From: SAR92 clade bacterium | GTDB taxonomy: Bacteria; Pseudomonadota; Gammaproteobacteria; Pseudomonadales; Porticoccaceae | Direction: 5' to 3' | Assembly (NCBI GenBank): GCA_014381985.1 | Contig: JACNKP010000081.1 | Span: 1-64,000, forward strand | Length of the DNA stretch: 64,000 bases | In this document: positions 1-64,000 of the stretch, piece after piece | How the letters are laid out: each line of letters begins with the position of its first letter | Position numbering within the stretch: position 1 is the stretch's first letter | Made by a program: the position numbers and the translations under genes | The notes under the pieces: generated by a model | Databases searched by the model: none | What the model was told of the DNA's origin: nothing | What the model saw: only the letters and a program-made list of their open reading frames with translations

Positions 1-655
1 GTTCCGGAGGGAGTGTACATATTCTGTCCATTTGGGTGGTACTGCCGTCGGCATATTCCCAGACTAATTGTTCACCCTCTCTATAGCGATTAACCACCAC
101 TGGGCCCCAACCAAAAGCATGAAAGTTCAGCACGCCATTGTTCCAGATCATGCTGGCAGACGTGCGCATGCAGTATTCTTTGTCGCCAGCGACAAACAAC
201 ACCGAGCCTTCAGTATCGTTGGTGTTTAGCCCGGCGGTACTGTTTGGCCCATAATCATGAATAAGACCGCTGGATGTCACAACAGTGCGGTTGCCACACT
301 GCTCTACACGCTCAACATGGCCGGTATGCCCTCCCTCTACGCCAAGCCACAGGCCTCGAATGTCATCCGCTTGTTTGGGTAGGGGCTCGGTGCATTGTGC
401 CAATACAGGCATTGGAAAATGAGTGTATCCACAGCCAGGGGTATTTCCTTTAGGGATCTCCGCGGCCATTTTAGCGCTACTGTCTAGTTCAGGCAGGTTG
501 CAATAATTTATCGTACTGCCATCGCCCGTTAGTATTGCTGGGTCAATAGTGAGTGGTGGTCGAGCGGAAAAATAACCAAGCCAAAAAAGGCCTAGCGCTA
601 ACACTAAAAGGACAGTCACCAATCCTAGAAATATTCGCTTTACCATCGGTGCCAT
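1..655 (-). CDS. hypothetical secreted or membrane-anchored protein (partial; C-terminus outside window)
   Basis: Reverse-strand open frame from ATG at 655 to the window edge (MAPMVKRIFLGLVTVLLVLALGLFWLGYF...): N-terminal hydrophobic segment followed by a Cys-containing domain. Absent from the ORF track because it is truncated. Confidence 0.7.
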   Translation of the reverse strand, partial: MAPMVKRIFLGLVTVLLVLALGLFWLGYFSARPPLTIDPAILTGDGSTINYCNLPELDSSAKMAAEIPKGNTPGCGYTHFPMPVLAQCTEPLPKQADDIRGLWLGVEGGHTGHVERVEQCGNRTVVTSSGLIHDYGPNSTAGLNTNDTEGSVLFVAGDKEYCMRTSASMIWNNGVLNFHAFGWGPVVVNRYREGEQLVWEYADGSTTQMDRICTLPPE

Positions 656-715
656 CCTTTTTTATCCCCGAGGGGTACTTTCCAAGACCCTTACTATGGC
701 AGTGAACTCTGGCAA

Positions 716-1387
716 TTAAAAACCCTGATAACTAACAAAGTCGGCATTGTCAGTCCGGACGGAGCGTACATCATTAGCGGGAAAATTATCATCCGGATAG
801 CCCATAGCGATACAGATCATAATACTTTGGTCATCGGGAATCTTGGCATGTTCGCGAACAACATCAGATTGCATAATGCCTTGGCCGTTAATAACACACC
901 CGATGCCACGCTCCCATGCTGCAAGAACAATCCCATAGGCAAGAGATCCCAGTCCAAAATGAGTAATGGCTGCAGGCTCAAGACTTTTGTCATAAGTCAG
1001 CACTAAGGACACTGGGGCATCAAATTGTCGAAAGCCTCTTAGCATCCAGTCCATACGCTTTTCTTTGTCGTCGCGTTCGATACCCATAGACTCGAATAGT
1101 TGAATGGCGACGTCGATTTGCCGTCGACGATGTTCACCCTCATAGTCTTCTTTATAAGGGAAATCACGTACATGGGGTTTTCCAGCCATGGTGTTTTTGG
1201 TATTGCCCTCACGAATTTTAGCTAGCACCTCACCAGCAACAGCATGAACATACCACGTCTGCGTATTGTAGGAAGATGGGGCCCATTTTGCTGTATTGAT
1301 AATGTCATCAACGACATCTTTTGGGATTGCTTTGTTTTGAAAACCACGAGTACTCTTTCGCGACTGTGCAAACGCTGTAAAATCCAT
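716..1387 (-). CDS. nitroreductase family protein
   Basis: SRKSTRGFQNKAIPKDVVDDIINTAKWAPSSYNTQTW N-terminus and GIGCVINGQGIM...AMGYPDDNFPAN typical of FMN nitroreductases. Confidence 0.9.
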   Translation of the reverse strand: MDFTAFAQSRKSTRGFQNKAIPKDVVDDIINTAKWAPSSYNTQTWYVHAVAGEVLAKIREGNTKNTMAGKPHVRDFPYKEDYEGEHRRRQIDVAIQLFESMGIERDDKEKRMDWMLRGFRQFDAPVSLVLTYDKSLEPAAITHFGLGSLAYGIVLAAWERGIGCVINGQGIMQSDVVREHAKIPDDQSIMICIAMGYPDDNFPANDVRSVRTDNADFVSYQGF

Positions 1388-1409
1388 AACACCCTCTAAA
1401 AAATTAGAT

Positions 1410-1444
1410 AAAATAATATGACAGACTATATGTCATATTATTTT
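1410..1444. promoter_or_regulatory. perfect inverted repeat upstream of nitroreductase (possible operator)
   Basis: AAAATAATATGACA (1410-1423) - 7 nt - TGTCATATTATTTT (1431-1444), starting 22 bp upstream of the nitroreductase start codon. Confidence 0.5.
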
Positions 1445-1673
1445 TAATGTCTATATTAGACTAGAGGCGTAACGGTAAAAAGGGCTCACGGGCAGAATTA
1501 ACTATGAAACAGACGTTGGTTGACACTTAAAGGGCGCTAGTTTACGTGCCCGCTATTGAGACCTTATGGACGATACCAGTGCTGCCTTAAAACGTCATCT
1601 CATGAAATGACTACCGACATCTAGTCCGGTGCCGGCAAGACTCTTTATTTTCTCTAGGACCAAGCCTTGTAAA

Positions 1674-2777
1674 TTACAATAAGTCTTCCAGTGATTCGAG
1701 TACTTTGTCTCCGAATTCTGTTGTACTCAATAAGGTACTGTCTGAACCGGCTGAGGACAGGTCACCTGTCGAAAATCCTGCCTCAAAGACCCTTTGCATC
1801 GCTTGCCAAACAGCTTTTGCTTCCTCAGTCATGCCGAAACTCATGTCGAGCATCAAGGCGACTGAGCCAATCATCGAATAAGGGTTGGCAAGATTTTTAC
1901 CGGCAATATCAGGAGCAGACCCGTGCGATGGCTCGTAGTACGCTTTGTCCGGACCTATACAAGCAGAGGGCATTAAGCCCAGTGACCCTAAGATGCCACC
2001 GGCCTGGTCGCTTAAAATATCACCAAACATGTTTTCCATAACCATTACATCAAATTGGCAGGGGTTTAAACAAAGATGCGTGGCCGCTGCGTCGACCAAC
2101 ATATGGACAACGCGCACTTCCGGATAATCTAGAGCGACCTCTTCTAATACTTCGTTCCACAATACCGACGAGATCAACACGTTACTCTTGTGAATATTGT
2201 GCAATACCTTTTTCCGTTTCATGGACTCTTTAAAGGCGACGACAAGAATCTGACGAATCTGCTGCTCATCATAATCTAGGCTCTCCTTGACATAGCGCAA
2301 CCCTTCTTTGGTTGTACCGCGCTCCTTGCCGCCAAAATACAATCCGCCAATTAACTCACGGATCAGCATAATATCAATACCTTCGCCCACGATCTCGGGC
2401 TTGAGTGGAGAAAAGTGTGCCATACCTTTTGGTAGTGAGATCGGACGGAAGTTGGCGTAGGTATTCAATCGACGACGCATGGGCAACAGTGCGCCGCGCT
2501 CTGGACGCTCTTCCACGGGTATCTTTTCAGATTCTTCATGACTTAGTCCAATCGGGCCCTTTAATATCGCGTCAGCTTCGTCGCACGCTTTTTTAGTAGC
2601 GTCGGGAAAAGCCTTGCCTGTCGAAAAATAAGCAGCGGCACCAAACTCGGCTTCTTCGCAGGCGAAAATGACGTCACGCTTTTGCTCAATCAGCCGTAAT
2701 ACGCGCAGTGCTTGTTGCGTAATTTCAGGGCCAATTCCGTCACCCGCCAATACTGCTACTTTATAAGTTGCTGCCAT
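1674..2777 (-). CDS. isocitrate/isopropylmalate dehydrogenase family protein (LeuB-like)
   Basis: AVLAGDGIGPEI, RELIGGLYFG, NMFGDILSDQAGGILGSLGLMPSACIG, EPSHGSAPDIAGKNLANP motifs of the LeuB family. Confidence 0.85.
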   Translation of the reverse strand: MAATYKVAVLAGDGIGPEITQQALRVLRLIEQKRDVIFACEEAEFGAAAYFSTGKAFPDATKKACDEADAILKGPIGLSHEESEKIPVEERPERGALLPMRRRLNTYANFRPISLPKGMAHFSPLKPEIVGEGIDIMLIRELIGGLYFGGKERGTTKEGLRYVKESLDYDEQQIRQILVVAFKESMKRKKVLHNIHKSNVLISSVLWNEVLEEVALDYPEVRVVHMLVDAAATHLCLNPCQFDVMVMENMFGDILSDQAGGILGSLGLMPSACIGPDKAYYEPSHGSAPDIAGKNLANPYSMIGSVALMLDMSFGMTEEAKAVWQAMQRVFEAGFSTGDLSSAGSDSTLLSTTEFGDKVLESLEDLL

Positions 2778-3115
2778 GATTACTTCCTAGAAGTTTTTAT
2801 AGGTGTGCATTGTAAGAAGCACCTTCATCTATGGCAAATTTAATGGGATAAAAAATCAACGTTTATAAGTCTATTAGAAGAGGACGCTAATAGTGAGATA
2901 TCGCTAGGCTAGACCTTTAGCGACTTAAAAAATGTTCTTTATTAGTTAATTAATACAAAAGGCTTACGCGAGTTGAGCAAAGGGTATCAGGCCATTTTGG
3001 CCGCCTATTTAAACTTGTCGATGTGCCGGTTTCATAGTAAAATATTGGAACATTAACCCATTTTTGATTTTATCACGTATACACCACTGTCGTTGCTAGT
3101 ACAGTATTATATGTT

Positions 3116-3160
3116 GATTTCAGACTTTGATTTCAGACTTTGATTTCAGACTTTGATTTC
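3116..3160. repeat. short tandem repeat, 13-bp unit GATTTCAGACTTT, about 3.5 copies
   Basis: Direct reading: gatttcagacttt x3 + gatttc, in the intergenic region before the TetR gene. Confidence 0.9.
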
Positions 3161-3275
3161 GGCTGAACGATTTTCATCCATAAGAACGTCAGAGACTCTC
3201 TTCTTGTCGCTAAAAACGCTGCTAATAGCGCAATAATGATATTTGTGAGTAAGGCTAAAAATAAGAGGTTTTCCG

Positions 3276-3899
3276 TTGAGTAGGCATTTTCAAGATCGAG
3301 CTAGAGGACAAAACAAGAGAGCACGAACACGTGGCGTGCTAATTGACAGTGGGTTGGAAATTTTCGGTCAGAAGGGCATCATTAATTCCCGTCTTGACGA
3401 TATTACCAAATTTGCCGGCATGTCAAATGCAACCTTTTACAATCATTTTAAGGACAAGGACGACTTGGTTTCTGCGGTCGCTACGTCCATCGCTTTAGAG
3501 CTTGTAGCGGCTGTAGAGGAACAGGTTGTTGACATCAAAGATCCGGCAATCCGTCTTGTCGTTTCAACTAATACAGTGATGCGCACTGCTCTTCAGCACG
3601 AGAGGTGGAGCTATGTGTTGGCGACAGCCTTTTTCTTGGTTCCGGAGGGGTTGATTGACGTAGGCGGCTACTTAAAAAATAATGTTGATAGAGGTATGGC
3701 ACAGGGCGTTTTCAACACGGCGTCTGATGAGTTCCAATTAAACCAGCTGGCTTCGGTGTTTATTTCGGGTCTACGAGGATTGAAAAAGGATAATTTGAGT
3801 ATTATTGACCGAACTTCGGAGAATCTACTACGTTTGTTGGGTGTGACTCCGGCCAAGGCATCTACCATCCTTGATGAGGCGAAAGCTTTTTATCATTAA
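3276..3899 (+). CDS. TetR/AcrR family transcriptional regulator
   Basis: N-terminal HTH: RARTRGVLIDSGLEIFGQKGIINSRLDDITKFAGMSNATFYNHFKDKDDLV. Probable TTG start. Confidence 0.9.
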   Translation: MSRHFQDRARGQNKRARTRGVLIDSGLEIFGQKGIINSRLDDITKFAGMSNATFYNHFKDKDDLVSAVATSIALELVAAVEEQVVDIKDPAIRLVVSTNTVMRTALQHERWSYVLATAFFLVPEGLIDVGGYLKNNVDRGMAQGVFNTASDEFQLNQLASVFISGLRGLKKDNLSIIDRTSENLLRLLGVTPAKASTILDEAKAFYH

Positions 3900-3944
3900 A
3901 CTTAAATTCTACCACCGTTCATTTTCCTTACATAAAAGCCAAAC

Positions 3945-3976
3945 AGCAAGAAGGGGTCTCCCGACCCCTTCTTGCT
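3945..3976. terminator. bidirectional hairpin between convergent tetR-like and pckG genes
   Basis: AGCAAGAAGGGGTC-TCCC-GACCCCTTCTTGCT: perfect 14-bp stem, 4-nt loop, between convergent genes. Confidence 0.8.
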
Positions 3977-4008
3977 TAATGTATCTAAATCATAAGTCTC
4001 GTCAACAT

Positions 4009-5862
4009 TTAATAACGGCTTAGCAACAAGTCGCGTTGCCATAGCAATTCTTTCGGCATGTGATCCCATAGTTTGAGGAATAATTCTTCATGACCCAGTG
4101 CCTGGGCTTTTAAAGCCTCGCCATCGACTTTCATCAATTCATCCCAGTCGTCTTTAGTGAAATCTAAGCCGTCCCAATCTAGATCGTCATAGCTAGGCAT
4201 CCAGCCTAAAGGGGTTTCTTTGGCCTGAGCTAAACCATTAACGCGCTCAACGATCCATTTCAGCACTCGCGCATTTTCGCCAAAACCAGGCCACATAAAT
4301 TTACCCTTTGCGTTTTTTCGAAACCAGTTAACATGAAATATACGAGGTGGTTCGTTAATGACTTTACCGATCTTAAGCCAGTGGCGGAAGTAATCGCCCA
4401 TGTGATAGCCACAGAACGGTAGCATGGCAAATGGATCTTGGCGCATACTGCCAATTTTTCCCTCTGCGGCAGCCGTTTGCTCAGAGCCAACTGTGGCACC
4501 CACATACACGCCATGTTGCCAGTTGAAACTTTGGTATACCAGAGGGATAGTGGTCATACGACGGCCGCCGAAGATCATTGCTCCAACTTCTACGCCTTCT
4601 GGATTTTCCCAATCAGGATCTATAACAGGGCAGTTTCTAGCAGGAGCCGTAAATCTTGCATTAGGGTGAGAAGACGGCGTCTCACTGTCAGGTGCCCAGT
4701 CGTTGCCCTTCCAGTCAATCAGATGCGCTGGCGCTTCATTTGTCATACCTTCCCACCAAATATCGCCATCGTCGGTCAGAGCAACATTAGTGAAAATAGT
4801 GTCACAGGAGCAGGACTCCATTGCCATAGGGTTGGTTTCCATACTTGTTCCTGGCGCAACTCCGAAGAAGCCGGCTTCGGGGTTAATAGCCCGTAATTTG
4901 CCGTTAGAGTCTGGTTTTATCCAGGCTATATCATCACCAATACATGAAATCTCCCAACCCTGCTTTTGTAATGCTGGGGGTGGAATCAGCATTGCAAAGT
5001 TAGTTTTACCACAGGCACTTGGAAAGGCTGCAGTCACATAGGTTTTCTTACCAGAAGGATCTTTAACGCCCAATACTAACATGTGTTCCGCTAGCCAACC
5101 TTCATCACGAGCAATGGTACTAGCAATACGCAAGGCAAAACATTTTTTACCCAGCAGAGCATTACCGCCATAACCTGAGCCAAAGCTAAGAATAGTCTTC
5201 TCTTCAGGGAAATGAGCAATATAGGTATTATCTGGATTACAAGGCCAACTGACATCGTCTTGCTTAGAAAGTATAGGCTGTCCGACTGTGTGCACACAGC
5301 GAACATAGTCAGTACTGTCACCTAAGATATCCAACACCTTTGGCGATACCCTGGCCATAATTCGCATATTGACTACGGCATAAGCCGAGTCTGTAATTTG
5401 AATACCCGTCTTACCGATGGGAGACCCGATGGGACCCATACTAAAAGGAATGATATACATGGTACGGCCACGCATTGCGCCTTCAGACAGGCCATTCATC
5501 TTTACCTTCATTTCCTCAGGAGCCATCCAGTTATTTGTCGGCCCAGCATCGGCCTCGGCAACAGAACAAATATAGGTGCGGCTTTCAACGCGAGCAACAT
5601 CACGTGGGTCAGATCGAAATAGGTGGCTGTTGGGGCGCAAATTTTCGTTAAGTTTTACACAGTCACCACGGCTGACCATCATTTCCATCATGGCGGCAGA
5701 CTCTTCTTCAGAGCCATCTACCCAATGCACCCGATCGGGTTGTAGCAAAGCTTCCATGCGCTCAACCCAGCGCAGAATGTCTTTGTTAGATGTCTGCGCT
5801 GCGCTGTTCAAAGGATAATCGCAGAGTGGAGCAACTGTGCTGAATTCTTTCCCTGTATTCAT
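4009..5862 (-). CDS. pckG: phosphoenolpyruvate carboxykinase (GTP)
   Basis: 617 aa; [17 protein letters not shown]-loop/kinase-1 motif, [38 protein letters not shown]; matches the GTP-type PEPCK family. Confidence 0.95.
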
Positions 5863-6243
5863 ATTTACGTCACCTATTACAAATTTATAATTTAAGTGGC
5901 CAATGACATGGTGTCGACTACAAGCAGCATTAGAAAACTAGGTATCCAAACGCGTCGGCACAAAGAGAGCCACTTGAGTAAAGTTCTTACCGAATTACTA
6001 CTAAGCAGAACCAGCTAATACTCATCAAGTAGCTATGTTTATATGAAATGAGCTCAATATCAAGAGATACTCAACTATATTGCTTAATTCTGATTATATG
6101 CTTCATCTATTTAGAGTAAGAACCACAAGCTCTGGTTAAGCTAAAGTTATCTGAACTAGGCAGATTTTTAAGCAAGAATCTGTCATGGCTAGTCATATTC
6201 TGACACATCCTTTATGATAAAAAAAATATCACGGAATATTTAT

Positions 6244-7797
6244 ATGATTTCAATACCTGGATTACTTCAACGCAGTGCCCGTCTCAATCCCGACGCAGTC
6301 GCGACTCGATATAACGGACGCTCACGTCACTGGCCACAGGTTTTAGACCGGGTAGCGAGTTTTGCGGGGGCGTTAGATCGACTTCAGCTAGGTGAGGCTG
6401 AGCGGGTTGCTATTCTCAGCCTCAATAGTGACAACTATTTTGAGGCTATATTTGCAGTACCATGGGCAGGCTATTGTATGGTGCCACTTAATACGCGCTG
6501 GGCAGTGGCGGAGAACAATTATGCTTTAACTGACTCTGGTACCCGAGTGCTGTTATTTGATGATGCGTTTAGTGCACAGGCTGAGCAATTAAAAAATGAG
6601 GTCGAATCCCTAGAGCATGTTATTTATATGGGTGACGGTGAGACACCCAATTGGGCCAAGTCCTATGAATCTCTCATCGCGGACAATCAAACTATTGCAC
6701 CGTCGACTCGCAACGGTGCCGACATGGCTGGTATTTTTTATACCGGTGGTACGACTGGATTTCCTAAAGGCGTAATGCAATCCCACCAAGCTATTTGGGC
6801 TAGTGCTATCGGTGGTATGGGTGGCATGGAGATAGACTCTAATGGTTCATACTTGCATACGGCACCAATGTTTCATATGGCGGATTTCGCCTGTTCAATG
6901 ATGACGGTTCTGGCCGGGGCAAGTCATATTTTTGTGGCAGGTTTTGAGCCTGCTTTGGTGCTCAATATTATTGCAGAAGAGAAAATATCTCATGTGCTAA
7001 TGGTGCCAGCGATGATAAAAATGGCCCTGGCTCATGAAAATGCTGCGACGGCAGATCTTAGTAGTTTGCAACGGATATTATATGGCGCCTCGCCGATGCC
7101 GGCCGCGCTACTCACTCAGGCTATGGATTTATGGCCCACAGTGGGCTTTATTCAAGCCTATGGTCAGACTGAGCTGGCACCCTTAGTAACCATGCTATCG
7201 ACTGAGGATCACCGCCGTGGTGGTGAAATTTTAAAGTCAGCAGGTAAACCATTATCGGTCAGTGAAATAAAGCTGCTTAACGATGCAGGCGACGAGGTGG
7301 ATCTGGGCAAACAGGGAGAGGTGGTGGTGCGAGGTCCCCACGCGATGATTGGTTATTGGAACAAGCCGGAAGAGACTGCCAGCGCATTACAAGATGGGTG
7401 GGTGTTTACTGGAGATGCCGGTATATTTGATAAGGAAGGTTATTTGTATATCGTTGATAGAGTCAAAGATATGGTGGTCACAGGTGGTGAAAATGTGTTT
7501 ACCACCGAAGTTGAGAACGCTCTAATTAGCCATGCAGCGGTGCAAGATGTGGCGGTCATTGGTGTTCCTCACGAGGAATGGGGCGAGGCGGTTCATGGCA
7601 TTGTGATTTTAGCGGCCGGAGCCACAGCGACTGAGAAGGAATTAATTGAGCATTGTCGCAGTGCTATAGCGGGTTACAAGTGCCCGAAAACAGTGGAGTT
7701 TCGAGATCAACCGATGCCACTGTCCGGTGCAGGTAAGGTGTTGAAAACTGAATTACGCAAACCGCACTGGGAAGGGCGCGAGCGGCAGGTTAATTAG
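6244..7797 (+). CDS. long-chain acyl-CoA synthetase / AMP-dependent ligase
   Basis: FYTGGTTGFPKGVMQSH AMP-binding motif, GWVFTGDAGIFDKEGYLYIVDRVKDMVVTGGENVFTTEVE; likely start is the internal ATG at 6244 (ORF track starts at 6214). Confidence 0.9.
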   Translation: MISIPGLLQRSARLNPDAVATRYNGRSRHWPQVLDRVASFAGALDRLQLGEAERVAILSLNSDNYFEAIFAVPWAGYCMVPLNTRWAVAENNYALTDSGTRVLLFDDAFSAQAEQLKNEVESLEHVIYMGDGETPNWAKSYESLIADNQTIAPSTRNGADMAGIFYTGGTTGFPKGVMQSHQAIWASAIGGMGGMEIDSNGSYLHTAPMFHMADFACSMMTVLAGASHIFVAGFEPALVLNIIAEEKISHVLMVPAMIKMALAHENAATADLSSLQRILYGASPMPAALLTQAMDLWPTVGFIQAYGQTELAPLVTMLSTEDHRRGGEILKSAGKPLSVSEIKLLNDAGDEVDLGKQGEVVVRGPHAMIGYWNKPEETASALQDGWVFTGDAGIFDKEGYLYIVDRVKDMVVTGGENVFTTEVENALISHAAVQDVAVIGVPHEEWGEAVHGIVILAAGATATEKELIEHCRSAIAGYKCPKTVEFRDQPMPLSGAGKVLKTELRKPHWEGRERQVN

Positions 7798-7826
7798 CAT
7801 AATTAATTTAACAAGCCGCTAGTTTT

Positions 7827-9410
7827 TTAGCTATTCGAATTAAGGTCTTCAGCCGCTAATGATAGTTCTTTGCGTATGACCATATGACCAAAATCTTGGT
7901 TTAACCAACGCACTAACGAAATACATAATAGAAACATGATAGGGATTAGCGGCACTGAACTAAGGACGGTTATTGAAAGCACTGTATTCAAGGCTCCGGA
8001 CTGCAGTATGCCGGCAGTTATTAGCGCAAGAAGCACTGCCCATGCCACGCGGCTCCAGCGTTTTGGCTCTGAATCCGACGGTAGGTTTTTCGCGCAGATA
8101 CTGGAAATAACATAGGCTGAGGAGTCTATTGTGGTTGCAGAGAATATTACAGACAACACGATAAATATAACTAAGGCAAATTTACCAAATGGCAGGCTTT
8201 GAATGACTAGAGCGTTAACATAGGACATGCCCTGTGTACTTAAAATTTCTGAAACATTGAGAGCTCCAGTGGACTCAAGATAAAGTGAGTATCCACCCAT
8301 TACAGCCAAAACTAACCAGGTGCCTAAGCAACCCCAACAAATAACCCCCAAGACTAGCTGACGTATTGTGCGGCCCCGAGAAATGCGTCCGAAAAATAAG
8401 GCAATCATGCCGGTATACGCTAGCCACCAAGCCCAATAAAATCCCGTCCAGTCCTCTGGAAAGCTACCGTTATCAATAGGGTCTGTCCATGTGGCAGTAC
8501 TGATGAAATTGTTAAACATCAAGCCGATGCTGTTAACGGTTAGGTCCAGGATAAAAATTCCAGGACCGGCAACCAGTATAAAAATAACCGCAATAGCAAC
8601 TAAAACCATATTAACGTCAGCCAAGACTTTAATCCCTGATTTCAGACCTTTATAGACGCTAGCGCCGAATAATAGCGTCCACAGCGCAAGTACAGTCATC
8701 TTTATAAGCATACTATCTTCAATGCCAAACAACGTGGATAACATGGCTGACAAAAGAGGGACAACTAACCCTAATGACGTAGCCACGGCTCCGACAATTC
8801 CTAGCACGATGAAAATATCAATACCCGTTTTGATCTGATTGCGACCTCTAGTCGGCAGTGCTCCATCACATGCGCTACTAATGCGTAATACCGGGTAACG
8901 TTTCACATAAAGCATGTAAGCGATGGGTACAGCAGGCACTGCGTAAATAGACCAAGGAACTAAACCCCAGTGCAGTAGGGGGTACATATGTGCCCATTCG
9001 AAAGATTTGGATGAGCCTACTTCAATTCCCATCGGGGGAGTTTGAAGATAATAAATAGGTTCAGCGAAACCCCAAGCTAAAACAGCAGCACCAATAGCCG
9101 CAGTAAACATCATTGCTACCCAATGGGTATCTGAATATTCCGGTGGCTCATCGGGGGGGCCTAATTTCACCTGAGCAAATCGGCCGAAGGCCAACCACAT
9201 ACAAAATCCAAAGGCACCTAAACCAACAGAGAGATAGAGCCATAAAAAATTACTCATAATGATTGTTCGACCTTCAGTAAGAAATTGCGCGGCACTTTCG
9301 GGAAAAATCATTAACGGAATCGCACAAGCTAGGACAATAACTAGAGAGGGGATAAAGACAGCCCAATCAACTTCGGGCTCTGTAGTTTTAATGCTAAGGT
9401 GATCGCTCAT
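7827..9410 (-). CDS. BCCT family (betaine/carnitine/choline) transporter
   Basis: 527 aa, about 12 hydrophobic segments; HWGLVPWSIYAVPAVPIAYMLY and FYWAWWLAYTGMIALFFGRISRGRTIRQLVLGV are BCCT hallmarks. Confidence 0.93.
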   Translation of the reverse strand: MSDHLSIKTTEPEVDWAVFIPSLVIVLACAIPLMIFPESAAQFLTEGRTIIMSNFLWLYLSVGLGAFGFCMWLAFGRFAQVKLGPPDEPPEYSDTHWVAMMFTAAIGAAVLAWGFAEPIYYLQTPPMGIEVGSSKSFEWAHMYPLLHWGLVPWSIYAVPAVPIAYMLYVKRYPVLRISSACDGALPTRGRNQIKTGIDIFIVLGIVGAVATSLGLVVPLLSAMLSTLFGIEDSMLIKMTVLALWTLLFGASVYKGLKSGIKVLADVNMVLVAIAVIFILVAGPGIFILDLTVNSIGLMFNNFISTATWTDPIDNGSFPEDWTGFYWAWWLAYTGMIALFFGRISRGRTIRQLVLGVICWGCLGTWLVLAVMGGYSLYLESTGALNVSEILSTQGMSYVNALVIQSLPFGKFALVIFIVLSVIFSATTIDSSAYVISSICAKNLPSDSEPKRWSRVAWAVLLALITAGILQSGALNTVLSITVLSSVPLIPIMFLLCISLVRWLNQDFGHMVIRKELSLAAEDLNSNS

Positions 9411-9589
9411 AGGATATTATTTATTTGTAATTATTGTTTATCAAGGGTATCACAAAGCTACCAAAAACGCATAAGGCTGCCTTGTGATCATTATAAATAG
9501 CGACGATGTCCTAACTAGTATGAATAATGGTACAGGTTAATGTAGTCTTTATAATGCGCAATGACGAATCGAAATGTTGGAGCAGCTTA

Positions 9590-10324
9590 ATGTCAGATTT
9601 CATACAGACACAACGAATAGATCTTGCCGCCGCTTTCAGATGGGCCGTGCGCTTAAACTATCATGAAGGTGTGGCTAATCATTTTTCGGTAGCGATCAAT
9701 AATAGTGGCAGTCAGTTTTTGATTAATCCAAATCAACGTCATTTTGCCACCATCAAGGCCAGCGATTTATTGCTTTTAGATGCCAACAATCAGGACACTA
9801 TGTCTCAGGCTAATGCGCCTGACCCAACTGCTTGGGGGCTCCATGGCGCGGTACACAAACATTGCCCTCATGCGCGCTGTGTACTGCACGTACATTCGAT
9901 ATTTTCGACGGTGCTAGCCTGCCTTAAAGATCCGCGATTGCCGGCGATCGATCAAAATACCGCTCAGTTCCATAATAGAGTTGTCGTTGATGCTGGGTTT
10001 GACGGCATGGCGTTTGTTGACGAGGGGGAGCGTTGTGCCGCTATGCTTAGTGATCCGAATAAAAAAGTTATGCTCATGGGTAATCACGGAGTGATAGTTT
10101 TAGGCTCGAGTGTGGCTGATGCCTTTAACCGCTTATTCTATTTTGAGCGCTCAGCTGAGACTTATATCCGTGCACTACAGACGGGTATGGCGCTTAATTT
10201 CCTATCGAATGAGGTAGCTGAAAAGACGGCTCAACAATGGGAAGGCTTCGATGGTTCTGCTAATGCACATTTTAATGAATTGAAATCAATTCTGGATAAA
10301 GAAGAAGCTGATTACAAGCGCTAG
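9590..10324 (+). CDS. class II aldolase/adducin family protein
   Basis: NYHEGVANHFSVAI...LHGAVHKHCPHARCVLHVHSIFSTVLAC...MGNHGVIVLGSSVADAFNRLFYFERSAETYI; metal-binding H-x-H. Likely start 9590 (ORF track 9527). Confidence 0.88.
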   Translation: MSDFIQTQRIDLAAAFRWAVRLNYHEGVANHFSVAINNSGSQFLINPNQRHFATIKASDLLLLDANNQDTMSQANAPDPTAWGLHGAVHKHCPHARCVLHVHSIFSTVLACLKDPRLPAIDQNTAQFHNRVVVDAGFDGMAFVDEGERCAAMLSDPNKKVMLMGNHGVIVLGSSVADAFNRLFYFERSAETYIRALQTGMALNFLSNEVAEKTAQQWEGFDGSANAHFNELKSILDKEEADYKR

Positions 10325-10493
10325 TGGCCCCAGTTTTTACGACATTGTAACCATCAAAGAGCACTCGCAGGTTTCTTTTGTGTGTTTCATTCAGACCTAT
10401 ACATCTACCCGTAACTTAACTATATTCTAGGCTTAGGTGTTGAGTTTTTAGTGGCTGTGAGCACCAGCGGATTTGTTAATAGGGGAATATCGA

Positions 10494-12154
10494 TGATTAA
10501 GAAATATTTGAATGCACTGATCACAGTGTTACTCGTCTGGGTAACGTCACTACCAAGCATGGCGGCTACTACAGAGGCTTTAATGACCAGTCTCAAAGAT
10601 GATATTCCGATACGTCAGGACGGAGAAGGGCAGTATGACCAGCTCATTATCCGCGGTGCCTACTTGATTGATGGCACTGGAGCTCCGGCAACAGGGCCGG
10701 TAGATGTCGTGGTGGAGCAAGACCGCATTACAGAAGTGCGACTAGTCGGCGCCCCAGGCATTCCCATTAATCCACAACATCGACCATCGATAAACACGCG
10801 ATCTGATCAAAAAGTTCGAGAAATTGATGCGGATGGCAAATATTTATTACCAGGGTTTGTCGATTCACACACACATATTCACGCCCCAGATGCGAGGCAA
10901 AAAGTATCCGCTGACTATATTTTTAAACTCTGGCTGGGTCACGGAGTGACTAGCGTACGAGAGGTGTTTTCCACGGACGGTGAAAGCCGGGTTATAGCAC
11001 TGAAAGAGCTCAGTGATAGAAATGCTATCACCGCACCTCGAATTACCTCGTTTCCTTATTTCAGCATGCCTAATTTAAATAAAGCGTTACCGCCCATTAA
11101 GTCTCCTAAGGATGCACGAACTCGCGTTCGTCATCTAAAAAGTATCGGGGCAGATGGTATTAAGTTTATGGGTGCTCCCGAGGAGATTTTATGGGCTGCC
11201 TTAGACGAAGCCGAAAAAGTCGGGTTGGGCACAACGATGCATCATGCTCAATTAGATGTTGCTCATGCGAACGTCTTGGATACGTCAAGTCACGGCCTAG
11301 ATTGCATGGAGCACTGGTATGGCCTACCAGAGGCCTTATTTACCGATAAGGTGATACAAAATTATCCATCAGATTATATTTACAGTGACGAGCAAGATCG
11401 TTTTGGGCAAGCGGGACGACTATGGAAACAGGCTGCAGGGCCAGGTTCAGAACGATGGAATCAGGCTATGGAGGCATTGCTTGAGAGGGACTTTTGTTTG
11501 AGTCCTACGTTCACTATTTACTTAGCCAGTCGAGATCTAATGCGGGCATATACCGCTGAATGGCATTACGAATACACTTCGCCTAATCTATGGGATTTCT
11601 ATCGCGCCAGCCGAGAAAAGCACGGCTCGTTCTTTTTTAACTGGACCACGGAAGATGAAATCGAATGGAAGCATAATTACACATTGTGGATGCAGTTCGT
11701 CAATGATTATAAAAATCGCGGTGGCAAGGTAGTTGTTGGTAGCGATACGGGTTATATCTACAGTCTTTATGGCTTTGGATATATACAAGAGTTAGAGCTG
11801 CTACAAGAGGCAGGCTTTCATCCGCTCGAAGTCATTAGAGCTGCGACTAAAATTGGCGCCCAAGTGCTTGGTAAAGATGATGACATAGGAACCATCGAGG
11901 TTGGTAAAAAGGCTGATATGATTATTGTCGATGAAAACCCACTGCATAATCTCAAATCTTTGTATGGCACTGGTGTTCCAAAGTTAAACAACCAAACCCA
12001 AAAAGTTGAGCGGGTTGGCGGTGTGCGTTGGACTATAAAGGATGGTATCGTTTACGATGCAAAAGCGCTATTGGCAGATGTGCGGGCTATGGTTAAGGCA
12101 GACAAAGAAGCTCTTGGCATGGATCCGAAGATACCTATGAAGGTCGAACATTGA
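10494..12154 (+). CDS. secreted amidohydrolase family protein
   Basis: Signal peptide MIKKYLNALITVLLVWVTSLPSMA; DGKYLLPGFVDSHTHIHAPD metal motif; C-terminal GTIEVGKKADMIIVDENPL. Likely start 10494. Confidence 0.9.
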
Positions 12155-12226
12155 CCTTCTCAGTGTAGGGTTTATTTCTGCATTATACTTTGACAAAACA
12201 AATAAAAAGCAAAGAGGGTATCAATC

Positions 12227-14401
12227 ATGAGTCTAATAAAATATTTCACTTTGTCGGCCTATCTAATGTCCGCACTCATACTTACGTCCTGTGAACGTGA
12301 CCCTGCAACCTTTGCTGACGTGGATTCCCAGCGGCTACTGAATGCAGCGGCAACCCCTGAAGAATGGCTCACCTATGGTGGTACATATGATGAACAACGG
12401 CACTCTGGCCTGAAGCAAATTGACACCGATAATGTGGATCAACTGGGCGTCGCTTGGACCTATGATCTGGCGACAGAGCGGGGTGTTGAGTCCACACCGA
12501 TCGTTGTTGACGGTGTTATGTATGTGACCTCTGCGTGGTCAGTGGTTTATGCGCTTGATGCAAAAACCGGCAGTGAACTCTGGATTTACAATCCTAATGT
12601 CGATAGAGCAGTTGGTGCAAAAGCTTGCTGTGATGTGGTTAACCGTGGTGTGGCCGTTTGGAAAGGGAAAGTGTATGTCGGTGTTATTGATGGGAGGCTC
12701 GAAGCCATAGATGCTGCTACCGGCAAACTAGTGTGGAGTCAGGTTACCGTTGACCAGTCCAAGCCTTACACAATTACAGGTGCTCCGCGTGTCGTTAAGG
12801 GTAATGTGCTGATTGGGAACGGTGGTGCAGAACTGGGCGTGCGAGGCTATCTATCTGCGTACTCTGCCGCAACTGGCGACTTGGTGTGGCGCTTTTACAC
12901 CGTACCAAACCCTAATAAACAGCCTGATGGTGCTATTTCTGACAGCGCGCTCAAAGACATTGGTAATCTGACTTGGGGCGATGAAGGTGCCTGGACCACA
13001 GACGGCGGTGGCGGCACTGTTTGGGACTCAATCGCCTATGATGATGTGAATGACAGCGTTATTTTTGGTGTTGGCAATGGCTCACCCTGGAATCGCGATG
13101 TTCGGGATGCAGGTAAAGGCGATAATCTGTTCTTGTCCTCCATTGTAGCTGTTGATGCCGCAACTGGTGCCTATAAGTGGCATTTTCAGACAACCCCTGG
13201 TGACAACTGGGACTACACCGCTACCCAAACTATTATTTTGGCTGACCTGCCAATTGGTGCGGACGGGGCCACACGTCGTGTTGCTATGCAGGCACCCAAA
13301 AATGGGTTCTACTACCTGTTAGATGCTGCCACCGGCGAGTTCATTTCCGGTGAAGCCTTTGTCCCACAAAACTGGGCGCAGGGCTTAGATGTCAATGGAC
13401 GCCCCATAGAGATCAAAGAGGCGCGTTATAGCGAAACCCCTTTCATGCAGAACCCTGGGCCGCTGGGTGCGCATAATTGGCAGCCAATGGCGTTTAACCC
13501 GGAGCTAAATCTTGCCTACATTCCAGTCCAAGAGGTACCTGACTCTTATGCAACTGATCGTCTGTTTGAGACGCGGATACAGAAATGGAACACAGGTACA
13601 AACCTATCCGCTGGCTTGCCTGTGGACCTTGATCTTGCAACAGCCATGGCTCTTAGAGCCACACTCAAGGGGCGACTGGTTGCCTGGGACCCCATAACTC
13701 AGAGTGCTCGCTGGAGTGTGGAGCACAGTAATGCTTGGAACGGAGGTGTTCTTTCTACGGCTGGCGGACTTGTCTTTCAGGGTCGTTTAGAAGGGGAATT
13801 TGCTGCCTACAATGCGGCGACGGGGGAGAAGTTGTGGCACCAAAATGTTAAGTCCGGCGCTGCCTCTGGCCCCGGAACCTATAAAATTGATGGGGAACAG
13901 TACGTTACCATTACGACGGGGTGGGGCTCGGCCTATGCCTTAGCGGGAGGCTCAGCTTATGATCAACCTGTGCCACCGATTGTTGGGAAAGTGGTAACCT
14001 TTAAGTTAGGCGCAACTGAAACTATTCCAGATCCTAATCTGGTCATGGCACCGCGCACTCCAAAAGCTGAAAAGTTTGGCGACCCGGACATGATTCAATT
14101 AGGCTTTGATCAATACCACTTTAATTGCCGTGTTTGTCATGGCCCTCTAGCGATAAGCTCTGGCGTGTTACCTGATTTACGCTGGTCATCAATCACTGCA
14201 AATCCAGACGCATGGCAAGCCATAGTGATTGGTGGAGCCCTGTCAGGTAATGGTATGGTGTCATTTGCAGATGCGTTAAGTCCGTCTGACGCGGAAGCCG
14301 TGCGGGCCTATGTTATTAAGCAGGCTCATGATGGCGCCGCCCTGGAAGCCGAAGTTGCTGCACTAATGGCTGCGCAGGCTGCGCAGGCAGAAAAGCCGTA
14401 A
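12227..14401 (+). CDS. PQQ-dependent alcohol dehydrogenase, quinohaemoprotein type (fused C-terminal cytochrome c)
   Basis: Repeated beta-propeller motifs (AATGKLVW, AATGDLVWR, DAATGAYKWHFQ), vicinal Cys-Cys AKACCDVVNRG, TTPGDNWDYTATQ, C-terminal haem motif CRVCHG; lipoprotein-like leader LMSALILTSC. Confidence 0.93.
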   Translation: MSLIKYFTLSAYLMSALILTSCERDPATFADVDSQRLLNAAATPEEWLTYGGTYDEQRHSGLKQIDTDNVDQLGVAWTYDLATERGVESTPIVVDGVMYVTSAWSVVYALDAKTGSELWIYNPNVDRAVGAKACCDVVNRGVAVWKGKVYVGVIDGRLEAIDAATGKLVWSQVTVDQSKPYTITGAPRVVKGNVLIGNGGAELGVRGYLSAYSAATGDLVWRFYTVPNPNKQPDGAISDSALKDIGNLTWGDEGAWTTDGGGGTVWDSIAYDDVNDSVIFGVGNGSPWNRDVRDAGKGDNLFLSSIVAVDAATGAYKWHFQTTPGDNWDYTATQTIILADLPIGADGATRRVAMQAPKNGFYYLLDAATGEFISGEAFVPQNWAQGLDVNGRPIEIKEARYSETPFMQNPGPLGAHNWQPMAFNPELNLAYIPVQEVPDSYATDRLFETRIQKWNTGTNLSAGLPVDLDLATAMALRATLKGRLVAWDPITQSARWSVEHSNAWNGGVLSTAGGLVFQGRLEGEFAAYNAATGEKLWHQNVKSGAASGPGTYKIDGEQYVTITTGWGSAYALAGGSAYDQPVPPIVGKVVTFKLGATETIPDPNLVMAPRTPKAEKFGDPDMIQLGFDQYHFNCRVCHGPLAISSGVLPDLRWSSITANPDAWQAIVIGGALSGNGMVSFADALSPSDAEAVRAYVIKQAHDGAALEAEVAALMAAQAAQAEKP

Positions 14402-14418
14402 CACATGGCAGGCCAACC

Positions 14419-15732
14419 ATGACTTTGTCTCAGAGGGACTTTGCCACCGACCAGCATGGTTGGAGTGAACTTTTACCGCCACGCCAAGCGTGCAATGCAA
14501 TGCAAGGCATTCTTCGGGTGCCTTGGGTTGTGGTGGGAGCAGGCTTAACCGGTCTGGCCTGCGCGCGGCGCTTAGCCGAACTCCACCCTAATGACGAAAT
14601 CATCCTTCTTGACGCCCGCCTAGTGGGCCAAGGTGCGTCCGGTCGTAATTCGGGATTCGCGGTTGGTGTGAGTCATTTTCCGGGTGCTTTTAAGCCCGAG
14701 CAAAAAGAGAACGTTGCACGGGTCAACCGTATTAATCAGGCCGGTCTTGATATTTTAGATCAGCAGATCAAGTCTCTAGCCATTAACTGCCAGTGGGATG
14801 ATAGTGGTTTTCATCATGGCGCGGCTGACAGGAAATCGGTCAAAGAGCACAAATATTTTATTGATTATCTGAACGCTATGGACGTGGAACACAGTAGTCT
14901 TGACCAGCAGGCGATGAAAAGCCGTTTTGGCACATCTTTATATCAGGCTGGGGTTCACGTTAAACGCGGCGCGTTAGTGCAGCCAGCGGCTTTAGTGCGT
15001 GGGCTTGGGGATAATCAGCCTAATAATGTAAGGCTCATTGAAAACTGTCCTGTCTTAAAGGTCCAACTCGGTAACCCTATAACACTGCAGTTAGCGGATA
15101 GCGAGATAAAAACCGACAAGCTGGTGATGGCGATAAACTACGAAGCCCCAAAACTTGGATTTCTGCGCAGACGCCTTATCGGCAGCACGCTGTCGGGGAG
15201 CTTTACGCGCAAGTTAACCCCGCAGGAGTTGGCATCTCTTGGCAGTTACGAAACCTGGGGTATCATCTCTTTGCATGGGGGTGGCGCGACGCTGCGGCTA
15301 ACAAAGGATGGACGAATATGCTTGCGTAATACCGCTGAATACAGTGGTGCTGCATTGCTCTCGACTAAGGTTTTAGAGGCTCGTCAGGTCATCCACCGAA
15401 GTAGCTTTGAAAAACGCTTTCCGCAGCTTGCTCATGTGCCTTTTGAATATGCCTGGTCTGGTGTCGAGGGCATTAGCGGTAATGGTACAAACTTCTTTGG
15501 CCAGCAACGCAAAAACATCTACCTTGCCGGCGGCTACAATGGATCAGGAGTTAGCAAGGGCACCGCTTTTGGTCACGCGTTGGCTGAGTATGCTGGAGGA
15601 GGTCAGTCAGGTTTAATTACTGACTGTCTTGGCTCGGAAACTGCCACCTGGCTGCCGCCACGACCTTTTTTAGATGTGGGTGCGATGCTGAAGATCAGTG
15701 CGCGGTTCAGAGGTGTTGGATTGGATCGCTAA
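14419..15732 (+). CDS. FAD-dependent oxidoreductase (DAO family)
   Basis: VVVGAGLTGLACARRLAELHPNDEIILLDARLVGQGASGRNSGFAVG; C-terminal YLAGGYNGSGVSKGTAFGHALAEY. Confidence 0.9.
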   Translation: MTLSQRDFATDQHGWSELLPPRQACNAMQGILRVPWVVVGAGLTGLACARRLAELHPNDEIILLDARLVGQGASGRNSGFAVGVSHFPGAFKPEQKENVARVNRINQAGLDILDQQIKSLAINCQWDDSGFHHGAADRKSVKEHKYFIDYLNAMDVEHSSLDQQAMKSRFGTSLYQAGVHVKRGALVQPAALVRGLGDNQPNNVRLIENCPVLKVQLGNPITLQLADSEIKTDKLVMAINYEAPKLGFLRRRLIGSTLSGSFTRKLTPQELASLGSYETWGIISLHGGGATLRLTKDGRICLRNTAEYSGAALLSTKVLEARQVIHRSSFEKRFPQLAHVPFEYAWSGVEGISGNGTNFFGQQRKNIYLAGGYNGSGVSKGTAFGHALAEYAGGGQSGLITDCLGSETATWLPPRPFLDVGAMLKISARFRGVGLDR

Positions 15733-15766
15733 TCGTCAAAAACTAGACCGCCTAGTGCTACAGCAG

Positions 15767-17257
15767 TCACCATTTTTTTAGTATTAACAACCCGATAACC
15801 ATTAAAAGAGCGCCTAATCCTAGCGCCCAAATACTGCCTGTCAGACCTGCGACTACGTAAGAGATTAGACTGCAGAACCCGTTAAAAATAGCGTAGGGAA
15901 ACTGTGTTTTAACATGGTCAATCTGGGAGCAACCCGCACCGGTGGCTGACAGAATAGTCGTATCTGAAATCGGTGAACAGTGATCACCAAATAGCCCGCC
16001 CGATAAGACCGCCCCAATAGACACATACATTGGCGCATCAAACTGGTGTGCGATGGGTATAGTAAGGGGTATCAAAATGGCATAGGTTCCCCAGGATGAA
16101 CCTGTAGAAAACGAGATAATACCCCCAACAACAAAAACGACCGCGGGGATTAGATAGGCTGGCAACCTGCCATCGATAAAAGCAGAGATATAAGCAGGTG
16201 CGCCAAGATCTTTGCCTATGGCGCCCAGTGACCAAGCCAGAACAAGAATAATAAGAACAGTGACCACCTTGCTCATGCTCTCTAGGTACAATGAAAACCC
16301 GCCACTGAGCGAGCGCACCCCATAATGCCGCATCAGCATAATTAAGATAATGGCCGCGCAGATATAACCCGTAGAGAGGGATGCCCGAAACGCATTAGAT
16401 GGCATGTTAGCCATATCTAAAGGAAAGCCCTGGGGTACCAGTAGAGAAAACATAATAATCAACATGCATCCTAGGGGAAGCCAGACCATGATCGGTTTAG
16501 CTTTTTGTAGATTGGTCTCGGTCACCACCTCTGCGTCTAGAGCTTCGGGGCTTTCCATAACAATGCCTTTGGCGCAATCTTCTTCAGCTTTTCTCATTGG
16601 ACCGAAATCTGCTTTTGCCATGACTACCAATGGGACCATAGCGACAGCTAAGATAGAATAAAACTGAAACGGTATGGCCTTGATATAGCTTAAAAAGGCG
16701 CTCTCATCGATACCTAAACTTTTATATTCCTGTGATATAAGCCCTTGAGAGTATAGCCCCCAGCCAATAAAAGGCACCAGGACAGCCACAGGCGATGCGG
16801 TTGAGTCAATAATCCAAGCCAGTTTTGCACGGCTTATTTTTAAGCCATCAATAATCGGCCGAAACAATGGGCCGACAATAAGGGGTGTCCCGGAGTCTGT
16901 AAAGAACAGTAAAGACCCGCTTGTCCATGCTGCGGTCTGCGCTTTCACACTGTTGGTGATGAACTTAGTCATCATGCCGGCAAAAGCCGCCGCGCCGCCG
17001 GATTTCTCCATCAGACCGACAAGACCTGCAACAAAAATCATTAATAATAAAATACCGACATTGCTGCTGTTTGAGGCTTGGGCAACTAGGTATTGCTCGA
17101 CCATGATACTCATGCCCGTAAGGAGATTGGGGCCATTCAGTAGTAGTACCCCAGAGAATACACCGACAAACAAGCCCAGCACCACATTGCGGGACCAAAC
17201 GGATAAAACTAAGGTGATGACGACCGGTGCTACGGAAAAAATGCCTGATTCCGACAT
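15767..17257 (-). CDS. Na+/H+ antiporter NhaC family protein
   Basis: FSTGSSWGTYAILIPLTIPIAHQF...GAVLSGGLFGDHCSPISDTTILSATGAGCSQIDHVKTQFPYA is diagnostic for NhaC-type transporters. Confidence 0.9.
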   Translation of the reverse strand: MSESGIFSVAPVVITLVLSVWSRNVVLGLFVGVFSGVLLLNGPNLLTGMSIMVEQYLVAQASNSSNVGILLLMIFVAGLVGLMEKSGGAAAFAGMMTKFITNSVKAQTAAWTSGSLLFFTDSGTPLIVGPLFRPIIDGLKISRAKLAWIIDSTASPVAVLVPFIGWGLYSQGLISQEYKSLGIDESAFLSYIKAIPFQFYSILAVAMVPLVVMAKADFGPMRKAEEDCAKGIVMESPEALDAEVVTETNLQKAKPIMVWLPLGCMLIIMFSLLVPQGFPLDMANMPSNAFRASLSTGYICAAIILIMLMRHYGVRSLSGGFSLYLESMSKVVTVLIILVLAWSLGAIGKDLGAPAYISAFIDGRLPAYLIPAVVFVVGGIISFSTGSSWGTYAILIPLTIPIAHQFDAPMYVSIGAVLSGGLFGDHCSPISDTTILSATGAGCSQIDHVKTQFPYAIFNGFCSLISYVVAGLTGSIWALGLGALLMVIGLLILKKW

Positions 17258-17521
17258 AAACTACTCATTTTTAAAGTTCTTGTCTGAGAATAACATCTTG
17301 ATAGTTCAATAGTTATCGGAATTAGCTATAAGAGTAACAGAACTATTTTTTTCTTTGTTGTGATACTAGAGAGGATCCTTTAACGGTGACAAATCTGTCA
17401 TGTCTTTGATAAGAACATTACAGACAGATTCAGTATTTTTAAAGTAAGGGTCATTTAGACTCATCACCAAAGCATGAATGATGGGGTTGGTGTTATGATT
17501 TAGAAAAAGGAAACCTACACT

Positions 17522-18592
17522 ATGGATACGTCTCCTAGATTGGCCTTATCTTTATTTCAGCTATTACTGTTGGCGTTAGTGGTTTGTGTGGCGCTGGGCA
17601 CGTCGCATGATCTTGTGGCCGCAGACAAGCATCCCGTTGCCATCGTTGTTCATGGGGGTGCAGGCACGATCCGTCGTGAGTTAATGAGTCCTGAGATTGA
17701 AGCTGAATATCGTGTCATCTTGACCAAGGCTATTATGGCTGGTCATAACGTTTTAATCGCGGGCGGTTCCAGCCGAGATGCGATTATTTCTGCCATTACT
17801 CTCATGGAGGATTCCCCCTTATTCAATGCAGGTCATGGTGCTGTGTTTAATCATGAGGGCAATATTGAGTTAGATGCTTCCATTATGGAGGGGCGGGCCC
17901 TTAACGCCGGTGCTGTTGCTGCTCTGACGCGCATTAAAAGTCCTATTCGTCTGGCTAATTCTGTGCTCGATAATTCACCCCACGTCATGCTGGTGGGCCC
18001 CGGAGCTGAGGTTTTTGCTCAGCAGCAGGGGTTTGACTTGGTTTCAAATGATTATTTTAAAACTGACCGTCGGCGCCTGCAGTTAGAGCGCATTATCGCC
18101 CAAGAACAGTCTGTGACGCTGTTACCGGAAATCTCTGATCCGTTGCTATTAACGTATCAGTTTGATGAGAAAAAGTTAGGCACAGTAGGCGCGGTGGCTA
18201 TTGATCAAAATGGTGATATTGCCGCTGGAACGTCCACAGGTGGAATGACCAATAAGCGCTTTGGTAGGGTTGGGGATGCGCCAATTATTGGTGCTGGAAC
18301 CTATGCTGATAACGAGTCCTGTGGTATTTCAGCAACAGGTCATGGCGAGTATTTTATTCGTGCTGCTGTGGCCCATGACATTTGTGCACGCATGGCGTAC
18401 AAAGGCATTCCTTTACAGCAGGCCCAAGACGAGGTGGTTCAGGAAAAATTGGTAAAAATGGATGCATCTGGTGGTGTTGTCGGTGTCGATAAGGACGCTA
18501 ATGTGGCTTTTTCGTTTAATTCGCTGGGTATGTACCGTGCTTCAATTAATAAACAGGGCGAGCTAGTGGTGAAGATTTTTAAGGAGGACTAA
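17522..18592 (+). CDS. isoaspartyl peptidase/L-asparaginase (Ntn-hydrolase), exported
   Basis: IVVHGGAGTIRRE; KLGTVGAVAIDQNGDIAAGTSTGGMTNKRFGRVGDAPIIGAGTYAD with nucleophile Thr; N-terminal hydrophobic leader. Confidence 0.92.
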   Translation: MDTSPRLALSLFQLLLLALVVCVALGTSHDLVAADKHPVAIVVHGGAGTIRRELMSPEIEAEYRVILTKAIMAGHNVLIAGGSSRDAIISAITLMEDSPLFNAGHGAVFNHEGNIELDASIMEGRALNAGAVAALTRIKSPIRLANSVLDNSPHVMLVGPGAEVFAQQQGFDLVSNDYFKTDRRRLQLERIIAQEQSVTLLPEISDPLLLTYQFDEKKLGTVGAVAIDQNGDIAAGTSTGGMTNKRFGRVGDAPIIGAGTYADNESCGISATGHGEYFIRAAVAHDICARMAYKGIPLQQAQDEVVQEKLVKMDASGGVVGVDKDANVAFSFNSLGMYRASINKQGELVVKIFKED

Positions 18593-19537
18593 ATGGAGAC
18601 ACAAAACATGGCATCACAACAAGATTACTCTATTGGAACCCCGGGAAAACCATGGCGGGATGAAGAAAAGGCGGCTTGGCTAAGCCAGCAAACAATTAAA
18701 CGTTCCTACCAGCAACAGGTAGTGACTAAGGTAGAGGCGATAGGCCAGGATTTATCAGAGCTGGTCATTGTCGAGCAATACGGCGCTCTGTCTTTTGATC
18801 CAGACACCTATACCCTATGGGTGATCAAAACGAAAAACTGGCAAGACGATAAACCCACAGTATTTATTACAGGTGGTGTGCATGGCTATGAGACTAGTGG
18901 CGTGCAAGGCGCTCTGCGGTTCGTCGAGACTATGTTGGCATCTTACGCCGACACCTATAATTTTGTCGTGGCACCCTGCATCAGTCCCTGGGGATATGAA
19001 ACGATTAATCGTTGGAACCCTAATGCCATTGATCCTAATCGGTCTTTTAAACTTGGCACAGCAGTAGAAGAAGCCAGCTGCATTATGAGCTACATTAAAG
19101 GTCTTACTGTTCCTATACTTACCCACCTTGATTTACATGAAACGACAGACACTGACAACTCTGAATTTAGGCCAGCCTTAGAAGCTCGCGACGCTGTTGA
19201 ACAAGCGTTGTGGGAAATCCCTGATGGTTTTTACGGTGTGGGTGATAGCGAAAATCCGGTGCCAGAGTTTCAGAAAGCAATTATTGATGCCGTAGAAAAA
19301 GTAACCCACATAGCGCCATCAGATGAAAATAACTATTTAATTGGTGCTAAAACAGAACAGCGGGGTGTGATAAATTACCCTATTAAAGGTCTTGGATTGT
19401 GCGCTGGATTTACCGATGCACCTTTTGTGACTACTACCGAAGTCTATCCAGACAGCCCGCGGGTAGATGATGAAAATTGCATCATGGCGCAGGTTGCTGC
19501 GGTTAAGGGTGCGCTAGATTATCTTAAAGCGATCTAA
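18593..19537 (+). CDS. M14-family zinc carboxypeptidase / succinylglutamate desuccinylase-like protein
   Basis: ITGGVHGYETSGVQGALRFVETM (HxxE) ... NRWNPNAIDPNRSFK ... THLDLHETTDTDNSEFRP; start codon directly abuts the upstream stop (TAAATG). Confidence 0.85.
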   Translation: METQNMASQQDYSIGTPGKPWRDEEKAAWLSQQTIKRSYQQQVVTKVEAIGQDLSELVIVEQYGALSFDPDTYTLWVIKTKNWQDDKPTVFITGGVHGYETSGVQGALRFVETMLASYADTYNFVVAPCISPWGYETINRWNPNAIDPNRSFKLGTAVEEASCIMSYIKGLTVPILTHLDLHETTDTDNSEFRPALEARDAVEQALWEIPDGFYGVGDSENPVPEFQKAIIDAVEKVTHIAPSDENNYLIGAKTEQRGVINYPIKGLGLCAGFTDAPFVTTTEVYPDSPRVDDENCIMAQVAAVKGALDYLKAI

Positions 19538-19689
19538 AGTAAGGTGTTCTCTCGATCAGTTAAGGTGCGACATAAATTACCACTTGGAACAAAGGTGCAG
19601 GCGTCTGGGGAAAAACTGCTTAGGTGTATTTATAGAATTAAATCTATATGTAACAGAAACAGAGGCTATTTACCTCAGGCCGTTAAGCT

Positions 19690-20901
19690 TTAGTCAGTCC
19701 AATAATGATTAATATCTTTGATGCCCCACCTTTCTGGCAGTTCAGGCCCGACGATCTTGTCTTTAATAGATGGGTCTGAAAAGTCGATAACTTCTGCTTT
19801 AATATACGTATTCAGCCTAGAGGAAAAAAACACCTTTACTCTAGGCTTCAGCAAAGTCCCTTTATTTTGTTCATAGACAACACCTATTTTACCGCTGGCA
19901 AGCCCGACTAAGCAGCCAATAGGGTAGATTCCTATCATCTTGACAAAACCTTGAAATAATTGAGGGTCAAAATGACCTTTCCATTGAGACATTCGCTGCA
20001 GAGCTTCAGCAGCGTTCCAACCTTTCTTGTAAGGGCGGTCTGAGGTAACAGCATCATAGACATCACAGATAGCCCCCATTCTCGATAGAAGACTAATCTG
20101 ATCTCCTTTAAGCCCCATTGGGTACCCAGAGCCATCAATTTTTTCGTGATGGTGCAGGCAAACATCCAGAGCCGTAGCACCAACGTTATAATGCTTAGTG
20201 AGTATTTTATAGCCTTCATCGGGATGAGTTTTCATTAACGCGTATTCTTGATCGGTTAATTTACCTGGCTTGTTTAAAATATCATCAGGCATTTTAGTCT
20301 TTCCGATATCATGTAAAAGGCCAGCGATTCCTGCGTCAGTGCACTCTTGTTGATCGAGGCCTATTGAATTGGCTAGCGCGATCATTAGAGCGCAGACCGC
20401 TACAGAATGCATATAGGTGTATTCGTCAGCTGTTTTAATTCGCATTATGCTAATCAGTGCATCAGAGTTGCGCATCACTGACTGAGATATTTCGCTCACC
20501 ACTGTTTTGGTAGTACTTAAATCAATAGATTTACCCATACGGGCGTCATTGAACATAGATTGAATTGCTTTTTTAGACTTGGCATAGACCTTGGTTGCTT
20601 GCTTAATCTCGTCCCCCATTGGCACGGTTTTAGGTGCCGGAATTATTTGATCGGGCAGTTCAGGCAGAATTAAATCACAGGGCTCAAAGTGGGTGACGAT
20701 GCCTAGCCCTTTATGGGTATCGATGACGACTTCGGTAATATTACTTTGCCGTATTGTGAGGATGTCTTTGTGAGACTCTAGAGTGAAATCCGAGCGCCAA
20801 AAAGGATGGTCTAACCATCTACCACAGAACTTATGCACATGCATGCCGAGTGTTAAGTCCCTAGTGTTGATTTTTTTAAGCATCACGGTAATGTCCTTCA
20901 T
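19690..20901 (-). CDS. HD-GYP domain protein, putative c-di-GMP phosphodiesterase (DUF3391 N-terminus)
   Basis: AGLLHDIGKTKMPDDILNKPGKLTDQEYALMKTHPDEGYKIL and HHEKIDGSGYPMGLKGDQISLLSRMGAICDVYDAVTSDRPYKKG. Confidence 0.95.
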   Translation of the reverse strand: MKDITVMLKKINTRDLTLGMHVHKFCGRWLDHPFWRSDFTLESHKDILTIRQSNITEVVIDTHKGLGIVTHFEPCDLILPELPDQIIPAPKTVPMGDEIKQATKVYAKSKKAIQSMFNDARMGKSIDLSTTKTVVSEISQSVMRNSDALISIMRIKTADEYTYMHSVAVCALMIALANSIGLDQQECTDAGIAGLLHDIGKTKMPDDILNKPGKLTDQEYALMKTHPDEGYKILTKHYNVGATALDVCLHHHEKIDGSGYPMGLKGDQISLLSRMGAICDVYDAVTSDRPYKKGWNAAEALQRMSQWKGHFDPQLFQGFVKMIGIYPIGCLVGLASGKIGVVYEQNKGTLLKPRVKVFFSSRLNTYIKAEVIDFSDPSIKDKIVGPELPERWGIKDINHYWTD

Positions 20902-21122
20902 GGCTCAAAATAAAAATAAAGTCTGTTTTTGGCCTTTGAGATTTGCTGACTCGTTGGGCAATATAGGATGCTATAACCATGCTGCGAAATATCTTCAGTG
21001 TGCTGTGAGCAACGACACCATAACTTTATTATATCTATACATTTATGTATAAGTATAAAACCATTTGTAGTGTGCGTTGTCTATCTTTGAGTGAGCTATT
21101 TTGAATAACTTAAGGGTGGCAT

Positions 21123-21326
21123 ATGGAGCGGCAATCGAGGAGACTAATCATTATCGGGTTACTTTTGTCCGTTATAAACTTGTTCGTTATTTCATGTGAT
21201 CAGGATGCCTTTGTCACACTAAGCGTATTTTTTTTGCTTTTTATGTTGTCCAGTCAGTCTTGGATTAGTCTTTTGTTTGTGCGCCTAAGGCAAAGGCTCA
21301 TTTTTAAACAAAAGAGGGGGAGTTAA
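21123..21326 (+). CDS. small hydrophobic protein, 67 aa (copy A)
   Basis: MERQSRRLIIIGLLLSVINLFVISCDQDAFVTLSVFFLLFMLSSQSWISLLFVRLRQRLIFKQKRGS: two hydrophobic segments and a basic tail; duplicated at 22247. Confidence 0.5.
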   Translation: MERQSRRLIIIGLLLSVINLFVISCDQDAFVTLSVFFLLFMLSSQSWISLLFVRLRQRLIFKQKRGS

Positions 21327-21427
21327 GGGAATATTTAAGGCATCCAAAGATTCTAACGACCCAAAGGGGATGCCACGCAAGCATGATGTCCATGCCTCAA
21401 CTGCAAGGGCCCATCGGCAGACCAAAA

Positions 21428-21449
21428 GGGACTAGAGCATACTAGTCCC
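21428..21449. terminator. hairpin between convergent ORFs (copy A)
   Basis: GGGACTAG-AGCATA-CTAGTCCC perfect 8-bp stem. Confidence 0.6.
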
Positions 21450-21469
21450 CCACATTAGATCACTAACCT

Positions 21470-21739
21470 CTAGATTTGATAATCCAAGACTTTATACCCA
21501 AGGGCTTTAAGCTGGGGTCGCAGAGTCTTTGCATCACCAACAACAACCATTAACATATCGTCAACGGCGAGGTGCTTTTTAGCGAGCGCATTGATCTCAG
21601 CTTTAGTGATATTGGTCACTATTTCAGCGCGCTGACGCACAAAGTCTGGGGTTAGGTCGTGCTCTAAAATCTGCGCCAAGAAGGCCAACTTGGCTCTCGG
21701 GGTTTCATATTTTAGGGCGTCTTTTTGATTGATTTCCAT
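21470..21739 (-). pseudogene. orphan C-terminal fragment of M16 metalloprotease (duplicate)
   Basis: 87 residues (INQKDALKYETPRAKL...KVLDYQI) identical to the C-terminus of the full-length protease at 22594-25446; no HxxEH motif; ATG is created at the duplication junction. Confidence 0.9.
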
Positions 21740-21794
21740 AAAATGTAATCTAAAGATGGCCCCAGCTATTGTTATTACACGATAAGGGGGACGG

Positions 21795-22145
21795 TTATAG
21801 TTTAATATCGAAGTGTTTAATCACGGATTCTAAGATTTCCCAGGTACCTTTAAATCCGGCTTCGACCACAAAGGCATCCCCAGGGCCCACATTAATGGGC
21901 TCCTCGTCGTCGGGTGTGATGGTGATTCTGCCTTCTATGAGATGAACAAATTCATACTCTGAATAGGTTGCATGGTAGGTTCCCGGAGTGGCCGTCCAGA
22001 TACCAGAAATCATGCTCCCATCATTTGAGGTATGAAGCACCCAAGTTTTCATGGTTGGCTCACCTTTGACGATCGTCCAACCCTCTAGATCTTCACTGAG
22101 CATTTCAGCTGATTGCTGATTGTCGAGTTTAAATAAATGTTTCAT
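21795..22145 (-). CDS. cupin domain protein (EutQ-like/DUF861-type small cupin)
   Basis: EYEFVHLIEGRITITPDDEEPINVGPGDAFVVEAGFKGTWEILESVIKHF: single small cupin barrel. Confidence 0.8.
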   Translation of the reverse strand: MKHLFKLDNQQSAEMLSEDLEGWTIVKGEPTMKTWVLHTSNDGSMISGIWTATPGTYHATYSEYEFVHLIEGRITITPDDEEPINVGPGDAFVVEAGFKGTWEILESVIKHFDIKL

Positions 22146-22246
22146 TTATAGAGTCCTTTTATAAGCAGTGTTAAGAGTCCCTTAAGATTTGCAATATAAC
22201 CTACATAGGGTAATTACACGATTTTGACTAACTTGAGGAACAGTGT

Positions 22247-22450
22247 ATGGAGCGGCAATCGACGAGACTAATCATTATCGGGTTACTTTTGTCCGTTATA
22301 AACTTGTTCGTTATTTCATGTGATCAGGATGCCTTTGTCACACTAAGCGTATTTTTTTTGCTTTTTATGTTGTCCAGTCAGTCTTGGATTAGTCTTTTGT
22401 TTGTGCGCCTAAGGCAAAGGCTCATTTTTAAACAAAAGAGGGGGAGTTAA
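22247..22450 (+). CDS. small hydrophobic protein, 67 aa (copy B)
   Basis: Same as copy A except R6T. Confidence 0.5.
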   Translation: MERQSTRLIIIGLLLSVINLFVISCDQDAFVTLSVFFLLFMLSSQSWISLLFVRLRQRLIFKQKRGS

Positions 22451-22551
22451 GGGAATATTTAAGGCATCCAAAGATTCTAACGACCCAAAGGGGATGCCAC
22501 GCAAGCATGATGTCCATGCCTCAACTGCAAGGGCCCATCGGCAGACCAAAA

Positions 22552-22573
22552 GGGACTAGAGCATACTAGTCCC
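22552..22573. terminator. hairpin between convergent ORFs (copy B)
   Basis: GGGACTAG-AGCATA-CTAGTCCC. Confidence 0.6.
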
Positions 22574-22593
22574 CCACATTAGATCACTAACCT

Positions 22594-25446
22594 CTAGATT
22601 TGATAATCCAAGACTTTATACCCAAGGGCTTTAAGCTGGGGTCGCAGAGTCTTTGCATCACCAACAACAACCATTAACATATCGTCAACGGCGAGGTGCT
22701 TTTTAGCGAGCGCATTGATCTCAGCTTTAGTGATATTGGTCACTATTTCAGCGCGCTGACGCACAAAGTCTGGGGTTAGGTCGTGCTCTAAAATCTGCGC
22801 CAAGAAGGCCAACTTGGCTCTCGGGGTTTCATATTTTAGGGCGTCTTTTTGATTGATTGAGTTACGCATAAACATCAACTCATCATCCGTAATTCCACGT
22901 TCAGAATAGTCTTTGATCTCATTAATAAATTCGACAATAGACTTATCCGTTGCGTCCGCTCGTACTTCTGCGGTCGCGGTGTAATAACCAGACAATTTGC
23001 CGCCATTAAAATAGGATCTAGCACCATAGGTGTAGCCTTTATCTTCTCGCAGATTTAAATTAATGCGACTGTTAAAGGCCCCACCAAGCGCGAAATTCAT
23101 TAGCGATGATTTGTAGTATTCACCGGTAATATCTTCAGTCATGGAGCGCTTTCCTATTCGAATAGCAGATTGAGCGGCGTCATCTTTATTGACCAGATAA
23201 ATCACACCCATTTTGCCGTCACCTTCTGGCAGAGATAAATTTAGATCGACAGCTTTTCCTTCCCAGTCTTCCAATATAGAGAGTGATTTAGTCAGTTCAG
23301 CCTGACCTAAGTCAGATACCGCAATCAACTGTCCGCCAAAAGGTTTTACCTGTTGTTGATAAAACGCTTTAACATCATCCAACGAGATATTGGTAAGCGA
23401 TTTTTCATTACCAGAGCTTGGCATAGCAGCAATATTATCAGCGTTCAGCAGTTGTCGATAGGCTGTGGAGGCTAAATAACCAGCATCTTTCCTATTATTT
23501 AGTGTGCCTTGAATGGCATTGCTCTTTAATCGCTCGAATTCACTTTCCAGAAACGCAGGGGCTCTAAGTTGTTCATTGACTAGGGTTAGGGTCGCATCTA
23601 AATTTTTAGTCAGTGAACTAATATTAATATTTAGGTAAAGGTTGCCGGCAGAGATGTAAATTGAACTGCCAAGCTTTTGCAGGGCCTTACTCATTTCTTC
23701 GGCACTACGTTCTGTTGTTGATTCTTTAAGCATGCTAGCAACTAAGCCAGCGGTACCTGCTGTATTTTTGGCGTTGTAGTAGTGGCCAGCAGGAATTTTT
23801 AGTAATACCGACGTAGTCGGGGTTTCGATGCTTTGAGCGCCTAGAATGGATATGCCATTATCAAAATTATGCTGCCACATTTCTGGAATATCGACGGCTT
23901 TGTTAGCGCCTGCAATGGGAATTATACTTCGATCAAAATCATCGACTCCTTTGCGCACAGCAATATCATCTTCAGAGGTGGAGGCTCCGTCGCCTGCGCT
24001 TCTTGGGCCAGGCACAAAATTATCTTTTGCCGCTATTGCGCTTAGTTGGCCATTAGGTACCACGCTCATTATCACGCCATGCTGATCTTTAATGTATTTT
24101 TTAAAGACACGCATAACATCTTCTTTGCTTACATTATTGTAGCGGGCTATGTCTTGTGCAATGTAGTTAGGGTTGTTGGAGAAGGTTTGATTAGCGGCTA
24201 ACTGGCTCACTTTGCCTGACACACTTTGCAGACCAAAGATAAATGAGGCTTCCATATCAGCTTTAGCCTTTAGCAAATCATCATCTTCAACACCTCGCTG
24301 TTCGAATTCAACCAAGGTGTCGCGGATAACGTTTTCAATGTCAGAGAGTGATTTGCCGGAAGCGGGATGTGGTAGTGCGTATAAGCTAAAAGTACAGCTC
24401 AATTCAGCGCAGGGATGGCTCACTTCAGCTTGCACTGCAAATTGTGTTTTGACTAAGTTTTTATACAGTAGAGATGCCTTCCCGCCACCCAATATGCTGG
24501 ACAAGACATCCAAAGGGGCTTCGTCCGCATGACGCAGTGAAACTGTTGGATAGGTCATGTAAAGGAGCGGCAGATGAACGTTGTCTTCCATCGAGATATA
24601 ACGATCTTCAGCAATCTCAATCACTGATTTTTCTGGCATGGCCACTTCGGGACCCCGAGGGATTGAACCAAAGTATTTTTTAACCAGAACTAATGTCTCG
24701 GTAATATTAATGTCACCGCCAATGGTGAGTGTCGCATTATTGGGTCCGTACCATCGAAGAAAGAAAGCTTTTAAATCGTTCACATTGACGCGATTCAAGT
24801 CATCCAAGTAACCGATTACTGGCCATGAATAGGCGTGGCCAGCAGGGTAAAGCGCTTCAGATACTCGCTCATTAAGGCGACCATAAGGTCGATTGTCGAC
24901 ACGCTGACCGCGTTCATTTTTTACAGTTTCACGTTGCACCTCAAATTTTTCTTGGGTAACGGCATCCACTAAAAATCCCATTCGGTCGGCTTCAAGCCAG
25001 AGCATCTTTTCTAATTGATTCGCTGGCACTGTTTGAAAATAGTTAGTGCGATCAGTATTGGTTGTCCCATTCATTGTGCCACCTGCCTCGGTGACTAACT
25101 TAAAGTGCTGCTCGTCGTCGACGTTTTCTGAGCCCTGGAACATCATATGTTCGAAAAAGTGCGCAAATCCAGACTTGCCCAAATCTTCTCTTCCTGACCC
25201 CACATGATAGGTGATGTCGACGTGAACTAAAGGGTCTGAATTGTCTGAATGTAAAATCAGAGTTAAACCATTATCCAGCACAAACTTCTGATAAGGGATA
25301 ATAGTCTTACCATTCTCGCCAATCACTTCCTCAACGAATTCAATTCCTTCGATAGAGGAGACTGATTCTTTGTTGTTATTTGGATTTTCTTCACCTTGGC
25401 AAGCGGCTAGGCAGAGGATAATAAGTAGAATGGACCAATTTTTCAT
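22594..25446 (-). CDS. M16 family zinc metalloprotease, lipoprotein
   Basis: 950 aa; lipobox LCLAAC; zinc motif HFFEHMMFQGSENV (HxxEH) with downstream E; two M16 repeats. Confidence 0.95.
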   Translation of the reverse strand: MKNWSILLIILCLAACQGEENPNNNKESVSSIEGIEFVEEVIGENGKTIIPYQKFVLDNGLTLILHSDNSDPLVHVDITYHVGSGREDLGKSGFAHFFEHMMFQGSENVDDEQHFKLVTEAGGTMNGTTNTDRTNYFQTVPANQLEKMLWLEADRMGFLVDAVTQEKFEVQRETVKNERGQRVDNRPYGRLNERVSEALYPAGHAYSWPVIGYLDDLNRVNVNDLKAFFLRWYGPNNATLTIGGDINITETLVLVKKYFGSIPRGPEVAMPEKSVIEIAEDRYISMEDNVHLPLLYMTYPTVSLRHADEAPLDVLSSILGGGKASLLYKNLVKTQFAVQAEVSHPCAELSCTFSLYALPHPASGKSLSDIENVIRDTLVEFEQRGVEDDDLLKAKADMEASFIFGLQSVSGKVSQLAANQTFSNNPNYIAQDIARYNNVSKEDVMRVFKKYIKDQHGVIMSVVPNGQLSAIAAKDNFVPGPRSAGDGASTSEDDIAVRKGVDDFDRSIIPIAGANKAVDIPEMWQHNFDNGISILGAQSIETPTTSVLLKIPAGHYYNAKNTAGTAGLVASMLKESTTERSAEEMSKALQKLGSSIYISAGNLYLNINISSLTKNLDATLTLVNEQLRAPAFLESEFERLKSNAIQGTLNNRKDAGYLASTAYRQLLNADNIAAMPSSGNEKSLTNISLDDVKAFYQQQVKPFGGQLIAVSDLGQAELTKSLSILEDWEGKAVDLNLSLPEGDGKMGVIYLVNKDDAAQSAIRIGKRSMTEDITGEYYKSSLMNFALGGAFNSRINLNLREDKGYTYGARSYFNGGKLSGYYTATAEVRADATDKSIVEFINEIKDYSERGITDDELMFMRNSINQKDALKYETPRAKLAFLAQILEHDLTPDFVRQRAEIVTNITKAEINALAKKHLAVDDMLMVVVGDAKTLRPQLKALGYKVLDYQI

Positions 25447-25749
25447 TGTAGCTCTCCTGAGAAATATTTTGTCTTGGCTATCATCGATTTTTGTGAAAAC
25501 AGTAAATGCCTAAAATATTTTAAATCGAATTTTCGTACCGCATTCTTGACTTCAATTATCAATATTACAAGAACAATTTTCTTTTTTGCGCAACATGTAA
25601 ATACCAATAGAAAACGTTTTGTTTCCTAGGCGACTAATATCTCAAGTAGACTTAATAAATATTCGAAGTCGTTATTCTTCATGATTTATACTACACGTTA
25701 TACGGGGATATCATGATCTCTGGACTAGCCACTTTATAAAGGACTAAAA

Positions 25750-27924
25750 ATGACAGCACTTAAGAGAGTATCACTATTAGTAATGCTTGGACTTGGCTTT
25801 TTGCTGAGTGCTTGCCTGGAGAATGGGGATCGTCAAAAACATGGTGAGCTCCAGGTGGGTTTCAGCGTGTATGCAGAAACCCGCAAAGGTGAGGTGATTG
25901 ATCATTATTTTGACATGCCGGTTGCTGATCCATACCGTTGGCTGGAAGATGACATGAGCTTAGAGACTGGGGCTTGGGTGGCAGCACAAAACGCAGTCAC
26001 CTTTGGCTATCTAAGTAAGATTCCTTATCGAGAGGCCGTTAGAAAACGTTTAGAGGTTCTATGGGATTACGAGAAAGTTAGCGCCCCCTTCAAAGAAGGG
26101 GCTTACACTTACTTTTATAGAAACACCGGACTGCAAAATCAATATGTTGTTTATCGCTACGCAGATAATGGCGAACCGGAAGTATTCTTAGACCCCAATA
26201 CGTTTAGCGAAGAGGGAACCACCTCTTTATCAACACTGAGCTTCTCTGGTGATGGTTCGCTTGCGGCCTATTCTATTTCAGAAGCAGGTAGTGACTGGCG
26301 CAAAATTATTACCATTGATGTGGAGACTAAGCAGCGCTTAGAGGCTCCTATTGTTGATGTGAAGTTTTCTGGAATTGCCTGGAATGGGCAAGACGGATTC
26401 TTTTATTCGAGTTATGAAAAGCCTGAGGGTAGTGAGCTTTCAGCAAAAACAGATCAGCATAAGCTGTACTACCATAAGTTGGGGACTGCCCAACAACAAG
26501 ACAAGATTATTTTTGGTGGTACCCCTGAACAGAAGCGCCGTTATGTAGGCGGAGATGTTACCGAAGATGGCCGATATTTAGTGATATCTGGCGCAGTGTC
26601 AACGTCTGGGAACGATCTTTATCTGAAAGATTTAACTGTGCCTAATTCGCCACTGGTGACAATTTTAGATGACACTAATTCAGAAGCCTATGTCATTGAT
26701 AATATCGGAACTCAGCTGTACATAGTGACCGACCGAGACGCGCCCAATCAGCGCATTGTGACGGTTGATGCGGTAAATCCAACACCTGAAAAATGGGAGG
26801 ACTTTATTGTTGAGACTGAGCATGTGCTGTCTGCATCAACTGGTGGTGGGTATTTCTTCGCAGAATATATGGTTAATGCGCTTTCAAAGGTTTATCAGTA
26901 TGACTATCAAGGAAATCGGCTTGGCGAGGTCGAATTATCTGGTCTGGGAAGCGCAAGTGCCATTCGCGGCAATAGAGAAGATACTAAGTTGTATTATTCT
27001 TTTACTAACTACAATACGCCGCCAACTATTTTCGAACTCGACGTAGAGGAAAATACATCTACAGTATTTAAAGAATCAGGCGCTGGGTTTGCTAGCGAAG
27101 ATTATATTTCATCTCAGCATTTTTACGCCTCAAAGGATGGCGTCCAAATCCCAATGATGATTACCCATAAAAAAGGTTTGGTTTTAAATGGTAAAAATCC
27201 AACCATCCTATATGGCTATGGCGGCTTCAACATCAGTCTGACACCTTCATTTAACATTGCCAACGCATTCTGGTTAGAACAGGGGGGGGTGTATGCGGTG
27301 CCGAATCTGCGTGGCGGTGGCGAGTACGGCAAGCAGTGGCACGATGCGGGAACTCAATTCAACAAACAAAATGTGTTTGACGACTTTATCGCCGCCGCGG
27401 AATATCTCATCGATAATTACTATACCTCTAGTGATTATTTGGCAATTAACGGACGATCTAATGGAGGTCTCTTGGTTGGAGCTGTGATGACCCAAAGACC
27501 TAGTTTAATGGCTGTTGCTCTTCCAGGCGTCGGAGTTATGGATATGCTGAGATACCACACTTTTACCGCGGGCGCGGGGTGGGCCTACGACTATGGTACA
27601 TCAGAGCAAAGTCCAGAGATGTTTGAATATCTGAAAGGTTATTCCCCAGTACATAACGTTAATAAAGGAATAGAATACCCAGCAACCTTAGTGACTACAG
27701 GGGATCATGACGATAGGGTTGTTCCCGCCCATTCATTTAAATTTGCAGCACAATTACAAGAAAAACAAGCAGGTCAAAGTCCCACGTTGATTCGAATTGA
27801 GACTAATGCGGGTCATGGATCAGGAACCCCTGTATCGAAAATTATAGAGCAGTACGCAGATAAATTCAGTTTTACACTTTTTAATATGGGTTTTTACCAG
27901 CTACCGGTAATGAAAGCAGAGTAA
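25750..27924 (+). CDS. prolyl oligopeptidase family serine peptidase (S9A), lipoprotein
   Basis: [47 protein letters not shown] (GxSxGG), [17 protein letters not shown]; lipobox LLSAC. Confidence 0.95.
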
Positions 27925-28021
27925 TGGAGCACTATTTTTAAAAAAATAGTGCTCATCCAATTACTTTTGGAATTCGTAAGCTACAATTACAACGGTCGTT
28001 AAACTTTACAATGGAGTCTTT

Positions 28022-28474
28022 ATGAAGCAAATCACGAAATTTTTTATTTTGGTTGGGGTAGTATCATTTACTAGCCTGTCTCAGGCAGCCTGTAGCTTTG
28101 ACGTTGAGGTGGGCGATTATCTTAAATTCAGCACCCCAGACATGGCAGTAGAGAAAAGCTGTGAGTCGATAACGGTTAATCTTAAGCATAGCGGGAAATT
28201 ACCGGCAAACATAATGGGTCATAACTGGGTATTATCGGCTGATGCTGATGTGCAGGCGCTTGCCACTGAAGGCATGAGTGCTGGATTGGTCAGTAATTAT
28301 GTCCCGCCGGGCGACGCAAGGGTATTGGCCGTAACATCTGTGATCGGCGGAGGCGAGAGCACTAGCGTGACCTTCTCCACGGCAGGATTGGTGAGTGGCG
28401 ATGCTTATACTTTTTTCTGTTCTTTCCCCGGACATTCGTACAGTATGCGCGGTGCATTGACGGTTAACCCGTAA
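28022..28474 (+). CDS. azurin (type 1 blue copper protein)
   Basis: Signal peptide; IMGHNWVL (His ligand), FFCSFPGHSYSMRG (Cys-x4-His-x3-Met copper ligands). Confidence 0.95.
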   Translation: MKQITKFFILVGVVSFTSLSQAACSFDVEVGDYLKFSTPDMAVEKSCESITVNLKHSGKLPANIMGHNWVLSADADVQALATEGMSAGLVSNYVPPGDARVLAVTSVIGGGESTSVTFSTAGLVSGDAYTFFCSFPGHSYSMRGALTVNP

Positions 28475-28489
28475 AGACAGATAGAACTA

Positions 28490-28519
28490 AAAACGGCCAC
28501 TTTTTGTGGCCGTTTTTTT
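28490..28519 (+). terminator. intrinsic terminator after azurin
   Basis: AAAACGGCCAC-TTTTT-GTGGCCGTTTT followed by T-run. Confidence 0.92.
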
Positions 28520-28543
28520 GTCTCAGAGATAGTCAAATAGCCC

Positions 28544-29317
28544 TTATTTGTCGACAAATGCACGTTCAATAACATATTCGCCCATTTCCCCTGCGCGTGT
28601 CTCAGAAAAGCCGCGAGCCTCTAAAATAGACCTCATATCTTTGAGCATGCTGGGGCTTCCGCACAACATAAAGCGGTCATCTTTTTTGTTAGGCAAGGGT
28701 AAGTCGAGATCTATAAATAATTTACCGCACGTCATCATGTCGGTTATGCGCCCATTGTTCTTAAAGGGCTCTCGTGTCACCAAAGGGTAGTACCTTAATT
28801 TTTTCTTCACTAATTTACCAAAATATTCATGCTCAGTTAGTTCGTGTTGAATATAGTCGCTGTAGGCCAGTTCAGAGACATAGCGAACCCCATGGGCGAG
28901 AATAATAGTGTCGAATCGGTCGTATATCTCTGGGTCCTTTATAATGCTTAAGAACGGGGCTAAGCCTGTCCCTGTGCCAATTAGGTAGAGATTTTTTCCT
29001 GGCAGTAAATGGTCAGCGACCAGAGTTCCGGTAGGTTTGCTGCCAATCAATACTTTATCGCCGACACTTAGGTGCTGCAGTTTTGACGTTAGGGGTCCGT
29101 TTGCTACCTTAATGCTAAAGAACTCTAATTCATCTTCATAGTTGGCACTGACAATGCTGTAAGCACGCATTAACGGCTTGCCTTCATGCTCAAGGCCGAT
29201 CATCACAAAATGACCATTTTTAAACCTAAAGCCCGCATCACGAGTTGTTTTAAAACTAAACAAGGTTTCGTTCCAGTGGTGCACTTCGGTCACTGTTTCT
29301 GTTATTACCTTCGGCAT
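28544..29317 (-). CDS. fpr: ferredoxin--NADP+ reductase
   Basis: RFKNGHFVMIGL, RAYSIVSANYEDELEFFSIKV, LIGTGTGLAPFLSIIKDPEIYDRFD, LCGSPSMLKDM, C-terminal GEYVIERAFVDK. Confidence 0.93.
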   Translation of the reverse strand: MPKVITETVTEVHHWNETLFSFKTTRDAGFRFKNGHFVMIGLEHEGKPLMRAYSIVSANYEDELEFFSIKVANGPLTSKLQHLSVGDKVLIGSKPTGTLVADHLLPGKNLYLIGTGTGLAPFLSIIKDPEIYDRFDTIILAHGVRYVSELAYSDYIQHELTEHEYFGKLVKKKLRYYPLVTREPFKNNGRITDMMTCGKLFIDLDLPLPNKKDDRFMLCGSPSMLKDMRSILEARGFSETRAGEMGEYVIERAFVDK

Positions 29318-29456
29318 GAAGCAATCCTGTCTAAAAAGGTACCCTAAAGTGGGTATCGTTAAGGCGCGCAGTATAGGAAAAATAGGCCTCTAGGTATAGA
29401 GCGACATAATGGATATGCACTGTTGCTATTGGGCTGGAGTTATCTGTAAAGACAAT

Positions 29457-32156
29457 TCAAATAGTCCATGGTGCTGGCGTATCCCCATCTATTTCATATC
29501 GGTTTAGTGCAGCTGTTAGCACTGAATATTCGATTATTTCCGCTTTGGCAAGTGCTTCAATGGCAGCGATAACGATACTTTTACTGTCTACTTCAAAAAA
29601 TTTACGCAGTACGGCTCGTTTATCACTGCGGCCAAAGCCGTCAGTCCCTAAGGCAACGAGGCGCCCTTCTACATAGGGGCCAATTAATTGAGGCAACGCT
29701 CGGACATAATCTGTCGCTGCAATAATAGGAAGATCTCCGGGTAAACAAGCCTGGACATGACTGATTTTTGGCGTCTTGCTGGGGGAAAGACGATTCGTTC
29801 GTTCTATAGCTCGAGCCTCACGCTCTAACTCTGTGAAACTGGTTGCACTAAAAATATCGCTCGCGATATTAAAATCATTAAGCAGACAGTCGGCGGCAGC
29901 AATAACTTCATTAAGTATAGTGCCGGAGCCGATTAGGCGAACCCTTATATGCGCTTCTTTGTCACCTCGTGTCCCCACCTGGTAGAGACCTCGAAGGATG
30001 TCATCCTCCACTCCTTCAGGCATATTGGGTTGAGCGTAATTCTCATTCATCACAGTGATGTAATAAAACTCATCGACGTTTCGCTCCATCATCTGGCGCA
30101 TTCCATGATCCATAATCAATGCCAGCTCATAGGCATAGGCAGGATCATAGGCTCGGCAGTTTGGAACAGTCGAAGCGACAATATGACTGCTGCCATCTTG
30201 ATGCTGTAAACCTTCACCTGAGAGTGTTGTTCGGCCGGCAGTTGCGCCTAATAGAAAGCCTCTAGCCCGCTGATCCGCTGCAGCCCAGATTAGATCACCA
30301 ACGCGTTGAAATCCAAACATCGAGTAGTAAATATAAAAAGGTAAGGTGGGAGTATCATGCACAGAATATGAGGTTGCAGCTGCAGCCCAAGATGAGATGG
30401 CACCGGCCTCATTGATCCCTTCCTCTAATAGCTGACCATTTTTGGCTTCCTTATAAAACATCATAGACTCAGAATCTTCGGGTGTATAAAGCTGACCAAG
30501 AGGGGAGTAGATGCCTATTTGCCGGAACAGGTTATCCATGCCAAAGGTTCTCGCTTCATCGGCTACGATGGGAACAATTTTGGGGCCGAGAGACTTATCT
30601 TTTAATAAGGCTCCGAGCATGCGAACAGCAGCCATTGTGGTAGACATCGATTTTTCATCAGCATGCAGTGCGAACTTTGCATATTGATTAATCTGCGGGA
30701 TCAACGGGGCTTTTTTATCAGCGCTTGAGTCGGCTTTCTGCGCCGCTTTCCGTGAGGGGATATGCCCCCCTAGCGCGACGCGACGAGAACGCATATAAAT
30801 CATCTCTTCACTATCGTCGGCCGGCTTATAAAAGTTCAGAGATTCAAGATCATTGTCGCTTAGGGGCAGTGAAAACCGATCTCGAAAAGCGGTTAACGAC
30901 GTCATATCAATAGTTTTAGCTTGATGAGAGGACATGCGGCTTTCCCCTGCGCCGCCCATACCAAAGCCTTTTTTAGTCTTGGCTAATATAACCGTAGGAG
31001 CGCCTTTATGAGCTTTCGCTGCTGCAAAGGCTGCATGTAACTTACGTAGATCATGACCGCCACGTTTTAATTTGTTGATTTCGGCATCAGTCATGTGGGC
31101 AACAAGGTCTTTGGTGTCTGGATCGGCATCAAAGAATTTAACGCGATTGTAATCTCCATCTTTAGAACCTAAATCTTGGTATTCACCATCGACTGTTTCC
31201 GCAAAGCGTCGCAGTAAAACCTGATTAGTATCGTGGGCAAAAAGGCTGTCCCATTCCGAGCCCCAAAGGACTTTAATGACGTTCCAGCCAGCGCCGATAA
31301 ATAGGCTTTCTAGTTCTTGAATAATTTGCCCGTTACCACGCACCGGGCCGTCTAATCGTTGCAGATTACAATTAACAATAAAGGTAAGGTTATCTAGCCC
31401 TTCGCGTGCGGCAAGGGTCAGGCCGCCGATGGATTCAGGCTCATCCATTTCGCCGTCACCAAAAACCCCCCACACATGGCGCCCTGCTGTTTCCGCTAAG
31501 CCGCGGCCTTCAAGGTAACGCATATAGCGGGCTTGATAGACGGCGCTGATGGGTCCAACCCCCATCGAGCCTGTCGGGAATTGCCAAAAATCAGGCATTA
31601 AGTAAGGATGAGGATAAGAGCAAAGACCTTTGCCAGCAACTTCTTGTCGATAGTTTGAAAGTTGCTCTTCATCTAGGCGGCCTTCTAAAAAGGCTCGGGC
31701 ATAGACACCTGGAGCAGAATGAGGCTGAAAGTAAACTAAATCACCGCCAAAATCGTCAGTTTGGGCGCGAAAGAAATGATTAAATCCGGTTTCAAAAATC
31801 TCGGCGGCAGAGGCATAACTAGCAATATGGCCGCCAAGCCCGCCATAGGCTCTGTTGGCACGCATGACCATCGCCAACGCATTCCATCGGGTAATTGCGG
31901 TAATTCGTTCTTCCAGCTCTAAATTACCTGGATAGGACCCTTGTTGCTCCAATGGGATAGAGTTCCGATAAGCTGAAAATGGTTGCCCGCTTGCCGTAAA
32001 TCCACTATTTCTAACTACTTCCTCAAGCTGCCGAATTAGAAATTGAGCTCGCTCAACCCCTTGCACTGAAGTGACGGCCGATATGGAGTCGAGCCATTCT
32101 TTAGTTTCGGTAGGATCACTATCGATCAATTTAATGCCGTAGTTTGAAAACTTCAT
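29457..32156 (-). CDS. aceE: pyruvate dehydrogenase (acetyl-transferring), homodimeric E1 component
   Basis: 899 aa; HIASYASAAEIFETGFNHFFRA, GVFGDGEMDEPES...NCNLQRLDGPVRGNG, GRTTLSGEGLQHQDGSSH. Confidence 0.97.
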   Translation of the reverse strand: MKFSNYGIKLIDSDPTETKEWLDSISAVTSVQGVERAQFLIRQLEEVVRNSGFTASGQPFSAYRNSIPLEQQGSYPGNLELEERITAITRWNALAMVMRANRAYGGLGGHIASYASAAEIFETGFNHFFRAQTDDFGGDLVYFQPHSAPGVYARAFLEGRLDEEQLSNYRQEVAGKGLCSYPHPYLMPDFWQFPTGSMGVGPISAVYQARYMRYLEGRGLAETAGRHVWGVFGDGEMDEPESIGGLTLAAREGLDNLTFIVNCNLQRLDGPVRGNGQIIQELESLFIGAGWNVIKVLWGSEWDSLFAHDTNQVLLRRFAETVDGEYQDLGSKDGDYNRVKFFDADPDTKDLVAHMTDAEINKLKRGGHDLRKLHAAFAAAKAHKGAPTVILAKTKKGFGMGGAGESRMSSHQAKTIDMTSLTAFRDRFSLPLSDNDLESLNFYKPADDSEEMIYMRSRRVALGGHIPSRKAAQKADSSADKKAPLIPQINQYAKFALHADEKSMSTTMAAVRMLGALLKDKSLGPKIVPIVADEARTFGMDNLFRQIGIYSPLGQLYTPEDSESMMFYKEAKNGQLLEEGINEAGAISSWAAAATSYSVHDTPTLPFYIYYSMFGFQRVGDLIWAAADQRARGFLLGATAGRTTLSGEGLQHQDGSSHIVASTVPNCRAYDPAYAYELALIMDHGMRQMMERNVDEFYYITVMNENYAQPNMPEGVEDDILRGLYQVGTRGDKEAHIRVRLIGSGTILNEVIAAADCLLNDFNIASDIFSATSFTELEREARAIERTNRLSPSKTPKISHVQACLPGDLPIIAATDYVRALPQLIGPYVEGRLVALGTDGFGRSDKRAVLRKFFEVDSKSIVIAAIEALAKAEIIEYSVLTAALNRYEIDGDTPAPWTI

Positions 32157-32252
32157 AAGGTTACATTCATGGCCAAGAAAGTCGGATTGTAAGGAGGATT
32201 CGTTAGCATGTGTTGCCGTTTTAGAGTCAATATGAGACTCTATAAGGCATAA

Positions 32253-32762
32253 ATGATCCTATATAGCCTAAAAAGGCAGCATAATATGCCGAATAATAAG
32301 ATTGATTCCATAGATTTAAGAATTTTACGTGAATTACAGCAGTCAGGGAAATTATCCAATGTCGATTTGGCAGGTCGCGTTGGATTGTCGCCGTCGCCTT
32401 GCTTAAGTCGAGTTCGCTCGCTGGAACAGCGAGGAATTATTGATCGTTATGTCGCCTTGGTGAGGCCGAGCAGTGTCGGTCTATTAATTAATGTGTTTAT
32501 CCAGATAACCTTGGAGCGACAGGTCGAAAGAGCGCTAGAAAGTTTTGAGGCGCAGATGCAGCGCTATCCTGAGGTCATGGAATGCTACCTAATGACCGGC
32601 AATAGTGATTATTTAATCCGTTTATTAGTGAGTGATATTGCTACTTTAGAAGCGTTTATTGTACAAAAGTTATCTACCATTGAGGGTGTTTCAAACATCC
32701 AATCTAGCTTTGCATTAAAGCAGGTTAAATATAAAACTGAGCTACCTATTACGTCATTCTGA
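32253..32762 (+). CDS. Lrp/AsnC family transcriptional regulator
   Basis: IDSIDLRILRELQQSGKLSNVDLAGRVGLSPSPCLSRVRSLEQRGIIDRYVALV; RAM domain C-terminus. Likely start 32286. Confidence 0.95.
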   Translation: MILYSLKRQHNMPNNKIDSIDLRILRELQQSGKLSNVDLAGRVGLSPSPCLSRVRSLEQRGIIDRYVALVRPSSVGLLINVFIQITLERQVERALESFEAQMQRYPEVMECYLMTGNSDYLIRLLVSDIATLEAFIVQKLSTIEGVSNIQSSFALKQVKYKTELPITSF

Positions 32763-33215
32763 CGAATAATGTTCAAGCTTCTTTAATGAGTAATTGTGAC
32801 ATAAGGCCTTGACACTCAGTGGAGCGGTTTAGGTTTTTCTATGTGACTTTATTGTGCTCTACCTAACTTTCAAATTTAACTCGCTGCTTTCTTAAGATTG
32901 CCGATTATGTTGATCATCCCTTATAACAATCAAAAAAACCCATGATGAATGGCCGTAAAAATTAATTAAAGTCCACTGTATCTCTCGAACAATCAAAATA
33001 TATCTAGCCATGGTGATCCAACATCCATACAAACTCGTAACAATTTTTAGTTTTCCGTAAAAGCTAGGCTGCTCGTTCATTTATTAATCTGCATTTAGTA
33101 CGTGGATTTAGGCTTGAAGTCTGACCTGAAACTAGGTTTACAGTTGACTAACCGAGTGGTGGTAAATGCTAGTCATTTCTTGGCTTGTACCGCGACATAA
33201 TAAAAACACATCATT

Positions 33216-33923
33216 ATGAAGGGTTTAGATATGAGTAATAATTTAGTTTCCGGCGATTATGTCGGTATGTCCTTTTGGTTAATTTCCATGGCTCTGGTTG
33301 CTGCCACAGTTTTCTTCTTTATTGAACGTGATCGTGTTGCGGGCAAATGGAAGACTTCTTTGACGGTTTCTGGTCTTGTTACATTGATTGCCGCAGTTCA
33401 TTACTTCTATATGCGTGATGTATGGGTTTCTACTGGAACGTCTCCAACTGAATTCCGATACATTGACTGGCTCCTAACTGTGCCGCTGTTGATGATCGAA
33501 TTCTACTTGGTTCTGTCTGCAGTAACTAAAGTGCCTTCTGGTGTCTTCACGCGTCTCCTTGTTGGCTCTGTCGCCATGCTAGTGTTCGGTTATATGGGCG
33601 AAACAGGCATGATGAACGTGACGTTGGCGTTCGTTCTTGCAATGTTAAGTTGGGGCGTTATTCTCTGGGAAATCTTCAAAGGTGAAGCAAGCCAGATCAA
33701 TGCCGGGCTTTCAAATGCAAACGTTCAAAAAGCATATAAGTGGATGCTTATCTGCGTTTCAATTGGCTGGTCGATCTATCCTATCGGATACGCGATTGGC
33801 TACTTGGGTGGTGGTGCCGATCCAGCAATGCTAAACATTGTTTATAACCTAGCTGATTTTGTTAACAAAATCGCATTTGGTGTAATCATCTGGTCAGCTG
33901 CAGTGGCTGATTCAGAAGCATAG
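33216..33923 (+). CDS. proteorhodopsin (light-driven proton pump, predicted green-absorbing)
   Basis: Seven hydrophobic segments; FRYIDWLLTVPLLMIEFYL (proton acceptor Asp and donor Glu, Leu at the spectral-tuning position), AVHYFYMRDVW (His), NLADFVNKIAFG (Schiff-base Lys). Start may be 33231. Confidence 0.97.
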   Translation: MKGLDMSNNLVSGDYVGMSFWLISMALVAATVFFFIERDRVAGKWKTSLTVSGLVTLIAAVHYFYMRDVWVSTGTSPTEFRYIDWLLTVPLLMIEFYLVLSAVTKVPSGVFTRLLVGSVAMLVFGYMGETGMMNVTLAFVLAMLSWGVILWEIFKGEASQINAGLSNANVQKAYKWMLICVSIGWSIYPIGYAIGYLGGGADPAMLNIVYNLADFVNKIAFGVIIWSAAVADSEA

Positions 33924-33945
33924 ATATTGGTTAGAAGAAACGTTG

Positions 33946-33975
33946 AAAGGGCCAGTTCGCTGGCTCTTTTTTCTT
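33946..33975 (+). terminator. intrinsic terminator between proteorhodopsin and crtE
   Basis: AGGGCCAG-TTCG-CTGGCTCT stem with UUCG tetraloop followed by TTTTTCTT. Confidence 0.8.
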
Positions 33976-34047
33976 CGTATGACAAAGAATAACAATAAAA
34001 GTTGCCAATACGAGCAGAGACATAAAATGATAATAAGGGAACTAATA

Positions 34048-35013
34048 ATGTCCCCAATAAAAATAGCTACATCTGGGTTAGACGGATTACAGGAGCTTGA
34101 TGCTCTGTACCTGCGAGAAATGCCGCATTCGCAAAGTAGCCTTGCTGCAGCGGCAACCTACCATTTTAAAAATTCAGGCAAATCCTTTAGGGCGCAATTA
34201 GCGCTGACTAGTGGTGTCTCCCTGGGTTTAAATTCAAATGATAATTTACATTGGGCGGCAGCCTGTGAGCTACTGCACAACGCTTCTCTTATTCATGACG
34301 ATATCAGCGATGCCAGCACCCACAGACGGGGCCAACAAAGTATTCACCAGTATTTTGGTTCGGATATGGCACTGTGTTTGGGTGATTGGATGGTGGCCAA
34401 AGCCTTTGAGTTGGCCGCTCGCAATACCCATTGTGGCGGCGCGCTAGCGGCTCTATTAGCTCAGGCTATGCAAGAAACCTGTACTGGCCAAATCTCTGAT
34501 ATCACCCAGCGCGAGTGTGCTGGTTTAGATGAATGGCAGCGAATTGCCAAAGGAAAAACTGCGCCACTATTAATAGCACCCATAAAAGGCGCTGCGATTG
34601 CTGCCGGGCTCAATGCAGAATTAGCCGCATTGGAAACATTGGTTGGTTTTTGTGGTCTAGCCTATCAGGGGCGCAATGACATAGATGACATAATTCCCTC
34701 AAGCCATAGGTCAAGTGATCTGGATGGGCGAAAGCCAAATTTGGTGATATGTCTATTTGCCAGTGATGGCATTGGCCGTGAGGACTTTAATCGTTGGTAC
34801 CGTTCAAATGATTTAAGTGAGTTGACTCACTGGCAGCGCAGAATAGCTTCCAGCAGTGTAATCCTGCAGGCCAATCAGTCTGTTGATTTTTGGCTTGCCC
34901 AGGCAGAATTATTAGTGACCAGCCTACCCCCTCAATTGCGGCCAGTGGCCCAAGGCTTAGTCAGCTCTGTAAAACAGAACGCAACCCTTAAACGTGAAGG
35001 TCTAATCGCTTGA
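34048..35013 (+). CDS. crtE: geranylgeranyl diphosphate synthase (polyprenyl synthetase)
   Basis: LLHNASLIHDDISDASTHRRGQQSIHQYFG (first Asp-rich region), YQGRNDIDDI (second); start at 34048 preferred because the ORF-track start (33943) precedes the terminator hairpin. Confidence 0.93.
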   Translation: MSPIKIATSGLDGLQELDALYLREMPHSQSSLAAAATYHFKNSGKSFRAQLALTSGVSLGLNSNDNLHWAAACELLHNASLIHDDISDASTHRRGQQSIHQYFGSDMALCLGDWMVAKAFELAARNTHCGGALAALLAQAMQETCTGQISDITQRECAGLDEWQRIAKGKTAPLLIAPIKGAAIAAGLNAELAALETLVGFCGLAYQGRNDIDDIIPSSHRSSDLDGRKPNLVICLFASDGIGREDFNRWYRSNDLSELTHWQRRIASSSVILQANQSVDFWLAQAELLVTSLPPQLRPVAQGLVSSVKQNATLKREGLIA

Positions 35014-36509
35014 CCTCAAAGACATTTGGGCAGGGCAAGAAAGTGATTATCATCGGTGCAGGCTTCGCCGGAATCGCCACTGCGTTGAGACTCAAAGCCA
35101 TAGGATACGATGTAACACTACTAGAGCGACTCGACAGTCTGGGCGGCAGGGCACAGGTATTTGAGCGAGGCGGCTATAGACATGATGCTGGGCCAACCGT
35201 CATCACAGCGCCTTTTCTGTTTGATGAGCTGTTTGCGTTGTTCAATGAAAATCTGTCCGATTATCTAGACTTCGTTCCTCTTGATCCTTTTTATCGATTT
35301 CATTTTGCCGATGGTAGTCAATTTGATTATCGCGCAAGCATTGAAGACACCTTAACTGAGATACGTCGCTTTAATCCCGACGATGCAGATGGCTATCTAA
35401 AGCTCCTAGAAAAATCTAAAAAAGTCTATGATGTTGGGTTTAAGCAACTAGTCCACCGCCCATTTACGCGGGTCTGGGACATGGTTAAACAAATACCTGC
35501 CTTACTCGTTCTTAAGTGCTATAAAAGCGTGTCACAGATGGTTAATAGCCATCTTAAGCATCCTCTTATTCGCCAAGCATTTTCAATTCATCCCTTGTTG
35601 GTCGGCGGAAACCCCTTTAAAACAACGGCAATTTACACCCTGATACACTATTTGGAGCGTCGCTGGGGTGTATTTTTCTGTATGGGCGGTACCGGAAAGT
35701 TGGTTGATGAGCTGGGTGCTTTAATGCAACGACATGGCATTCAACTTCAGCTCAATACCGATGTGGATGAAATTGTAGTCAAAAACAAACAAGCCACAGG
35801 CGTGCGCACAAGTTCAGGGGCAATATTAAATGCAGATCTCGTCGTTTTTGGTGGTGATCCTGAAACCTGTTACGAGTATCTGCTACCTAAGAAGAAAATC
35901 CACCGGCCAAGGATAAAAAAACAGTACAGTATGGGGTTGTATGTTCTCTACTTTGGCACTAAAAAGCTCTACCCAGATGTTGCTCATCACAGCATTTGGA
36001 TGGGCCCACGCTTCAAAGAGCTGTTAACTGAGATTTTTGATCGCAAGGCAATGAGTGAAGATTTTTCACTCTATGTCCATCGTCCAACAGCGACGGATAA
36101 AAGTTTTGCTCCGGATAACTGCGAGTCTTTTTACGTGCTTTGCCCGGTACCAAATTTACAGGGTGGTCTTGACTGGGATAAAGAAGGCCCAATACTGCGT
36201 GACAGAATCGTTAGCGCACTGGAAGAGACTATACTTCCAGAGCTTTCATCTGTAATCGAAGAGGTTTTTTGGATGACGCCAGAAGACTTTGCCAAAGATT
36301 ATCGCTCAATGCATGGTGCGGGATTTTCCATTGAACCACGGCTAACGCAGTCCGCATGGTTTAGATTTCACAATCGCGATAGAGATGTATCGAATCTCTA
36401 TTTTGTTGGCGCAGGCACTCATCCTGGCGCGGGATTACCCGGCGTGGTCAGCTCCGCTAAAGTGGTGGAAGAATTGCTGACGGGTGAAGAAGTGGGCTCC
36501 GGTGGGTAA
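35010..36509 (+). CDS. crtI: phytoene desaturase
   Basis: KVIIIGAGFAGIATALRLKAIGYDVTLLERLDSLGGRAQVFERGGYRHDAGPTVITAP; C-terminal YFVGAGTHPGAGLPGVVSSAKV. TTG start overlaps the crtE stop. Confidence 0.97.
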   Translation: MTSKTFGQGKKVIIIGAGFAGIATALRLKAIGYDVTLLERLDSLGGRAQVFERGGYRHDAGPTVITAPFLFDELFALFNENLSDYLDFVPLDPFYRFHFADGSQFDYRASIEDTLTEIRRFNPDDADGYLKLLEKSKKVYDVGFKQLVHRPFTRVWDMVKQIPALLVLKCYKSVSQMVNSHLKHPLIRQAFSIHPLLVGGNPFKTTAIYTLIHYLERRWGVFFCMGGTGKLVDELGALMQRHGIQLQLNTDVDEIVVKNKQATGVRTSSGAILNADLVVFGGDPETCYEYLLPKKKIHRPRIKKQYSMGLYVLYFGTKKLYPDVAHHSIWMGPRFKELLTEIFDRKAMSEDFSLYVHRPTATDKSFAPDNCESFYVLCPVPNLQGGLDWDKEGPILRDRIVSALEETILPELSSVIEEVFWMTPEDFAKDYRSMHGAGFSIEPRLTQSAWFRFHNRDRDVSNLYFVGAGTHPGAGLPGVVSSAKVVEELLTGEEVGSGG

Positions 36510-36512
36510 GTA

Positions 36513-37403
36513 ATGCAAGTACTTCAGCCCCAACAGACTATGGCCAAACATGGTAAATCATTTTATTGGGCTAGTATTTTTCTCGGCCCGCAACTGGCCG
36601 ACCGCGCTGCTCGTCTTTATCAATTTTGTCGATTTGTAGACGACCTGGCTGATGGCGACCTTCCTGACCGACAGGAATCTTTAGTCGATATACGCGCTCG
36701 CCTCGCGAGAACAAAAATTAGTGCCGGGCCGGAAATAGAAGACTTTATCGAGCTTGCCAAAGAAGCTGACATACCCCTTCATGCTGCCGAAGAATTACTT
36801 GACGGCATGCTATCTGATCAAAAGCCGGCAGCCTTTTTAGACGAGAGGGCACTCCTACGTTACTGCCATGCCGTCGCCGGAACCGTTGGCTTAATGATGT
36901 GCAGAGTTCTCAACTGTGAACACTCGCGTGCTGATCAATTTGCTATTGATCTTGGCGTTGCTATGCAACTAACTAACATTGCCCGAGATGTGCTTGAGGA
37001 TGCAAAAATGGGTCGTCGCTATTTACCAGAAGCTTGGATCAATCTTGATGCTGCGATGCTGGCCAACCCAAATAAAGAGCAGCGTGAAGCTGGTATCATT
37101 GCCATACAAAAACTACTTGATCTTGCAGAGAGATACTACCAAAGCGCGATGCTCGGTATTCAGCTATTACCTCTGCGCTCAAGGCTATCGATCACTATAG
37201 CGTTGAGAGTTTATAGGCAAATTGGCATAAAACTTCAGCATAACCATATGGCGTGGTGGCAGGGTCGCACAGTAGTAGGCAAAACCAGCAAACTCTGGCT
37301 GAGTTTTAAAAGCCTCTTCGATCTTATTCCAGTAAGAGTTCCTGATCATCGACATCAGTTACATAGGCATTTGCAAGGATTATCCGGTGTCGACGCCAGT
37401 TGA
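36513..37403 (+). CDS. crtB: phytoene synthase
   Basis: GKSFYWASIFLG, YQFCRFVDDLADG, AMQLTNIARDVLEDAKMGRRYLPEAW. Confidence 0.96.
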   Translation: MQVLQPQQTMAKHGKSFYWASIFLGPQLADRAARLYQFCRFVDDLADGDLPDRQESLVDIRARLARTKISAGPEIEDFIELAKEADIPLHAAEELLDGMLSDQKPAAFLDERALLRYCHAVAGTVGLMMCRVLNCEHSRADQFAIDLGVAMQLTNIARDVLEDAKMGRRYLPEAWINLDAAMLANPNKEQREAGIIAIQKLLDLAERYYQSAMLGIQLLPLRSRLSITIALRVYRQIGIKLQHNHMAWWQGRTVVGKTSKLWLSFKSLFDLIPVRVPDHRHQLHRHLQGLSGVDAS

Positions 37404-38490
37404 TATCGCCATTATCGGCGGCGGTAACGCAGGTATTAGCCTAGCGGCTGCACTAGCTCTGCACGATTCTCCGCTGCGAACCGTTGTCATTGAACCCAGT
37501 CTGCCACAACAGCGAGACTGTAGTTGGGCGCTCTGGGCAAATCGCAAACAGAGTGCCGAGCTGAAATTCGCAATTAAAGGCCAATGGCGACGCTGGCAAG
37601 TCATAGGTCACAGCGGCGCAGTTAAGCATCACAGCAGTACATACAGCTATATTAGCCTCAGTGCAGCAGCCTACATTGAAGAGCGTGAAGCCTCCCTAGA
37701 CGATAAAATTGATCTAGTTCGCGAAAAGGTGGTGTCGGTGGATAGCGATTCAACGGGTGGCTTAGTGGTCACCGACCAGCAGAGCTTTTTGGCCAGCCAC
37801 ATATTTGATAGTCGACCTCCTAAAATGGCTGACGCTAGTTTGCGACAACATTTTCTGGGCTGGGAAATAAAAACCAGCAAACCCATAGATGATGCAGATA
37901 TCGCCACACTCATGGACTTTAGGGTTGATCAATCTCGCGGGTTGCATTTTATTTACGTGCTGCCCTTTAGCGACCAACATTTGCTCATCGAATCCACATT
38001 AATTTCAAGCAGCTTGGAAGACAAACAATGGTATCGCGATGCCCTTAACCAATGGCTGTCTGAACGTGAGATTAAAATAGAATCAACTGTCATGGAAGAA
38101 TATGGTGTGATCCCTATGGATGTTGTGCAGGCACAGCAATACAGTACACCGACAATAGGCGCTTCTAGCGGTGCCGTGCGGCGTTCGTCGGGCTACGCGT
38201 TTAATCATATTCAACAACAGACTCGCGAACTCGCAGCGGGCATCGCCAAGGGAAACTTTGACGTACCTTTGGCGATTAGTAACAAGTTAATCGCCATGGA
38301 TACCATTTTTAATGGTGTGTTGGCTAATAACCCACACCTTGGGCCGGAGCTTTTTATACGCACCGCCAAGGCTTTAAATGGCGATCAATTTGCCCGATTC
38401 ATGCTCGGTAAAGCTAATCTGTGGGATTGGCTTAGAGTGATATTTGCGATGCCAAAAATACCTTTCATAAGGCAACTTTTCCGTGGTTAG
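37387..38490 (+). CDS. crtY: lycopene beta-cyclase
   Basis: VDIAIIGGGNAGISLAAALA, CSWALWANRK; position between crtB and blh; GTG start, 17-nt overlap with crtB. Confidence 0.92.
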   Translation: MSTPVDIAIIGGGNAGISLAAALALHDSPLRTVVIEPSLPQQRDCSWALWANRKQSAELKFAIKGQWRRWQVIGHSGAVKHHSSTYSYISLSAAAYIEEREASLDDKIDLVREKVVSVDSDSTGGLVVTDQQSFLASHIFDSRPPKMADASLRQHFLGWEIKTSKPIDDADIATLMDFRVDQSRGLHFIYVLPFSDQHLLIESTLISSSLEDKQWYRDALNQWLSEREIKIESTVMEEYGVIPMDVVQAQQYSTPTIGASSGAVRRSSGYAFNHIQQQTRELAAGIAKGNFDVPLAISNKLIAMDTIFNGVLANNPHLGPELFIRTAKALNGDQFARFMLGKANLWDWLRVIFAMPKIPFIRQLFRG

Positions 38491-39373
38491 CACCTTGCTT
38501 TTAAATCCAATAAGCTACTTAGCTATCGTAGCGATACTGCTGGTTGGCGTCCCTCATGGTGGACTTGATGGTGCCGTAGCTCGACGCTCAGGCTGGCCTC
38601 AGCATCGAACTGCATGGCTTAGTTTTCATGCCGTCTATATTGGCCTTGCGGCATTGGTGGCGTGGTTGTGGTGGCTGGCACCTCTTACTAGCTTGATTGT
38701 ATTTTTAGGAATTTCGGCATTCCACTTTGGCAGTAGTGATATTTGCCACATTGAGTCCCCCAGCCATCCCAGAGCATGGCCAGCACTGACGGCTAATGCA
38801 GGGTTGGTGACTATAGCCATACCCACTTTCCAGGCAGGCACGGTGGGGCCTCTATTTACAGTATTAGTGGGTTTTGAAAACAGCACATGGTTACTGGCCC
38901 AGATTCAAAATATTTTCTTACCCTGGATGTTGACGGTGTTTGGCTTTGTGATCTACGCCCTGTGGGTTCCTCAGTGGCGTGTTGTGCTGGCCAATCTCTT
39001 ATTCCTTATCATTCTCGCCTATAGCTTGCCGCCGCTGGTTAGTTTTGCCTTATATTTTTGTTGTTGGCACAGCCGCAGGCATCTACAGCGCACCTGGCGC
39101 AGCCTACCTGTCGATCACCGTCGACGCTGTGGACGTGAAGCCTTGCTTTATAGCCTTATGGCTTATAGCGCGGGGGCTCTATTTTTGCTGTGGTATAAAT
39201 CCCAAGGATTAGAATCCTTGTCTGAACTGTCTTCAGCAATCATCCAATTGACCTTTATTGGCCTAGCCGCACTTACTGTGCCGCATATGCTGCTGGTAGA
39301 TTTTTTTGATAAAGCGCCGTTGTCATTAAGTCACCCTCAGCCCACCACCATAAGAGATTATAAAGATGCCTGA
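38483..39373 (+). CDS. blh: beta-carotene 15,15'-dioxygenase, Brp/Blh family
   Basis: LLVGVPHGGLDGAVARR, FLGISAFHFGSSD, FCCWHSRRH, VPHMLLVDFF; hydrophobic; position in PR-crt operon. Confidence 0.94.
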   Translation: MVSTLLLNPISYLAIVAILLVGVPHGGLDGAVARRSGWPQHRTAWLSFHAVYIGLAALVAWLWWLAPLTSLIVFLGISAFHFGSSDICHIESPSHPRAWPALTANAGLVTIAIPTFQAGTVGPLFTVLVGFENSTWLLAQIQNIFLPWMLTVFGFVIYALWVPQWRVVLANLLFLIILAYSLPPLVSFALYFCCWHSRRHLQRTWRSLPVDHRRRCGREALLYSLMAYSAGALFLLWYKSQGLESLSELSSAIIQLTFIGLAALTVPHMLLVDFFDKAPLSLSHPQPTTIRDYKDA

Positions 39374-40367
39374 TATTATCCGCCGCAAAGCTGATCATGT
39401 TCAATTAGCTCTATCTTTAGATCACCAGTCATCCCAAGGTGCAGGCTTTGACCGGATGAGTTTTCAGCATAATGCTTTGCCTGAGCTTGCATTGTCGTCT
39501 GTTGATAGCAGCACAGAGTTTTTGGGTCACCAAATAAGTGCGCCCTTTTTAATTGGCGCCATGACCGGTGGTTACGCACATGGCGACAAGATCAATAGAC
39601 ATTTAGCGGAAGCTGCTGAGCAATGTTCTATCCCTATGGCGCTTGGGTCGCAGCGGCCCGCACTTGAGCAAAATTTAAGCCAAAAGGTCCGCCGCTGGGC
39701 GCCAAAGGCAATATTGTTGGGTAATATTGGTGGTACACAACTTGCGCAGTTGGGAGTTGATCTTGCCTATAGAGCAGTTGAAAGTATCGAGGCTAACGCA
39801 CTGATTATTCACTTAAACCCATTGCAAGAGTTGGTTCAACCTAATGGCGATCAAGATTGGCGTGGTGTGCTTGATGGTATTGAGCGTTGTTGTGAGTCTC
39901 TTCCGGTGCCGGTGATCATCAAAGAGGTGGGTGCCGGAATATCTCCCTATACGGCCCAGCGTTTGGTGGATGTGGGCGTGCAATGGATTGATGTTGCTGG
40001 TCGCGGTGGTACCCGTTGGGCCAGCATTGAGAGCGCCCGCAATAATGCTACCAGAGTACAGCAGGTGGCCGAGCCCTTCATGGATTGGGGAATGGATACG
40101 GTGGACCTGGTGCCTATGGTTCGTCAGCAGTGCAGTGAGACAAAATTAATTGCCTCTGGCGGTGTTCGCCATGGCCTCGACATTGCATGCTCCATACGTT
40201 TGGGTGCCCAGATGGCAGCGCTGGCGCAACCTTTTTTGCAGCCGGCACTTGAGTCCACAGAATCGGTGGTCAATAAAATTGAACTCCTTAGGGATCAATT
40301 ACGCTGGGCCATGTTTTTAACCGGCTCCCCCTCATTATCGGCATTGCGATCTGCACCCTTGCAATAG
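39366..40367 (+). CDS. fni: type 2 isopentenyl-diphosphate delta-isomerase (FMN-dependent)
   Basis: RKADHVQLAL, PFLIGAMTGGYAHGDKINRHLAEAAEQCSIPMALGSQRPALE, HLNPLQELVQPNGDQDW, VIIKEVGAGIS. Confidence 0.96.
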   Translation: MPDIIRRKADHVQLALSLDHQSSQGAGFDRMSFQHNALPELALSSVDSSTEFLGHQISAPFLIGAMTGGYAHGDKINRHLAEAAEQCSIPMALGSQRPALEQNLSQKVRRWAPKAILLGNIGGTQLAQLGVDLAYRAVESIEANALIIHLNPLQELVQPNGDQDWRGVLDGIERCCESLPVPVIIKEVGAGISPYTAQRLVDVGVQWIDVAGRGGTRWASIESARNNATRVQQVAEPFMDWGMDTVDLVPMVRQQCSETKLIASGGVRHGLDIACSIRLGAQMAALAQPFLQPALESTESVVNKIELLRDQLRWAMFLTGSPSLSALRSAPLQ

Positions 40368-40793
40368 AACAAAAATAGACTAGATATGAAGCTTTAGGGA
40401 TCGATATTGTGTCTCGGTTTATTGTTTGTGAGCTCACGAAATCAGCTATGCTAAAAGTTAATGCTAGAGCCGTCCTCGATCCTGTTGTTAATAGCTGGGT
40501 ATCAGCTTAATTAATAGGCATTGTCTGATTGTACTTTTGTTGATTCTAGGTCTTTATTATCTAAACTAAGCCCAATAGTCGACGCTGGCGAAAGATATCA
40601 CCGCTTTATCTCATATTAAGTGCGTTTAATCTCAAACATACAGCACCACCATCCAGACTGTTTTAATCTTGGGGACGTATAAAATGCTGACGGAAGTTTC
40701 TTAGCGTGGGGACTATAAATTAAAGTAACGTCATGCTCGCGGCAGCAGTTAAAATAAAATTTAAAATCGGTACTTAATTTCAGGGGATTTAAA

Positions 40794-43760
40794 ATGATAT
40801 TCAGAAAGAGTCTACTCTCATCAAGCGTTGCATTAGCGCTGATTGGCACTGCAGTTCCGGCGTTCGCTCAGGACGAGGGTGTGATAGAAGAAATTATTGT
40901 CACAGGCGGCATTAGGGGTAGCTTGAAAGCCTCTATGGATATCAAACGTGATTCACAAGGCGTTGTTGATGCCATTTCTGCCGAAGATATGGGTAAGTTC
41001 CCAGATCAAAACTTGGCAGAGTCCCTGCAGCGTATTACCGGTGTTTCTATTAATAGAGAGCGTGGTGAGGGAAGTAGGGTAACAGTGCGAGGCTTTGGCC
41101 CTGACTATAACCTAGTCACCTTTAATGGTCGACAGATGCCAACCCACAGTGACACCAGTCGCTCGTTTGATTTTGGTGACTTAGCCTCTGAGGGCATTGC
41201 AGGTGTTCAGGTTTACAAAACTGGTAGAGCAGACATACCTACAGGTGGTATCGGATCTTCAATCAATATTTCTACTACGAAGCCTCTGGATGATCCCGGT
41301 CAGAAAATGAGTGGTACTATCAAGATGGTAGCGGACACCTCAACTCGAGAGGGTGATGAAATCACTCCAGAGTTCTCAGGTATCTACTCTAATACGTTTG
41401 CAGATGACACTATTGGTATCGCGATTACCGCTGTGTCTCAGACTCGTCATAATGGCGTCAATGCTGTTGAGACCCAGGGCTGGTTTACTAGTGCAGGTGA
41501 TATATCGGGTGCAAATGGTATTCCCAATGATGAAAATCAGGTTAACCGTCCGCAAAGCGCAGATGAATTCTACTCGATCCCTCAGCAGGTTGCCTATGCT
41601 ATCAATGAGTATGAGTCGGTTCGAAAAAATGGGCAGCTAGTGTTGCAATGGGCGCCAAGTGATGCGATCACCGCTACGGTAGATTATGTTCATTCTGAAC
41701 TTGATTTAGAGCGTCGAATGAGTGATATGTCTGCGTGGTTTAGTAATGGCGCAGCGCCAGGGCAGTCCTCGACATGGACGGATGGACCTCAGGCTTCACC
41801 ATTAGTCTATCAAGAGGATGTGAACAACGCTGACTTTGCAATGGGCATGCACCGAGATGGTAGAAAGAGTGAAAACAACTCGGTTGGTTTTAATCTTGAA
41901 TGGCAGGCCTCAGATGCTCTTGTTTTAGAACTGGATTATCATGATTCAAGCGCAGAGTATGGCGCAAATAGCCCCTATGGCACTAGTTCTTTGGTGACCA
42001 TTGCCAGTTTCAACAAGGTTGGACAAACTGTTTATTACGGTCAAGAAATGCCCGTCTTAGAGCTAGATATGAATTCTGGCGGTGAAGCGAATCGCCCACT
42101 GTACAAGAACGACATCGTGGTAACGGGTAGCGTTTTTACTAACAGTGCAGCAAAAATGGACATCGAGCAGTCTAAGTTTAGCGGTACTTTTGATTGGACT
42201 GACGAATCTAGTATTGACTTTGGTGTGCAGTTGACTGAAGTATCCAACCGAGCTGTCAGCAAGACTGTTCAGTTAGATAATTGGGGTGGTCTTACACTGC
42301 CCGGTGAGTTGAGTGATATTGTGGTTCGTTCATCCATTGATGGCCAGTTTGATCAACTGGGCGGAAGTAATGATCCGCGTCAGCAGACCGAATACTTTAC
42401 AGCCGATTTAGCAGATGCAATAGCCGTTGCTGAGGCACGTTATGCCACGCTCGGTATTCCATATGCCCAGGTAGGTGATTGTGGTACTGGATACTGCGCT
42501 TCTACCGACTGGAATGTAGACAAAAGAACTACAGAAGAGACAACGGCAGCCTATATTCAATGGAGGCTTTCGACCGAGTATGAAAGTATGCCGGTCAATA
42601 TGAAGCTAGGCATTCGTCACGAATCAACCGATGTTACTTCTGCTGCCTTAGCACCGACCTACAGCGACGTGTATTGGGTTGGTGGCAATGAATTTACTCT
42701 TGTTGAAGCATTAGATGCAGATGGCAATTCCATTCAGGCGTTTGATGATTATACAGGCGACTATGATGTCGTGCTGCCTAACTTGGATTTTGACATTGAG
42801 GTTATGCAGGATGTCATCCTCCGGGCTTCTTGGAGTAAAACAATTACTCGACCTAGCTTTAAAGATATTCAGGGTGGCGTAACGGTTAGCGGTATCTCCT
42901 TTAAAAATAACGGTGGGTTTGCCGGTGGTGGTAATCCTGGTCTAGAGCCCATTGAGTCAACTAACTTTGATCTGTCTGCTGAGTGGTATTACGATGAGTA
43001 CAGCTACGTGTCGGTCGGATACTTCGATAAAGATGTTAAAAACTTTATTGGATCTTCAGTACTTCCCGCCGAGCCACTGTTTAACTTAAACTGGCCCTTA
43101 GGTGGTGTGCTGTATGATCAGGCAGTTGCAGAGAGTGGTATTGATCCCTTGAACTACTCTGAAGTTGGTGCCTACATTTTACAAAACTATGGGGGCAACG
43201 TGGCCATTTCAGAAGTCGGTGGTCAGCCAGCCATATTTGGCGTCGATGGTGATCCAATTCTGACCTTCCAAGTGACTGCGCCGGCTAACCAAAGAGATGC
43301 TAAGGTTGATGGTATTGAGCTTAATATCCAGCATAATTTTGGTGATAGTGGTTTCGGTATGATTGCCAACGCTACCTTTGTAAATGCTGATGTCGCCTAT
43401 GACAATATGCAGATCGATTCTCAGTTTGTCCTTGATGGCTTGAGTGACTCAGCTAACCTTGTCGGCTTCTATGATAAGGACGGCCTTCAGGTACGATTAG
43501 CTTACAACTGGCGTGATGATTACTTGGCGGGCGTAGGGCAGGGAGCAGGTACCTATACTAACCCGACGAATGTTGAGGCCTTTGGTCAGCTGGATATTAG
43601 CGCAAGCTATGAGTATAGCGAGAATTTATCCTTTTTCTTTGCAGGTATTAACGTGCTTGAAGAAACCTATAATGTATATGGTCGAGATAAGTTGCAAGTA
43701 TTACAGGCTGGTCAAACCGGTGCACGGTATGACCTGGGTGTAAGATATACCTTTAAGTAA
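40794..43760 (+). CDS. TonB-dependent receptor
   Basis: 988 aa; signal peptide; plug domain IIVTGGIRGSLKASMDIKRDSQGVVDAISAEDMGKFPDQNLAESLQRITGVSINRERGEGSRVTVRGFGPDYN; C-terminal YDLGVRYTFK. Confidence 0.97.
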   Translation: MIFRKSLLSSSVALALIGTAVPAFAQDEGVIEEIIVTGGIRGSLKASMDIKRDSQGVVDAISAEDMGKFPDQNLAESLQRITGVSINRERGEGSRVTVRGFGPDYNLVTFNGRQMPTHSDTSRSFDFGDLASEGIAGVQVYKTGRADIPTGGIGSSINISTTKPLDDPGQKMSGTIKMVADTSTREGDEITPEFSGIYSNTFADDTIGIAITAVSQTRHNGVNAVETQGWFTSAGDISGANGIPNDENQVNRPQSADEFYSIPQQVAYAINEYESVRKNGQLVLQWAPSDAITATVDYVHSELDLERRMSDMSAWFSNGAAPGQSSTWTDGPQASPLVYQEDVNNADFAMGMHRDGRKSENNSVGFNLEWQASDALVLELDYHDSSAEYGANSPYGTSSLVTIASFNKVGQTVYYGQEMPVLELDMNSGGEANRPLYKNDIVVTGSVFTNSAAKMDIEQSKFSGTFDWTDESSIDFGVQLTEVSNRAVSKTVQLDNWGGLTLPGELSDIVVRSSIDGQFDQLGGSNDPRQQTEYFTADLADAIAVAEARYATLGIPYAQVGDCGTGYCASTDWNVDKRTTEETTAAYIQWRLSTEYESMPVNMKLGIRHESTDVTSAALAPTYSDVYWVGGNEFTLVEALDADGNSIQAFDDYTGDYDVVLPNLDFDIEVMQDVILRASWSKTITRPSFKDIQGGVTVSGISFKNNGGFAGGGNPGLEPIESTNFDLSAEWYYDEYSYVSVGYFDKDVKNFIGSSVLPAEPLFNLNWPLGGVLYDQAVAESGIDPLNYSEVGAYILQNYGGNVAISEVGGQPAIFGVDGDPILTFQVTAPANQRDAKVDGIELNIQHNFGDSGFGMIANATFVNADVAYDNMQIDSQFVLDGLSDSANLVGFYDKDGLQVRLAYNWRDDYLAGVGQGAGTYTNPTNVEAFGQLDISASYEYSENLSFFFAGINVLEETYNVYGRDKLQVLQAGQTGARYDLGVRYTFK

Positions 43761-43798
43761 GCTTTAAAACCTTGTAGGTATAGCAGATTGTAAAAGTG

Positions 43799-43830
43799 GC
43801 CGCTTAAATTTTTAAGCGGCTTCTTTTTTT
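43799..43830 (+). terminator. intrinsic terminator after TonB-dependent receptor
   Basis: GCCGCTTAAA-TT-TTTAAGCGGC followed by TTCTTTTTTT. Confidence 0.85.
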
Positions 43831-43942
43831 GTGGCATGTAAAGCAATAATATTATTTGAGTTGTGGCTCAGTGAGTTAAGCTATTGAAGCTAGCGTTTTG
43901 AGCGGCTATTCTAGGTTGATTACACGGCGTAGGTACTAGGCA

Positions 43943-45523
43943 TTGGAAGAGCAAAAAATTACTCGTTTAGTCATTGTTGGTGGCGGCACTGCAGGGTGGC
44001 TTACGGCCGGTATTATTGCTGCCGAACATTTCGTTGATTCTAAAACAAAGACCAATGAGCATAGCTTTGAGCTGACCCTCATCGAGTCCCCTGATATTGC
44101 AACCATAGGCGTGGGTGAAGGAACCTGGCCCTCCATGCGTTCGACATTGCAGAAAATGGGGATCTCTGAGACTGAGTTTATTCGCGAATGTGATGCTAGT
44201 TTTAAGCAAGGGACTCTCTTTAAAGGTTGGAAAACTGGTCACGACGATGCCTACACGCACCCTTTTACAATTCCCCATGCATATGCTGAGACTAACCTAG
44301 CCCCGCAATGGCACAGCTTTCGGGATAAGGTTGATTTTGCAGAGGCGGTGTCATCACAAAACACTTTGATGTTTAAGGGCTTGGCTCCAAAACAAATATC
44401 GACACCAGAGTTTGCCTTCAATGTGAACTATGGTTACCACCTCGATGCAGGTAAGTTCGCTGAATTCTTACGTCGGCACTGCGTCGAAAAGCTTGGGGTT
44501 AAACACCTTAGGGCTAATGTTACTGGGGTTATTTCAGCTGAAAATGGTGATATAGCCTCTGTCACTACAGATGTTTGTGGCGATATTCAGGCAGATCTAT
44601 TTATTGACTGCAGTGGTTCGCGAGCGTTGCTATTAGGCGAGCATTATGGCGTTGCAATATCCTCTAAAAACGACGTCTTATTTAATGACACGGCACTGGC
44701 AGCTCAGGTCCCTTACACAAAAGAGAGCGATGCGATTGAGTCGAGTACACTGTCAACGGCCCAAACTGCGGGTTGGATTTGGGATATTGGTTTACCGTCA
44801 AGACGTGGCATTGGGCATGTGTATTCTAGCCGCCATAATTCTGAGGGGCGTGCGACGGAGGAATTACTAGCCTATATAGCCTCAACAGTGAGTCAACAGG
44901 CAGCCGAGGCCGCCACTATTCGTAGGCTGGATTTTATACCTGGCCACAGAACTAAGTTTTGGCACAAAAACTGTGTTGCCATAGGTATGTCGGCAGGGTT
45001 TATTGAGCCTTTGGAGGCCTCAGCGCTTGTATTGGTGGAGCTTTCAGCGGCTATGATAGCCGATCAACTACCGGCGAATCGGCACATAATGGATATTGTG
45101 GCTAAGCGGTTTAATGAAAAGTTTTTATACCGATGGGACCGCATTATTGATTTCCTGAAATTGCACTATGTTTTGAGTGAGCGACGAGACACTGCTTACT
45201 GGCGAGATAATTGTGACCTGAGCACGATTCCCAAAAGTCTGTCTGAAAGGCTGGAGATTTGGCGGCACCAATGTCCCTGGCACAGGGATGCTGTCCATGT
45301 AGATGAAATGTTTCCTTCAGCCAGTTTTCAATATGTGCTCTATGGCATGGGTTTCGTCACTCAGCAGAGCTCTTTAGGGTCTCGCACCGATCGAGAGGCT
45401 GCCAATATAGGCATGCAATTATTCCAAGAGAACGCGGACAAAACGCAACGGTTGGTTGGTATGTTGCCGAGCAATCGAGAACTGATTGATAAAATTAGCA
45501 CTTACGGTTTTCAAAAAATATAA
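43943..45523 (+). CDS. tryptophan halogenase family protein (flavin-dependent), atypical WxWxIP box
   Basis: LVIVGGGTAGWLTAGI (FAD), GVGEGTWPSMR, ASFKQGTLFKGWK (catalytic-Lys region), AGWIWDIGLPSRRGIGHVYSS, AGFIEPLEASA. Confidence 0.93.
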   Translation: MEEQKITRLVIVGGGTAGWLTAGIIAAEHFVDSKTKTNEHSFELTLIESPDIATIGVGEGTWPSMRSTLQKMGISETEFIRECDASFKQGTLFKGWKTGHDDAYTHPFTIPHAYAETNLAPQWHSFRDKVDFAEAVSSQNTLMFKGLAPKQISTPEFAFNVNYGYHLDAGKFAEFLRRHCVEKLGVKHLRANVTGVISAENGDIASVTTDVCGDIQADLFIDCSGSRALLLGEHYGVAISSKNDVLFNDTALAAQVPYTKESDAIESSTLSTAQTAGWIWDIGLPSRRGIGHVYSSRHNSEGRATEELLAYIASTVSQQAAEAATIRRLDFIPGHRTKFWHKNCVAIGMSAGFIEPLEASALVLVELSAAMIADQLPANRHIMDIVAKRFNEKFLYRWDRIIDFLKLHYVLSERRDTAYWRDNCDLSTIPKSLSERLEIWRHQCPWHRDAVHVDEMFPSASFQYVLYGMGFVTQQSSLGSRTDREAANIGMQLFQENADKTQRLVGMLPSNRELIDKISTYGFQKI

Positions 45524-45569
45524 ACTAGTGGTCTTTTAATTGTAGAAACCAAATATTGCGGGAGAAAAA

Positions 45570-46295
45570 ATGAGTAACTCCGTCATACTCAACAATGCTA
45601 TTCATAAAGATTTAAAGGTGATTACCAAGACAGGTGAGGCCTATGGCAGTAATGTTATGCACGCCATGACCTTTCCTGCGGAATTTCGTGATGTACAATC
45701 TTGTTATCCCATCTTCTTCTGTAAGGATCCAGCGACTGGGCAATTTTATCCGACCGCACTGTTTGGCTTTGAGAAAGACCAAAATCTGTTTCTCCATGGC
45801 GATAGTTGGGAGGCCAGCTATATTCCGATGATGATTAAACGGCATCCATTTTTAATTGGTTTTCAGGCTGATCCAGAGAAAGGCGAAGGGGCTAAAAAAC
45901 CTATTATTTCAATCGATATGGATAATCCTCGTATTAGTCAGACTGAAGGTGAGGCATTATTTACTGATAGTGGCGATCCTAGTGAATACCTAAAGCAGTC
46001 AATGGCCAGATTAGAGGCGATACATCGTGGCCATGAGCACAACAAGCTCTTTATCGAAGCACTACTTAAAAATGAGTTATTACAGTCATTTACCTTAGAA
46101 ATCACTCTCAATAACGGCTCTAACAACAAGCTTTCGGGCTTTTACACCATTGATGAGGAAAATTTGCATAAGCTAGGTGCAGAGGCTTTAGCTAGCTTGC
46201 ATTCCCAAGGGTTTCTGCAGGCAATTTATATGACGGTCGCCTCCTTCGCCCGTATTCGACCTATGATAGATAAACAGAACGCCATACTCGCCTAG
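45570..46295 (+). CDS. SapC family protein
   Basis: MHAMTFPAEFRDVQSCYPIFFCKDPATGQFYPTALFGFEKDQNLFL; position in the halogenase/TBDR cassette. Confidence 0.88.
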   Translation: MSNSVILNNAIHKDLKVITKTGEAYGSNVMHAMTFPAEFRDVQSCYPIFFCKDPATGQFYPTALFGFEKDQNLFLHGDSWEASYIPMMIKRHPFLIGFQADPEKGEGAKKPIISIDMDNPRISQTEGEALFTDSGDPSEYLKQSMARLEAIHRGHEHNKLFIEALLKNELLQSFTLEITLNNGSNNKLSGFYTIDEENLHKLGAEALASLHSQGFLQAIYMTVASFARIRPMIDKQNAILA

Positions 46296-46339
46296 TATAT
46301 GGGCGATATTTTTATCATTGTGCCAAAGGATAAATAGCT

Positions 46340-47353
46340 ATGCTGAAGGTTGACACGAAGGTTCAGGAGATAGAGGGCTGTTTTCCTGGGCGGCTTCCTG
46401 AAGAGGTACTTTTGTCTACCCAACCACTGGTGATGAGAGGGCTAGTCGCTGATTGGCCCATGGTTAAGGCCGCAAACAAGTCATCAGACAATGCCTTAGA
46501 TTACCTAGGGCAGTTTGATAGTGGGCGACCTTTAACCGCTATGCTGGGTTGTCCAGAAATAGAGGGCAGGATTTTTTACAATGATGATTTAACGGGCTTT
46601 AATTTTGACTATGCTCGAATAGACTTACAAGAGGTTTTCTCTCGGTTAAGAGATTCCCAGGTAAAACATAAACCACCAATGGTGTATGTCGGCTCAACTA
46701 ATATTGATAATTGGTTGCCGGGGTTTCGCAAAGAAAATGATTTAGCGCTAGATGATTACAGCCCTATGGCTAGCGTCTGGATAGGCAACCGCAGTAGAGT
46801 GGCCGCCCACTATGATTTTCCTACTAACATTGCTTGCTCTGTGGCTGGCCGTCGTCGTTTCACGCTGTTTCCGCCTAATCAATTAAATAATCTTTACGTG
46901 GGGCCGATTGATGTAACTCCTGCAGGCCAACCAATCAGTATGGTTGACTTCTCAAACCCCGATTATCAGAAATTCCCACGCTTTAAAGATGCTTTAAAAA
47001 CAGCGCAAACCATTGAGCTCGAGCCGGGAGATGCGATTTTGGTACCCAGCATGTGGTGGCACCATGTGGAGTCGCTTAGCGATGTTAATGTGCTAGTTAA
47101 TTATTGGTGGCGGACCACACCTTATTATTTAGGTGGCCCTTTAAATGTGCTTCAACATGCCATGCTGGGATTAAGGGACTTACCTCCAGAGCAGAGAGAT
47201 GTTTGGCGAGATATTTTTGAGCATTACATATTTAACCCATCTGACGAGAATTTGGCCCATATTCCTGAAGAGGCTAGGGGCGTTCTTAATAAAATTGATG
47301 AGACCACGGCCACAAAACTACGTGATCTCCTTATCAATAAACTGAAACACTAG
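46340..47353 (+). CDS. cupin-like (Cupin_8 / JmjC-fold) protein
   Basis: PMASVWIGNRSRVAAHYDFPTNIACSVAGRRRFTLFPPNQLNNLYVGPID...ELEPGDAILVPSMWWHHVESL: candidate HxD...H Fe(II) triad. Confidence 0.9.
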   Translation: MLKVDTKVQEIEGCFPGRLPEEVLLSTQPLVMRGLVADWPMVKAANKSSDNALDYLGQFDSGRPLTAMLGCPEIEGRIFYNDDLTGFNFDYARIDLQEVFSRLRDSQVKHKPPMVYVGSTNIDNWLPGFRKENDLALDDYSPMASVWIGNRSRVAAHYDFPTNIACSVAGRRRFTLFPPNQLNNLYVGPIDVTPAGQPISMVDFSNPDYQKFPRFKDALKTAQTIELEPGDAILVPSMWWHHVESLSDVNVLVNYWWRTTPYYLGGPLNVLQHAMLGLRDLPPEQRDVWRDIFEHYIFNPSDENLAHIPEEARGVLNKIDETTATKLRDLLINKLKH

Positions 47354-47373
47354 AATAGTAAGAGGACTTTTGT

Positions 47374-48861
47374 TTGACTTCTAAAAAGATAAAAAAAGTT
47401 GTCATCGTAGGTGGTGGAACAGCTGGCTGGATGACCGCAGCCTCTCTTGCCAAATTAATTGGCAAAAATCTTGATATTACATTAATTGAGTCCGATGAAA
47501 TTGGCACTATTGGTGTGGGTGAGGCAACCATACCTACCATGATGACGTTACATCAATTGTTAAAGATTAACGAACAGGAGTTTATGGCAGAGGTCCATGC
47601 CACGTTTAAGTTGGGCATTTCCTTTGAAAACTGGAAGGATGTTAATCACGATTATATTCACTCTTTCGGTTTTACCGGCCAAGATTGTTGGGCTGCTGGC
47701 TTCCAACACTTTTGGCTGAAAGGTAAAGAGCGAGGTATTAGTCAAGAATTTGGCGACTACTGTGTCGAATTACAGGCTGCAAAAGCGAATAAGTTCGCTG
47801 TACTACCCAATAATGGCTTGAATTACGCCTACCATATCGACGCTGGTCGATACGCAAAATTTTTACGCCGATTAGCAGAGAGACACAGCACAAAAAGAGT
47901 AGAAGGTAAAATTACGGTCGTTAATCAACATGACAATGGTGATATTAAGAGCGTGGTCTTAGGGTCAGGAAAAATAGTTGAAGGTGATTTATTTATAGAT
48001 TGCAGTGGGTTTGCAGGCTTACTAATAGAAAAAACATTGAATACCGAATTTGAAGATTGGTCTCAGTGGTTGCCCTGTGACAGCGCGGTAGCGGTGCAGA
48101 CACAATCGGTCAGTGAGCCAATTCCCTATACGCGTGCAATCGCCAGAGAGGCGGGTTGGCAATGGCGCATTCCGCTGCAGTCACGAGTGGGTAATGGGTT
48201 AGTGTTTTGTAGTCAATATCTATCTGATGAAGAAGCAATGCAGACGCTTCTTGATAATGTGGAAGGTAAAGTGCTCACTGAGCCAAGAGTCATTAAATTC
48301 CGCACCGGCCAGCGCAAACAACATTGGAACCGTAACTGCATTGCCCTAGGTTTAGCGGGTGGTTTTGTGGAGCCCTTAGAGTCGACTAGTATCCATCTTA
48401 TCCAAAGAGGCATCATTCGCCTGATGCAAATGTTCCCTTTTGATGGTGTTGTTGAGCCAGACGTCCAAGAGTTTAATACTCAAATGAAAGACGAGTTTTA
48501 TTTTATTCGTGATTTTATTGTCATGCACTACCATTTAACAAATCGGACTGATACGGATTTTTGGCGGCACTGTAAGACTATGGCGATTCCAGAGTCCCTT
48601 CAGCACCGACTAGACTTGTTTAAGAAAACGGGTCGTATATTTCAACAATCCGGCGATGTTTTTGCTGAAAATAGTTGGTCTCAGGTCATGTTAGGGCAAG
48701 GCTTGATTCCTGAACATTATCATCCGATCGTTGACATGATGAGCGATGACGAGCTAGAAAGATTCCTTAAGAATATTAGTATGTCGGTTCAGCAGTCAGT
48801 GTCTAAATTGCCTTCACACCAACAGTTCTTATCTCATTATTGTTCCGCTAAACCTATTTAA
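47374..48861 (+). CDS. tryptophan halogenase family protein (flavin-dependent), canonical motifs
   Basis: VVIVGGGTAGWMTAASL, GVGEATIPTM, ATFKLGISFENWK, AGWQWRIPLQSRVGNGLVFCSQY (WxWxIP), GFVEPLESTSIHLIQ. Confidence 0.95.
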   Translation: MTSKKIKKVVIVGGGTAGWMTAASLAKLIGKNLDITLIESDEIGTIGVGEATIPTMMTLHQLLKINEQEFMAEVHATFKLGISFENWKDVNHDYIHSFGFTGQDCWAAGFQHFWLKGKERGISQEFGDYCVELQAAKANKFAVLPNNGLNYAYHIDAGRYAKFLRRLAERHSTKRVEGKITVVNQHDNGDIKSVVLGSGKIVEGDLFIDCSGFAGLLIEKTLNTEFEDWSQWLPCDSAVAVQTQSVSEPIPYTRAIAREAGWQWRIPLQSRVGNGLVFCSQYLSDEEAMQTLLDNVEGKVLTEPRVIKFRTGQRKQHWNRNCIALGLAGGFVEPLESTSIHLIQRGIIRLMQMFPFDGVVEPDVQEFNTQMKDEFYFIRDFIVMHYHLTNRTDTDFWRHCKTMAIPESLQHRLDLFKKTGRIFQQSGDVFAENSWSQVMLGQGLIPEHYHPIVDMMSDDELERFLKNISMSVQQSVSKLPSHQQFLSHYCSAKPI

Positions 48862-48965
48862 TAGATGGAGTGCTCCGGCGCTTAAGGTTGTGCCTAGAGG
48901 CGTTTTGCGTAAGTATGTAACTGACGTAAACTAATAATAGGTAATCTAAAAAAAGGGGCTGACCA

Positions 48966-49583
48966 ATGAGCTTATACGATAAATACATCTTACCGAGTTT
49001 TTTGAACTGCGCTTGCGGTTCAAAACCAATCAATTACCAGAGGGAAAAGGTGGTTCCTCAGGCTTCAGGGGTAATTTTAGAGGTGGGTATAGGCTCTGGG
49101 CTTAATATCCCATTTTATGATCAATCCAAAGTTGAAAAAGTGATTGGGCTTGATCCCTCTGCCGAGCTTAACGCGATGGCAAAAAAGGTTGCTGATAAGC
49201 ATAACTTGCCCGTTGATTTTATGCTGAGTGGTGCCGAAAATATGGCACTGCCTGATAACTATGTAGATACGGTCTTAGTCACCTATACCATGTGTACTAT
49301 TCCTGATGCCTTGAGCGCTAATAAGGAAATGCTCCGCGTATTGAAACCCGGTGGTAAGCTTATATTCTGTGAACATGGCCTGGCACCTGATGCCAATGTA
49401 TCAAAATGGCAGAGCCGCATAGATCCATTTTGGGGGAAGATTGCCGGTGGCTGTCATTTAAATCGAAATATACCTGAATTGATTCGGTTCGCAGGCTTTA
49501 AGATAGAAACGTTGGAAGAGATGTATTTGCCCAGCACACCAAAATTTGCAGGTTACAATTATTGGGGAACTGCGGTCTTATAG
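48966..49583 (+). CDS. class I SAM-dependent methyltransferase
   Basis: VILEVGIGSGLNIPFY motif I, VLVTYTMCTIPDALSANKEMLRVLKPGGKLIFCEHG. Confidence 0.92.
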   Translation: MSLYDKYILPSFLNCACGSKPINYQREKVVPQASGVILEVGIGSGLNIPFYDQSKVEKVIGLDPSAELNAMAKKVADKHNLPVDFMLSGAENMALPDNYVDTVLVTYTMCTIPDALSANKEMLRVLKPGGKLIFCEHGLAPDANVSKWQSRIDPFWGKIAGGCHLNRNIPELIRFAGFKIETLEEMYLPSTPKFAGYNYWGTAVL

Positions 49584-50492
49584 ATTGAACTCCACCTGTG
49601 TTGCGATCAGCTTGTCACCACATTGATCACAGCGTACCTCGGCCTTTAAATTCCCACCGCAGGGACTGTGCTTGACCAACATTGGCTCGCCTTTTCCCGT
49701 TTGGCACCACTTATTACCCCAGCTTAAGAGAGTGACAAAATAAGGGAAAAGGTCACGACCCTTGTCGGTTAGGTGATACTCATAACGCAAGGGACTGGAT
49801 TTATAGGGTTGTTGGCAGAATATGCCTTCATTGACCAACAATTTCAGTCTATCGGAAAGGATATTGGTAGCAACGGGCAATTCTTTGTGGAAATCGTCAA
49901 ACCTTTTTAGTCCGTGAAAAGCCAAAGCCACGAGGTTTGCAGTCCATCGATCGCCCAGTAAATTTATAAGATTTCTGTAGAGAGCCCTGCCTAGGCCATC
50001 GCGTTGAATTGAACTAGATCGGCGGCGCGTTTTAGTCACTCGTTGATCTTTTCCGGCGCCAGGCCCTGGGATAAACACTATGTCTTCACAATGCACACTT
50101 TGGTTACAGCAATCACATTGCATAATAGGCCAAAAGACTTTTCCACAGCCATTATGGCTTAGCTCTACAGAATCCAATTCTGGTGTCGAGAAATACTTGC
50201 GCTCCCAGTTCATCGCCATCAAACCATTATGGTAAAGTTCAATAGATTTTTGGGTCATATGATAGGTGGGTCGTGTTGGGTTAGATTTATTTTTTCGCAG
50301 ACAGTCGACCGATTGAAGCCAATTGAGTCTGTCGCTTAACACCCCTCGGGAGGCCCCAGTAGCAGATAACATTTCAGTAAAGGTGTTAATTCCCCAAAAC
50401 ACTTCTTGAATAATTAAAAGACACCATTTGTCACCAATTTCGTCAAGAGCACGATTTATCGAGCTAGCTTTAGTGCGGAGAGTATTCTTCAT
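49578..50492 (-). CDS. HxlR-family transcriptional regulator with two fused HxlR winged-helix domains
   Basis: Domain 1 ALDEIGDKWCLLIIQEVFWGINTFTEMLSATGASRGVLSDRLNWLQ; domain 2 LINLLGDRWTANLVALAFHGLKRFDDFHKELPVATNILSDRLKLLVNEGIF. Start 50492 avoids overlap with the oxygenase (ORF track 50549). Confidence 0.88.
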   Translation of the reverse strand: MKNTLRTKASSINRALDEIGDKWCLLIIQEVFWGINTFTEMLSATGASRGVLSDRLNWLQSVDCLRKNKSNPTRPTYHMTQKSIELYHNGLMAMNWERKYFSTPELDSVELSHNGCGKVFWPIMQCDCCNQSVHCEDIVFIPGPGAGKDQRVTKTRRRSSSIQRDGLGRALYRNLINLLGDRWTANLVALAFHGLKRFDDFHKELPVATNILSDRLKLLVNEGIFCQQPYKSSPLRYEYHLTDKGRDLFPYFVTLLSWGNKWCQTGKGEPMLVKHSPCGGNLKAEVRCDQCGDKLIATQVEFNL

Positions 50493-50511
50493 AAAGGCAG
50501 GTACCCAGAGC

Positions 50512-52017
50512 TTATTTCCAGAGATCCTCGCCGCGGCTCCACCAGGCATGGAATCCAGAGGGGACCCTATGGGGTATCTTTATTCGCGCAATAGGTCCTT
50601 GAGTAATATCTTGAGCATCAAGAATTTGTAATTCCGATGCCCATGTGTGGCTATCGGTTACCAGCGACATTATGTACCCATGGTCCTCGGCACTCTCACG
50701 GTTAGCGCCTTTAACTGGGGCAAAAGGCGTTTCGCTGCCGTAAACACCATCCCCATAGTCCCATTTCGAAGATTGACCGGTGTCATTGTTATATTTGACC
50801 ACGCCATTAAAGCGCAAGGTATGGCCGCCTTCTTCTAACAGCGGGATTCGCTGATGGTAGGCATATTTTGATTTAACGCCCTGATAAATTTGGTTGATTT
50901 TATTGAACTCTGTATTCAAATCATCGATGTCACCTTCCCTGACCTCTCCGGTGACTAAATTAAATCGCCAGCGGTAGTTGTTAGCCTCCAATCTCATATA
51001 GGCCAACATATGTGACAAGGCACCGTCTTCATTTGTTGCAGTAGGCATGGGATTAGTGGATCGACATCCGTCCATAAAGACCCAATCGCCTTCCTCCCAG
51101 CAATTTGACACATGTAAAATAAAGCAGGGCTCACATTCAAACCAACGAACGTCAGCGGTTTGTCCATAACGCGGGATGATGCCAAAACGGGTTGGGATGT
51201 CTTGGTGAAAGCGCAGTACGCGCATATTGTGGTTGCGTAAAATATCCAGATCATGGAAAAAAGGCAAATCATGCAGAATGGTGTAGTTGGCACTGAAACC
51301 TATATCGTGGGGAAGTCTTGGTCCGGGTAAATCTATGGCTACTTCATGTCGAAGTGTTCCATCTGGATTGGCCACGCCATAGGTCATAAAAGGCGCTTCA
51401 TCACCATAGTCCATAAAAATTAATTCGCCGGTGTTCCAGTCCACATGACTGTGGGCTGACATATTACGAAGTGAGCGACCCTTAACATCGAAAACACCTT
51501 GATTTTCCAAGGTAAGGGGGTTCATTTCATAGGGAACGCCTGCGTTGTACCAGGTTGGTATGAGCTTGCCATTAAAAACGATGACATCGGTATTGCCGGT
51601 ATCTTTAATAGGAAAGTCCGGCAGAGAAAAATCAAAGGGTCCCATAACCCCAGGCCATACAGCTTTGTGCTCTGCCAGTTCATGCTGCAGAGCTGCGGTA
51701 TGAATATAACTATTGCGGTAGGAGGCTTTTCCGTCTCTGATATAGACGGCATGGACCATGCCATCACCATCAAACGGGTGGTAGAGGTTTTTCGGTTTAA
51801 AAACAGGATTGGGCCCATTGCGATAATAGGCGCCAAATAAATCAGCGGGTAATTCGCCAATCACCTCAAGATCGTCGATGGCAATTTCGTCGGTTGTTGG
51901 TGCATAGGCGCCATGAAGATAAGGATTATCTAACTCATAAATCCAATCTTGAGTATTATCGAATTGCGGCGCTGATCCGATACATTTTTCAGTAATCTCA
52001 AAGGAACTGCTACTCAT
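50512..52017 (-). CDS. carotenoid oxygenase (RPE65/CCD family)
   Basis: FGAYYRNGPNPVF, HPFDGDGMVHAVYI, four candidate Fe-His motifs (SAHSHVDWNTGELIF, LPHDIGFSANYTILHD, CFILHVSNCWEEGD, IPHRVPSGFHAWW). Confidence 0.93.
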   Translation of the reverse strand: MSSSSFEITEKCIGSAPQFDNTQDWIYELDNPYLHGAYAPTTDEIAIDDLEVIGELPADLFGAYYRNGPNPVFKPKNLYHPFDGDGMVHAVYIRDGKASYRNSYIHTAALQHELAEHKAVWPGVMGPFDFSLPDFPIKDTGNTDVIVFNGKLIPTWYNAGVPYEMNPLTLENQGVFDVKGRSLRNMSAHSHVDWNTGELIFMDYGDEAPFMTYGVANPDGTLRHEVAIDLPGPRLPHDIGFSANYTILHDLPFFHDLDILRNHNMRVLRFHQDIPTRFGIIPRYGQTADVRWFECEPCFILHVSNCWEEGDWVFMDGCRSTNPMPTATNEDGALSHMLAYMRLEANNYRWRFNLVTGEVREGDIDDLNTEFNKINQIYQGVKSKYAYHQRIPLLEEGGHTLRFNGVVKYNNDTGQSSKWDYGDGVYGSETPFAPVKGANRESAEDHGYIMSLVTDSHTWASELQILDAQDITQGPIARIKIPHRVPSGFHAWWSRGEDLWK

Positions 52018-52143
52018 AATACTTAACCCTACTAGTCTTTGATCAAACTATGCCTCACAATGGTCTATTTATGCAAGTTTAAGGCCCGTTTTAGCGGGAT
52101 TTAAAAGAGGATATTTGCCAGTACCTAACCAGTTGGTTAGTAT

Positions 52144-53106
52144 TTGAGCATTGACTGGTCTAACTATAAAACTGAGACTCCAGTATATGGAAAAACGCTA
52201 ATGTCATTTACCAATCTTCGTTTGCCTGTGATTCAGGCGCCGATGTTTTTACTTTCCGGACCTGAAATGGTCATAGCCAGTTGTCGAGCTGGCATTATTG
52301 GATCATTTCCTTCACCGAATGCTAGGACGGTCGAAATTCTAGATCAGTGGCTTCGGACGATTACTGCTGAGCTCGCAGACTCTCCGCAAGCGGCGCCCTG
52401 GGCTTTAAATTTGGTGATGCATCGCTCCAATCCACGCCGTCATGATGATTTGCAGCTAGCGACAAAATACAGAGCACCTATTGTCATTACCGCGCTAGGA
52501 AGCCCCTCCGAAGCGGTCGAGGCTGTGCATGCCTATGGTGGTAAGTTGTATGCTGATGTCACCACTATTGAGTTTGCTCGTCGCGCGGCAGAAGCAGGTG
52601 TAGACGGCCTCGCATTGGTTTGTGCTGGTGCAGGTGGCCATACAGGACAATTATCGCCCTTTGCGTTTGTTGATGAGGTAAGGCAATTTTTTAAGGGTGA
52701 AATAATTCTCTCAGGCGCTATAGGCAATGGCCGCGCCATTCGCGCTGCGCAGATTCTTGGTGCGGATTATGTTTATATGGGGACGCGATTTATTCCCACC
52801 GAGGAATCTTTGGCTCAGGATGATTATAAGGCGATGGTGGTGGAAGCCAGTGGTTCTGACATAGTCACCTCAGACTCAATTACTGGCGTCAAAGCCAATT
52901 GGCTCAAGGGCAGTCTAATTAAAGGAGGGTACGATATTGATCGTATGCCTCCACCTGGAGCGATTAACTTTTTAGAGGCCGCTAGTGATGTAAAACGTTG
53001 GCGAGACGTGTGGGCTGCTGGACAAAGCGTGGGTTCCAGCGCTAGCTTGCAGACAATCGCGGAAGTGGTAGAGCAGTTAGATCAAGAATATAGGGGCTGT
53101 TTATGA
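52144..53106 (+). CDS. nitronate monooxygenase / 2-nitropropane dioxygenase-like FMN enzyme
   Basis: LRLPVIQAPMFLLSGPEMVIASCRAGIIGSFPS, GLALVCAGAGGHTGQLSPFAFV, GADYVYMGTRFIPTEES. TTG start, or ATG at 52201. Confidence 0.9.
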   Translation: MSIDWSNYKTETPVYGKTLMSFTNLRLPVIQAPMFLLSGPEMVIASCRAGIIGSFPSPNARTVEILDQWLRTITAELADSPQAAPWALNLVMHRSNPRRHDDLQLATKYRAPIVITALGSPSEAVEAVHAYGGKLYADVTTIEFARRAAEAGVDGLALVCAGAGGHTGQLSPFAFVDEVRQFFKGEIILSGAIGNGRAIRAAQILGADYVYMGTRFIPTEESLAQDDYKAMVVEASGSDIVTSDSITGVKANWLKGSLIKGGYDIDRMPPPGAINFLEAASDVKRWRDVWAAGQSVGSSASLQTIAEVVEQLDQEYRGCL

Positions 53107-54788
53107 AGACGTCTTCTCAACAACGGATTGATCTTTACCGCCAGAAAGGATGGTGGGGTGATGCCACCTTGCATGGACAACTAGAATTACATGCACGAGA
53201 GAATCCAGATTTACTAGCGGTTGCCGACCAACCAAACCGCAAAGAGCTAACCGGAGATGAGCCTCGACGGCTCAGCTATGCTGAACTTCATGCAGCGAGC
53301 ACCCAGGTTGCCTGCCAACTTCTTAATAAAGGTATTGGTGCCGACGATAGGATTATCGTACAACTCCCTAATATTGTAGAGCTTGTGATTTGTTATATGG
53401 CGGCCAGTAAGATCGGGGTCATCATATCGCCAGTCCCGATACAATATGGCAGCCACGAATTACATCATATTCGTACAACGATTTCGCCGGCGGCAATACT
53501 CACCGTAGATCACTTTGGCACCACAGAGTTAGCTCAAAATGCAGCAACGATTGAGCAGGATAACGTCCAATTATTAGTCTTTGGAATTGATCTAATTTTT
53601 ACCACAGAAAATGATCCAGGCAGCGACAAACAACTCAGTAATTACCAGAGAACTCATCCCTCAGACGCTGATGATATTCTGACCATTTGCTGGACATCGG
53701 GTACCACGGGAACACCAAAAGGGGTGCCAAGATCGCATAACATGTGGTTTGCGACGGCTCGATCTTGCGTCGAGGCTGGCGATTATCGGGCGGGGGACCG
53801 GTTTTTAAATATCTTCCCTTTGGTTAATATGGCCTCTATAGGCGGATTTTTGTTTCCCGCGTTATTACTGGGCTGCAGTATTGTTTTGCACCACCCTTTA
53901 GACCCAGCGCTTTATTTGGCGCAGTTACAGAATGAAAAGATTAGCTTTACTCTTGCACCACCGGCGCTGTTGAATCAGCTCGCTAAATCAGCAGACATGT
54001 GGGGCCAATTTAATTTCTCTCACATGCGTTCAATAGGGTCTGGTTCAGCCCCTCTAGCTCCTTGGATGATCGAGGTTTTCAATCAACAATATGGTCTAGA
54101 AGTTATCAATTTTTATGGGTCCAATGAGGGTATTAGTCTGTCCTGCACGCCTTTACATACCGCTGACGCTGAGGTTAGAGCGACTATGTTTCCAAGGGTG
54201 GGCTGCGGTATAGATCATTTTGATTCCTACTCCAACACAGCTTTACAAAGTAAGGTGGTCGACACGGAGACGGGAGACGTCATCGTTGAATCTGGCAAGG
54301 TAGGCGAACTACTATTTGCGGGCTCAACAGTGTTTGATGGGTACTTGGGTGCTGACAACACAGGACTTTTTAGTGACGATGGCTATTTCCATACCGGCGA
54401 CTTGGTTGAGATATGTGGTGATCCTCCATGGTTCTATCGCATTGCAGGGCGCAGCAAAGACATTATTAACCGTGGTGGTATGAAGATATCGCCGGTAGAA
54501 ATCGATATATTACTTGAGGGCTTATCCTCTTCTGTTGAGTCGGCTGTGTGCGCCTACCAAGATGATCAGCTCGGCGAAAAAGTATGCGCCTGTGTGGTAC
54601 TTGGCCCGGACACAAATAATATTGATTTAGCGGATGTCATCAAGTTTCTGTCTGACCAAGGACTTGCGAAATTTAAGTTGCCAGAGCGCGTCGAGTTTTT
54701 TGAAAGTTTACCTCGAAACCCTCTTGGCAAGGTTCAGCGTTTCATATTGGAAGAGCTAGTTAGCCAAAGACATGAGGAGTTTAAGTAA
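53103..54788 (+). CDS. AMP-dependent acyl/aryl-CoA ligase
   Basis: ICWTSGTTGTPKGVPRSHNMW, FYGSNEGIS, GYFHTGDLVEI...AGRSKDIINRGGMKISPVEID. Confidence 0.92.
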   Translation: MKTSSQQRIDLYRQKGWWGDATLHGQLELHARENPDLLAVADQPNRKELTGDEPRRLSYAELHAASTQVACQLLNKGIGADDRIIVQLPNIVELVICYMAASKIGVIISPVPIQYGSHELHHIRTTISPAAILTVDHFGTTELAQNAATIEQDNVQLLVFGIDLIFTTENDPGSDKQLSNYQRTHPSDADDILTICWTSGTTGTPKGVPRSHNMWFATARSCVEAGDYRAGDRFLNIFPLVNMASIGGFLFPALLLGCSIVLHHPLDPALYLAQLQNEKISFTLAPPALLNQLAKSADMWGQFNFSHMRSIGSGSAPLAPWMIEVFNQQYGLEVINFYGSNEGISLSCTPLHTADAEVRATMFPRVGCGIDHFDSYSNTALQSKVVDTETGDVIVESGKVGELLFAGSTVFDGYLGADNTGLFSDDGYFHTGDLVEICGDPPWFYRIAGRSKDIINRGGMKISPVEIDILLEGLSSSVESAVCAYQDDQLGEKVCACVVLGPDTNNIDLADVIKFLSDQGLAKFKLPERVEFFESLPRNPLGKVQRFILEELVSQRHEEFK

Positions 54789-56023
54789 TGAATGCACCAA
54801 TCTATGTTTTGGGGGGATCCCAAACCGACTTTGCTCGCAACTGGGTTCGAGAAGATCTGTCTATTTACGATATGTTTCGAGAGACTCTTGATCAGGCTTT
54901 GACCACAACGGGCATTAGCCCAGATCAAATTGAGGTCGGGCATGTGGGTAATTTTGTGGGTGATCTCTTTACAGGTCAGGGACTAATAGGCGGGTTTTTT
55001 GCCGAGGCGCACCCTGAGTTGTCGTCCATACCAACAAGCCGACATGAGGCCGCTTGTGCTTCAGGGTCGATTGCCATTTTAAGTGCGATGCGGGACATAG
55101 AAAGCGGGCACTATGATTTAGCCTGTGTTTTGGGTCTGGAATATATGCGCAATGTAAATGGTCAAACGGGTGCTGAGTACCTTGGCGCAGCAACATGGAA
55201 AGGCAGAGAGGCCACCAATTGTGAATATCCTTGGCCCTATATGTTCAGTCAGATTATCGATGAATATGATGCGCGTTATGGTATTAACTGCGATTATTTG
55301 AAATCTATTTCAAAAATAAACTTTGATAATGCTCGCCGTAATCCCAATGCTCAAACTCGGAACTGGGATTTCCCACCCCAATGCTATAGCGACGATGATC
55401 AATACAACCCAGTGATTGAAGGTAAGATTAGAAAAATGGATTGTGGGCAAATTACTGACGGTGCAGCCTGTATCTTTCTAGCGAGCGAAAAAGCCGCCAA
55501 GACCTATGCTGCTGAACATAATTTAAAGCTGGATGATATACCGACTATCAAGGGCTGGGGCCATAGGTCTGCGCCAATTAGTTTGGCAAGTAAATTAAAG
55601 TTGAGTGCTGGTAATCCCTTTATATTTCCCCATGTTAATCAAATCATGACTGATGCCTTGGCTCGAGCAGGCTTTACCAGCATTACAGACCTTGACGGCT
55701 TAGAAACCCATGATTGCTTTTCCATTACCGAGTATATGGCGATAGACCATATTGGCCTTACAGAGCCTGGAGAGAGCTGGAAAGCTATCGAAGAGGGTCG
55801 TATTGGAATGGACGGTGATTTTCCGATTAACCCCAGTGGAGGCCTTCTTGGTTTAGGCCATCCGGTTGGGGCCACAGGCGTGCGCATGTTATTGGACTGT
55901 GCAAAACAAGTGACAGGTCAGGCCGGTGATTATCAAATTGCTGGGGCAAAGAACATGGCTACGTTTAATTTGGGAGGTAGCACCACCACCTGTGTAAGTT
56001 TTATTGTCGGCGTTAATTCATGA
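54788..56023 (+). CDS. thiolase family protein (acetyl-CoA acetyltransferase / SCP2-type)
   Basis: SRHEAACASGSIAILSAMRDIESG (active-site Cys), NPSGGLLGLGHPVGATGVRM. Confidence 0.92.
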   Translation: MNAPIYVLGGSQTDFARNWVREDLSIYDMFRETLDQALTTTGISPDQIEVGHVGNFVGDLFTGQGLIGGFFAEAHPELSSIPTSRHEAACASGSIAILSAMRDIESGHYDLACVLGLEYMRNVNGQTGAEYLGAATWKGREATNCEYPWPYMFSQIIDEYDARYGINCDYLKSISKINFDNARRNPNAQTRNWDFPPQCYSDDDQYNPVIEGKIRKMDCGQITDGAACIFLASEKAAKTYAAEHNLKLDDIPTIKGWGHRSAPISLASKLKLSAGNPFIFPHVNQIMTDALARAGFTSITDLDGLETHDCFSITEYMAIDHIGLTEPGESWKAIEEGRIGMDGDFPINPSGGLLGLGHPVGATGVRMLLDCAKQVTGQAGDYQIAGAKNMATFNLGGSTTTCVSFIVGVNS

Positions 56024-57222
56024 AACAGGCCTTTATTTATGATGCGATCAGGACGCCAAGAGCCAGGGCCAAAGCCGATGGTGGGCTAGCAGGCTTAACC
56101 CCCTTTCAGTTACTAGAAGTACTTTACAATGCCCTTGAAAAGCGTACTCACCTAGACAGAAATCGCGTTGAGGATGTAGTGCTCGGATGCGTGACACAGG
56201 TGGGTGAACAAGGCGGTAATATAGCAAAAGCCTCATTACTTTATTCTGGATGGCCTGATCATGTCCCAGGCTTAACGGTTAATCGTTACTGTTCGTCGGG
56301 AATCGATGCCATTAATATCGCTGCCATGAAAGTGATGACTGGGCAAGCACAGTGCACTATAGCCGGAGGCATAGAAATGATGTCTCGGGTGCCTATGTTG
56401 TCAGATAAGGCGACCCTATTTTCAGATTCAGCCCAGGCTTTGCGTCATCGCATGCTAATGATGGGCAGCGGCGCTGATCTCATCGCCTCCCTTTTTAATA
56501 TGAGTCGTCAGCAGGTCGATGAGATTGCTTTTCAAAGTCAGCAGCGAGCCGCCCATGCTAGAGCTGAAGGATGGTTTTCATCTATTATTCCTGTCTTCAA
56601 TCCCGTTAAAGACATCATGGTTAGCGATGATGAATGCATTAGAGAGAGGATTTCTATGGATGACCTGAGTGCGTTAAAACCCTATTTCGCTGACATAGGT
56701 GCTCAGGGTGTTGATGCACTGCAATGTTCAGAGCATTCTCAGCTTGATAGCATCCGACATATTCACACGGCCGGAAATTCGCCTGCCATGGCAGATGCGG
56801 CGTCTCTACTCTTAATTGGCGATGAGTCGTTGTCAAAGAACCTTGGCAAAAAGCCAAGAGCAAGGATCGTTGCAGTCGCTACTGTGTGTGATGATCCGCT
56901 GGAAGTGGTCTCAGGTTGCGCTAAAGCGACCTCTGCATTAATGAGCAAACAAGGACTAAAAGCAGCAGACATAGATCTGTTTGAACTCCATGAAGCCTTT
57001 GCAGCAACGAGTATAAAATGCCAGCGTGATTTAAATATTGATGATGAAAAGTTAAATGTTAATGGTGGTTGTATTGCCTTAGGTCATCCTATGGGTGCTA
57101 CAGGCGGAATCATGATGGGCACTTTATTAGATGAGCTAGAGCGTAGAAAAAGCAAAACTGGTATTGTTGCGGCAAGCGGAGCAGCTGGAAGTGGTACCGC
57201 GATTTTGATTCAATGTTTGTAA
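56020..57222 (+). CDS. acetyl-CoA C-acyltransferase (thiolase)
   Basis: DAIRTPRARAKADGGLAGLTPFQL, TVNRYCSSGIDAINIAAMKVMTGQ, ELHEAFA, NVNGGCIALGHPMGATGG. Confidence 0.95.
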   Translation: MKQAFIYDAIRTPRARAKADGGLAGLTPFQLLEVLYNALEKRTHLDRNRVEDVVLGCVTQVGEQGGNIAKASLLYSGWPDHVPGLTVNRYCSSGIDAINIAAMKVMTGQAQCTIAGGIEMMSRVPMLSDKATLFSDSAQALRHRMLMMGSGADLIASLFNMSRQQVDEIAFQSQQRAAHARAEGWFSSIIPVFNPVKDIMVSDDECIRERISMDDLSALKPYFADIGAQGVDALQCSEHSQLDSIRHIHTAGNSPAMADAASLLLIGDESLSKNLGKKPRARIVAVATVCDDPLEVVSGCAKATSALMSKQGLKAADIDLFELHEAFAATSIKCQRDLNIDDEKLNVNGGCIALGHPMGATGGIMMGTLLDELERRKSKTGIVAASGAAGSGTAILIQCL

Positions 57223-57352
57223 TTTAAAATCTTCCTCGGGAAAATATTATTTTGCTTTGATCAAGGTTTAGGATCAGAACGAAGTTATTAGAGGTCTTAT
57301 TTTTCCGTGCAAACTCTCCGGCGCGACATTTTGCTCTGATTAAGGTGGTTTT

Positions 57353-58144
57353 ATGAGAAGTGTTATTCAACGAATTCTTGTTTTAGTCGTTTTTTTATTT
57401 ATGTCCTCAGGGTCGTATGCATCTGAAGGGCCCCAGGTTAAATCCTTGAAAGGCCTAAAGCCAAACCGAATCCTGTTTGTTGGTAATAGCTACCTTTACT
57501 ACAACGATAGCCTGCATAATCATGTGAAGAGGATGGCTGCAGAAAAATTCCCTGAAAGAGCTAAGCTCGTTAGCTATAAATCTTCCACTATTGGCGGCTC
57601 ACGTTTGGCGCACCATAATCTTGATCACCTGCTGGATTCAAAAAATATTGGTGTAAGGAAAAATTTTGAACTTGTTATTCTCCAAGGCGGCAGTATGGAG
57701 CCTCTGTCAAAGAAATCCAGACGACAATTCCACGAGCAAGCTGAAAAAATGATCGAAAAAATAACAGCCAGTGGTGGTAAGGCCGCACTTTATATGACGC
57801 ATGCCTATGTGGAGCCTCATGAAAAATATGCTCCTGGAATGATTAATGACATAAAAAGTACATATATTAAGGCGGGAAACGATAATGAGGCTCTAGTAAT
57901 ACCTGTTGGTTTGGCCTTTGAAATGGCCTATCGAATTAAGCCAGGCATTAAATTACATAAAGAATTTGATGGTAGTCATCCTAGCCTTCTTGGTACCTAT
58001 TTAGCGGCCAATGTTGTTTTTGCCACTCTCTTTAAGACCTCCCCCATCGGATTAGAGTATAACTATTTTGATACTATTTCAGATACGGACAGGGATTTTT
58101 TACAAAAAATAGCGACAGCAACGGTTGCCGAATTTTTTAAGTAG
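57353..58144 (+). CDS. SGNH/GDSL-like hydrolase, secreted (DUF4886-like)
   Basis: Signal peptide; NRILFVGNSYLYYNDSLHNHV (GNS block), DGSHPSLLGTYLAANVVFATLF (DxxH block). Confidence 0.75.
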   Translation: MRSVIQRILVLVVFLFMSSGSYASEGPQVKSLKGLKPNRILFVGNSYLYYNDSLHNHVKRMAAEKFPERAKLVSYKSSTIGGSRLAHHNLDHLLDSKNIGVRKNFELVILQGGSMEPLSKKSRRQFHEQAEKMIEKITASGGKAALYMTHAYVEPHEKYAPGMINDIKSTYIKAGNDNEALVIPVGLAFEMAYRIKPGIKLHKEFDGSHPSLLGTYLAANVVFATLFKTSPIGLEYNYFDTISDTDRDFLQKIATATVAEFFK

Positions 58145-58242
58145 ATGGATAAATGTTGTTTGAATTAGAAATGATGAATTGGGTAATAGTAAAATTATAT
58201 CGGCGGAGAAGATAATGACAGAGTCAACAATAACTAAAATAG

Positions 58243-58590
58243 ATTCTGATAGAGCAGGTTATCTCGCGATATATTGATCAGGAAAAGACCTTGTCTGATG
58301 CATTGTCTGCGCCCAGGGTGCACCCTTCGGCAACGATTGACGGCAATAACAAGCGTGTTGTTCGATTAAGGGCCTTTGAAGCTGAAATGAGTGGTCCAGG
58401 GTGGACAAATGGAGACTTAAACTATTGGCGGTCTGTGGGGTTTGAGGTTGCTGAGGTCGACTTGGCGGCATCATTTGGCCGCGTGCATGTTATTGCGGGC
58501 GACCAAGGTAGTTTGTTGGGAGAGGCCGATCCAGACTGGGAAGGCACAGCCAGCGCAAAGCAGGTTTGTTCAATGGCCTCATACAACTAG
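58243..58590 (+). pseudogene. C-terminal remnant of a gamma-glutamyltransferase-family gene
   Basis: Frame read from 58243: ILIEQVISRYIDQEKTLSDALSAPRVHPSA...FGRVHVIAGDQGSLLGEADPDWEGTASA resembles a GGT C-terminal region (cf. adjacent ggt: DMGIADATAASRVHHQW...GASDTRRDGAGAV); no upstream catalytic body. Confidence 0.65.
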
Positions 58591-58665
58591 TGATGGCAGG
58601 GAATTACGACTCTAAGGAAAGCGAAAAACCGTTTTGGGAATAAACAATATAAATGGAGCATTACA

Positions 58666-60462
58666 GTGATAAGTAAATCGCAAAGAACTCTTCGGATTAT
58701 AGCTCAGTGGAGTTTGGTGTTGGCTGTATTTGGCGGAATACAGCCGGCAGTAATGGCTGCGGAAACTGCCATCATCGATCCGAAATCCCGTTTCCATCCT
58801 GTGCATGGTAGGTCTGGTATGGTTGCATCTCAAGAGATCGTCGCTAGTCGGGTGGGGGCTGATATTCTGAGTCAAGGAGGCAACGCTATCGACGCAGCGG
58901 TTGCCACAGGCTTTGCACTTGCGGTGACTCTTCCTAGAGCGGGAAATCTTGCCGGGGGTGGCTTTATGATGGTGCACCTAGCCGAAGAGAACAAAACGAT
59001 TGCCCTTGATTATCGGGAAATGGCGCCAGCTGCGGCATCCAGAGATATGTTTTTGAAATCAAATGGAGATGTTGATAATCAATTAGCCAGAGACAGTCTT
59101 CAATCCTCCGGCGTGCCCGGTACTGTTGCCGGTCTTTTGTATGCGCACGAAAAGTACGGCCAATTAACATTGAAACAAATTATCCAGCCTGCAATTGATC
59201 TAGCAGCTGAAGGTATTGCTGTAAATGTTGATTTGTCATCTTCTATTAAATCACGCGCTAAACGGTTGAAAAGAGATCCATCAACTAGACGATATTTTTT
59301 TAAAGAGGACGGTACCTTTTATGAGCTTGGCGATAAATTTGTGCAGTCTGATTTAGCGGGCTCTCTGCGTAGGATCGCCGCTAATGGACGTTCCGGGTTT
59401 TACCAAGGCAAAACGGCGCAACTCATTACTGATCAAATGAAGCATTCGGGAGGCCTAATTAGTTTAGACGATCTTAAAAATTATCGCGTTGTGGAGCGGA
59501 CACCGGTTTGTGCTGATTTTAAAGCCAATAAAATTTGTGCAATGCCACCACCTTCATCTGGAGGTATTCATCTTTTACAAATGTTAAACATTCTCGAGCC
59601 TTGGGATCTTAAAGCCCTTGGCCACAACAGTGCAGCCTATATCCATCGATTAGTTGAAGTAATGCGTCGAGCCTATGCGGACAGGAGTGCCTATCTTGGA
59701 GACCCAGATTTTTACTTAGTCCCTGTCAGTCAGATTATCGACAAAAAATACGCGAAAGCATTGCGTCGTCAGATTGATCTTAAACAGGCTAGCTCCTCCG
59801 TTGATGTATTACCAGGATTACCTATCGACCCAGACACTCTTATTAAAGGCGCCCAAACGGCTATTGCAGAGAGTATTGAAACGACCCATATTTCAGCTTG
59901 GGACCAGTGGGGTAATGTGGTTAGTACGACGACAACCTTAAATTTCTCGTTTGGTAGCGGCATTACAGTGTCCGATGCTGGTTTCTTGCTCAATAATGAG
60001 ATGGACGACTTTTCAGCAAAACCCGGATCACCCAATGGTTATGGATTAATTGGTGGAATCGCCAACGAGATACAGCCTGGCAAACGACCACTTTCGGCAA
60101 TGACACCCACCATTGTCTTTGATGGAAAAGGCGATCCGATACTGGCCACTGGAAGCCCTGGAGGTAGTACCATTATTACGGCTGTCTTACAGGTGTTACT
60201 GAATGTTTTGGAATTTGATATGGGCATTGCTGACGCCACGGCTGCTTCACGGGTTCACCACCAATGGTTGCCTGACCGTATGGGATATGAGCCAGGAATA
60301 TCGCCAGATACATTACATTTGTTAACCCAAATGGGTCACAGTCTAGAGCAGGAAGCGCGTATTCTTGGTTCCACTCAATCGATTCACAAGGGGGTTAACG
60401 GCGCGACAATGGGTGCCTCTGATACTCGACGAGACGGGGCAGGGGCGGTACCGCAAAGATAG
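58666..60462 (+). CDS. ggt: gamma-glutamyltransferase
   Basis: GGNAIDAAVATGFALAVTLPRAGNLAGGGFMMVHL, SIETTHISAWDQWGNVVSTTTTLNFSFGSG (nucleophile Thr), LLNNEMDDFSAKPG, GSPGGSTIITAVLQVLLN. Confidence 0.96.
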   Translation: MISKSQRTLRIIAQWSLVLAVFGGIQPAVMAAETAIIDPKSRFHPVHGRSGMVASQEIVASRVGADILSQGGNAIDAAVATGFALAVTLPRAGNLAGGGFMMVHLAEENKTIALDYREMAPAAASRDMFLKSNGDVDNQLARDSLQSSGVPGTVAGLLYAHEKYGQLTLKQIIQPAIDLAAEGIAVNVDLSSSIKSRAKRLKRDPSTRRYFFKEDGTFYELGDKFVQSDLAGSLRRIAANGRSGFYQGKTAQLITDQMKHSGGLISLDDLKNYRVVERTPVCADFKANKICAMPPPSSGGIHLLQMLNILEPWDLKALGHNSAAYIHRLVEVMRRAYADRSAYLGDPDFYLVPVSQIIDKKYAKALRRQIDLKQASSSVDVLPGLPIDPDTLIKGAQTAIAESIETTHISAWDQWGNVVSTTTTLNFSFGSGITVSDAGFLLNNEMDDFSAKPGSPNGYGLIGGIANEIQPGKRPLSAMTPTIVFDGKGDPILATGSPGGSTIITAVLQVLLNVLEFDMGIADATAASRVHHQWLPDRMGYEPGISPDTLHLLTQMGHSLEQEARILGSTQSIHKGVNGATMGASDTRRDGAGAVPQR

Positions 60463-60645
60463 GTCGGGCTCCATGCATGTATATCGGCTTCTTAAGATCC
60501 GCCTAATAATGTTCAGATGAATCATGAAAGTTTAGTTGTTGATAAGATAATTAATAGCGAATTTCTTATGTATACTATGTTATTAAAATAAAAAGTGGCG
60601 TTGGCATAGCAAGCGCACGCAAAATAATAACTAGGGTAAAACTCA

Positions 60646-61965
60646 ATGGGTGATCAAAAAACACTGAGCAAGAGCTATCGTAGCTTTGCTCTTGTCTTAC
60701 TTACTACCGTCTACGGTTTTAATTTCATCGATCGACAAATAGTAGGTATTTTGGCGCCCTTTATCCAAGAGGATCTTGGCCTTACAAATACCCAGTTAGG
60801 GCTATTAATTGGTTTGGCCTTCGCTACGTTCTACACCTGTGTTGCTATTCCTATTGCCTGGTTGGCTGACCGTTATAGTCGGGTGAATATTCTCTCTATT
60901 GCGCTGGCAACCTGGAGTGGTTTTACCGCGCTGACAGGCATGGCGGGTAATTTCATGCAAATGGGTTTTGCTCGAATGGGGGTTGGCATCGGTGAAGCGG
61001 GAGGAAGCCCACCGTCCCACTCGATCATCTCTGACATGTACCCCAAAGAAGAGCGCGCTGGAGCACTAGGCGTCTACGCAATGGGTATTCCTCTGGGTAT
61101 TATGGCCGCCTACTTTGCCACGGCATCATTGATGGGTTCTTCCGGTCAAGATGTTGATTGGCGGCGCATCTTTATTTTTCTTGGCGTCACCGGAGTTGTT
61201 TTAGCGGTACTTGTTAAACTAGTTCTGCGCGAACCGGTTCGAGGGGCAATGGAGTTTGATAATCGCACTGACATTGTTCAGCCACCCTTTAGCGAGTCGC
61301 TTAAGACTTTACTTAAGATTCCAGCCTGGTGGGCGATGTGTTTTGGAATCGCTTTTGGCTCTTTTGTTTCTTACGCTACCTCGGCATTTCAAACCAAATA
61401 TTTAGTCGTTCTTGATCCCAGTTTTGATTTCCAAACCTTGGTTATTGTTCTAGGTGTTATTAACGGCACGACCTATGCCGGCGGTGCTTTCTTCGGCGCA
61501 AAACTAGCTGACAAATGGGGCGCCAAAGACATACGAGCCTATGGTTGGCTGCCGGCCATCGCAATAGCCGTGTGTATGCCGATTGGTATACTCAGTTTTT
61601 GGGTGGCATCAGTTTGGGCTCATCTGGCCTGCACTACAGTTTTTTTACTGTTTTTAGGTATTTATCTGGGACCGAGTTTCGCCATCGCACAAACCTTGGC
61701 GCCGATTAATATGCGCGCTATGTCCACCGCATTATTCTTTTTTATCCTGAATATGGTGGCTTTGGGCGGTGGACCCACATTTACCGGCTGGTTGATCGAT
61801 GTATTTAAAGAGGGTAATCCTGATCTAGAGTCCATGCGCTATGCGATGACTGTCACCTCCTGCATGTTTATTCCTTCAATCATCAGCTTTTTGGTGGTTG
61901 CCCGTGTGTTACCAAAAGATTGGGCAGCAGCGGAAAAACGTAATGAGGAATTGGCTCGTAGCTAG
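60646..61965 (+). CDS. MFS transporter (Spinster-like)
   Basis: GFNFIDRQIVGILAPFIQEDLGLTNTQLGLLIGLAFATFYTCVAIPIAWLADRYSRVNILS, RMGVGIGEAGGSPPSHSIISDMYPKEERAGALG. Confidence 0.95.
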   Translation: MGDQKTLSKSYRSFALVLLTTVYGFNFIDRQIVGILAPFIQEDLGLTNTQLGLLIGLAFATFYTCVAIPIAWLADRYSRVNILSIALATWSGFTALTGMAGNFMQMGFARMGVGIGEAGGSPPSHSIISDMYPKEERAGALGVYAMGIPLGIMAAYFATASLMGSSGQDVDWRRIFIFLGVTGVVLAVLVKLVLREPVRGAMEFDNRTDIVQPPFSESLKTLLKIPAWWAMCFGIAFGSFVSYATSAFQTKYLVVLDPSFDFQTLVIVLGVINGTTYAGGAFFGAKLADKWGAKDIRAYGWLPAIAIAVCMPIGILSFWVASVWAHLACTTVFLLFLGIYLGPSFAIAQTLAPINMRAMSTALFFFILNMVALGGGPTFTGWLIDVFKEGNPDLESMRYAMTVTSCMFIPSIISFLVVARVLPKDWAAAEKRNEELARS

Positions 61966-61975
61966 CGAGCCTTTT

Positions 61976-63277
61976 TTAATTCATCTCGGTAATGGCTTGA
62001 TAGGTCAAATTTCTGAATTTGGATCTGATGGCTTCGGGGCTGTATATCCGCTGTACCATTAATATTGCAACTAGCTCATGTTCTGGATCAACCCAAAATA
62101 ATGTGCCGGCCATGCCACCCCAACTATAGGCGCCAACCTCAGTTGCAGATAGTTTTTGTTCGCTAGTAGCTATGCCTATGCCTAGGCCAAAGCCAACCGT
62201 TCCAGCGGTATTGGGGCGGTCAGAAAATCCCCTAGAACTAGTATCGGTTAGTTGATTGCGCTGCATCAGAGCGACCGTTGTTGGGCTGAGGAGTTGCACG
62301 CCATTTAACTCACCGCCATTAAGTAACATTTGGGCAAACCGCAAATAGTCCATAGTACTGCTAACTAGACCACCACCACCGGAGAAGAGTGACACAGGCT
62401 TACTATAGTCACTCGATTCTGGTCGATCGACTACGATCAAATTCCCATCTTTATCTACGATATGATTGGTTCCAAATCGAGCAATTTTATTTGCGGGAAT
62501 TTCAAAAAAAGTATCGTTCATCTGTAGAGGGTCAAAGATCTCTTGTTGCATAAATTCGTCCAGCGGGCGCTCTGAAATTACCTCGATAAGGCGACCTAAA
62601 ATATCGACAGAAACGCTGTATACCCACCGCGAGCCAGGTTGATAGAGTAGCGGAATATCAGCTATGGCTTTCGACATCTCATCGAGATTGGCTACTTTGA
62701 GTTGAATTGAGTCACCACGGTAGTTGGTTAAATCCAATACGCCCCGGTCCCCCCAGAGCGCCTCTCTGTAACGCTTGTCTACTTCAGTGTTACTAAAAAT
62801 GCCATAGGTCAATCCTGCGGTGTGGCTAATTAATTCTCGAATGGTTGGCGCATGATCGGGTTCGACAAGGACGTCATTTACTAATACTTTTACATTGGAA
62901 AATTCCGGTAAATACTTGGCGATAGGCTCATCTAATTGAAACTTACCTTGTTCAAATAACAACATGGCAGCAACACTAGTAATCGGTTTAGTCATCGAAT
63001 AAATACGAAACAGGGAATCTTTTTCAATGTTGGCACCAGTGTCTAAACTTAATTTCCCTACCTGTTCAAAGTGAACAATTTTACCTTTACGCGCAATAAG
63101 GGTTTGAACACCCGCAAACTTCCCTTCATCTACATAGCTCTGCATCAAAGGTTTTATCCTCGCCAGTCTATCGCTAGACATGCCCACATATTCGGGCTTT
63201 ACCGTTTTTAAGTCTGCTGCATTAAGAGAGGTTGCGGTGAGTATTAGTATGGCCAGTAAGGACGTTCTTATTCTCAT
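61976..63277 (-). CDS. serine hydrolase, class C beta-lactamase family (exported)
   Basis: Signal peptide; FRIYSMTKPITSVAAMLLFEQGKFQLDEPIAKYLPEF (SxxK), RWVYSVSVDILGRLIEVIS (Tyr motif). Confidence 0.93.
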   Translation of the reverse strand: MRIRTSLLAILILTATSLNAADLKTVKPEYVGMSSDRLARIKPLMQSYVDEGKFAGVQTLIARKGKIVHFEQVGKLSLDTGANIEKDSLFRIYSMTKPITSVAAMLLFEQGKFQLDEPIAKYLPEFSNVKVLVNDVLVEPDHAPTIRELISHTAGLTYGIFSNTEVDKRYREALWGDRGVLDLTNYRGDSIQLKVANLDEMSKAIADIPLLYQPGSRWVYSVSVDILGRLIEVISERPLDEFMQQEIFDPLQMNDTFFEIPANKIARFGTNHIVDKDGNLIVVDRPESSDYSKPVSLFSGGGGLVSSTMDYLRFAQMLLNGGELNGVQLLSPTTVALMQRNQLTDTSSRGFSDRPNTAGTVGFGLGIGIATSEQKLSATEVGAYSWGGMAGTLFWVDPEHELVAILMVQRIYSPEAIRSKFRNLTYQAITEMN

Positions 63278-63428
63278 TATTTAAGCCTGTATTTATTAAT
63301 AGTAAGATTTTTAATTAATTTACATTCTATCATCGAGTATTTAATTGAATTAAATCACGAGCTAAAAACATCTGTTGCTGCCAAGCCATTATAATATCAT
63401 CTTAGTAGGAGAGAATGAGCACAGCTAG

Positions 63429-63448
63429 CGCATGAATATTTTCATGCG
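63429..63448. promoter_or_regulatory. inverted repeat in divergent promoter region
   Basis: CGCATGAA-TATT-TTCATGCG between divergent serine hydrolase and DUF4399 genes. Confidence 0.35.
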
Positions 63449-63541
63449 GCAGGGTTATCTGACACCTCTCCTCCGTATTGTTTGTTTTTACTGTTAAACT
63501 TGAATATTAATACCCAATTTCATGTCAGAAGGAGTTTTCAA

Positions 63542-64000
63542 ATGTTGGTTGATATTAAGGGGCCTATGGTTTTGCGGATGATCTTAGCCATACACGGTTT
63601 GATGTTCATCTCAGTTGCCAGCGCCCAAGAACTTATTTCTTCAGCTCCTGGTGATGCACGGGCATACTTTATTCAGCCCGCAGACGGTCAGGTCATTGAA
63701 ACAATGGATGATAGTGGGGTGGAAATAATATTCGGTTTGACGGGTATGGATGTTTCACCCGCTGGCATGGTAGTGCCTAATTCTGGCCATCATCATTTGT
63801 TGATTAACATGGATCAATTGCCGGATCTGAATCTGCCTTTACCCGCCACCGATCAAGTACGGCATTTTGGTAAAGGTCAAACTAGTACTAAGATTAGTTT
63901 GCCGCCCGGCAAACATAGGTTGCAGTTACTATTGGCTAATCATGTCCATATTCCTCATAGCCCTGCGGTGATGTCCGACGTGATCGAAATTGAGGTTAAA
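63542..64000 (+). CDS. DUF4399-like secreted protein (partial, runs off window end)
   Basis: Open frame to the last base: ...SAPGDARAYFIQPADGQVIET...IIFGLTGMDVSPAG...NSGHHHLLINMDQLP...HFGKGQTSTKISLPPGKHRLQLLLANHVHIPHSPAVMSDVIEIEVK. Confidence 0.85.
   Translation, partial: MLVDIKGPMVLRMILAIHGLMFISVASAQELISSAPGDARAYFIQPADGQVIETMDDSGVEIIFGLTGMDVSPAGMVVPNSGHHHLLINMDQLPDLNLPLPATDQVRHFGKGQTSTKISLPPGKHRLQLLLANHVHIPHSPAVMSDVIEIEVK

Follow-up and report, generated by a model that had tools for sequence, protein, structure and literature searches.

Here, we report that two nearly identical 613-bp direct repeats flank a cupin gene beside an M16 peptidase gene in the window (the whole 64,000-nucleotide stretch of DNA that was analysed). 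We read this layout, with a probability of about 0.65, as a recent partial duplication made through an illegitimate join together with replacement of the left flank, in an interval of variable gene content of a Porticoccaceae genome. Offset by exactly 1124 bp, the two copies share 612 of their 613 positions, the lone mismatch being a G in copy A (21139) and a C in copy B (22263). The earlier note had given these coordinates, this spacing and this single substitution, and all proved exact on alignment of both copies; its account of the contents was likewise borne out, i.e., a 67-aa ORF, a hairpin and an M16 3' end in each copy, with a single Cupin_3 gene in the 511 bp that separate them (Table 1). 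No other direct repeat of at least 40 bp is present in the 64-kb window, and these two copies were the only ones recovered when the entire assembly of 2.5 Mb and 82 contigs was searched. A recent local (tandem-type) duplication leaves near-identical direct copies, and the closest relative is then expected to carry only one at this place, as G043 does. The 1124-bp unit as a whole, however, is not repeated head to tail: the cupin spacer is single and the 613-bp part alone is doubled, therefore a second event would be needed beside a tandem duplication.

Table 1 Features of the repeat, its edges and the neighbouring genes in the window
Feature	Position	Strand	Remark
Remnant (88 bp) of deleted molybdopterin oxidoreductase gene end and following spacer	19545..19632	+	From comparison with G043
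DUF3391/HD-GYP gene	19690..20901	-	Apparently a recent arrival; best family relatives 57-58% identical, at other loci
Leader of copy A, diverged	21098..21115	+	ATTTTGAATAACTTAAGG; includes ribosome-binding-site region
Copy A of 613-bp repeat	21122..21734	+	Apparent newcomer; 67-aa ORF, hairpin, M16 3' fragment; absent here in G043 and G006
Predicted small membrane protein (67 aa), copy A	21123..21326	+	No Pfam or NCBIfam family
Orphan 3' fragment of M16 gene (89 aa)	21470..21739	-	In-frame ATG created by the junction
Right junction of copy A	21731..21737	.	M16 interior joined to cupin-downstream sequence; GATT shared
Cupin gene (116 aa, Cupin_3)	21795..22145	-	Apparently a long-standing resident; orthologues beside M16 in G006 and G043
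Leader of copy B	22221..22238	+	ATTTTGACTAACTTGAGG; identical in G043
Copy B of 613-bp repeat	22246..22858	+	Apparently in its inherited place; continuous with M16 gene, G043 arranged alike
Predicted small membrane protein (67 aa), copy B	22247..22450	+	One residue differs from copy A (R6T)
Hairpin, likely M16 terminator	22551..22574 (second copy 21427-21450)	-	Followed by TTTT on minus strand; stem also in G045
Full-length M16 peptidase (950 aa)	22594..25446	-	

The locus in related genomes

Within the genus, the genome nearest to the window at this locus is G043, with 89-94% DNA identity across the region; 9.6 kb can be aligned with the window at 93.6% DNA identity, starting within the repeat, and the identity amounts to ~93% over spacer plus repeat, against 96% in M16. 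The order in G043 is cupin, small ORF and M16, with one copy of the repeat and without copy A. In G006 (86% M16 protein identity), the cupin is also beside M16 and on the same strand, with a PDZ gene between them. A second copy of the repeat was not found in the other genus genomes searched, G043 included. Since the cupin lies beside M16 in both G043 and G006, it would be a resident of the locus and the single-copy state with the cupin would be inherited; cupin plus copy B thus appear to form the inherited arrangement, to which copy A was added. In G014 (88% M16 protein identity), the contig (L058 position 1, G014 C54) starts inside the stretch corresponding to the repeat of the window, and the genome yielded no second copy; contig breaks at repeats are common. 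The cupin also occurs near the M14 gene in five further species, among other neighbours.

These comparisons bear on the proposal of the earlier note that the cupin came as cargo of a ~1.1-kb circle and that a single-copy, cupin-free locus might be ancestral. A 1124-bp circle carrying the cupin and the repeat, integrated by a single crossover into a cupin-free locus of HD-GYP, small ORF and M16, would yield exactly the layout now seen (left flank, repeat, cupin, repeat, M16), and the HD-GYP gene and the different leader upstream of copy A could then be the resident left flank. Such an integration calls for a cupin-free ancestral locus, yet the cupin adjoins M16 in G006 and G043, G043 being single-copy with the cupin, which contradicts both parts of the proposal. 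The divergence of the cupin from G043 (4.3%) is like that of the adjoining M16 gene (4.1%), and the circle itself, with no replication or integration gene, would need an illegitimate join to close. G045, the single close relative without a cupin, has no HD-GYP gene either; the small ORF is likewise missing, and the oxidoreductase gene end is joined at TATTTA-GG to the pre-M16 spacer, which looks like a later, separate deletion. We therefore consider the circle quite improbable. A single-copy, cupin-free state would be the product of future recombination between the copies, not the ancestral one.

On the other side of the cupin, the gene content has changed. The M14 gene ends at 19537, and in G043, a [2Fe-2S]/molybdopterin oxidoreductase pair plus a methyltransferase then precede the cupin; the window has neither the pair nor the methyltransferase between M14 and the cupin, and holds there the 88-bp remnant, the HD-GYP gene and copy A. 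No close HD-GYP donor was found in 112 family or 392 order genomes, and the gene may be an import from an unsampled source. Throughout the post-M14 interval (window 19538-22593; L055, L154, L155, L156-L160), gene content is different in nearly every relative, the varying genes being the oxidoreductase pair, the methyltransferase, the PDZ protein, a flavin oxidoreductase, a helicase-like gene, HD-GYP and the cupin; deletion junctions of this interval sit at short matches.

Age and contents of the repeat

One difference in 613 positions has a 95% interval of 0.004-0.9%, vs a divergence between the window and G043 of about 2-12% over most sub-regions of the interval. By this measure, the copies would have arisen, or last been homogenised by conversion, long after the split from G043, in keeping with the recent origin or homogenisation suggested earlier. 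Please note that near-identity of the copies, here from one genome of the species, would speak for recency with or without gene conversion. If an old duplication had been held identical by ongoing gene conversion, the related though diverged leaders that precede the two copies would fit, as would a small-ORF 5' patch that both copies share and that is diverged from G043, while the copy-B leader matches G043. It is difficult to reconcile such an old duplication with the lack of a second copy in the other genus genomes searched, and we see no function for which the M16 tail in copy A would be retained, so we regard this explanation, too, as improbable.

It is also conceivable that the draft assembly merged two strain variants or looped the repeat, with one copy per cell, considering that the draft has 82 contigs and that a near-perfect repeat of ~600 bp exceeds a short read. 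However, the flanks of the copies are distinct on all four sides, there is one internal mismatch near the edge, no N is present in the window, and an artefact would have to create a specific novel junction from the M16 interior to the cupin-downstream sequence. An assembly artefact is unlikely in our opinion.

The 67-aa ORF is membrane-like in composition; it matched no Pfam or NCBIfam family, no plasmid protein and, across 392 genomes of the order, nothing beyond the window's own genome. In G043, the small ORF (L154 9402-9638) has ~75 bp (about 25 codons) deleted and a downstream one-base gap that shifts the C-terminal frame, so that the ORF runs on through the pre-hairpin region. Because it is altered in G043 and belongs to no Pfam/NCBIfam family, the ORF is probably dispensable. 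Short predicted membrane proteins (46-67 aa) in other species of the genus resemble it (L184, L194, L185-L190), with the consensus MxRLSRxLINIGLILSLINV... and unrelated neighbour genes; a profile built from the ORF and three relatives also recovered G055 (2e-18) and G006 (2e-7). The hairpin, GGGACTAG...CTAGTCCC, fits a terminator for M16 because of the TTTT that follows it on the minus strand, and the M16 portion inside the repeat is the last ~88 codons of the gene. Rfam returned nothing over 19500-23000. We see no reason to assign a function to the duplication.

Edges of copy A and the order of events

The two edges of copy A are of different kinds. At the right edge, M16 sequence (...TTTTTGATTGATT) continues into TCCATAAAATG; the matching place reads CAGATTACATAAAGTG in G043 and GATTGATTGAGTTACG in the intact M16, and GATT is common to the junction, M16 and the G043 site. 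The right junction would be an illegitimate join with a match of at most 4 bp, possibly microhomology, of which the 4-bp GATT is weak evidence. An end without extended homology, here GATT at most, is what homology-facilitated illegitimate recombination leaves on one side. The junction 21-mer has one exact match in viral contigs, where the surrounding sequence is unrelated, and we attribute it to chance.

The left edge is not clean, i.e., diverged but related sequence extends upstream of both start codons. The two leaders are alike at 16 of 18 positions, and their register to the start codon is equal within one base. With up to 4 mismatches allowed, the window has no further site like the copy-B leader 18-mer; with up to 1 allowed, the genome has no further site of the degenerate leader motif; and wider homology upstream of the two leaders is not above shuffles. 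The diverged leader is what would be seen if this other end had formed through homology with a donor; no donor of it was found in the 112 family or 392 order genomes. The copy-A leader is probably a diverged homologue that arrived with HD-GYP, the crossover lying in the first codons of the small ORF, and the single mismatch at 21139 is at the left edge, near this presumed crossover. At the 5' end of the small ORF, 9 of 37 aligned positions are different between G043 and copy B (hence copy A), while the copy-B leader is that of G043. Conversion of the copy-B 5' end by the imported sequence would fit, or G043 may be the odd one, having a deletion there.

A transposon-like or site-specific element inserting copy A could account for the sharp right edge, and nothing further in its favor was found. 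No recombinase is present among the neighbouring genes scanned, neither inverted repeats nor a target-site duplication were found at the repeat, and the genome holds one extra copy only, which makes such an insertion extremely unlikely. The earlier remark that no transposase is visible thus stands; in the duplication we see bacterial genome reshuffling of the ordinary kind and no new mobile element.

The repeat, the single-copy relatives, the gene gains and losses and the junction sequences are observations; from them, we infer the following order and mechanism for the partial duplication with left-flank replacement. The inherited locus would have been M14 peptidase, molybdopterin oxidoreductase pair, methyltransferase, cupin, small ORF and M16. 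This lineage lost the oxidoreductase and methyltransferase genes and gained HD-GYP, and an extra small ORF plus M16 tail came to lie beyond the cupin. In a first step, an illegitimate join would have formed, either as a 1124-bp tandem duplication or as the non-homologous end of a homology-facilitated illegitimate integration. In a second step, the left flank would have been replaced by HD-GYP-linked DNA with its diverged leader, recombining in the 5' end of the small ORF. The tandem duplication proposed as the other option in the earlier note is therefore viable for the right-hand junction and insufficient alone, as a second event would be needed to bring HD-GYP and the copy-A leader. The repeat-cupin-repeat layout should be unstable, the 1124-bp unit being open to deletion or amplification by RecA-type recombination. 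One may go further and picture the M14-M16 interval as a hotspot that traps foreign genes by one-sided homologous recombination, with the cupin, by virtue of the repeat, acting as a reversible cassette subject to loss or amplification within the population; we offer this as speculation and think it rather unlikely.

Comparison with known systems

This locus is a well-bounded case of an incoming gene and a partial duplication at one place in a marine-type lineage, with no visible mobile element and with a ~93%-identical single-copy relative for comparison; otherwise, it is ordinary genome turnover. Bacterial tandem duplications with short-homology join points are documented (PMC11111574), and the present repeat resembles them in being direct, in its definite join point with short or no homology and in its expected collapse or amplification by homologous recombination. 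It is unlike them in that the 613-bp part alone is doubled, the cupin part is single and the left flank is replaced. Homology-facilitated illegitimate recombination is also documented in bacteria (PMC3240628) and has been proposed to account for the displacement of resident genes and for orphan 3' ends in Vibrio T6SS arrays (PMC5361080). A new gene beside an old locus and a non-homologous join on one side are common to these systems and ours (PMC3240628, PMC5361080), and the orphan 3' gene end of that model (PMC3240628/PMC5361080) has its counterpart here in the 89-aa M16 tail. In contrast to the Vibrio arrays (PMC5361080), no toxin or immunity genes are present at this locus, and the homologous anchor and the donor are putative here.
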